From: Pedobacter schmidteae
GTDB lineage: Bacteria > Bacteroidota > Bacteroidia > Sphingobacteriales > Sphingobacteriaceae
Assembly: GCA_945901155.1 (NCBI GenBank)
Contig: CAMDKO010000020.1
Location: forward strand, 1 to 34,191
Direction of reading: 5' to 3'
Length of the DNA: 34,191 bases
Shown piece by piece: positions 1 through 34,191 of the stretch. The notes below the pieces were generated by a model, which worked only from the letters and a program-made list of their open reading frames with translations, had not been told where the DNA came from and ran no database searches. A program made the position numbers and the translations under genes. How positions within the stretch are numbered: position 1 is the first letter of the stretch; each line of letters opens with the position of its first letter.

Positions 1-60
1 GAAATTGCTAAGGGTACAACCTTTACCATTTCTTTTCCTGCAGGTATTATAAGGACCTAA
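1..60 (+). CDS. C-terminal end of a sensor histidine kinase (partial)
   Basis: The first 19 codons in frame 1 end at a TAA at 58-60 and read as a GTTFTISFP-type tail. This matches the last strand of a HATPase_c domain, where a G-x-GTTF-x-[IVF]-x-[LF]-P motif closes the ATP-binding fold of histidine kinases. The second kinase in this window (4354-5580) ends in a very similar GKGTTFRIVL. Nothing upstream is visible, so the sensor type and partner cannot be stated. Family assignment rests on this short motif only. Confidence 0.6.
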   Translation, partial: EIAKGTTFTISFPAGIIRT

Positions 61-121
61 TCAAATTCCAATTCGGTTGGATTATCTAGGGTTTTTATAT
101 TTCTACACGTCATTTTATGCT

Positions 122-250
122 TGTCATTGCAAGCATTTCACTCTGTCATTGCGAGCATTTCACTCTGTCATTGCGAGCGCAGCGCGGCAATCTCAATTAA
201 CCAATGTATTTAAATTAGGAGATTGCTTCGTTGTGCCTTCTCGCAAAGAC
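122..250. repeat. GTCATTGCGAGC-type interspersed repeat with tandem 22-bp units
   Basis: Two 22-bp tandem units starting TGTCATTGC (122-143 and 144-165, one base different) run into a third copy at 166 that continues as GAGCGCAGCGCGGCAATCTC. A rough inverted partner follows at 219-250 (GAGATTGCTTCG...TCTCGCAAAGAC), so the whole block can fold back on itself. The GTCATTGCGAGCG...GGCAATCTC sequence is a widely seen intergenic repeat in Bacteroidota genomes (family knowledge). A 61-codon frame across it is not a gene. Confidence 0.7.
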
Positions 251-355
251 AATAGAACGTAAACATGCATGTTGAATATGCCAAATTATTTTTTTACCAA
301 TAAGTGTAACCATTTCCAAATTATGACGTCTTATTATAGAATTGGTTTAAATGTG

Positions 356-447
356 TTGATGCCCTCTACATTCATGAGGAGTTTGAACGGGGGCATTAAA
401 TTATGGTTAATTGGTTGAAGGCCCGGAGTAATCCGGGTCTTTCCTTT
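356..447 (+). ncRNA. Possible small structured RNA ending in a terminator
   Basis: No coding frame explains 263-417, yet a terminator closes it. ATGCCC at 359-364 pairs with GGGCAT at 391-396, and inside that CCTC (363-366) can alternatively pair with GAGG (376-379). The terminator hairpin follows at 418-441. The sequence suggests a short transcript of unknown function, but it could also be the untranslated tail of the kinase ending at 60. There is no match to a known RNA family that I can recognise. Confidence 0.25.
418..447 (+). terminator. Rho-independent terminator
   Basis: AAGGCCCGGA (418-427) pairs with TCCGGGTCTT (432-441) around a GTAA loop, with one G-T wobble, followed by a T-rich run (TTTCCTTTT). 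It lies about 360 bp after the only plus-strand stop codon upstream. Confidence 0.6.
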
Positions 448-519
448 TAGGTTAAATACTAAAGATTTTCCTTTTTAAATACCTGCATGTTTTAGCAAGT
501 CTTTTATGTCTATTTGGTG

Positions 520-571
520 TAGGTTGAATTCCACATCCTACTCATTAAGTGCGGGCACCCGCACCAACCTA
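520..571. other. Nested inverted repeat in the intergenic region
   Basis: TAGGTTG (520-526) is complementary to CAACCTA (565-571). Between them is a 16-bp palindrome, GTGCGGG-CA-CCCGCAC, at 549-564. It lies about 95 bp beyond the stop codon of the minus-strand nitrilase gene, so it may be part of that gene's 3' untranslated region or a decayed repeat. The rest of 448-665 shows nothing recognisable. Confidence 0.4.
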
Positions 572-665
572 ATAATTAAAAATGGAACCAATGACATCTT
601 GTGTGTTTTTTTATTTTGGCCAAGCCATTAAGACTCCCTAATCCACCTCATAGTTGGCAGTAAAA

Positions 666-1676
666 TTATAAGGCTTTCCCCAATTGTTTTTTTCTAAACA
701 TTCTAGAACGGTCAAAGTAAGTATCCAGAAGTTCAATATCGAATTCCTTTGCCATCTGCAGGGCACTAATGGCTTTATCTTCGCTTGTAATCATTATTGA
801 GCCCACTTTTCCGGGATCATGAATACTAACTGCATCTCCATATTTCGCCTTTAGCTTCTTAAGTTTATCCCAGTTATAATCCAGATGGGCTAATTCATAA
901 TCTAAGTTAATGGTGGCAAGGGTATAATTGAAATAATTGGTACTGCTTGCTACAATCTCTCCAAGCGGATTTAGAACTTCAGAAGGCAATTGTACAACTC
1001 CTATGGCACTTACAAAATAAGAACGGCAGGAATAAGCCCATGTGCTTTGCATCAATCCGCCATGGTAAACTGAGGAAAACAGGATAATATCTGGTTGTTG
1101 TTGTGCATATTTTGCACGCAATTCATCATAATTCAAATCAAAACAAATAGCCATTCCAACCGTACCGAAATCACATTGAAAAATCGGGCTTTGATCACCG
1201 GGGATAACACCTTGTTCCATTTCAGGAATAGTTGGAAAGTTCTTATGATAGGTCCCTGCAATTTTTCCGGCCCTGTCCAGTAAAATCAGGGAATTGCGAA
1301 GACCCTTATCAGTATTATGTAATGATCCAAAGGCGATATAGCAATTATTTTCCCGGGCTATTTTGGCAAAAAAGTCTGAAAGCTTGTTTTTCTTTGCTTC
1401 GACATAAATTTTTTGCTCTGAAGTACTCATGCCGACCGGCACATCACAAATTTCGGGTAATACAATCAAATCCAGTTTAGAACTAAGAACCTGATTGAGC
1501 TGGCCCTGCCAAAAGCTAATCATCTGTTCGACTAAGGCCTCTGGCGACTGATTTTTATTGATGGAAGGGGAAGCCCCGATCGTTGCGATTCTTAGAGGTT
1601 TAGATGCCTGAGCAAGTGGTGCCAAAAATAATAATAGGAGTAGGCTAACGATGGTAAACTTTGATAGGTTTTTCAT
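666..1676 (-). CDS. Exported carbon-nitrogen hydrolase (nitrilase family)
   Basis: This 336-aa protein belongs to the nitrilase superfamily, which hydrolyses amide or nitrile C-N bonds. The triad is visible in order: Glu75 in IVLPEIC, Lys145 in TYHKNFP, and Cys178 in GMAICFDLNYDE. Residues 1-24 form a signal peptide (hydrophobic run 9-21, cleavage after AQA), so it acts outside the cytoplasm, unlike most family members. The length is normal for the family plus a leader and C-terminal tail. It stands alone between long non-coding stretches, with an imperfect TTGAC-GTCAA palindrome at 1703-1716 just ahead of it. The substrate is unknown. The family call is firm because all three catalytic residues sit in their usual spacing. 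Confidence 0.9.
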   Translation of the reverse strand: MKNLSKFTIVSLLLLLFLAPLAQASKPLRIATIGASPSINKNQSPEALVEQMISFWQGQLNQVLSSKLDLIVLPEICDVPVGMSTSEQKIYVEAKKNKLSDFFAKIARENNCYIAFGSLHNTDKGLRNSLILLDRAGKIAGTYHKNFPTIPEMEQGVIPGDQSPIFQCDFGTVGMAICFDLNYDELRAKYAQQQPDIILFSSVYHGGLMQSTWAYSCRSYFVSAIGVVQLPSEVLNPLGEIVASSTNYFNYTLATINLDYELAHLDYNWDKLKKLKAKYGDAVSIHDPGKVGSIMITSEDKAISALQMAKEFDIELLDTYFDRSRMFRKKQLGKAL

Positions 1677-1857
1677 GAGCTTGTTTTTATTTTATTTTTT
1701 AATTGACAATCGTCAAATTTGAAGTATTCTCTTTTTCCTGTATTTAATTTAAGAAATAGGAAGCTTCAATTAGGTTCTCAACAAACAATATAGGTCTTTG
1801 TATTGATAATTGGAATTTAAAAGACTGAAATCAATCTAAATTGGATGTTATGACTGA
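1677..1857. other. Upstream region of the nitrilase gene
   Basis: AT-rich DNA with a short palindrome, TTGAC-aatc-GTCAA, at 1703-1716, about 27 bp before the minus-strand start codon at 1676. It could be an operator for that gene. I see no gene here. Confidence 0.3.
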
Positions 1858-2168
1858 TTAACGCAGGCAGGCAATGCTTGTTCCATTCACACAATGCCAT
1901 TTTCCCTTTGCTTGGTGGTACCCACCAAGCAAAGGATAATTTCCTTCCGCTCATAGCCGCGCGGGCCTTACCTTTTTCTGTAGCCCGCCCGGATGAATCC
2001 GTTCGGACGGGCAAAAAAGAACCATGCCGAGGCGGTACGACGAGACCATGAGTGCCTTTAAAAAACAATAAACTACACCGAATAATCCCACCGCTGCGCC
2101 TGCTGCTATGAAAGGTTCTGCGAGGGCTAGGACGGTAATTGCCACACACTCCCGATAGCTATCGGGAC
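1858..2168. repeat. GC-rich, highly structured intergenic element
   Basis: This stretch is much richer in G and C than its surroundings. It holds a 14-bp perfect stem (CCTTTGCTTGGTGG at 1905-1918 with its complement at 1922-1935, loop TAC), a second imperfect hairpin (GCCCG at 1983-1987 with CGGGC at 2008-2012), and an 18-bp palindrome at its right edge (2150-2167). Two overlapping minus-strand frames of 110 and 64 codons run through it but have low-complexity, Arg/Ser/Pro-rich content with no domain. I read it as a dispersed repeat or structured element rather than a gene. From memory, similar translated sequence appears as spurious hypothetical proteins in other Bacteroidota. Confidence 0.45.
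2150..2167. repeat. 18-bp perfect palindrome, copy 1
   Basis: TCCCGATAGCTATCGGGA is identical to its own reverse complement. The same 18 bases occur again at 2285-2302. Confidence 0.85.
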
Positions 2169-2284
2169 AAGGCGGAGGAGAGGTGAACGGAGGTTCAGTG
2201 AATGGACGATTTGTTTAACTTTGATATAAATCTTCCTGTGCCTAGATTTAAATACCTTCTATTTGTAACACTGCTGCTGATACC

Positions 2285-2302
2285 TCCCGATAGCTATCGG
2301 GA
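2285..2302. repeat. 18-bp perfect palindrome, copy 2
   Basis: Second identical copy of TCCCGATAGCTATCGGGA, 135 bp from the first. Both copies continue with CAA, so a few flanking bases are shared as well. An 84-codon frame at 2202-2456 runs through it without any recognisable domain and is rejected as a gene. Confidence 0.85.
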
Positions 2303-2664
2303 CAATGCGGAACAACGGTTATTAAAGGTCTGTGTCCGTAGGACTCCTTTGGAGCAAGCGTGGAGGAGAATAAAAATTGTATTAACCGTCTTGCGCGGCA
2401 TTGCCTGCCTGCTGGTAGGTAGCTATGACACCGTGCATAGCGATTTAAAAATATAAATTTCAATCAAAAATCCAATGTCATCCCGAAACCTGCCCTTCAG
2501 CAGGTGAGGGACCTTCGTGAAAATAAGCACAAAGCTGATCATTGAAAAGACAAATCAGAGTGGAATAATATAGGTTAGGAAGAGGCGCAAGCGACATACG
2601 CGCGCCAGCAATTGAGAAATTTCAAACGCCACATACGCGCGCCATAAAATCTACTTTACATTTT
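2303..2664. other. Non-coding region downstream of gltX with small repeats
   Basis: No gene is supported here. It contains an imperfect inverted repeat, GCCTGCCTGC-TGGTAGGTAG (about 2402-2421), a small hairpin ACCTGC-ccttca-GCAGGT (2488-2505) within a GTCATCCCGAA-type repeat, and two direct copies of ACATACGCGCGCCA at 2594-2607 and 2631-2644 (37 bp apart). No obvious terminator was found for gltX. Confidence 0.5.
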
Positions 2665-4203
2665 TTAGTCTTCAGTAAAAGCGATCAAGGCTTTCTGAAT
2701 CCTGCTGATCGTTTCCTGTTTTCCAATGAGCAAAGCAATATCAAATACGCCTGGACCGAATTTTCCGCCAACCAACATGACCCTGAATGGAAGCATCAAT
2801 TCGCCAGGTTTGATATCTTTTTCTTCGGCTAAGGTTTTAAAAAGCTTCTCCAAATTCAGAGCTTCCCAGTATTCAGATCCTGATATTACCTCATAAGTTT
2901 TGATGAGTTCAAGAAAGAATTCGGTCTTGGCATCTGCCCATTTTGGTTTCACTGTATTCAAGTCATAATCAACAGGTTGTTCAAAGAAGAATGATGCCTG
3001 CTCCCAGAAATCCTGCAGAAAGATCATGCGCTCTTTTACTGCCGATAAAACTTTTATAAAGTATTCATCATTCGATATTCGAACACCTTTTTCTTTAAGA
3101 ATAGTAAACACCTGATCTTTAATAGCTGCGACTTCAGACTTCTTGATGTATTCATGGTTAAACCATTTTGCTTTTTCAAAATCAAATTTTGCACCTGCCT
3201 TACTAACCCTTTCAATGCTGAACTTTTCAATCAGTTCATTCATACTGAAGATCTCCTGCTCCGTTCCGTCGTTCCATCCCAAAAGTGCCAGCATATTTAC
3301 GAATGCTTCAGGAAGATAGCCCATCTCACGAAAACCACGTGTTGTTTCTCCAGTTTTTGGATCTGTCCAGTTCATTGCATAAACCGGGAATCCAAGCCTG
3401 TCACCATCACGTTTACTCAGTTTCCCATTTCCATCGGGTTTAAGAATCAGCGGCAGATGCACCCATTCCGGCATATCTGCTTTCCATCCAAGGTATTCCC
3501 ACAGAAGGATATGAACCGGTGCTGATGGAAGCCATTCTTCACCTCTGAATGCATGACTGATTTTCATTAAATAATCGTCAACAACTACTGCCAGATGGTA
3601 GGTTGGCATACCATCGGCTTTTAATAATACTTTATCATCAACCAGATTGGTATCAAAACTGACATCGCCACGAATCATATCAAAAAAATGCAGGGTTTCA
3701 TCTGCAGGAACCTTGATACGAATCACATACGGAACCCCTTGATCAAGCAATGCTTTTGTTTCAGCTTCGCTTAGTTTTAATGAATTCCGCAGAAAATTGC
3801 GGTTTTCATGTCCGTAACGAAAGTTTGGAGTTATTTGTCGTTGTTCATCCAGTTCTTCAGGAGTATCAAATGCATAATAGGCATACCCATCTCTAACCAG
3901 TTGTTCTGCATAGATCCTGTAATTTGCCTTACGCTCGCTCTGACGATAAGGGGCAAATGGACCACCGTTTTTTGGGCCTTCATCCGGATTTAATCCACAC
4001 CATGCAAGACAATCTAAAATATAGCGTTCTGCACCTTCTACATAACGGTTTTGGTCGGTATCTTCAATTCTCAGGATAAAGTCGCCACCATGTTTACGGG
4101 CAAACAAATAATTAAACAAAACAGTTCTAACTCCTCCTAGGTGTAAACCACCAGTAGGGCTTGGGGCAAAACGTACTCTTACTTTTTTAGTGATATCAGG
4201 CAT
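2665..4203 (-). CDS. gltX: Glutamyl-tRNA synthetase
   Basis: This class I aminoacyl-tRNA synthetase charges tRNA-Glu with glutamate in the cytoplasm. The HIGH-type motif GGLHLGG is at residues 18-24 and the KMSKS-type motif KLSKR at about 261-265, separated by the expected Rossmann domain, with the anticodon-binding helical region behind. The frame is open 16 codons further upstream, to 4251, but that extension comes from a tandem repeat (4222-4280) and is out of character with the family. The ATG at 4203, giving MPDITKKVRVRFAPSPTGG and 512 aa, fits the usual N-terminus, where the first strand begins a few residues before the HIGH motif. It is divergent from the kinase operon at 4354. No Shine-Dalgarno is visible, as is usual in Bacteroidota. 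Confidence 0.97.
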   Translation of the reverse strand: MPDITKKVRVRFAPSPTGGLHLGGVRTVLFNYLFARKHGGDFILRIEDTDQNRYVEGAERYILDCLAWCGLNPDEGPKNGGPFAPYRQSERKANYRIYAEQLVRDGYAYYAFDTPEELDEQRQITPNFRYGHENRNFLRNSLKLSEAETKALLDQGVPYVIRIKVPADETLHFFDMIRGDVSFDTNLVDDKVLLKADGMPTYHLAVVVDDYLMKISHAFRGEEWLPSAPVHILLWEYLGWKADMPEWVHLPLILKPDGNGKLSKRDGDRLGFPVYAMNWTDPKTGETTRGFREMGYLPEAFVNMLALLGWNDGTEQEIFSMNELIEKFSIERVSKAGAKFDFEKAKWFNHEYIKKSEVAAIKDQVFTILKEKGVRISNDEYFIKVLSAVKERMIFLQDFWEQASFFFEQPVDYDLNTVKPKWADAKTEFFLELIKTYEVISGSEYWEALNLEKLFKTLAEEKDIKPGELMLPFRVMLVGGKFGPGVFDIALLIGKQETISRIQKALIAFTED

Positions 4204-4221
4204 GCGGTAAAGATAAAGATT

Positions 4222-4280
4222 AGTTGACAGTTGACAATTGAGAATTGACAATTACGAATTACGAATTGACAATTACGAAT
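4222..4280. repeat. Short tandem repeat between divergent genes
   Basis: GAATTGACAATTACGAAT occurs at 4242-4259 and again at 4263-4280 (21-bp period), preceded by related AGTTGACAGTTGACAATTGA sequence. It lies in the 150-bp divergent promoter region of gltX and the kinase operon, and explains the false upstream extension of gltX. Confidence 0.8.
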
Positions 4281-4353
4281 CAGACAACACCTGCCCGTTT
4301 TATATTGAAAATCCTACTACCTTTCAATTTCCTTTTGTAATTTGCTAAAATAT

Positions 4354-5580
4354 ATGAATCCATACGATAGGAAACGCCTCTGGAAGTTTATTTTATTCGC
4401 ATTTGCACTGATAATTGTGGGTGCATCGGTATGGTATACCGACTATCTGGTAAGGAATATATCTACTGCAGAGCGAACCAGAGCTGAATTATGGGCAAGA
4501 AGTACCCGTAATATAATCGCGATGCCCGATGTGAATGATGAATATATAACCTTTATCTACAACATGCGGGATAGTTTGGCAGTTCCGGCAATTGTAGTTG
4601 ATTCTGCTGAAAATATCATCACCTGGCGTGGGCTCGACAGTACAAAAACAAATTTTGAACTAGAAGCTGATGCTAAGAAAAAGCACGATCCTAAATATTT
4701 TAAATCTCAGTTGAAAGAGATGAAATCTCAGCACCCGCAGCCAATAGTTCTTGAATTAAACAATCGGAATAACGAGAAATGGTATGTCTATTATAAAGAC
4801 TCTACCTTGTTAACTCAATTGAGGGCTTTCCCTTACGTACAATTGTCGGTGATTGCAATCTTTTTGCTGATTGCTTATGGGGTTTTCAATTCTTCCAGAA
4901 AGTCGGAGCAGGACCAGGTATGGGTAGGACTAGCTAAAGAAACGGCCCATCAGTTAGGTACACCAATTTCTTCATTAATGGCCTGGGTAGAGCTTCTTAA
5001 ATCTAAGTTTAATGCTCCAGATGATCCCCTGATTATTGAAATGGAGAATGATGTCAAGCGACTTGAAACGGTTGCTGATCGATTTTCCAAGATCGGTTCC
5101 AAGCCCATTCTGCATAATCACGTGGTATATCAGGTGGTTGCAGAATTTGTCAATTATTTCAAGGTCAGGGTGAGTGATAAGATCGAATTCATCTTATCTG
5201 GAGATAAGCAGGTTGAGGCATTGGTTAACGTGCCTTTGTTTGACTGGGTTATCGAAAATATACTTAAAAATGCTGTTAATGCCATTGAGGGACAGGGCAG
5301 CATTAAAATTGAGATCAAAGAGAATCTGGTGAAAGAACAGGTTTTCATTGATATCACAGATACGGGTGCAGGTATTCCCAGATTAAAATTTGATGCGGTT
5401 TTTCAACCTGGATATACGACCAGAAAACGAGGATGGGGACTTGGCCTTTCGCTCACCAAACGAATTGTTGAAAATTACCATCAGGGAAGTGTTTTTGTCA
5501 AAGATTCTGAATTAGGAAAGGGTACAACCTTCCGGATAGTTTTAAAAAGTAATATGACCTATGAAGCGACCACAAGCTGA
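4354..5580 (+). CDS. Membrane sensor histidine kinase (orphan)
   Basis: The protein (408 aa from the ATG at 4354; a TTG four codons earlier is less likely) is an inner-membrane two-component kinase. It has a membrane helix near residues 13-31, an extracytoplasmic region of about 125 residues with no domain I recognise, a second helix near 163-178, then the H-box with His199 in AHQLGTPISSL. The ATP-binding domain shows the N-box NILKNAVNAI (302-311), DTGAGIP (336-342) and GWGLGLS (360-366), closing in GKGTTF. There is no HAMP or PAS domain. The H-box reads HQLGTP instead of the common HE[LI][RK][NT]P. No response regulator is adjacent. Its 3' end overlaps the next gene by 20 bp, so the three plus-strand genes are probably co-transcribed. 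Confidence 0.93.
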   Translation: MNPYDRKRLWKFILFAFALIIVGASVWYTDYLVRNISTAERTRAELWARSTRNIIAMPDVNDEYITFIYNMRDSLAVPAIVVDSAENIITWRGLDSTKTNFELEADAKKKHDPKYFKSQLKEMKSQHPQPIVLELNNRNNEKWYVYYKDSTLLTQLRAFPYVQLSVIAIFLLIAYGVFNSSRKSEQDQVWVGLAKETAHQLGTPISSLMAWVELLKSKFNAPDDPLIIEMENDVKRLETVADRFSKIGSKPILHNHVVYQVVAEFVNYFKVRVSDKIEFILSGDKQVEALVNVPLFDWVIENILKNAVNAIEGQGSIKIEIKENLVKEQVFIDITDTGAGIPRLKFDAVFQPGYTTRKRGWGLGLSLTKRIVENYHQGSVFVKDSELGKGTTFRIVLKSNMTYEATTS

Positions 5581-6067
5581 AGAATTTCCTCTTTTTTATA
5601 AAGGATATGTTGATACGGTTAGTGAAAATGTGTTGACAGAACTGGAACAGCAGATGGAATCATTTTCCGCTTTGTTAAGGAGCATCCCCGCAGAAAAGGC
5701 GTCATTTGCCTATGCCGAAGGAAAATGGACAATAAAAGAGCTAGCTGGGCATGTGATTGATACCGAGAGGATCATGGCGTATCGTGCTTTGCGAATTGCT
5801 CGAAATGATGCAACCCCGCTACCAGGTTTTGATGAAAATGACTATGTAGCCAATGCCCATTTTGCAGACAGGAGTTTGGAAAGCCTAGTAGATGAGTTTG
5901 CAGCTTTACGGAAGGCTAATATGTATCTAATCAGATCCCTGAATGCGATTGAGATTGATCGATCCGGAATTTCAAATGAAAAGCCCATCAGTGTGAGAGC
6001 CCTGATTTTTATTATGGCCGGGCATGTAAACCATCACATCAGGATTCTCAAAGAAAGATATTTATGA
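5561..6067 (+). CDS. DinB-like metal-binding four-helix protein
   Basis: This 168-aa protein fits the DinB/YfiT-like superfamily of four-helix bundle proteins that bind a metal through three histidines. These are visible as His64 (in LAGHVIDTER) and the pair His155 and His159 in GHVNHHIRIL. The KWTIKELAGH stretch just before the first histidine is typical of the DinB_2 branch. Some members are thiol transferases or hydrolases, but the role of this one cannot be told from sequence. It begins inside the end of the kinase gene (20-bp overlap) and shares an ATGA overlap with the thioesterase gene that follows, which suggests translational coupling. The start is well supported by that arrangement. 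Confidence 0.88.
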   Translation: MKRPQAEEFPLFYKGYVDTVSENVLTELEQQMESFSALLRSIPAEKASFAYAEGKWTIKELAGHVIDTERIMAYRALRIARNDATPLPGFDENDYVANAHFADRSLESLVDEFAALRKANMYLIRSLNAIEIDRSGISNEKPISVRALIFIMAGHVNHHIRILKERYL

Positions 6068-6486
6068 TCTGGTCAAGGGATTATACTGTAGAAGAGCTTA
6101 ATGGCAGACCTAAAGGTCATATTGGAGATCTGATTGGAATTGAATTTACTGAAATTACAAACGATTCTATCTCTGCTCGGATGCCCGTCAATGAAAAAAC
6201 GCATCAGCCTTATGGAATTCTCCACGGTGGAGCTTCTGTGGTTTTGGCCGAGTCGCTGGGAAGCGTGGCTTCAAACATGATCATTGATTCGAATAAGTAT
6301 ATCGGCGTGGGACTGGAAGTTAATGCCAATCATTTGAGGCCGGTTAAATCAGGCTTCGTAACCGGAATTTGTAAGCCGATTCATATTGGAGGTAAAACCC
6401 ATGTCTGGGATATCAGGCTGTATGACGACAGGGGAAAAATGAATTGTGTGAGCAGGCTGACAGTGGCGATAATACCTAAAACATAA
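6064..6486 (+). CDS. Hotdog-fold acyl-CoA thioesterase (PaaI/YdiI type)
   Basis: This 140-aa hotdog-fold enzyme hydrolyses acyl-CoA thioesters. The signature HGGASVVLAESLGS at 54-67 carries the catalytic Glu63, at the same position as in the YdiI/MenI branch, which removes CoA from 1,4-dihydroxy-2-naphthoyl-CoA in menaquinone synthesis. Other PaaI-family members act on phenylacetyl or long-chain substrates, and no men genes are visible here, so the substrate stays open. It is the last gene of a three-gene operon (4-bp ATGA overlap with the DinB-like gene) and is followed after its stop codon by a strong terminator. Confidence 0.9.
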   Translation: MIWSRDYTVEELNGRPKGHIGDLIGIEFTEITNDSISARMPVNEKTHQPYGILHGGASVVLAESLGSVASNMIIDSNKYIGVGLEVNANHLRPVKSGFVTGICKPIHIGGKTHVWDIRLYDDRGKMNCVSRLTVAIIPKT

Positions 6487-6521
6487 AAAATGGAGGCCGC
6501 TTTAAAGCCTCCATTTTCTGT
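6487..6521 (+). terminator. Rho-independent terminator of the kinase-DinB-thioesterase operon
   Basis: AAAATGGAGGC (6487-6497) pairs perfectly with GCCTCCATTTT (6507-6517) around a 9-nt loop and runs into T-rich sequence. It begins on the base after the thioesterase stop codon. Confidence 0.8.
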
Positions 6522-6812
6522 TTCTTAAGCAAGGCATCATAATAAGGAAAAATATATCACCGGTTGAATTAGAGGAATTTTTGTTAAAACAGATTAATTA
6601 ACCTGTGCTCAACGTATAAACAGCTAACTACATTTTTGACTTTTATTGGACTTTATAGAATACATTTCTGTAGCCCCAAATAAATTGAAGTAATGCTTCA
6701 TGTCTATTAAAGTTACCAAGAGCTATGAAGTGGCTAAGTTTCCATTCTTACGCTAGGCGGATAGGTGATTTTACATATTCTCTTACCTAAGTGAAAATTC
6801 ATATTTCGGATT
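6522..6812. other. Intergenic DNA before the RAYT repeats
   Basis: About 290 bp of AT-rich sequence in which I see no coding frame, RNA gene or convincing promoter. It separates the operon terminator from the repeats that flank the transposase. Confidence 0.5.
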
Positions 6813-6814
6813 GT

Positions 6815-6833
6815 GCTAAAGCCGAATGTAATT
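6815..6833 (+). repeat. Left copy of direct repeat flanking the RAYT
   Basis: GCTAAAGCCGAATGTAATT matches the right copy at 7550-7568 at 17 of 19 positions and in the same orientation. It includes the GCTAAAGC core also found in the hairpin at 7640-7657. Confidence 0.65.
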
Positions 6834-6892
6834 TTCCTAACCTCTCGCTAAATATTGTGCTGAAGCTTTGGTTTAGCCTTTACACTGAATAG

Positions 6893-6912
6893 CCCGGTGC
6901 TTTAGCTCCGGG
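6893..6912. repeat. REP-like hairpin A, left of the RAYT
   Basis: CCCGG (6893-6897) and CCGGG (6908-6912) enclose GCT-tt-AGC, giving a 20-bp near-perfect inverted repeat with one T-T mismatch. The core is GCTTTAGC. Confidence 0.75.
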
Positions 6913-6932
6913 TGAAAATCCGGTTATCTTAA

Positions 6933-6944
6933 GGGCTTCAGCCC
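6933..6944. repeat. REP-like hairpin B, left of the RAYT
   Basis: GGGCT-tc-AGCCC is a perfect 5-bp inverted repeat with core GCTTCAGC. Confidence 0.75.
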
Positions 6945-6975
6945 AAAACATAAACGATCAGTACGGAGCAAATAC

Positions 6976-6991
6976 TGGTGCTTCAGCGCCA
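6976..6991. repeat. REP-like hairpin C, left of the RAYT
   Basis: TGGTGCT-tc-AGCGCCA is a 16-bp inverted repeat with one T-G wobble, again with core GCTTCAGC. It lies about 90 bp before the transposase start. Confidence 0.75.
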
Positions 6992-7081
6992 ATATACCGA
7001 TAAATAACCCACATCTACCATTCCCTAATCCGAATTTTTATTATTCCAAAACTTTCGAATATTGTTTTCTAAATACCTGAA

Positions 7082-7534
7082 ATGTCATTTATAAAAATAA
7101 TTATCCATTGTGTATGGAGCACAAAAAATCGAATTCCATTCCTAAAATCATCCGAATTCCGGAATGAACTTTGGGATCACATTCGTCAAAATTCGAAAAA
7201 GAAAAATATACATATAGACACAATAAACGGGTATTATGAACATTGCCACTGTCTCATTTCCTTAAATAGCGATCAATGTCTTAAGGATGTTCTTCAATTA
7301 ATCAAAGGAGAATCTTCTAGATGGATAAACCTGAGAGGTGGATTTACCAATTCGTTTGCATCAAAATTTGAATGGCAGGATGAATACCTGGCAATTTCTG
7401 TTTCTGAATCCAATTTAGCTATGGTAAGAGAATACATTAAAAAGCAGGAAATTCATCATCAGAAAAAATCATTTGAAGAAGAATATAAGGCTTTTATTGA
7501 AAAACTGGGCTTTAATCAAATCAGAGGAGGCTAA
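7082..7534 (+). CDS. REP-associated tyrosine transposase (Y1/HUH, IS200-like)
   Basis: This 150-aa protein is a Y1 single-strand transposase. The HUH metal-binding motif is His54-Cys-His56 in YEHCHCLI, and the nucleophile is likely Tyr118 in MVREYIKKQEIHH, on the expected C-terminal helix. Related IS200/IS605 TnpA enzymes cut and join single-stranded DNA at hairpins. Solitary members without TnpB that sit among small palindromic repeats are called RAYTs and are thought to mobilise or maintain those repeats. Here the gene is alone and is bracketed by hairpins whose cores read GCTTYAGC on the left and GCTRAAGC on the right. The frame is intact with both catalytic motifs, so it may be functional. 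No target-site duplication of a classical IS is evident. Confidence 0.9.
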   Translation: MSFIKIIIHCVWSTKNRIPFLKSSEFRNELWDHIRQNSKKKNIHIDTINGYYEHCHCLISLNSDQCLKDVLQLIKGESSRWINLRGGFTNSFASKFEWQDEYLAISVSESNLAMVREYIKKQEIHHQKKSFEEEYKAFIEKLGFNQIRGG

Positions 7535-7549
7535 TGGTCTATCTATTGA

Positions 7550-7568
7550 GCTAAAGCACAATGTAATT
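7550..7568 (+). repeat. Right copy of direct repeat flanking the RAYT
   Basis: GCTAAAGCACAATGTAATT, same orientation as the left copy at 6815-6833 with two mismatches, 16 bp after the transposase stop codon. Confidence 0.65.
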
Positions 7569-7590
7569 GTACTCACATGTTGCAGAACAT

Positions 7591-7604
7591 TGGGCTGAAG
7601 CCCA
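7591..7604. repeat. REP-like hairpin D, right of the RAYT
   Basis: TGGGCT-ga-AGCCCA is a perfect 14-bp inverted repeat. Its core, GCTGAAGC, is the reverse complement of the core of hairpins B and C. Confidence 0.75.
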
Positions 7605-7639
7605 CCTATATAATGGCCCGAAATGAATAAACTCATTAA

Positions 7640-7657
7640 CTCCAGCTAAAGCTGGAG
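7640..7657. repeat. REP-like hairpin E, right of the RAYT
   Basis: CTCCAGCT-aa-AGCTGGAG is a perfect 18-bp inverted repeat. Its core, GCTAAAGC, is the reverse complement of the core of hairpin A. The remaining sequence to 7805 shows nothing recognisable. Confidence 0.75.
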
Positions 7658-7805
7658 CCTGTTGAACAACCGTACAGTTGTCATCTCATAAATACTTTTG
7701 TCGAACACATCTGAAAACCTGGGAGGCTTAAATAAAATAGCGGTATACCTGTTATGATTGAGACTTTCTACTTCAATTGATGAGTGATATTACAATAGAT
7801 TTATT

Positions 7806-9509
7806 CTATATCTCAGGAGCTTGGTCTACATTTTTCTGAAACTTTTGCAGTATCACTGCAATCAACATCACCAGCAAACAACCCACTACATTCAGCCATA
7901 AGAAAGCCATAGCATCCATTATCCAGCAGGTAAAGATGATGATTTCTGTAAGGATAGCTGCAATAAATGTTGCGGATCCACCAATCCTTTTCAAGTAGAA
8001 TCCAACAATAAAAATACCGAGTATCGTGCCATAGAACAGTGACCCTAAAATATTAACCGCTTCCAGCAGATTACCCATTTTACTTGCAAAAAGTGCCATA
8101 AAAAGGCTTAATAGTCCCCACATGATGGTAATCCATCGAGATACCGAAAGATATTTTTCATCCGAAGCATTTTGATTGATCAGGCGTTTGTAGATATCCA
8201 CTACGGTGGTTGAGGTCAGTGAATTTAAAGCACTGGCTGTTGAACCCATCGATGCCAAAAAGATGATTGCGATCAGTAGTCCAATCAAACCCTGAGGTAG
8301 ATAGCGAGTTACAAAGCTTAGAAATACGTAATTATTATCATTTGTTTCTGCTTCAGGATCATTCTTTTTCATCAGGTCAACCGCTTGCTGCCTGATTGCT
8401 TTTGTTTTTGTGTCGGCCGCTTCAAGAATAATCCTATGGGCATTTATGGCCTTTTCATCTTTAGCATCAAGGGCTATTTCTAGCTGGTGTATCTCTGCCT
8501 GTTTTTTAATAAATGCATCTGAATAGTCTGCTTTGATTTTTTCAAGATCCTTACTGTATGCACTTTTCTCTAATTTTCCTAATTCATAACTGTTAAAGAA
8601 AATCGGAGGTTGAGTGTATTGATAAAATGTAAAAACAAGTACTCCAATGAGCAGGATTAGGAATTGCATGGGGATCTTCACCAGGCCATTCATCAATAAA
8701 CCCAAGCGACTCTGTGCTACTGATGAGCCTGTGAGATAACGCCCTACCTGACTCTGGTCGGTTCCGAAATAAGATAATTGCAGGAAGAAGCCTCCGATCA
8801 GACCACTCCAAACCGTGTATTGATTATTCCAGTCGAATGAAAAATCAATGGCATTGGTACGCCCCATTTTACCGGCTATTTGAAGGGCTTTCCCAAATCC
8901 GACACTTTCAGGAAGCAGTTGAACGACTAATATTCCAGCAACCAGCAAGCCCGAGAATATGACCGTCATTTGGAGCATTTGAGTATAAGATACCGCCTTT
9001 GTCCCACCATAAACGGTATAAGTAACCACAAGCCCACCAATAAATAGCGTGGTGTAGGTAGTATCAATATCCAGGATCGTTGACAGAATGATGGATGGAG
9101 CATAAATGGTAATTCCGGTTGAAAGCCCGCGCTGTACAAGAAACAAAAATGCCGTCAGTGCTCTTGTTTTTAAGTCAAAACGTTTCTCCAGAAATTCGTA
9201 GGCGGTATAAACTTTTAGTTTCTGGAAAATGGGAACGAACGTAATACAAATCACGATCATTGCCAAAGGCAATCCAAAATAGAATTGCACAAATGACATC
9301 CCGGATGAAAATGCCAATCCCGGAGCAGAAAGAAAAGTAATGGCACTAGCCTGAGTGGCCATCACCGAAAGCGTTACACTATACCAGGGAAATGATTTAT
9401 TCCCAAGTAAGAAACCATCGATATTATTTGTTCCCCGGCTTTTATAAATGCCATAAGCTACAATTATAAATAGGGTTGCAACTAATACTATCCAATCTAT
9501 CCCGCTCAT
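7806..9509 (-). CDS. Sodium:solute symporter (SSS family)
   Basis: This 567-aa protein is a multi-helix inner-membrane transporter of the SSS (LeuT-fold) family, which takes up sugars, sialic acid or other small solutes with Na+. Family features include FLLGNKSFPWY near the N-terminus, ATQASAITF (51-59) in TM1, and the STASALNSLTS stretch (423-433) whose Ser/Thr side chains form the Na2 site in characterised relatives. A hydrophilic, charged, probably coiled-coil segment of about 85 residues (308-393) separates two membrane helices and is not part of the core fold. Its ATG overlaps the stop of the 41-aa small protein (ATGA), and the exported PIG-L deacetylase lies upstream in the same operon, so it may import a product of that enzyme. 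The solute is not predictable. Confidence 0.93.
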   Translation of the reverse strand: MSGIDWIVLVATLFIIVAYGIYKSRGTNNIDGFLLGNKSFPWYSVTLSVMATQASAITFLSAPGLAFSSGMSFVQFYFGLPLAMIVICITFVPIFQKLKVYTAYEFLEKRFDLKTRALTAFLFLVQRGLSTGITIYAPSIILSTILDIDTTYTTLFIGGLVVTYTVYGGTKAVSYTQMLQMTVIFSGLLVAGILVVQLLPESVGFGKALQIAGKMGRTNAIDFSFDWNNQYTVWSGLIGGFFLQLSYFGTDQSQVGRYLTGSSVAQSRLGLLMNGLVKIPMQFLILLIGVLVFTFYQYTQPPIFFNSYELGKLEKSAYSKDLEKIKADYSDAFIKKQAEIHQLEIALDAKDEKAINAHRIILEAADTKTKAIRQQAVDLMKKNDPEAETNDNNYVFLSFVTRYLPQGLIGLLIAIIFLASMGSTASALNSLTSTTVVDIYKRLINQNASDEKYLSVSRWITIMWGLLSLFMALFASKMGNLLEAVNILGSLFYGTILGIFIVGFYLKRIGGSATFIAAILTEIIIFTCWIMDAMAFLWLNVVGCLLVMLIAVILQKFQKNVDQAPEI

Positions 9510-9631
9510 TCAAAAGTTTTAGTGAATAGATAACAGGATACGATCAGAATGGCCAGCCATATGATCAAAAGATAATAAAACTGATTCCAGGTTTTAAAGA
9601 AAGGAATATGTTCCTGATTAGGCTTCTTCAT
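9506..9631 (-). CDS. 41-aa single-span membrane protein
   Basis: A short frame that begins with ATG at 9631 and ends with TGA at 9508-9506. It starts 14 bp inside the end of the 60-aa gene and its stop overlaps the symporter ATG (ATGA), which is a strong sign of a real, translationally coupled gene. The protein has a polar N-terminus (MKKPNQEHIPFFKTWNQ) and one hydrophobic helix at about 18-37, with Lys/Thr/Glu at the end. It fits a small accessory subunit of the transporter, as is known for some SSS carriers that need a tiny membrane partner, but that role is inferred from position. No named family is claimed. Confidence 0.7.
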   Translation of the reverse strand: MKKPNQEHIPFFKTWNQFYYLLIIWLAILIVSCYLFTKTFE

Positions 9632-9800
9632 TCTTCTGAACAACATTGCTCCAGAATCCTGCTGAAAGAAGTCCAAATACTCCACCCAATACCATATGGA
9701 ATACGGTTCCAGACACTACGCATGCTGTAAATACGCCACATAATACAGCTGGAATAATATAATAAATACTATTGCTTGTTTTACTTTTTTCGGTTTTCAT
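9618..9800 (-). CDS. 60-aa two-span membrane protein
   Basis: This 60-residue protein has a Lys/Ser-rich N-terminus followed by two hydrophobic helices at about 12-32 and 35-51, and a charged end (QKNEEA). It is rich in Gly, Val and Ala, as in small helical-hairpin membrane proteins. Its ATG follows the PIG-L stop codon directly with no spacer, and its 3' end overlaps the 41-aa gene by 14 bp, so all four genes of the block are probably translated from one message. No function is recognised. A structural or regulatory role with the symporter is possible. Confidence 0.75.
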   Translation of the reverse strand: MKTEKSKTSNSIYYIIPAVLCGVFTACVVSGTVFHMVLGGVFGLLSAGFWSNVVQKNEEA

Positions 9801-12242
9801 TTATTTTTTATTAGTGATCAAATTTACAAATAATCTATATGCACCGGGTATTCCTGCTGGTAATTCTCTGAAAAATACGAGTGATGTATAAACAAATCTT
9901 CCCTTGCCATATTCTGCAACCAGTAATGATCCATCTTTTGCAGACTCTCCAGAGTCATTCATACTTAAAATACGATTATATTTTGGATCAGCATCAGTTG
10001 TGAAATATAAACCTCTTTCCTGAATCCAGCCATTAAAATCTTTTTGAGTGATCTTATTGGGGTAGTTTAATATTGGATGGTCTTTGTCGAGGAATTTTAC
10101 CACTGCATTTTCATCTGTTACTCGGTCGCGTGATATTTTGAACGGATAGGGTCCTATATTCTGTACCAAAACAGGATTATTTACATTATACTGTACCAGG
10201 AATGTGCCACCCCTGTTCACATAGTCCATAAGTTTTGGCTGCATGAGAGTTAATCTTTCATTAACATTATAAGCCCTCACCCCAGTGATGATTGCATCGT
10301 AATTTGAGAGATCGGCAGTCATTATCTCGGTTTCGGACAGAGTACTAACCTGATAACCAATTTGTTGTAATGACTCAGGGATTAGATCACCCGCACCTGC
10401 AATATATCCGATCTTTTTACCCCCGGTTTTAAGTTCAACCCGTTCTATTTTTGCCTCGGCGAGCGGAAAAAGATTTTGAATTGGAATATGATCATAATTA
10501 ATAATCCGGTGAGCCCGATTATAAGTCTGTCCCGCTGATTGAACTTGTAATGAAAATTTTCCGGATTCAGCCTGATCGCTAGGGCTGATTGTAAACTGAA
10601 CAGTTTTTTCGTCTCCCTTTTTTGGAAGATTAAACACTATTTGTTGCGGTTCAATTTTCCATCCCGGTGGTACCTGCGGACTTATAGTTCCTTGACTTAT
10701 ATTCCGAAAGCTTTTAAGAACAACTGTGATACTTTTGCTGGTGTTCCCCACAAAAACATAAGCCTTCTCTGCAATACTGGAGGTTACTGGCGGAGCAATG
10801 ATCAAAGGCTGATATACCTCACCCCGAACCTGATCAGTATATTTATAAACTGCGGGGCGCTGATATGAAATTTCATGATCTTCAATTCTGAAACTGAAGC
10901 TAATTATTGCTGAAACGGGCTTCTCAGGATGGCCAATTAACAGCTGATCATCGATTTTGAACATGCCCATGGGATGATCTTCGAACAGCCAGTAAGGTTC
11001 TGTGATCTCTTTTGCTAATACACTGCTTTGAATACTTTTTGTTACTCCTTCCTTCAAATCAAAATCCTGTTTTTGTGTGTTTACACTTAGCAATTTAATG
11101 GGGAATTTGGATTGAAGAACAATATCAGAACGTATTTTTATACTGTCTCCCAATGCCTGCACGGCCTGCAAAGTATACGACTCAAACCATAGTCCGGATG
11201 CGGCTGCAATCAGATCTTTTAATTCTTTAGATTTTTGTTCTTTCCAATAACCTTCGGGTAAACTCTCAATAACCTTTAGGATCTTGACCAAGGCAGGCAC
11301 AGAAGCTGACGGTTTATCAGAGTTAAAATTCTGATCCGCGGCATGAATCATTTTCCCGATTTCTTCACCTCCCTGGATACGGCTCCATTGAGAATTTATT
11401 CCTTCAAATAGGTCGTTCTTTGATAAAATTCCTGCTGTATGAATAAAATATTCTACTGCTTGTCCGCGCTGCCGGGCACTTCCAAAGCCCTGACTTTTAT
11501 GATTTGTGCGGCTCTCGGCGGCAATTTCACCGTAGCCTTTCCCCAGTAAAGGGTTAAAGGCACCAACCTCCAGTTTTAATTGATCTTCGGCAGTGGTATT
11601 CATTGAGCCGAAATTGTATGTATTCCAAACTATTCGTCTGGCTTGCCATGCTTCTACATATTTTAATTGTTCAGGAAAACGTTTTGGATCTGCTGCTGCA
11701 ATAAATGCCTCATGGGCTATGATAGCCGATGCGGCATGCTGTCCATGACCGGCACGCGAGTCTTCTGGAAAGCGTGTGATAATTACATCAGGTTTGAACT
11801 TGCGAATTACCCAAACAGCGTCAGCCAGAATTTGTTCCTTATCCCAAATACGAAAGGTTTCTTCAGCATGTTTGGAGAATCCAAAATCAATTGCCCTAGA
11901 AAAAAACTGTTCAGCACCATCGGTTCTTCTTGCAGCAAGTAATTCCTGGGTACGTATTAGCCCCAGTAATTCTGACTGTTCGTTTCCAATTAGGTTTTGG
12001 CCGCCATCACCTCTGGTAAGGGATAGATATCCGGTTCTATATTTTTTTTCTTTGGCCAGAAATGCAAGGAGTCTGGTATTTTCATCATCTGGATGTGCTG
12101 CAATATATAATGCAGAACCCAGTACATTCAATTTTTTGAGTCCAAGTTTGATCTCTGCAGAGTTATACTGCACTGATGTTTGCCCGGCAACAAATAAGGG
12201 TATAAACATTAAAATACTAAATCCTAATTTGCGTGAATTCAT
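9801..12242 (-). CDS. Large exported PIG-L family deacetylase
   Basis: This 813-aa protein carries an N-terminal PIG-L/LmbE domain, a zinc-dependent N-deacetylase fold that acts on N-acetylated sugars and sugar conjugates. The metal motif AHPDDE is at 49-54 and its partner HGQH at 166-169. A signal peptide (hydrophobic 7-19, cleavage near AGQ) places it in the periplasm or on the surface. The middle (about 500-590) looks like an immunoglobulin-type beta domain, and the last 200 residues (from about 605, KKIGYIAGAGD onward) resemble a class I glutamine-amidotransferase/ThuA-like fold. Single-domain PIG-L enzymes are about 230-300 aa, so this is the long form seen in Bacteroidota. It leads an operon with two tiny membrane proteins and an SSS symporter. 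Confidence 0.92.
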   Translation of the reverse strand: MNSRKLGFSILMFIPLFVAGQTSVQYNSAEIKLGLKKLNVLGSALYIAAHPDDENTRLLAFLAKEKKYRTGYLSLTRGDGGQNLIGNEQSELLGLIRTQELLAARRTDGAEQFFSRAIDFGFSKHAEETFRIWDKEQILADAVWVIRKFKPDVIITRFPEDSRAGHGQHAASAIIAHEAFIAAADPKRFPEQLKYVEAWQARRIVWNTYNFGSMNTTAEDQLKLEVGAFNPLLGKGYGEIAAESRTNHKSQGFGSARQRGQAVEYFIHTAGILSKNDLFEGINSQWSRIQGGEEIGKMIHAADQNFNSDKPSASVPALVKILKVIESLPEGYWKEQKSKELKDLIAAASGLWFESYTLQAVQALGDSIKIRSDIVLQSKFPIKLLSVNTQKQDFDLKEGVTKSIQSSVLAKEITEPYWLFEDHPMGMFKIDDQLLIGHPEKPVSAIISFSFRIEDHEISYQRPAVYKYTDQVRGEVYQPLIIAPPVTSSIAEKAYVFVGNTSKSITVVLKSFRNISQGTISPQVPPGWKIEPQQIVFNLPKKGDEKTVQFTISPSDQAESGKFSLQVQSAGQTYNRAHRIINYDHIPIQNLFPLAEAKIERVELKTGGKKIGYIAGAGDLIPESLQQIGYQVSTLSETEIMTADLSNYDAIITGVRAYNVNERLTLMQPKLMDYVNRGGTFLVQYNVNNPVLVQNIGPYPFKISRDRVTDENAVVKFLDKDHPILNYPNKITQKDFNGWIQERGLYFTTDADPKYNRILSMNDSGESAKDGSLLVAEYGKGRFVYTSLVFFRELPAGIPGAYRLFVNLITNKK

Positions 12243-12357
12243 AATTTATGAGGTATGAATTTCGAAAATAACCAAAAAAGAATGTTTAATCAGGATGACA
12301 CAAAAAATTTACCTGCAAGAAGGTTTTGCCGTCAAGGATTAACCGATAGATTTTAAT
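12243..12357. other. Upstream region of the PIG-L operon
   Basis: AT-rich sequence with no gene. The minus strand has a TATTTTCG stretch that is one base from the Bacteroidota -7 box, but no matching upstream element at the usual spacing, so no promoter is called. Confidence 0.4.
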
Positions 12358-12394
12358 GAAAAAAGCGGTTAGATATTGACTATCTAACCGCTTT
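12358..12394 (-). terminator. Strong Rho-independent terminator
   Basis: AAAGCGGTTAGATA (12362-12375) pairs perfectly with TATCTAACCGCTTT (12381-12394), loop TTGAC. Read on the minus strand it ends in six T residues; the plus-strand tail is weaker. It lies about 235 bp past the S9 peptidase stop codon and just before the PIG-L operon, so it probably ends the peptidase transcript. Confidence 0.85.
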
Positions 12395-12629
12395 CTCAAA
12401 ATTACAATTAAAAACTTGTATAGCTTAAAGCTTTTATCCGACTCTCAGCGTGCAATCTCTGCATGGTTGAAAGGCGTTTCACTATTCGTTGAACAAATGC
12501 CTTAAGTTTGATTAACCTTTATTTTATAAATTTACGAATTTTCACAATTGTTCTCAAATAAGTTTTCAACATTTTATTTCTATTCTTCGAAGCTCTACAC
12601 ATTTAAAATATCCTTTTAATTAATTTTAC
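12395..12629 (-). other. Unexplained 235-bp stretch before a terminator
   Basis: There is no coding frame between the S9 peptidase stop and the terminator at 12358-12394. The block is either a long 3' untranslated region or a small RNA ending at that terminator. No known RNA family is recognised. Confidence 0.3.
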
Positions 12630-14996
12630 TTATTTTTTCAAGGTATTCTCAAATAACTTAAAGATCCGTTTATACTCATCTGTCCAGCTCGAAGGCTCAA
12701 TAAAGCCGTGATCTTCAACCGGATAAACCGCAAGTTCCCAGTTATCCTTTTTTAACTCAATCAAACGCTGAGATAACCTCACAATATCCTGAAAGTGAAC
12801 ATTTACATCGACCATTCCATGGGCCATCAGCAGGTTTCCTTTCAATCCTTCGGCGAAATAGATTGGTGAGCTTTTTTTGTATGCTATTTCATCGTTTGCT
12901 GGTTCGTTAAGGATATTTGCCGTATAACCGTGGTTGTAATGAGCCCAGTCAGTAACAGAACGCAAAGCACCACCAGATTTAAACACTTCGGGCGTAGTAA
13001 ACAATCCCATCAGGGTCATAAAACCACCGTATGATCCTCCATAAATTCCAACATTCTCCGGATTAACCCCATATTTTTCAACTAACATTTTTACTCCATC
13101 AACATGATCTGTCAGGTCTTTTCCACCCATATGACGATAGATGCCGGTACGATGATCACGACCATAGCCTGAACTGGCTGTGTAGTCAATATCAATCACG
13201 GTATAACCGTTATCAGCTAATAAATTATTGAACATATACTCTCTAAAATACTGGCTCCACCAATAATGAACATTTTGAAGGTATCCAGCACCATGAACAA
13301 ATACCACTGCTGGTTTAGATGGAGCTGGTTTTTCAGGTTTGTAAACACGTGCATACACATCTGATCCATAACGGTTGGTAAATTTTACCATTTCAGGCTC
13401 TCTCCATGCATAAGATTTAAACTCTTCTGTTGAAGAATTAGTGATCTGCTCAACTTTCGCTCCTGCTTTGTTTTCCTGGATAAATAGCTCCCATGGCTTA
13501 TTAGAAGAAGAATACCTGATGGCCAGCCATTTTTCATCGGGCGAAAGGCTAACCTCATTTCCACCCTTCATCGAAGTTAGTTTTACAGATGCTCCGCCTT
13601 GTACCGGGATTCTGTAAAAATGGGTGATACCTGGGTGCTCCATGTTTGCACTTAAGTAAAAGCTCTTCTTATCATTTGATAGCTGCAGACTCTGCACTTC
13701 ATATTTTCCGGATGTGATCTGTTTTTTAACTCCCGAACTCACATTTAATGTATAAACATGTGAATAACCAGTTGCCTCACTCTGAAAATATATGGTATTA
13801 CTATCTAGCCATCCAATATTGGCACCGCCAAAAAACCCTCCTATGCCTGGTCCGCCAATCCATGCTTCATCACGCTGACGATCTAACAGAGATAGCATTC
13901 CGCTGGTCTGATCCAGTTTCATGATCCATCGATCCTTATTGTCTAAAGAAGAAACTACAACCACTGCATGCGATCCTTCTGCATTCCAAAATGGACCATT
14001 GATCGAAACTTTACGGTCTTCATTCTTTTTTGTGCGCTCTGCGAGTTGTTTGGGATAGTCTTTTACATAGTCAGGAAGGTCTTTAATTCCCGGAATATCT
14101 TTAGTAATGATCGGATAGATAGTATCTCTTTTTATGTCGTAAACATAACTTTCATTAACAGCCAATGCATTGCCAACCTTGGTGCGCCCGTTGATATCTT
14201 CGGTATAACCACTTTCGGTGACATAATTTGGGACTATTGTGTTTTTGTTTCCTTCAGGGCGTTTCATTAAACGAAAGGAAATGTATTTTTCATCCGGACT
14301 CAGACGAACACTCATTAAAAAACTACGCTCATCCAAATAGAATTCTTTTGGACCCTTTACTGCATCGGCTTTGTTTTTTTCTTCCCTGCTCTTACGGTCT
14401 TCCTCTCTCTTTTTTATGATCTCAAATTCATTGACTTGGTCTTGTCTCAGCCACTGATCCTGTTTGTTCAATGGAGCTTCCGGACGTTTCCTTGTACGGG
14501 TAAAGTTACTTAGCTGAATAAGCGTTCCGCCATTTAATGCCATACTGAATAGGTTGTCGCCGCGTTGAAATAATACTTTACTTTCATCCAAATTAAAAAC
14601 AGGATTATTTTCCCGGTCTAATGTGCTTGTCAGTGTGCTTTCTTGTCCAGTGATTATATTACGGATAAAAATATCTCCGTTTCGTTCAAAAAGAATTTTT
14701 GATCTGTCTTTCGAATAGCTTATAGATCCTTTGTTTAATGATTTCCTTAAGTCATCCGATGTTTGTTGAGGTTTCCGGTTATCTATAGCGATCTGGTAAA
14801 GAGGCTCTTCTTTTACTCTTTCGGGATTCCAGTTAAAGTAAACTGTACGACTATTGTTATCCCATTGAATATTTGTTGGAGATACTCCCATCCATTTAGG
14901 ATCTCGCATAATCTTTTCTACACTTAGGGTACCCAGATCCTGTGCATTTACAGACAGATATCCAACAATCATAAAGAAGAGTAATAGTTTTTTCAT
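12630..14996 (-). CDS. S9 family prolyl oligopeptidase / DPP-IV-like peptidase
   Basis: This 788-aa exported serine peptidase of clan SC, family S9, cleaves short peptides, often after proline. The signal peptide is residues 1-18 (MKKLLLFFMIVGYLSVNA). A beta-propeller domain fills the middle and the alpha/beta-hydrolase domain the C-terminus. The triad is visible: Ser655 in GGSYGG, Asp730 in HGMVDVNV, and His763 in VEDHGF. The length is normal for a DPP-IV-type member. It probably acts in the periplasm on peptides taken up or released by other proteases. It is transcribed alone or with the FAD-oxidoreductase-like gene upstream, from which it is separated by a small gene scar. Confidence 0.95.
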   Translation of the reverse strand: MKKLLLFFMIVGYLSVNAQDLGTLSVEKIMRDPKWMGVSPTNIQWDNNSRTVYFNWNPERVKEEPLYQIAIDNRKPQQTSDDLRKSLNKGSISYSKDRSKILFERNGDIFIRNIITGQESTLTSTLDRENNPVFNLDESKVLFQRGDNLFSMALNGGTLIQLSNFTRTRKRPEAPLNKQDQWLRQDQVNEFEIIKKREEDRKSREEKNKADAVKGPKEFYLDERSFLMSVRLSPDEKYISFRLMKRPEGNKNTIVPNYVTESGYTEDINGRTKVGNALAVNESYVYDIKRDTIYPIITKDIPGIKDLPDYVKDYPKQLAERTKKNEDRKVSINGPFWNAEGSHAVVVVSSLDNKDRWIMKLDQTSGMLSLLDRQRDEAWIGGPGIGGFFGGANIGWLDSNTIYFQSEATGYSHVYTLNVSSGVKKQITSGKYEVQSLQLSNDKKSFYLSANMEHPGITHFYRIPVQGGASVKLTSMKGGNEVSLSPDEKWLAIRYSSSNKPWELFIQENKAGAKVEQITNSSTEEFKSYAWREPEMVKFTNRYGSDVYARVYKPEKPAPSKPAVVFVHGAGYLQNVHYWWSQYFREYMFNNLLADNGYTVIDIDYTASSGYGRDHRTGIYRHMGGKDLTDHVDGVKMLVEKYGVNPENVGIYGGSYGGFMTLMGLFTTPEVFKSGGALRSVTDWAHYNHGYTANILNEPANDEIAYKKSSPIYFAEGLKGNLLMAHGMVDVNVHFQDIVRLSQRLIELKKDNWELAVYPVEDHGFIEPSSWTDEYKRIFKLFENTLKK

Positions 14997-15000
14997 AATA

Positions 15001-15120
15001 TTAAAATTAGTTTTTTAGTTTTCTCATCCCAGTCTTTTTTATCTTCACCATCACCTACTCCGGCATAGCATCAATATATTCTTTAGTGTAGGTTTTAGCT
15101 CTTTCCCAATCAACAATCAT
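15001..15120 (-). pseudogene. Small gene scar, possibly a DinB-like remnant
   Basis: On the minus strand, an ATG at 15120 opens a 21-codon peptide (DWERAKTYTKEYIDAMPE, stop at 15055) resembling, from memory, the N-terminus of DinB-family proteins in this group. In another frame the following bases read GDGEDKKDWDEKTKKLI and stop near the S9 start, which looks protein-like but belongs to nothing I recognise. The most economical reading is a gene that has lost its interior and now sits between two intact genes. The DinB identification is tentative. Confidence 0.4.
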
Positions 15121-15142
15121 GTTTGCTATGAATTTCAGTAGG

Positions 15143-16375
15143 TTATCTCATTAAATTACCGGATAGGTCTACTCGTATATTATAGGGTTGAAGATATTTA
15201 TCGGCCAGGATGCCAAATTCTTTTCTGTTGATATTTCTTTTGGGATCAAATATATTGTTCAGTTTAAAGCTTACCTTCCATCCTTCTTCAATCTCTTTTT
15301 CCAGCTCATTTCCTCTATTAGCAATATATTTAAACAGGCTGATGGCATCATTAATAGTTAAGGTATCTTTTTTATTGTCGGCAAACCAAAGCTGACTTCT
15401 TGTGTAAAACTCTTTCATGGAGCCTCTTAGATCTTCTGCTCTTACAAGTCCGGCTGTGTCGAATTGTATCTTTCCGTTTGAAAAACTAGATTTTAAAAGT
15501 CCGCTAAGGCCTAGTCGTTGAAAAGCAAGAAAATTAGGATCTTTCAATTCAATGTCTGCAAATGGCATCAGCAATGCATCAAATGCGAGTAATTCGCCCT
15601 GAACTACACGCACATTAATGGTCTTGGTACTTGTTTTAAAGAAGGCACAATAGGCTGATATAGTACCTCCTGCTTGTCCAGCCGACATTTTTGACACTCT
15701 TATTTTACCGCTTTGTTTAGGAATAATAATTAAATTCTCTACAGCCTGAGGAATCAATGCTCCCAGCGGGATAGTAAAAACCGATCCGGTTTCCTGATAA
15801 CCAAGTGCAACTGAACTTCTGTAAAGCTTATTTTCAAATGGATTAATAGTATTACCAGTGATGACCATGGTTTTTTTAGCATCTATTCCGAGCATAGTCG
15901 CAATGGAAAGGTTGTCGCTTGCATCCACTACAACATCTGCTTTAATCTTTTGTCCACCTTTTAATCTGATTTCCCAGCTTTTGCCATCTTTTTTAATCTC
16001 ATTAACCACATTATTATTATTAATGGTCAAATTATTAACGGTATCACTAATTCCCTTAATTAGATTTGAGGCTTGATTAAGCATTACAGGTATGGCAATG
16101 ATGGAGTCTTTGGTCTTTGATCTCTTTCTTTCTTTCAGAGAATAATGATTTTTTATACTTTTTATAAAAGACAGATCTTCTGTAGAAAATATTGCACTAA
16201 CTGATAAGGATTGCGTCAGGTACATAGTCTTTGCCCCTGAACGTGCAGATTGTATAGATGCTGCTACAGCTGCGGGTGTATTACCAATCACCAAAACACC
16301 GGTTTTTATGGTTTGTGCCTGTAAAGTAATACATGTAATCAGCAGAATAAAAAAGCTGGAAATTCGACTTATCAT
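15143..16375 (-). CDS. Exported FAD-dependent oxidoreductase-like protein, degenerate cofactor motif
   Basis: This 410-aa protein begins with a signal peptide (1-20) and then VLVIGNTPAAVAASIQSARS (27-46), which has the position and shape of the N-terminal dinucleotide-binding fold of the FAD_oxidored group (PF12831-like, as in xanthan-lyase-associated proteins). The usual second and third glycines of GxGxxG are replaced (G-N-T-P-A-A), so FAD binding is doubtful. The VVVDASDNLSIATMLG stretch (148-163) is like the conserved DATGDG region of the family, again altered. The frame is intact and long. It is divergent from the amidase gene, with 72 bp between the start codons. It may be a secreted protein that kept the fold without the redox role. 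Confidence 0.6.
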   Translation of the reverse strand: MISRISSFFILLITCITLQAQTIKTGVLVIGNTPAAVAASIQSARSGAKTMYLTQSLSVSAIFSTEDLSFIKSIKNHYSLKERKRSKTKDSIIAIPVMLNQASNLIKGISDTVNNLTINNNNVVNEIKKDGKSWEIRLKGGQKIKADVVVDASDNLSIATMLGIDAKKTMVITGNTINPFENKLYRSSVALGYQETGSVFTIPLGALIPQAVENLIIIPKQSGKIRVSKMSAGQAGGTISAYCAFFKTSTKTINVRVVQGELLAFDALLMPFADIELKDPNFLAFQRLGLSGLLKSSFSNGKIQFDTAGLVRAEDLRGSMKEFYTRSQLWFADNKKDTLTINDAISLFKYIANRGNELEKEIEEGWKVSFKLNNIFDPKRNINRKEFGILADKYLQPYNIRVDLSGNLMR

Positions 16376-16447
16376 ATTTTATATAATCTGAGGGCTTAAT
16401 TTACTGTTTCTTTCATTATTTTTACGATCAACTATAAATAACCTTTT

Positions 16448-18121
16448 ATGAAACTCATTACTCGCCGAAATAGTATAATTGCCTTGTTATGTTTGATTAG
16501 TTTTTCTTTTGGTGGTTTTATCACCCAAAAGGCAGAAGAAGAAAAAATCACTATTCTATTGGTTAAACAAGCCCAAAAAATTATGGGGCTAGATTTTACT
16601 GATATAGAAGCTGATTCTATGCTCACCGACCTAGAAGGGCAGCGAAAGAGTATGCTAGCCATACGCAAATTAAATATCCCTAATTCGGTATCACCTGCTT
16701 TAAATTTTAATCCTCTTCCGGTAGCTTATCAATTTCCAGACAAAGTAAACTATTTTAAGGCATCCAATGAAGCGAATTTGAAACTACCTAAATCGAAAGA
16801 TGATCTGGCTTTTTTTACGGTCAGACAATTAGCTGAGCTGATACGTACCAAACAAATATCATCTGTTGAATTGACCCGCTTTTTTATTGAGAGGATCAAA
16901 AAATATGATTCAAGATTACAATTTGCCATCACAATAACGGAGGAGCGTGCTTTGAGGAATGCTAAAAAGGCGGATGCCGAGATCGCCGCAGGTAAGTACA
17001 AGGGATTATTACATGGAATTCCTTTTGGTGCAAAAGATCTGCTGGCAGTAAAGGAATACAAAACAACCTGGGGGGCAGTTCCTTATAAAGATCAGAATAT
17101 TGATGTGGATGCAACCGTCATCACTAAATTGGAGAGTGCTGGAGCTATACTGATCGCAAAAATGACCTTGGGAGAGTTAGCAATGGGTGATGTTTGGTTT
17201 GGTGGAAAAACTAAAAATCCTTGGGATCTGAACCGTGGGTCTAGTGGTTCTTCAGCTGGATCTGCATCAGCAGTAGCGGCAGGATGTATGCCCTTTGCGA
17301 TTGGTTCTGAAACTCTTGGATCTATTGTATCTCCTTCATCAGAATGTGGCACAACCGGACTCCGCCCCAGCTTTGGCAGAATAAGTAAATATGGTGCAAT
17401 GGCTCTAAGCTGGAGTATGGATAAGCTTGGTCCAATAACCAGAAGTGTAGAAGATTGTGCCATCGTATTCAACGCTATTCAGGGTACAGATGATAAAGAC
17501 CTGAGCCTGATTTCAGCAGCTTTCAACTATAGCTCGCCTATTGGATCTAGCTTAAAGGGATTTAGAATCGGCTATATTCCATCAGAATTCAATAAGAAAT
17601 ATGCTAATTCAGCAAATGACAGTCTGAGTTTTAAAAAATTAAAGGAAATGGGAGCTGAGATGGTTCCAATTGAACTCCCGATATTGCCTTATAGAGATTT
17701 GATTATTGTTCTTGCTGCTGAATCAGGCGCTGCTTTTCAGGAGCTTTCTTTGTCGAATCGTGACGATCTGATGGTGAAGCAGGATAAAAATGCTTGGCCA
17801 AGTGGTTTCAGGTCAGCTCATTTTATCCCAGCTATAGATTATATTCAGGCTAACAGAGCAAGAACTATACTTATTGAGCAGCTCAATAAAACAATGAAGG
17901 GTATTGATGTTTTTATAGCACCTGCATTCGGACAAAATTTACTGGCCACGAATTTAAGCGGGCACCCCTGCGTAGTTTTGCCCAATGGTTTCAGAAATGG
18001 TTTGCCGGCAAGCATTACCTTTACTGGACAGTTATTTGGCGAAGGAAAATTATTGAAAATTGCTCAGGCCTATCAAAAAGCAACAGATTTTGATAAAAAA
18101 CATCCGGTTATGAATTTTTAA
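16448..18121 (+). CDS. Amidase (amidase-signature family), exported or membrane-anchored
   Basis: This 557-aa enzyme of the amidase-signature family, related to GatA, hydrolyses carboxamides. The Ser-cisSer-Lys triad is visible: Lys196 in PFGAKDLL, cis-Ser268 in GSSGSSAGSA, and nucleophile Ser292 in SETLGSIVSP. The first 110 residues are an extra N-terminal region starting with a hydrophobic helix (about 9-23) preceded by RR, so the protein is probably exported or anchored, unlike cytoplasmic GatA. No gatB or gatC lies nearby, so a role in tRNA amidation is unlikely. It is followed after 39 bp by the aldehyde dehydrogenase gene and may share its message. The substrate is not known. Confidence 0.92.
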   Translation: MKLITRRNSIIALLCLISFSFGGFITQKAEEEKITILLVKQAQKIMGLDFTDIEADSMLTDLEGQRKSMLAIRKLNIPNSVSPALNFNPLPVAYQFPDKVNYFKASNEANLKLPKSKDDLAFFTVRQLAELIRTKQISSVELTRFFIERIKKYDSRLQFAITITEERALRNAKKADAEIAAGKYKGLLHGIPFGAKDLLAVKEYKTTWGAVPYKDQNIDVDATVITKLESAGAILIAKMTLGELAMGDVWFGGKTKNPWDLNRGSSGSSAGSASAVAAGCMPFAIGSETLGSIVSPSSECGTTGLRPSFGRISKYGAMALSWSMDKLGPITRSVEDCAIVFNAIQGTDDKDLSLISAAFNYSSPIGSSLKGFRIGYIPSEFNKKYANSANDSLSFKKLKEMGAEMVPIELPILPYRDLIIVLAAESGAAFQELSLSNRDDLMVKQDKNAWPSGFRSAHFIPAIDYIQANRARTILIEQLNKTMKGIDVFIAPAFGQNLLATNLSGHPCVVLPNGFRNGLPASITFTGQLFGEGKLLKIAQAYQKATDFDKKHPVMNF

Positions 18122-18160
18122 ATATCAAATTCGTCTGCTTGTAATCCGTAATTATTCTCT

Positions 18161-19558
18161 ATGCAGGAAAACCTAAACCATTTATTTGAGCAGCAAAGGG
18201 CTCATAGCCTAACCTTAAGAAATACCAAAGCGCATGAGCGGAAGGAAAAGCTCAAAAAGCTAAAAATTCTGATTCAGGATAATGAAATTCTGATCTTTGA
18301 TGCACTTGAAAAAGACTTGCGTAAGTGTGAATTTGAAGCCGCTTTAACAGAGGTTTATTTTGTTTATGCTGAAATAGATTTTGCCATAAAAAACCTTTCC
18401 TCCTGGATGAAGCCAAAAAGGGTTTCGGCAAGCATGAGCAGTTTATTCACGAAGAACCGAATACACTACGAGCCTAAAGGTGTTTCTCTGATCATTTCAC
18501 CATGGAATTATCCATTTCAGCTGCTCATGGCCCCGCTGGTCTCAGCCATTGCTGCTGGTAATTCAGCCATGCTTAAACCCTCAGAATTAAGTAGTGCGAC
18601 CGCCGCTCTGGTCACAAAATTGATCAATGATCATTTTGAAAGCAAGGAAGTTGCTTGTTTTGAAGGCGATGCCAGTGTATCTGAATCTTTACTAAAATTA
18701 CCCTTCGACCATATCTTTTTTACCGGAAGTCCAAAAATTGGGAAGGTGATTATGGAAGCTGCTGCTAAGCACCTAAGCTCGGTAACACTTGAATTGGGTG
18801 GTAAATCTCCTGTAATTATTGCCGATGATGCTAATCTGGAGAAAGCAGCAGAAAAAATTGTCTGGGGAAAGTTTATGAATTCCGGTCAAACCTGTATTGC
18901 CCCTGATTATGTTTTAGTTAAAGCTGAGCAGGAGCAAGATTTTATTAGACTTGCATCAAAAAAAATCGATCAATTATATCGTACAAACGATATCCTTGAT
19001 CGCAAAAGTTATGGAAAAATCATTAGTTCAGGGCACTATAATCGCTTAAAGGATTTGAGAAATAAGGCCGTTGAGGATGGTGCTTGCATCGTGAAAGGTG
19101 GTGCAGACAGCGATCAAGATCATACGCTTGAACCTACTATCTTAAATAAGGTATCACTTTCGTCTACAATCATGCAGGAAGAAATATTCGGCCCCCTTTT
19201 GCCCGTAATTACCTATTCTTCTATTCAAGAAGCAATCGATTTGGTTAATCAAAGGGCAAAACCATTGGCCTTATATATTTTTTCTGGATCTGATTCACTA
19301 GTTCAGGATACAATCAGGCAAACCTCCTCAGGAGGGACTTGTGTAAATGATGTGGTTCTGCATATTTCTAATCCTAATCTTCCATTTGGCGGCATTGGCA
19401 ATAGTGGCAATGGTAGCTGCCATGGCTTTTACGGATTTAAGGCTTTTTCTCATGAACGTGGGATCATGTTTCAGTCAAATCTCGATTTCAGTAAATTAGC
19501 CTATCCTCCTTATGGGAACAAGGGTGGTTTGTTAAAATGGTTCAAAAAGATCCTTTGA
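18161..19558 (+). CDS. Aldehyde dehydrogenase (ALDH3-like)
   Basis: This 465-aa NAD(P)-dependent enzyme oxidises aldehydes to carboxylic acids. The catalytic Cys245 lies in NSGQTCIAPDY, the general base Glu211 in TLELGGKSP, and Asn116 in SPWNYPFQ stabilises the intermediate. The short length without a long N-terminal arm and the NSGQTCIAPDYVLV form of the active site fit class 3-type ALDHs, which act on fatty and aromatic aldehydes. The closing region SHERGIMFQ is also typical. It lies 39 bp after the amidase gene, in the same direction. Confidence 0.95.
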   Translation: MQENLNHLFEQQRAHSLTLRNTKAHERKEKLKKLKILIQDNEILIFDALEKDLRKCEFEAALTEVYFVYAEIDFAIKNLSSWMKPKRVSASMSSLFTKNRIHYEPKGVSLIISPWNYPFQLLMAPLVSAIAAGNSAMLKPSELSSATAALVTKLINDHFESKEVACFEGDASVSESLLKLPFDHIFFTGSPKIGKVIMEAAAKHLSSVTLELGGKSPVIIADDANLEKAAEKIVWGKFMNSGQTCIAPDYVLVKAEQEQDFIRLASKKIDQLYRTNDILDRKSYGKIISSGHYNRLKDLRNKAVEDGACIVKGGADSDQDHTLEPTILNKVSLSSTIMQEEIFGPLLPVITYSSIQEAIDLVNQRAKPLALYIFSGSDSLVQDTIRQTSSGGTCVNDVVLHISNPNLPFGGIGNSGNGSCHGFYGFKAFSHERGIMFQSNLDFSKLAYPPYGNKGGLLKWFKKIL

Positions 19559-19688
19559 GCCGATGATTAATTTATCTATAGCTAATCCTAATTTGCTATT
19601 CTTAATTTTGTTCTTTTCATGCTGATTTATTTATTCAAACAGGATTTTTTCAAACCGGATGCAAAACAGAATTAAGGATTAATCAATG

Positions 19689-19696
19689 TACCTTTG
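19689..19696 (+). promoter_or_regulatory. Possible -7 promoter box
   Basis: TACCTTTG matches the Bacteroidota -7 consensus TAnnTTTG, 12 bp before the ATG at 19709. No TTG is found at the expected upstream distance, so support is weak. Confidence 0.25.
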
Positions 19697-19708
19697 AAAT
19701 ATCAATAA

Positions 19709-20542
19709 ATGGAAAATAAAGTAAAAATAAGTTTATTAGGTTGCGGATGGCTAGGTTTTCCGCTTGCTATCAACCTTATTTCAAAGGGATTTCAAGTAAA
19801 AGGAAGTACAACAAGCCAAGATAAACTAGCCATTTTTAGAGAAGCAGGAATTGACCCATTTTTAATACAATTTAATACATCTAGCAATGATCCGGATCTG
19901 CATGACTTTCTTGACGCAGATATTCTTATTATTTCTGTACCGCCGGGACGAAGAAGTATTGATGGTATTGCCAATTACCGCAAAATGGCTAAAACCATTA
20001 TAGATCAACTAAGAATAAGTAAGGTTTCTAAACTGATTTTTATAAGTTCCACTTCTGTTTATCCTGATTCTAATGCTACCCTGACTGAATTTTCAGCAGT
20101 AGATCCGCAAACAGAGTCAGGGATGGTTATCAAAGAAACGGAGGACTTATTATCAGGCCTGGATATGAAGGTGATTTTATTAAGGCTATCTGGCCTGATT
20201 GGACCAAAGAGAATGCCAGGTAGATTTTTTGCAGGTAAAACAAATGTTCCAAACGGACTTGCACCAGTAAACATGATCCATCAGGATGATGTGATCAGCC
20301 TGATCAATTGTTTGATAGAATCTGAAACCGCAAAAGGGGTGTATAATGGGTGTTCTCCATCTCATCCTAGCAAAGAAGAGTTTTATACCCTGGCCTCAAG
20401 AGCTGAACATCTTGAACCACCAACTTTCATCTCCGAAAAACTTAGGTGGAAACTCATTTCAAGTGAAAGAACGGAAAGCGAGTTAAATTTTTCGTATAAA
20501 TATCCATCCCTGATGGATTGGCTAAAGCAAATTCATACTTAA
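19709..20542 (+). CDS. YeeZ-like NAD(P)-binding protein (atypical SDR)
   Basis: This 277-aa Rossmann-fold protein has the nucleotide motif GCGWLG at 11-16 at its very N-terminus. It resembles the YeeZ-type atypical extended SDRs, which bind NAD(P) and include sugar-nucleotide epimerase relatives. IFISSTSVYPD (about 111-121) aligns with the conserved strand and serine of extended SDRs. The classical YxxxK pair is not evident, as is usual in this atypical group. It stands alone with about 150 bp upstream. The physiological substrate is unknown. A small inverted repeat (CAATTGT at 20546-20552 with ACAATTG at 20558-20564) follows the stop but has no T-run. Confidence 0.85.
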   Translation: MENKVKISLLGCGWLGFPLAINLISKGFQVKGSTTSQDKLAIFREAGIDPFLIQFNTSSNDPDLHDFLDADILIISVPPGRRSIDGIANYRKMAKTIIDQLRISKVSKLIFISSTSVYPDSNATLTEFSAVDPQTESGMVIKETEDLLSGLDMKVILLRLSGLIGPKRMPGRFFAGKTNVPNGLAPVNMIHQDDVISLINCLIESETAKGVYNGCSPSHPSKEEFYTLASRAEHLEPPTFISEKLRWKLISSERTESELNFSYKYPSLMDWLKQIHT

Positions 20543-20682
20543 AGACAATTGTTTCTCACAATTGAACCCATCATCTATTTAAAATTAATGGCTTAAATTA
20601 GGTGTGCAAAAAGGCAAATAGGATGCTTTTTTAATAATTTTTTAATATTCTTTGTTTAAATTTATGAATTAAATGATAATTG

Positions 20683-20717
20683 AAATCTTTGTAGTCATAA
20701 CATAACTACAAAGATTT
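20683..20717. promoter_or_regulatory. 13-bp perfect inverted repeat before the NlpC/P60 gene
   Basis: AAATCTTTGTAGT (20683-20695) pairs with ACTACAAAGATTT (20705-20717) around a 9-nt loop, 15 bp before the ATG at 20733. It could be a dimer operator or a leader hairpin. It is not a good terminator because the following bases (TCGACTTATTTTT) have only a late T-run. AATCTTTG inside it is one base from the -7 consensus. Confidence 0.5.
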
Positions 20718-20732
20718 TCGACTTATTTTTAT

Positions 20733-21953
20733 ATGAAGAAATTTTTTTTAATTGCGCTGGCCTTATCATTCAGTTTGTCTTTAGAAGCGGCTCTGCCTGA
20801 TTCTATCTTGATCAAGCGTGTGAATGAGTTATCGGCTCAGATTCAAAAAAAATATGCACCTGATAAGAGAATAGAATTTTTTCAGCTCAAACTTGAAACA
20901 ACTGAACCTTTAACATTCAATTTACAGGTAACTAAGTTTGAAGCAATTCAGGAATTAAGAGCCTTATTGAAATCCGAAAATATATCAGCAATCATAAATG
21001 ATGAGGTATTGCCTGCTAAAAGTCTGGATGGAAAAATCTATGGTATTGCCAACCTTTCTGTGATCAATACCCGATATGCCCCAAATCATGCAGCAGAGAT
21101 GGCTACCCAGGCTACTTTAGGAACTCCGGTTAAAATTTTAAAGAGGGAAAAAGGTCATTTTTTTGTTCGTACTCCCGATAATTATTTAAGCTGGACTGAA
21201 ACCGAAGGAGTTACTCCAATGAATAAGACAGATTATGAAAACTGGCAAGCAGCAGAAAAGGTAGTTTATACAGACCTGTTTGGGTTTGCATACTCTGAAG
21301 CTTCTGAATCATCCTTAACCATTTCTGATCTTGTTGCAGGTAATATTTTACAGGTTTTATCGGAATCAAACGGATTCTATAAAATTGAATTTCCCGATAA
21401 ACGTATCGCCTACATTTCTGTAAAAAGGGCTCAATCTTTTGATCTCTGGAAAAATCGTCCTGATCCTACTGCCGAGCAGATATTAAAAACTGCTCGTAAT
21501 TTTTTGGGTATTCCTTATTTATGGGGAGGAACTTCTATTAAGGGGATGGATTGCAGTGGTTTCACCAAAACTAGTTATCTTCTCAATGGAATTGTACTTC
21601 CAAGAGATGCATCCCAACAGGCTCTGGTTGGCGATAAAGTAGATATACTTGAGAATGATACCTTAAGCATCTCAAAGGCATTGAAGAATTTAAAACCTGG
21701 CGACCATTTGTTTTTTGCAGCTGATAAACGGAATAGGAGAGTAAGCCATACAGCGATTTATATTGGTAATGGGGATTTTATTCAGGCTGCCGGACTGGTT
21801 AGGATCAATAGCATGATCAATGGCTCAAAGAATTATGATGATTTTCAATCTAGGACACTGGTAGGTGCCCGACGTGTATTAACGGCCATAGGTGATCCTG
21901 AAATTACGAGAATCGATAAACACCCATATTACCAGGGTTTGGTAAATCAATAA
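20733..21953 (+). CDS. SH3-domain NlpC/P60 cell-wall peptidase
   Basis: This 406-aa exported cysteine peptidase of family C40 cleaves peptide cross-links or stems in peptidoglycan. The signal peptide is residues 1-19. Two bacterial SH3-like segments fill about 100-240, and the catalytic domain follows from about 245 with Cys274 in GMDCSGF and His339 in VSHTAIYIG. The third polar position reads Gln351 (DFIQAAG), where many relatives carry His. The architecture resembles YkfC-type gamma-D-glutamyl-diamino acid endopeptidases. It lies 26 bp ahead of the RRM gene in the same direction. A second, smaller C40 enzyme is at 28854-29399. Confidence 0.92.
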   Translation: MKKFFLIALALSFSLSLEAALPDSILIKRVNELSAQIQKKYAPDKRIEFFQLKLETTEPLTFNLQVTKFEAIQELRALLKSENISAIINDEVLPAKSLDGKIYGIANLSVINTRYAPNHAAEMATQATLGTPVKILKREKGHFFVRTPDNYLSWTETEGVTPMNKTDYENWQAAEKVVYTDLFGFAYSEASESSLTISDLVAGNILQVLSESNGFYKIEFPDKRIAYISVKRAQSFDLWKNRPDPTAEQILKTARNFLGIPYLWGGTSIKGMDCSGFTKTSYLLNGIVLPRDASQQALVGDKVDILENDTLSISKALKNLKPGDHLFFAADKRNRRVSHTAIYIGNGDFIQAAGLVRINSMINGSKNYDDFQSRTLVGARRVLTAIGDPEITRIDKHPYYQGLVNQ

Positions 21954-21979
21954 TGTGAAACTAAACAATAAATAAACAT

Positions 21980-22240
21980 ATGAATATTTTCGTTGGAGGC
22001 CTTCCATTTAAAGTAGATGAAGGTGAATTAAGAGAAATTTTTGAAAAATACGGTGAACTTACTTCTGTGAAGCTGATCGTCGATAAACAAAGTGGCCGAA
22101 GTAAGGGCTTTGGTTTTGTTGAAATGGATGATGAGGCTGCCGGACAGCAAGCTATTGAAGCACTTGACGGAACAGAATTGTACGGCCGAAAAATAGGTGT
22201 TCGGATTTCTGAAGATAAAAAACCAGAAAGAAGATTTTAA
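21980..22240 (+). CDS. Small RNA-binding protein with a single RRM
   Basis: This 86-aa protein is a single RNA-recognition motif, a small single-domain type found in Bacteroidota and some other bacteria. RNP2 is at 3-8 (IFVGGL) and RNP1 at 42-49 (KGFGFVEM), with the two key aromatic residues present. It binds single-stranded RNA and may modulate translation or RNA stability, perhaps in response to cold, though its targets are not visible. The length is just the domain plus a basic tail (KKPERRF). It follows the NlpC/P60 gene by 26 bp and is closed by a terminator. Confidence 0.95.
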   Translation: MNIFVGGLPFKVDEGELREIFEKYGELTSVKLIVDKQSGRSKGFGFVEMDDEAAGQQAIEALDGTELYGRKIGVRISEDKKPERRF

Positions 22241-22256
22241 TAGCTGCATGATCAAT

Positions 22257-22289
22257 AACCTTTAACTCAGAGATACTGGGTAAGGTTTT
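22257..22289 (+). terminator. Rho-independent terminator of the RRM gene
   Basis: AACCTT (22257-22262) and ACTCAG (22265-22270) pair with CTGGGT (22276-22281) and AAGGTT (22282-22287), with a two-base bulge and loop AGATA, followed by TTTTG. It begins 17 bp past the stop codon. Confidence 0.6.
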
Positions 22290-22623
22290 GTCTTGCCATT
22301 TAGAAATTTTCGAAGATTTTTCTTCTTATTTTAATGATATCGTATCATCAGAGCTTGATAAATTCTGTATGGTTTAGCAATCTCATAGGTAACATTTGAA
22401 TAACAATTATAGAAATTTTTAATTCTAACCACCTAAATTATTAATTTTGTTACTTTTAGATAAGCGCAATTTCATTTATTCTGATTTCAATACTTGTTGG
22501 ATAATGGAATGCGTAAAACAAAAATTTAAATTATTAGAAATCTTGCATGAGCCTAATGCTCGTAAAACAAAATATTTTATGTTCATGCATGCTTTATTGA
22601 CATTAAAAAACAATTAAATAATT
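22290..22623 (+). other. Intergenic region before the DUF1573 gene
   Basis: No gene is well supported. Seen here: a 15-bp palindrome ATGATA-tcg-TATCAT (22334-22348), a TAATTTTG box at 22442-22449 matching TAnnTTTG but without a -33 element at the right distance, and a 37-codon frame at 22504-22617 with no recognisable content. Confidence 0.4.
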
Positions 22624-23016
22624 ATGAAAAAGTTAATCATTCTTTGTAGCGTAGTATTTTTATTCGCATCTGTAACAGCATTTAAAATTGAAGAAAAGGC
22701 TGAATTTAAGTTTGAAAAAGAAACTCATGATTTTGGAAAAATCCCACAGGGTAAACCAGTTAGTGTTGAGTTTAAGTTTACAAACACCGGAAATGAACCA
22801 TTGATCATTACTAATATAGAAAGTGTTTGTGGTTGTACCGTTCCAAAATACACCAATACACCAATTTTAAAAGGTCAAACAGGAACTATTACAGTTACCT
22901 ACAATGCTGCTGCTCTTGCACCTTTCAGTAAGGGCTTAACCATTAGGTCAAATGCAAAAACCCCGATTAAAGTAATTTATATTAAAGGTGAAGTAGTTGC
23001 ATCACCTGCCGGATAA
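22624..23016 (+). CDS. Exported DUF1573 protein
   Basis: This 130-aa protein has a signal peptide (1-19, cleavage near VTA-F) and one DUF1573 domain, an immunoglobulin-like beta-sandwich common in exported Bacteroidota proteins. Typical features are HDFGKIPQGKPVSVEFKFTN (about 36-55), the TNTGNEPL turn, and the conserved SVCGCTVP cysteine pair (68-75). No enzymatic role is known. These domains often sit at the cell surface and may bind partners. It is monocistronic, ends at a strong bidirectional terminator and is convergent with the SMP-30 gene. Confidence 0.93.
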   Translation: MKKLIILCSVVFLFASVTAFKIEEKAEFKFEKETHDFGKIPQGKPVSVEFKFTNTGNEPLIITNIESVCGCTVPKYTNTPILKGQTGTITVTYNAAALAPFSKGLTIRSNAKTPIKVIYIKGEVVASPAG

Positions 23017-23030
23017 AAGGTTTAAAAATC

Positions 23031-23066
23031 AAAAAAGCCCTTTATTTTTTATAAAGGGCTTTTTTT
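23031..23066. terminator. Bidirectional Rho-independent terminator
   Basis: AAAAAAGCCCTTTAT (23031-23045) pairs perfectly with ATAAAGGGCTTTTTT (23051-23065), loop TTTTT. It has an A-run on the left and a T-run on the right, so it serves both the DUF1573 gene (plus) and the SMP-30 gene (minus). Confidence 0.93.
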
Positions 23067-23080
23067 ATGGCTGAACTTTC

Positions 23081-24016
23081 TCAATTACCCTTTACAATCA
23101 TTTGTAAGGTGTACACGGCTGTGTTGGATGTGATGAACAGTACATCTCTCTTTTTTCCGCTGAAACAAACATTGGCAGTCCAACCCGGAATTTCGATATG
23201 TTCTATTTGTTTACCTATCGAATTAAAAACAGTCACACCACGGCCGGTAAGATATAAGTTACCTTTATGATCAAGTGTCATCCCATCAGAGCCCATTTCT
23301 ACAAATAAGGCTCTATTTATTAACTCTCCATTTTTGGAGATCTCGTATTTATAGGTTTTTTTATCGCCTATATCTGCAACAAAAAGGTTTTTACCATCTG
23401 CCGAACCTACAATTCCGTTTGGTTTTACCAGATTACTGTCTACAATGACTGGCACTGTTTTTCCTTTCGCTAAATAATAAACATACTGTCCGTTTAACTC
23501 AGATTTCTTTCTTTCCCAGTACGGGCGCTGATAATAAGGATCTGTAAAATAGATACCTCCTTTTGGGTCGATCCAAAGGTCATTTGGGCCATTAAATAGC
23601 TTTCCTTGATAATTATCTAAAAGAACCGTTATTTTTTTATCGGGACTTATTGACCAGAGCTCATTTTTTTCATCAGCCGCGGTTAACAAATTGCCCTTTT
23701 TGTCGAAATACATTCCGTTCGATCGGCCAGTTTTATCTAAGAATACCGATAATTTTTTATCGGTACTATATTTCCATATTTTATCATTTGGCTGATCGGT
23801 AAAAAATACATTACCTTTTTTATCAACTGCCGGGCCTTCGGTAAATTTGAACTGGTTTGAAACTAATGTTGGTTTTGCATTTTCAGCAATTATTTCAGCT
23901 TCATTATTCTGATATTTTGAAAATCTGCTTAATTCTAAAGGCGATATCCCTGCTAAAGAAAAATAGACTGAAATTGGAATCAATAGGTTATACTGAATGG
24001 TGTTGAGCATGTTCAT
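23081..24016 (-). CDS. SMP-30/gluconolactonase-like six-bladed propeller protein
   Basis: This 311-aa protein belongs to the SMP-30/gluconolactonase/LRE group, metal-dependent lactonases and related enzymes. The ligands appear in order: Glu60 in KFTEGPAV, Asn145 in NGPNDLWID, Asn200 in VKPNGI and Asp244 in GSDGMTLD. The N-terminal 30 residues are hydrophobic and could be a signal anchor, so it may act outside the cytoplasm. MNM at the start leaves two possible ATGs, two codons apart. It follows the SDR gene by 18 bp, so the pair may act on related sugar or sugar-acid substrates. Confidence 0.9.
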   Translation of the reverse strand: MNMLNTIQYNLLIPISVYFSLAGISPLELSRFSKYQNNEAEIIAENAKPTLVSNQFKFTEGPAVDKKGNVFFTDQPNDKIWKYSTDKKLSVFLDKTGRSNGMYFDKKGNLLTAADEKNELWSISPDKKITVLLDNYQGKLFNGPNDLWIDPKGGIYFTDPYYQRPYWERKKSELNGQYVYYLAKGKTVPVIVDSNLVKPNGIVGSADGKNLFVADIGDKKTYKYEISKNGELINRALFVEMGSDGMTLDHKGNLYLTGRGVTVFNSIGKQIEHIEIPGWTANVCFSGKKRDVLFITSNTAVYTLQMIVKGN

Positions 24017-24034
24017 TGGCTAATGAATTAGGGT

Positions 24035-24820
24035 CTATAATGAAGGCGTTTTCCCGCCATCCACAGGTATATTGATGCCATTTATATAAGATGCAGCAGG
24101 GCTTGCAAGAAAAGCAACGGCTGCGGCTACCTCAGCTGCATCGGCAATTCTTCCTGCCGGAATGGTACTGATCATGTCATCTTTTACTGAATCCGTACTT
24201 TTACCCTCTTTTTGTGCGATTGAATTGATCAGAAATTCCAGTCTGCCGGTCATGGTAAATCCTGGTAAGACATTGTTAACAGTAATTCCAAAAGGGCCTA
24301 GTTCTAATGCAAGGGTTTTTGCCCAGCTTGCAACTGCCCCCCGAATGGTATTGGATACTCCCAAACCTTTTAATGGGGTTTTTACCGAGGTAGATATGAT
24401 GTTAATGATCCTACCAAAATGATTTTTCTTCATTCCGGGAACGATTGCTTGAACAAGAATCTGATTGCAAATCAGATGCATATTAAATGCATTGATAAAT
24501 TCATCTGTACCAGCATCTAGAGCTTGGCCACCTGTTGGTCCACCAGTATTATTGATCAGGATATCTACCTCGTTATTGGCAGTATAATTGCCGATTATGC
24601 TTGTAAGAAGTAGTGGATCTGTAAAATCGGCGATTAGAAAATCATGCAACTGACCATTCTTTAAAGGAAGTTCTTGTAAAACCACCCGAAGTTTTTCTTC
24701 GTTTCGTGCAAGTAGAGTAACACTTGCCCCTAAGAGTGCGAGTTCAATAGCTGTGGCCTTTCCTATTCCCTGTGTACTTCCGCATACCAGAGCTCTTTTT
24801 CCTGTCAGATCTAAATTCAT
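24035..24820 (-). CDS. SDR-family protein lacking the catalytic Tyr/Lys
   Basis: This 261-aa short-chain dehydrogenase/reductase fold protein has the NAD(P) motif GSTQGIG at 14-20, the NNTGG motif at 90-94 and the closing NIPVDGG. Catalytic Ser143 is present (INIISTS), but the place of the YxxxK pair, 13 residues later, reads S156-N-T-I-R160. So neither the acid/base Tyr nor the Lys is there. A known subgroup of beta-ketoacyl-reductase-like SDRs with an SNxxR arrangement exists, so this is probably conserved rather than a chance loss. It is co-transcribed with the SMP-30 gene. Either it works by another mechanism or it binds nucleotide without the usual reduction. Confidence 0.88.
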   Translation of the reverse strand: MNLDLTGKRALVCGSTQGIGKATAIELALLGASVTLLARNEEKLRVVLQELPLKNGQLHDFLIADFTDPLLLTSIIGNYTANNEVDILINNTGGPTGGQALDAGTDEFINAFNMHLICNQILVQAIVPGMKKNHFGRIINIISTSVKTPLKGLGVSNTIRGAVASWAKTLALELGPFGITVNNVLPGFTMTGRLEFLINSIAQKEGKSTDSVKDDMISTIPAGRIADAAEVAAAVAFLASPAASYINGINIPVDGGKTPSL

Positions 24821-24987
24821 GTTTAAAAGTATTAAAATTTTGAATTACCACTTTGTTTTTTTTATGAACTAAACTCAAATCCAGGACTATTAAATATTAA
24901 GATCAATTGGCTTTGATATATCAGCAGCAGAGACGGTTTTCAGAGATAAAATGATTTTATATTCAATCCAATTTAGGTGCAAGAAAA

Positions 24988-25155
24988 ATGAACGACCCAT
25001 TAGGGATATTCAATTCTCTAATCATACTTGCTCTTATAAAAATGTCAATTAGAGATCATCTTTTGGCATTACGTGATATCAGGGAAGCAGAACAATTATC
25101 TTTAATAAATACAATTATAAATTTTATTGAATTAAAGAACGAATTGGCAGTTTAG
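24988..25155 (+). CDS. Possible 55-aa small protein
   Basis: A frame from ATG 24988 to TAG 25153-25155, with an aliphatic N-terminal third and a charged helical remainder (DIREAEQLSLINTIINFIEL). The composition is protein-like but nothing is recognised, and there is no clear ribosome-binding signal. It may be a real small gene or a decayed fragment. A 26-codon frame just after it could belong to the same remnant. Confidence 0.3.
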   Translation: MNDPLGIFNSLIILALIKMSIRDHLLALRDIREAEQLSLINTIINFIELKNELAV

Positions 25156-25360
25156 CTATTTAAATGGGTGATCTTATAGCTGCACATTCTGCTTCTTCTA
25201 AATTTTCTTTATTGAAAGACGCTTTGTTAAGAAAAGCGAATTAAAATATCCTACATAAATTTACGCTTGTATTTTGTTTTTTCGATATATTGAGCTCGTT
25301 ATTTTAAATTTTCACAAACATGTTAAATGTGTTGAATGTCAATTTGATATTTGCCGTGCT

Positions 25361-25368
25361 TATGTTTG
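25361..25368 (+). promoter_or_regulatory. Possible -7 box of the S41 protease gene
   Basis: TATGTTTG matches TAnnTTTG, 36 bp before the ATG. TTG triplets upstream lie at 14 or 26 bp, both outside the usual 17-23 bp spacing. Confidence 0.3.
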
Positions 25369-25404
25369 AAATTTGGTAACAAATTGGCTACTATTTAATC
25401 TAAA

Positions 25405-27558
25405 ATGAAGTTAAAATCAGTTAAAGAAATGTTAAAGAGAATATGTCTGGCCATTTTTATTATTGCAGCTTTATCCTGCCAGGCCGATCCACGTGTAAAT
25501 ATTGTGGTATCAGTAAATGACCTGAAGCCTGATATGCAGCAATCAGTAGTTGCTAAGTCGCTGGTTGAACTGATAGAGAATTTTCACTATCAGAAAGTTG
25601 CAGTTAATGATGCTTTTTCATCTGTTGTTTTCGATGAATATTTAAAAGCTTTGGATGGTGGCAGAAGTTATTTTTTACAGAGTGATATTGCTGATTTTGA
25701 GAAATTCCGTCTAACAATGGACGATGATGTACGTAGCGGAGACCTGAGTGTGCCTTTCTATATATTCAATGTTTATCAAAAGCGTTATAATGACCGGGTA
25801 AGCTTTGCGTTGAAAGAGATTGAAAAGAAATTCAGTTTTACTAACAATGATACCTATACCTATGATCGTGAGAAATTACCATGGTTGAAGTCAGAATCTG
25901 AGTCAAATAACCTTTGGTCAAAGCGAATCAAATATGAAATGCTTAATCTTAAAATTACTGGCACAGAAGAAGCAAAGATCAAGGAAACGCTGAAAAAGCG
26001 GTATGAAAACCTAATTTCACAATCTACAAAGTTTAATCAGCAGGATGTTTATCAGATCTTCATGAATTCCTTTACAGGAACTGTAGATCCACATACAAGC
26101 TATTTTGTTCCTAATAAAGCCCAAGAATTCAATGAAGATCTTGCCCGTACATTTGAAGGGATTGGCGCCAGATTACAGTTAGATAATGAAGTAGTGAAGA
26201 TCGCTGAGATCATTCCTGGTGGACCAGCTTTTAAATCAAAAGCCATACAGGCAAACGACCGAATCATTGCTGTGGCACAGGGTAAGGCTGGTGAATTTGT
26301 TGATGTTATTGGCTGGAGACTGGATGTAACGGTTACAAAAATTAAAGGTCCAAAAGGAACAACAGTTCGTTTAAAGGTTATTCCTGCCGGGCAGGAATTA
26401 TCGTCTACTCCTAAAATTGTGGAACTAGTAAGAGATAAAGTTGTTCTTGAAGATCAGTCAGCAAAAAGAACTATCAAAACTATCACATCGGGAGGTAAAT
26501 CATATAAGATTGGAATTATTCAGTTACCTGCATTCTATGCTGATTTTAAAGCGATGCAGGCTGGTGACCCCAACTATAAGAGTACCACGCGTGATGTCAG
26601 ACTTTTACTGGATACCTTAAAGCGCGAAAAGGTTGATGCGGTTGTTCTTGATCTAAGAAGCAATGGTGGAGGGTCTCTTCCTGAAGCGATCAGCCTTACA
26701 GGCTTGTTCATTAAATCTGGTCCGGTTGTACAGGTACGTGATAGAAGGAATGAGATTGAGGTCAGTGAAGATGAGGATGAATCCATTGCATGGACTGGTC
26801 CGCTGGGTGTATTTGTAGATAGATTTAGTGCTTCGGCATCCGAAATATTTGCCGGTGCTATTCAGGATTACGGCCGAGGTGTAATTATCGGTAATCAATC
26901 GTACGGAAAAGGCACTGTTCAGCAGGGAATAGATATGTCAAGGGTTATCAGCACTACGGATAAACTAATGCTTAAGGGTGCACAGACGGTAAATGCTAAA
27001 GGTTCTCAGTCTGATAGTAAAGGTGCAAATATAACCAGAACAAATGCTCCTGAATTTGGTCAAATTAACCTCACCATGGCTAAATTCTATCGTGTGAATG
27101 GCAGCAGTACCCAACATAAAGGAGTAGTGCCTGATATAGAATTCCCAACTGTATTTCCTAAGGATAAATATGGCGAGAGTTCTGAGCCTAGAGCATTATC
27201 ATGGGATACCATTGCGCCAAGCCAGTTCAGCCGCTTAGCCAGCCTTGATGAAGTTAAACGTAAACTTATAGTTTTGCATCAGCAGCGCATGAAAACTTCA
27301 GTTGGTTTTAAAGACCTTCAAGAAGATATTGCTGAGTTTGCAAAGCGTGAAGCTGAAACATCCATTACCCTTAATGAGGCTCAGCTGAAAAAGGAACGCG
27401 ATGAGCAGGAAGCAAAATCTCTACTTCGTGAAAATCAGAAACGTGCAGCAAAAGGTTTGGCACCATTAAAGAAAGGTGAAATAAAACCTAAAGAAGATAT
27501 CGACTTTATTCGTGATGAAGGTCTGCAGATCATAGCAGATTTTATCCAGATACAATAA
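25405..27558 (+). CDS. prc: Carboxy-terminal processing (tail-specific) protease, family S41
   Basis: This 717-aa periplasmic serine protease of the Tsp/Prc group degrades or trims proteins from the C-terminus. The N-terminus has a hydrophobic helix and a possible lipid-attachment Cys25 (AALSCQADPR), so it may be a lipoprotein. Then come an N-terminal helical region, a PDZ domain at about 245-330, the S41 core with Ser477 in RFSASASEIF, Asp488 in QDYG and Lys502 in SYGKGTVQ, and the long C-terminal helical domain of full-length Prc. The length agrees with E. coli Prc (682 aa) plus extension. A second ATG at codon 9 (25429) is a possible start. It is monocistronic and closed by a strong terminator. 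Confidence 0.95.
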   Translation: MKLKSVKEMLKRICLAIFIIAALSCQADPRVNIVVSVNDLKPDMQQSVVAKSLVELIENFHYQKVAVNDAFSSVVFDEYLKALDGGRSYFLQSDIADFEKFRLTMDDDVRSGDLSVPFYIFNVYQKRYNDRVSFALKEIEKKFSFTNNDTYTYDREKLPWLKSESESNNLWSKRIKYEMLNLKITGTEEAKIKETLKKRYENLISQSTKFNQQDVYQIFMNSFTGTVDPHTSYFVPNKAQEFNEDLARTFEGIGARLQLDNEVVKIAEIIPGGPAFKSKAIQANDRIIAVAQGKAGEFVDVIGWRLDVTVTKIKGPKGTTVRLKVIPAGQELSSTPKIVELVRDKVVLEDQSAKRTIKTITSGGKSYKIGIIQLPAFYADFKAMQAGDPNYKSTTRDVRLLLDTLKREKVDAVVLDLRSNGGGSLPEAISLTGLFIKSGPVVQVRDRRNEIEVSEDEDESIAWTGPLGVFVDRFSASASEIFAGAIQDYGRGVIIGNQSYGKGTVQQGIDMSRVISTTDKLMLKGAQTVNAKGSQSDSKGANITRTNAPEFGQINLTMAKFYRVNGSSTQHKGVVPDIEFPTVFPKDKYGESSEPRALSWDTIAPSQFSRLASLDEVKRKLIVLHQQRMKTSVGFKDLQEDIAEFAKREAETSITLNEAQLKKERDEQEAKSLLRENQKRAAKGLAPLKKGEIKPKEDIDFIRDEGLQIIADFIQIQ

Positions 27559-27559
27559 G

Positions 27560-27587
27560 AAAAACCCCGGTTAAGCCGGGGTTTTTT
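27560..27587 (+). terminator. Rho-independent terminator of the S41 protease gene
   Basis: AAAAACCCCGG (27560-27570) pairs with CCGGGGTTTTT (27576-27586), loop TTAAG, with a run of six T. Confidence 0.93.
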
Positions 27588-27700
27588 ATGCAGTATTGTT
27601 TTTTATACAAATAGCTTGATAAGATTAGCTTGGGTCAGCAATTTATTGCCGAAACTTTAGAACAAAGAGTTCCAAAAATGACCCCTGATTATGAAAAGTC

Positions 27701-28633
27701 TTATGACTTTTTCTTTTCCTGAGTATCCATAATGTTAATACTCATCATTTGCTCCATAGTACGTTTCATGCCATCTGAAGAACCATCAAGGAAGATCACG
27801 TTGCCTTTGCCATTTTCAGCAAAATGTTTGATAGCTTCTGTCCACATGGTAAATAATATGACAGATGTGTCAAGATCTGCAGTCTGCATTTCTTTAGCTG
27901 CATGAGTCATACCCTTGGCTACTTCCTCACGGAAAAGTGCAATACCCTGTCCGCGTAATTGCGCTGCTTCACGTTCTGCATTGGCAGCAATTTTTATCGC
28001 ATTTCCATCAGCTTCGGCAGCCTTAGTTTTTGTGATAAGAAGTGCCTGGCCTTCGTTTTCTGCTGCTGCCTTCAGGTTATTGGATGCTACAACACGGCTC
28101 ATTGAAGTAAGGATAACCTCATCAAAAGTAATGTCGTTTACCTGAAGATCCTGTAAGTGGTAACCCCATGTTTCAAGTACGGTATCTAATTGATCTTTTA
28201 CGTGATCAACAATATCCTTTCTGAGACTTAACACTTCTGCTTGTTTTTTGCTCGCCACAAATGCACGGATAGTTCCTTCAATGGTACGAATAAGGGCTTG
28301 CATCAGGTTTTGCTCATTAATAAATTTAAAGGCCACATTTTTTATAGTTTCTTCATCAGGATTATTCACTGAATAAAGCACCATGGCTTTGAAATAAACA
28401 TTTGCTTGGTCAATGGTTACTGCCTGGAATTCAAGCTCCACTGCACGATTCTGAATAGATACTCGTGAGTGAATAACTTCAATCAAAGGAATTTTTAAAC
28501 TCAATCCCGGTTTCAGAAGCCTTCGGTATTTCCCAAAAATAGTTATGACCCCTATGGTGCCTTGTTTAACAGTCACAAATGAGCTGAACAAAATGACTAC
28601 CCCTAAGAATAATATAATATAGGTTGTGTACAT
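27701..28633 (-). CDS. SPFH/band-7 membrane protein (stomatin/QmcA-like)
   Basis: This 310-aa protein of the SPFH (stomatin/prohibitin/flotillin) superfamily has a single N-terminal membrane helix (about 4-22), the band-7 domain (VKQGTIGVITIFGKYRR onward, to about 200) and an Ala/Glu/Lys-rich coiled-coil segment (about 185-240). Such proteins form ring-like oligomers in membranes and often guard or modulate proteases such as FtsH. The length is like QmcA. No NfeD-type partner is adjacent. A small hairpin, AAAAGTC-ttat-GACTTTT, at 27694-27711 overlaps the stop codon. Confidence 0.92.
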   Translation of the reverse strand: MYTTYIILFLGVVILFSSFVTVKQGTIGVITIFGKYRRLLKPGLSLKIPLIEVIHSRVSIQNRAVELEFQAVTIDQANVYFKAMVLYSVNNPDEETIKNVAFKFINEQNLMQALIRTIEGTIRAFVASKKQAEVLSLRKDIVDHVKDQLDTVLETWGYHLQDLQVNDITFDEVILTSMSRVVASNNLKAAAENEGQALLITKTKAAEADGNAIKIAANAEREAAQLRGQGIALFREEVAKGMTHAAKEMQTADLDTSVILFTMWTEAIKHFAENGKGNVIFLDGSSDGMKRTMEQMMSINIMDTQEKKKS

Positions 28634-28853
28634 GGATTTAGATTTACTTGATGAAATTTATTGAAGATAGTAAAGAATTTTCTTAGTTATTAAAACTGTT
28701 AATTGAAATACCAGAAATTAAAAAGATAAAAGATTAGTAAACTTTGTTGGCTTTCAATTTATACACTTATTGTGAGAGTATCAGGAAAAGAATTTTTGGA
28801 TCAGTACTAAAGTATTAAGTACAGCGCTTTCCTTGTTTAGAATATTTGTAGTT

Positions 28854-29399
28854 CTAGTCTCTGAGTGAAGCAAGTAGTCTGCCTCCTTTGTAATAATATC
28901 TTCTCCAATAGTCTTCATCCAAATCACTGATCATTACTCCTTTACTGCTAGAAGCATGTGCAAATTTATTATTACCTATGTAAACACCCATGTGAGTAAT
29001 TGAACGGCTACCTATTTTAAAGAAAACCAGATCACCCTCTTTCAGCTCATCTTTGCTGATTGGGTTAACCATGCTGAATATATTTCTAGAGTTATTCCCA
29101 ATTAGAGTACTAAATACTTTATTGTATAATTCAAATGCAAAGCCTGAACAATCAATTCCTTTTTTTGTTTCTCCTCCTAAGCGGTAAGGAGTTCCTATCC
29201 AATCATAAACGAACTGATAAAGCTTTAAGTTTGATGTAGCAGAAAGTGCAACTCCCATAATTTGAGAGAAGTATTCAGAGGCCAGATTATCAGGATCCTC
29301 AATTTTATCTGTAGGTTTTTGATCCTTAATAACGGTTTGTGCCTGTACAGACACGAAAGAAATCATAAGTAGCAGCGCTACAATTACTTTTTTCCCCAT
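28854..29399 (-). CDS. Exported NlpC/P60 cysteine peptidase
   Basis: This 181-aa C40-family cell-wall peptidase has a signal peptide (1-20), a short linker and the catalytic domain. Cys84 is in GIDCSGF, His136 in SITHMGVYIG and His148 in FAHASS, the complete C-H-H set. The minimal size and lack of SH3 domains resemble the Spr/NlpC type that cuts the D-Ala-mDAP cross-link. It carries a good Bacteroidota promoter upstream (29477-29507) and a small leader hairpin, ATAGTTTT-AAAACTAT (29418-29440). No partner gene is adjacent. Confidence 0.93.
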   Translation of the reverse strand: MGKKVIVALLLMISFVSVQAQTVIKDQKPTDKIEDPDNLASEYFSQIMGVALSATSNLKLYQFVYDWIGTPYRLGGETKKGIDCSGFAFELYNKVFSTLIGNNSRNIFSMVNPISKDELKEGDLVFFKIGSRSITHMGVYIGNNKFAHASSSKGVMISDLDEDYWRRYYYKGGRLLASLRD

Positions 29400-29476
29400 T
29401 TTTAATTGGTTTTGTTCATAGTTTTTAAAGTCAAAACTATCAACGTATTCATACTCTTTATAGTTTCAGAATAGTA

Positions 29477-29507
29477 CAAAGGTAAGACATTTTCTCTTTT
29501 TAAACAA
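29477..29507 (-). promoter_or_regulatory. Bacteroidota-type promoter of the NlpC/P60 gene
   Basis: On the minus strand, TTG (29507-29505) is followed after exactly 20 bp by TACCTTTG (29484-29477), matching the TTG-N17-23-TAnnTTTG consensus. Transcription would start near 29470, giving a leader of about 70 nt. Confidence 0.6.
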
Positions 29508-29622
29508 GTTGAATTGCTTTACTGACATTTGAACAACATATTAAAGAAGTAATATGACTAGAAAATAAGGATAAATAGTGCAAACAAAACACTTGGCTAT
29601 TCTTTTTTTAGGAAGATATGGT

Positions 29623-29630
29623 TAGATTTG
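29623..29630 (+). promoter_or_regulatory. Possible -7 box of pdhA
   Basis: TAGATTTG matches TAnnTTTG, 44 bp before the chosen pdhA start. The nearest upstream TTG is 27 bp away, longer than usual. Because the box lies inside the longer open frame, it supports the downstream start at 29675. Confidence 0.35.
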
Positions 29631-29674
29631 TCGTCCTTGAAAGGACTAAACGAGATTTATACATACTATTACGA

Positions 29675-30670
29675 ATGAGTTCAATAGAAATTACGAAAGA
29701 AACCTATCTTCAGTGGTACGAATCAATGCTTTTGATGCGCAAATTTGAAGAGAAAGCAGGACAACTTTATGGTCAGCAAAAGATCAGAGGATTTTGTCAC
29801 CTGTATATCGGACAAGAAGCAGTAATGGCTGGCGCAATGTCAGTTTTAAGACCTGAAGATTCTATGATCACTGCTTATCGCGATCACGCGCATGCATTGG
29901 CTAAAGGTATGGGTGCTAATGAAGTTATGGCAGAATTGTATGGAAAAGCTACTGGATGTTCAAAAGGTAAAGGTGGTTCGATGCACATGTTCAGCAAAGA
30001 AAAGAAATTTTTCGGTGGGCATGGTATAGTAGGTGGACAGATTCCTTTGGGTGCTGGGATTGCCTTTGCAGAGCAATACAACGGAACCGACAATGTTTGT
30101 GTTTGTTATATGGGTGATGGTGCTGTTCGTCAGGGAGCACTGAATGAAACCTTTAATATGGCGATGTTGTGGAAGTTGCCTGTAATTTTTGTTTGCGAAA
30201 ACAATGGTTATGCAATGGGAACATCTGTGGCTCGTACTACCAATATGGTGGATATTTATAAAATCGGACTTGGTTTTGATATGCCATGTGCTCCGGTTGA
30301 TGGTATGGATCCGGTTGCTGTTCACAATGCAATGGACGAAGCAGTTCAAAGAGCAAGAAGAGGAGATGGCCCTACATTTTTAGAAGCTAGAACTTACCGT
30401 TTTAAAGGGCATTCAATGTCTGATCCAGCTAAATACCGTACAAAAGAAGAAGTTGAAGTTTATAAGGCAAAAGATCCTATTGAGGTTGTTAAAGCTACAA
30501 TAGAAGATAAAAAATATGCAGATGAAGCTTGGTTTGAGCAAATCAATAATAAAATAAAAGCGATTGTTGATGAATCGGTTAAATTCTCTGAAGAATCACC
30601 ATGGCCAGATTCATCCGAATTATATAATGATGTGTATGTTCAATCTGACTATCCATATATCCGCGACTAA
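29675..30670 (+). CDS. pdhA: Pyruvate dehydrogenase E1 component, alpha subunit
   Basis: This 331-aa thiamine-diphosphate enzyme decarboxylates pyruvate in the pyruvate dehydrogenase complex. The ThDP/Mg motif runs from GDGA (147-150) to ENN (175-177), and the IGQEAVMAG (45-53) and GHSMSDPAKYRT phosphorylation-loop-type segments are conserved. The open frame extends 19 codons further upstream (to 29618), but MSSIEITKETYLQWY from the ATG at 29675 gives the usual family length and start, and a promoter-like box lies in the extension. The E2 gene follows after 35 bp. The beta subunit gene is not next to it, so E1-beta must be encoded elsewhere, as is common in Bacteroidota. Confidence 0.97.
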   Translation: MSSIEITKETYLQWYESMLLMRKFEEKAGQLYGQQKIRGFCHLYIGQEAVMAGAMSVLRPEDSMITAYRDHAHALAKGMGANEVMAELYGKATGCSKGKGGSMHMFSKEKKFFGGHGIVGGQIPLGAGIAFAEQYNGTDNVCVCYMGDGAVRQGALNETFNMAMLWKLPVIFVCENNGYAMGTSVARTTNMVDIYKIGLGFDMPCAPVDGMDPVAVHNAMDEAVQRARRGDGPTFLEARTYRFKGHSMSDPAKYRTKEEVEVYKAKDPIEVVKATIEDKKYADEAWFEQINNKIKAIVDESVKFSEESPWPDSSELYNDVYVQSDYPYIRD

Positions 30671-30705
30671 TCAAAACTTTTATACAATACTAATCTGTAA
30701 TAATA

Positions 30706-32355
30706 ATGGCTGAAGTAGTTAAAATGCCTAAGATGAGCGATACGATGACAGAGGGTGTTATCGCAAAGTGGCATAAAAAAGTTGGTGATAAAATTAGTTC
30801 AGGTGAACTGGTTGCTGAAATCGAAACAGACAAAGCCACTATGGACTTTGAGTCTTTCCAGGAAGGTACGTTATTATACATAGGTGCTCAAGAGGGTGAA
30901 GCAGCCCCAGTTGATTCTGTTATTGCTATTTTGGGCCAAGCAGGTGAAGATTTTCAGTCACTATTAAGCGGAGCAAGTACTCCAGTAGCAAGTGCTCCAG
31001 AAGCGAAATCAGCTGAAAGTAAACCTGCTGAAGTTGTTGTAGCAACAGAAGAAGTTTCAGGCAATAGCGATGCTGATGCAGAAGCAATGGGTGCTACGAT
31101 TATTCGCATGCCGCTTTTAAGTGATACGATGACTGAAGGTGTTATTGCAGCATGGCATAAAAAAGTAGGTGATAAAGTAAAAAGTGATGATTCCCTTGCT
31201 GATGTAGAAACAGATAAGGCTACAATGGAAGTGATCGGCTATGCCGATGGTACTCTGTTGTATGTTGGTGTTGAAAAAGGACAGGCTGCAAAAGTTAATG
31301 ATATCATTGCCATAGTAGGTAAAGAAGGTACGGATGTTTCTGCCTTGCTTAAGTCTGGCTCAAAGCCAAAAGCTGTTGCTGTTGTGGCAGCAGTTGAAAA
31401 ACCTGCAGCAGCTGCAGTAGTTGAATCAGTGCAAGTAGTTCATACTGATTCTGATTCATCTTCCCGTTTGAAGGCATCTCCGCTGGCTCGTAAAATTGCT
31501 AAGGATAAAGGTATAGATCTGGCTCAGGTAAAGGGAAGTGCAGAAGGTGGAAGGATTGTTAAAAAAGATATTGAAGGATTTACTCCTTCAGCTGTAAAAT
31601 CTATAGCAGCTGCTCCTGCAGAATCAAAAGCTGCCGAAGTTGCTGCATTACCGGTTCCCCAATTTACCGGTGTAGAAAAATATACCGAGAAGCCAGTTTC
31701 TCAAATGCGTAAGGTTATTGCCAAGCGTCTTTCTGAAAGTTTGTTTACCGCTCCTCATTTTTATCTGACTATGTCTATTGATATGGATAGTGCAATGCTG
31801 GCCCGTACCAAGATCAATGAATTTGCTTCAGTGAAGATCTCATTTAATGATATCGTACTAAAGGCAGTTGCAGTTGCGCTAAAACAACATCCAAATATTA
31901 ATTCTTCCTGGTTGGAAGATAAGATTCGTTATAACGAGCATGTTAATATAGGCGTTGCAGTTGCAGTAGAAGATGGCTTGCTAGTTCCAGTAGTTCGTTT
32001 TGCTGATGGAAAATCACTTTCTCATATTTCTGCAGAAGTAAAAGATTTTGCACTGCGTGCAAAAACAAAAAAATTACAGCCTCAAGACTGGGAAGGTTCT
32101 ACATTCACTATTTCAAATCTGGGAATGTTTGGTATTGATGAATTTACTGCTATTATTAATCCACCGGATGCCTGTATTTTGGCAGTAGGTGGAATACAGC
32201 AGGTTCCGGTTGTTAAGAATGGTGCTGTTGTACCTGGCAATGTAATGAAGGTTACATTAAGCTGCGATCACCGTGTTGTTGATGGTGCTACCGGATCAGC
32301 ATTTTTGCAAACATTGAAAGCTTTACTGGAGGAGCCGGTGAGGTTGCTGGTGTAA
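30706..32355 (+). CDS. pdhC: Pyruvate dehydrogenase E2, dihydrolipoamide acetyltransferase (two lipoyl domains)
   Basis: This 549-aa core of the pyruvate dehydrogenase complex transfers the acetyl group to CoA. Two lipoyl domains are visible (1-80 and about 132-210), with lipoyl-lysines Lys43 and Lys171 in ETDKATMDF and ETDKATMEV. Then come Ala/Pro/Val-rich linkers, a peripheral-subunit-binding domain (about 255-291, KASPLARKIAKDKGIDL), and the catalytic domain with His522 and Asp526 in DHRVVDG. The two lipoyl domains are near copies, which points to an internal duplication. It is co-directional with pdhA, 35 bp away. Confidence 0.97.
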   Translation: MAEVVKMPKMSDTMTEGVIAKWHKKVGDKISSGELVAEIETDKATMDFESFQEGTLLYIGAQEGEAAPVDSVIAILGQAGEDFQSLLSGASTPVASAPEAKSAESKPAEVVVATEEVSGNSDADAEAMGATIIRMPLLSDTMTEGVIAAWHKKVGDKVKSDDSLADVETDKATMEVIGYADGTLLYVGVEKGQAAKVNDIIAIVGKEGTDVSALLKSGSKPKAVAVVAAVEKPAAAAVVESVQVVHTDSDSSSRLKASPLARKIAKDKGIDLAQVKGSAEGGRIVKKDIEGFTPSAVKSIAAAPAESKAAEVAALPVPQFTGVEKYTEKPVSQMRKVIAKRLSESLFTAPHFYLTMSIDMDSAMLARTKINEFASVKISFNDIVLKAVAVALKQHPNINSSWLEDKIRYNEHVNIGVAVAVEDGLLVPVVRFADGKSLSHISAEVKDFALRAKTKKLQPQDWEGSTFTISNLGMFGIDEFTAIINPPDACILAVGGIQQVPVVKNGAVVPGNVMKVTLSCDHRVVDGATGSAFLQTLKALLEEPVRLLV

Positions 32356-32361
32356 GGAAGC

Positions 32362-32466
32362 AAAAAGTAGGAAGCCTGAAGCAAAAAGTACGAAGCCTGA
32401 AGTATGAGGTATGAGGAAGGGAGGTAAAAAGTACGAAGCCTGAAGTATGAGGAAGGGAGGTAAAAA
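32362..32466 (+). repeat. Tandem repeat after the E2 gene
   Basis: Three imperfect units begin AAAAAGTAsGAAGCCTGAAG (at 32362, 32383 and 32426), the last two extended with TATGAGGAAGGGAGGT. An inverted 14-base piece (ATGAGGTATGAGGA at 32404-32417, its complement at 32501-32514) lies before the next gene. The frames reading through it are artefacts of the repeat. Confidence 0.85.
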
Positions 32467-32510
32467 AATTTACTATTACAAGAAATTTGTATCTTATTAA
32501 TCCTCATACC

Positions 32511-33251
32511 TCATTTCCCATTCCTGTCGGCAAAAGCAAAAGCCTTTTGCAATAAAGCCGTGCTACGAGCCCCTGAATTTGATCGAATCTTTAATTCTTC
32601 CTGTTCAATTTCATGAAATAATCCTTCCATGGCCTTTTGCGTTGCATAATCACTAAGGTCAGTATTTACTTTACTTGCCAGAGGAACCTGGTTGTATTTG
32701 GTGCTCAAATCAGTCCAGTAACGGCTAGTTTCTGTTTTTGCCAGTGAAGCTTGAATGATGGGCTGAAATTTCGATCTTAGAGCAGCTCCGGTAACACGCT
32801 GAAAATAAGATGTTGCAGCATTTTTCTGATTGCTTAATAAAATATTCTGTGCATCCTGAATACTCATTTCCTTCAGGGCAGAAATAAAGATCGGCTTGGC
32901 TTCTTTTGCAGCTAATTCAGCCGCCCGGTTTAGACTCAATATAAAATCATCGCATGCCTTATTCATTCCCAGGCTTCTTAGGGTTTTTTCAACTTTCTTT
33001 GATTCTGGTGGAAAAAGGAGTTTTACTGCATCATTCCCTAAAAAGCCATTTGCTATTGATAGGCGGTCAGTACCAGCAGAAATGCCAATTTCCAGTGCCT
33101 CTTTTATGGCTGAACCTATTTCAGCCGGACTTGGATTGCCTGGTTTTGCCAAGGTTGCCGCATCCTTAATTACTTGAGGTATTTTGAATTGGGCAGTCGA
33201 ATTTTTTACAAGTAGCAATAATAGGACAGGTATTATAAAAATTGATTTCAT
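32511..33251 (-). CDS. Exported DUF4197 protein
   Basis: This 246-aa protein has a signal peptide (1-20, ending NSTA-Q) and a helical DUF4197 domain. Recognisable stretches are EIGSAIKEALEIGISAGTDRL (split at about 45-65), GFLGNDAVKLLFPPESKKVE (68-87) and YWTDLSTKYNQVPL. The family is of unknown function in Bacteroidota and Proteobacteria and is secreted. No partner genes are apparent. The region upstream (33252-33457) contains no recognisable feature except the box given next. Confidence 0.88.
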   Translation of the reverse strand: MKSIFIIPVLLLLLVKNSTAQFKIPQVIKDAATLAKPGNPSPAEIGSAIKEALEIGISAGTDRLSIANGFLGNDAVKLLFPPESKKVEKTLRSLGMNKACDDFILSLNRAAELAAKEAKPIFISALKEMSIQDAQNILLSNQKNAATSYFQRVTGAALRSKFQPIIQASLAKTETSRYWTDLSTKYNQVPLASKVNTDLSDYATQKAMEGLFHEIEQEELKIRSNSGARSTALLQKAFAFADRNGK

Positions 33252-33433
33252 TCTTTTATTTTGATTTTTAATAACGATTTAAAATTCAATATAGTATTTT
33301 TCTATTATTTTGATCAGGGATGGTTTTGATCGGAAATCAGCAGCAGTCATCTCGTCCATTAAAACAGGCAGGGTTAAGCTTAAGTTTTAATTTTAATTCT
33401 ACTTTCAAGAGATTATCAGCACCATAAATTGTG

Positions 33434-33441
33434 TAAATTTG
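33434..33441 (+). promoter_or_regulatory. Possible -7 box before the M1 remnant
   Basis: TAAATTTG matches TAnnTTTG, 16 bp before the ATG at 33458. No -33 TTG is found at the usual spacing. Confidence 0.3.
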
Positions 33442-33457
33442 ATTTTAAATCTTAAAA

Positions 33458-33732
33458 ATGAGGAAGTTAATTCTATTAATTCCAGCATTATTTGCCCTTT
33501 CGTGTCAACAAAAAGCTTCAGATAAAAATGCTGCTCCGGCTATCGTTAAAGATGTCCATTCATTTGCAGAACCTGAAAAAGCAATTGTAAAGTATCTTGA
33601 TTTGGATCTAAATGTCGAATTTTCAACACAATTAATTTCCGGGAAAGCCTCATTGGCAAAAAAATCTATGTTCATGCACGACCAAATTATCATTCTGTTG
33701 CTTACAACACGATAGACGAATTATTGAAATGA
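33458..33732 (+). pseudogene. M1-family aminopeptidase (leukotriene A4 hydrolase-like), internally deleted
   Basis: The frame starts like the N-terminus of the lipoprotein M1 peptidases of this phylum: signal with Cys16 (ALFALSCQQK), then VHSFAEPEKAIVKYLDLDLNV and ISGKAS. A full protein would go on for about 550 more codons with HEXXH zinc motif. Instead, right after GKAS the next frame reads ARPNYHSVAYNTIDELLK and stops at 33730-33732, which fits the extreme C-terminus of the same family. The two ends share GKA coding sequence (GGGAAAGCC), and one A is missing from an A-run (7 instead of 8 at 33658-33664), which shifts the frame. So most of the gene has been deleted by recombination at a short repeat, and it is non-functional. 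Confidence 0.8.
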
Positions 33733-34191
33733 AAAATTACTTAACCTTGATCACTCTGTTCTATCTTTTTTCTGCCTGTTCCAACACACAGGATCCGGAT
33801 AAGATAATTGACAAAAGCGTAGCCTATTATCATATGGATAAGCTGAAAAATTCAAGTCTAGAATTTGTTTTTAGAAAAGCAAAGTTCAAGGCAATGCAAA
33901 AGGATGGTCAATTTAAGTATGAACGTACTTTTTCTGATTCAACTGGGAATGTTCAGGATATACTGACCAATGAGGGATTTAGAAGAATATTAAATGGCAA
34001 AGAGTTAAGTCTGGATAGTATTGATCATGCCAAGTATTCACAATCTTTGAACGCGGTAATCTATTTTCTTTACCTTCCACTTAAGTTGAATGATCCTTCG
34101 GTAGTAAAAAGCTATGTTGCTGAAGTTAGCATAAAAGGAAAAACCTATCATAAACTTAAAATTTCATTTGATCAGAGTAAGGGCGGAGCTG
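33729..34191 (+). CDS. DUF6503-like lipoprotein (partial, runs off the end)
   Basis: An open frame from the ATG at 33729, overlapping the M1 remnant stop by ATGA, without a stop codon up to the last base, so about 154 residues are seen. It starts with a lipoprotein signal (LFYLFSACSN, Cys17), then DKSVAYYHMDKLKNSSLEFVF and a later SLNAVIYFLYLPLKLND and KGKTYHKLKISF. These resemble the DUF6503 family of Bacteroidota lipoproteins, which have a beta-rich fold of unknown function. The start and frame are well supported. The overlap with the dead M1 gene suggests they were once co-transcribed. Confidence 0.65.
   Translation, partial: MKNYLTLITLFYLFSACSNTQDPDKIIDKSVAYYHMDKLKNSSLEFVFRKAKFKAMQKDGQFKYERTFSDSTGNVQDILTNEGFRRILNGKELSLDSIDHAKYSQSLNAVIYFLYLPLKLNDPSVVKSYVAEVSIKGKTYHKLKISFDQSKGGA

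Follow-up and report, generated by a model that had tools for sequence, protein, structure and literature searches.

A 41-codon open reading frame directly upstream of a solute:sodium symporter (SSS) gene in Pedobacter schmidteae is, judged by comparative sequence analysis, a genuine coding gene, and it probably encodes a one-helix accessory subunit of that symporter, to which we infer that it binds. In much of the bacterial literature, SSS transporters are regarded as single-chain machines, and the terms small subunit, accessory and YjcH are all absent from a 2021 review of prokaryotic SSS proteins (PMC7918813). Yet human SGLT2, itself a member of the SSS family, depends on the single-helix subunit MAP17 (PMC10803289).

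Gene organization at the locus

All coordinates are positions in the window, the whole 34,191-nt stretch of P. schmidteae DNA that was analyzed (contig CAMDKO010000020.1, assembly GCA_945901155.1; Table 1). Four contiguous genes lie on its minus strand in the order PIG-L family deacetylase, 60-aa protein, 41-aa protein and SSS symporter, with the PIG-L frame, the first of the set, ending one base before the start of the 60-aa frame. Translation of the 41-aa frame gave MKKPNQEHIPFFKTWNQFYYLLIIWLAILIVSCYLFTKTFE followed by a stop codon, with one transmembrane helix. As the earlier note had claimed, this membrane protein gene overlaps both of its neighbors. Ahead of the assigned start, the frame also contains an ATG at a distance of 15 nt and a GTG farther up; at two related loci, L010 and L011, a single start is possible, and it matches the position of the 41-aa start.

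Table 1 Features of the 41-aa gene and its neighbors in the P. schmidteae window
Feature	Position	Strand	Basis
567-aa SLC5-like transporter of the SSS (solute:sodium symporter) family, presumed partner	7806..9509	-	PF00474 (3.4e-36), TIGR00813, fold match of the L129 ortholog
ATGA overlap of the 41-aa gene stop and the SSS gene start	9506..9509	-	ORF coordinates; retained in 80/80 Sphingobacteriaceae loci
41-aa single-TM protein gene	9506..9631	-	Translation and conservation; TM at about residues 17-36
14-nt overlap of the 60-aa and 41-aa genes	9618..9631	-	ORF coordinates
60-aa two-helix glycine-rich membrane protein	9618..9800	-	ORF; no Pfam or NCBIfam match
813-aa PIG-L family deacetylase with an apparent signal peptide and a weak NEW3-like region	9801..12242	-	PF02585 (2.6e-16)

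The 41-aa frame is under purifying selection

A scan of species genomes yielded 80 symporter orthologs, which share 66–94% identity in their best segment and almost all carry labels of Sphingobacteriaceae genera. At every one of these 80 loci, a frame ending in ATGA was open at the same place, encoding 30–49 aa with the common pattern of roughly LPPFVKxWxQFYxLLxxWLxxLIxLFYxFTxYFE. Among the closest relatives, the 34 codons outside the overlaps gave a dN of 0.095 and a dS of 1.11 (median dN/dS ~0.085), and columns varied at 30 of 34 third codon positions, compared with 16 first and 15 second positions. The two other frames over the gene contained many stops and gave dN/dS values of 1.0 and 1.6. 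Synonymous change is dominant, and the 41-aa frame is under purifying selection. The synonymous excess that the earlier note had proposed to look for beside SSS genes was therefore found, and none of the 80 loci had a broken frame between two retained neighbors. That the frame is coding is settled by its being open at all of these loci, by this low dN/dS and by its membership of a family present phylum-wide.

Conserved residues lie on one face of a single helix

An alignment of 190 distinct small-protein sequences centered on one hydrophobic helix, in agreement with the single-helix membrane protein seen in the P. schmidteae sequence alone. Family members are 30–50 aa long, with a mean Kyte–Doolittle hydropathy of 2.07 over residues 17–36. 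Tyr19 is invariant (190/190), while Trp15 and Ile30 are conserved in 93% and 89% of sequences, respectively; together with L22, L26, C33 (a position at which 81% of the family have Phe), T37 and F40, these residues form a conserved stripe along one face of the helix. Conservation showed a periodicity peak at 100 degrees per residue, which none of 20,000 permutations reached (p = 5e-5). One-sided conservation of a single-pass helix is the signature of specific membrane packing, as expected for a helix lying against a partner; such a face could, however, also mediate homo-oligomerization or contact with a different protein.

The flanks of the helix differ in charge (+1.34 over the last eight residues of the N-side flank versus +0.32 on the C-side), with the N-side more positive in 123 sequences and less positive in 25, which by the positive-inside rule suggests an N-inside orientation. 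Some copies from Pedobacter and Sphingobacterium lack the LPPF segment and comprise only 30 aa, and the helix is therefore the essential core.

The small gene tracks one lineage of SSS symporters

We searched 395 Bacteroidota genomes with a profile built from 41 members. Of 45 matches at E<1e-3, 44 directly adjoin an SSS gene, and in most of these cases a PIG-L gene lies further upstream; the sole other match is internal to a 579-aa frame, and no SSS homology occurs near it. For the reverse test, symporter orthologs were identified in 143 of the 395 genomes, and upstream DNA was examined for 134 of them, comprising 107 in clade A (~44–100% identity to the window symporter) and 27 in clade B (38–43%). 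The small gene lay directly upstream of the symporter in 101 of the 107 clade A genomes, and 17 of the 27 clade B genomes gave a small-gene match at E<1e-3. Six clade A genomes keep the symporter with no small-gene match, five being clear losses (L224, L232, L237, L239 and L240) and one (L241) possibly having a divergent one-helix ORF, which indicates that the small gene is not essential. The small protein thus accompanies a single SSS lineage; most of that lineage has retained it, and a few branches can do without it. Although P. schmidteae has five SSS genes, its genome carries the small gene once.

In roughly half of the clade A relatives, a gap of 0–88 nt takes the place of the ATGA. In addition, the ATGA lock is weak evidence when taken by itself, since ATGAG arises in any SSS gene whose protein begins with Met-Ser (AGN). 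The nested overlap, which the earlier note had put forward as an argument, is thus not where the strength of the case lies.

Further arrangements were observed around this junction. At L237, L239 and L240, where the small gene is absent, it is the PIG-L gene whose end lies in the symporter ATGA, and the overlap is retained. At L099, L101 and L112, the stop of the small ORF is part of a CTGA instead of an ATGA, and the symporter has its first ATG or TTG 60–90 nt downstream; a CTG start or a shifted symporter start is possible at these loci. Three Pedobacter loci (L030, L047 and L054) carry an extra ORF, which we take to resemble GxxExxY proteins, between the PIG-L and 41-aa genes, and they retain both the small gene and the ATGA overlap. 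Among the clade B loci that the profile did not match, seven (L244, L245, L246, L248, L253, L265 and L266) have a divergent one-helix ORF in the same position, the first five being of the ESYIRTLIRVFAAQGIIMLILWLLHAIYN type. At L126, L130, L153 and L116, also in clade B, a related one-helix ORF ending in FNLP or FNQP lies just upstream of the SSS gene. The DNA read at L126, L130 and L153 contained no PIG-L homology, and L116 had no full PIG-L neighbor there; the association of the small gene with SSS therefore appears older than its link to PIG-L.

The gene for the 60-aa protein is separate and less widely retained

By a crude criterion, a glycine-rich two-helix ORF was present at about half of the 80 loci and absent from nearly all Pedobacter loci, and the Pedobacter loci that lack it still keep the 41-aa gene. 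The 60-aa protein is thus a separate gene and does not form a fixed pair with the 41-aa protein. The proposal that this symporter has small membrane partners, in the plural, is supported in part, through the 41-aa protein, which is tied to the symporter phylum-wide and has a one-faced helix, and does not carry over to the 60-aa protein as its fixed companion. Glycine-rich, glycine-zipper-like ORFs of ~50 aa occupy the same place in other Bacteroidota families.

Predicted fold of the symporter

Profile matches and predicted fold both identify the downstream gene product as an ordinary SSS/SLC5 family symporter. The fold was predicted for the ortholog at L129, where the small gene and the symporter share a reading frame with a TAG and a short spacer between them; the TAG was read as Gly so that both could be predicted as one chain. 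In this joint model (pTM 0.88), helix 11–35 and the symporter were confident and the spacer (residues 38–51) had pLDDT <50. Fold comparison restricted to the symporter part (residues ~50–616) matched the sialic acid symporter SiaT (5nva; Z 41.7, rmsd 2.1, 464 aligned), followed closely by NIS, SMCT1 and SGLT. The model aligned with human SGLT chains only to about residue 552, which is consistent with the absence of TM13, the MAP17 contact in SGLT2. Covariation between the small protein and the symporter (194 pairs, Neff ~86) ranked F40–S39 and T37–A220 high, but these ranks changed with regularization. We found no natural fusion of the small protein with the symporter and, by eye, no extra terminal helix in symporters that lack the small gene.

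Alternative explanations

That the frame is open by chance and has no product is scarcely credible: short ORFs are common and an ATGA follows from a Met-Ser start, but conservation at all 80 loci, the low dN/dS, the invariant Tyr and the phylum-wide profile matches refute it. A coding frame might still matter chiefly as a translational coupling device, in which its translation brings ribosomes to the symporter start and the peptide itself hardly counts. The ATGA overlap at all 80 Sphingobacteriaceae loci and in about half of the clade A genomes would fit such a device, as would the three loci without the small gene at which the PIG-L gene ends in the same overlap. We nevertheless regard it as quite unlikely, given the strong purifying selection on amino acids, the one-faced helical pattern and the retention of the small gene where the overlap is absent.

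If the peptide does matter, its partner could be the 60-aa protein, the PIG-L enzyme or only the 41-aa protein itself, and the common order PIG-L, 60-aa, 41-aa, SSS leaves room for the first two. However, the 41-aa gene persists without the 60-aa protein in Pedobacter, and the three clade B loci with no PIG-L homology in the DNA read still have the SSS gene, which is the constant neighbor; this reading is very unlikely. Finally, the protein might be a small membrane regulator of the symporter, acting as an inhibitor or as an adaptor for turnover by a membrane protease, in the manner of MgtS, MgtR or SgrT-type proteins. Small transporter regulators are usually made from separate, condition-specific genes, and the 41-aa gene is locked in the symporter operon, an arrangement better suited to a fixed subunit. 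The loss of the small gene in some lineages favors a regulator, and so does its match in size and single helix to known small transporter regulators (PMC10710835); we consider this role unlikely, yet deserving of some weight.

A putative accessory role resembling that of MAP17

In the reading that we favor, an accessory subunit of the symporter, ribosomes finishing the small gene would restart on the overlapping symporter start, so that both proteins are made together. Two papers describe coupling of termination and reinitiation at short overlaps (PMC6728339, PMC10666635), and according to one of them, two genes that overlap by a short stretch often specify subunits of heteromeric complexes (PMC10666635). 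The small helix would then insert in the membrane, probably N-inside by its charges, and its W-Y-L-L-I-F-T-F face may pack against the symporter exterior, aiding folding, stability or localization rather than forming the transport path. An accessory role fits with the small gene being dispensable in a few lineages. The deacetylase, apparently secreted, would presumably make or release the symporter substrate, which is the least certain step of this scheme.

MAP17 is an auxiliary subunit of SGLT2 that packs beside TM13 as part of a fixed scaffold and is proposed to support folding, stability or localization (PMC10803289). The best reading, by analogy, is that the small protein acts on its symporter as MAP17 does on SGLT2, with a presumed effect on transport. 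Like MAP17 (PDZK1IP1) with SGLT2 (SLC5A2), it is a small single-TM protein tied to an SLC5/SSS transporter, and it is conserved and encoded with the SSS gene. In contrast, MAP17 is an animal protein; the packing of the 41-aa helix is deduced, and its docking site would differ because the symporter apparently lacks TM13. The two proteins appear unrelated in sequence as far as tested: the family profile gave no match at E≤10 among all PDB chain sequences, which include SGLT2–MAP17 complexes, although a remote relation between single helices could escape a profile search.

The 41-aa protein is thus probably an overlooked small subunit of a Bacteroidota sodium-coupled transporter. We are more doubtful about a broader possibility, namely that one-helix subunits are needed phylum-wide by many Bacteroidota SSS symporters for assembly or stability and form a bacterial counterpart of MAP17. 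If so, single-helix partners would be old and recurrent in SLC5-type transport and would have been missed because their genes are only 30–50 codons long. A conserved partner of this size across the phylum would offer a small, genetically tractable bacterial model for why SLC5 proteins recruit single helices, and heterologous expression or structural work on these symporters might yield poor protein if the small gene is left out.

Relation to known families

Pfam and NCBIfam scans of the 41 members gave only scattered sub-threshold matches to unrelated single-helix families. No model searched in either collection covers the family, which should be added to genome annotation, and no description of it was found in the open-licence papers searched. 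The family thus appears new, and the kind of thing it represents, a small accessory helix of a transporter, is already known. KdpF is a short single-helix protein bound to a larger transporter or enzyme, and so are AcrZ and MgtS (PMC10710835). All three are like the 41-aa protein in size and single helix; they belong with other transporter families, and no sequence relation was found.

The candidate families DUF4212 and DUF485 were rejected. DUF4212 (PF13937), a small subunit-like protein encoded beside SSS genes, is present in Bacteroidota genomes. It was not listed in the Pfam scan, and hhalign gave a non-significant probability of 2.3% (score 14.7 versus 11.5–13.3 for reversed profiles); it has two helices in ~80 aa, compared with one in 30–50 aa here. 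Its helix 1 aligns with the 41-aa helix in a sensible register (the W and the following stretch), which is suggestive though non-significant. DUF485 (YjcH; PF04341) did not appear among the 25 families that an hmmscan of the 41 members against Pfam listed at E≤1, its hhalign probability of 2% was similar to that of reversed controls, and its two TM helices span ~90 aa. YjcH with the acetate permease ActP resembles the present pair in that a small membrane protein gene lies directly upstream of an SSS gene, but YjcH has two helices in ~100 aa, accompanies another SSS subfamily and shows no detectable sequence relation. P. schmidteae also has an ActP-like SSS gene (L084, contig C48) with an upstream gene for a 99-aa DUF485 protein of the YjcH type (PF04341, 2.5e-28), and this known kind of small SSS partner is thus encoded in the same genome as the 41-aa gene.
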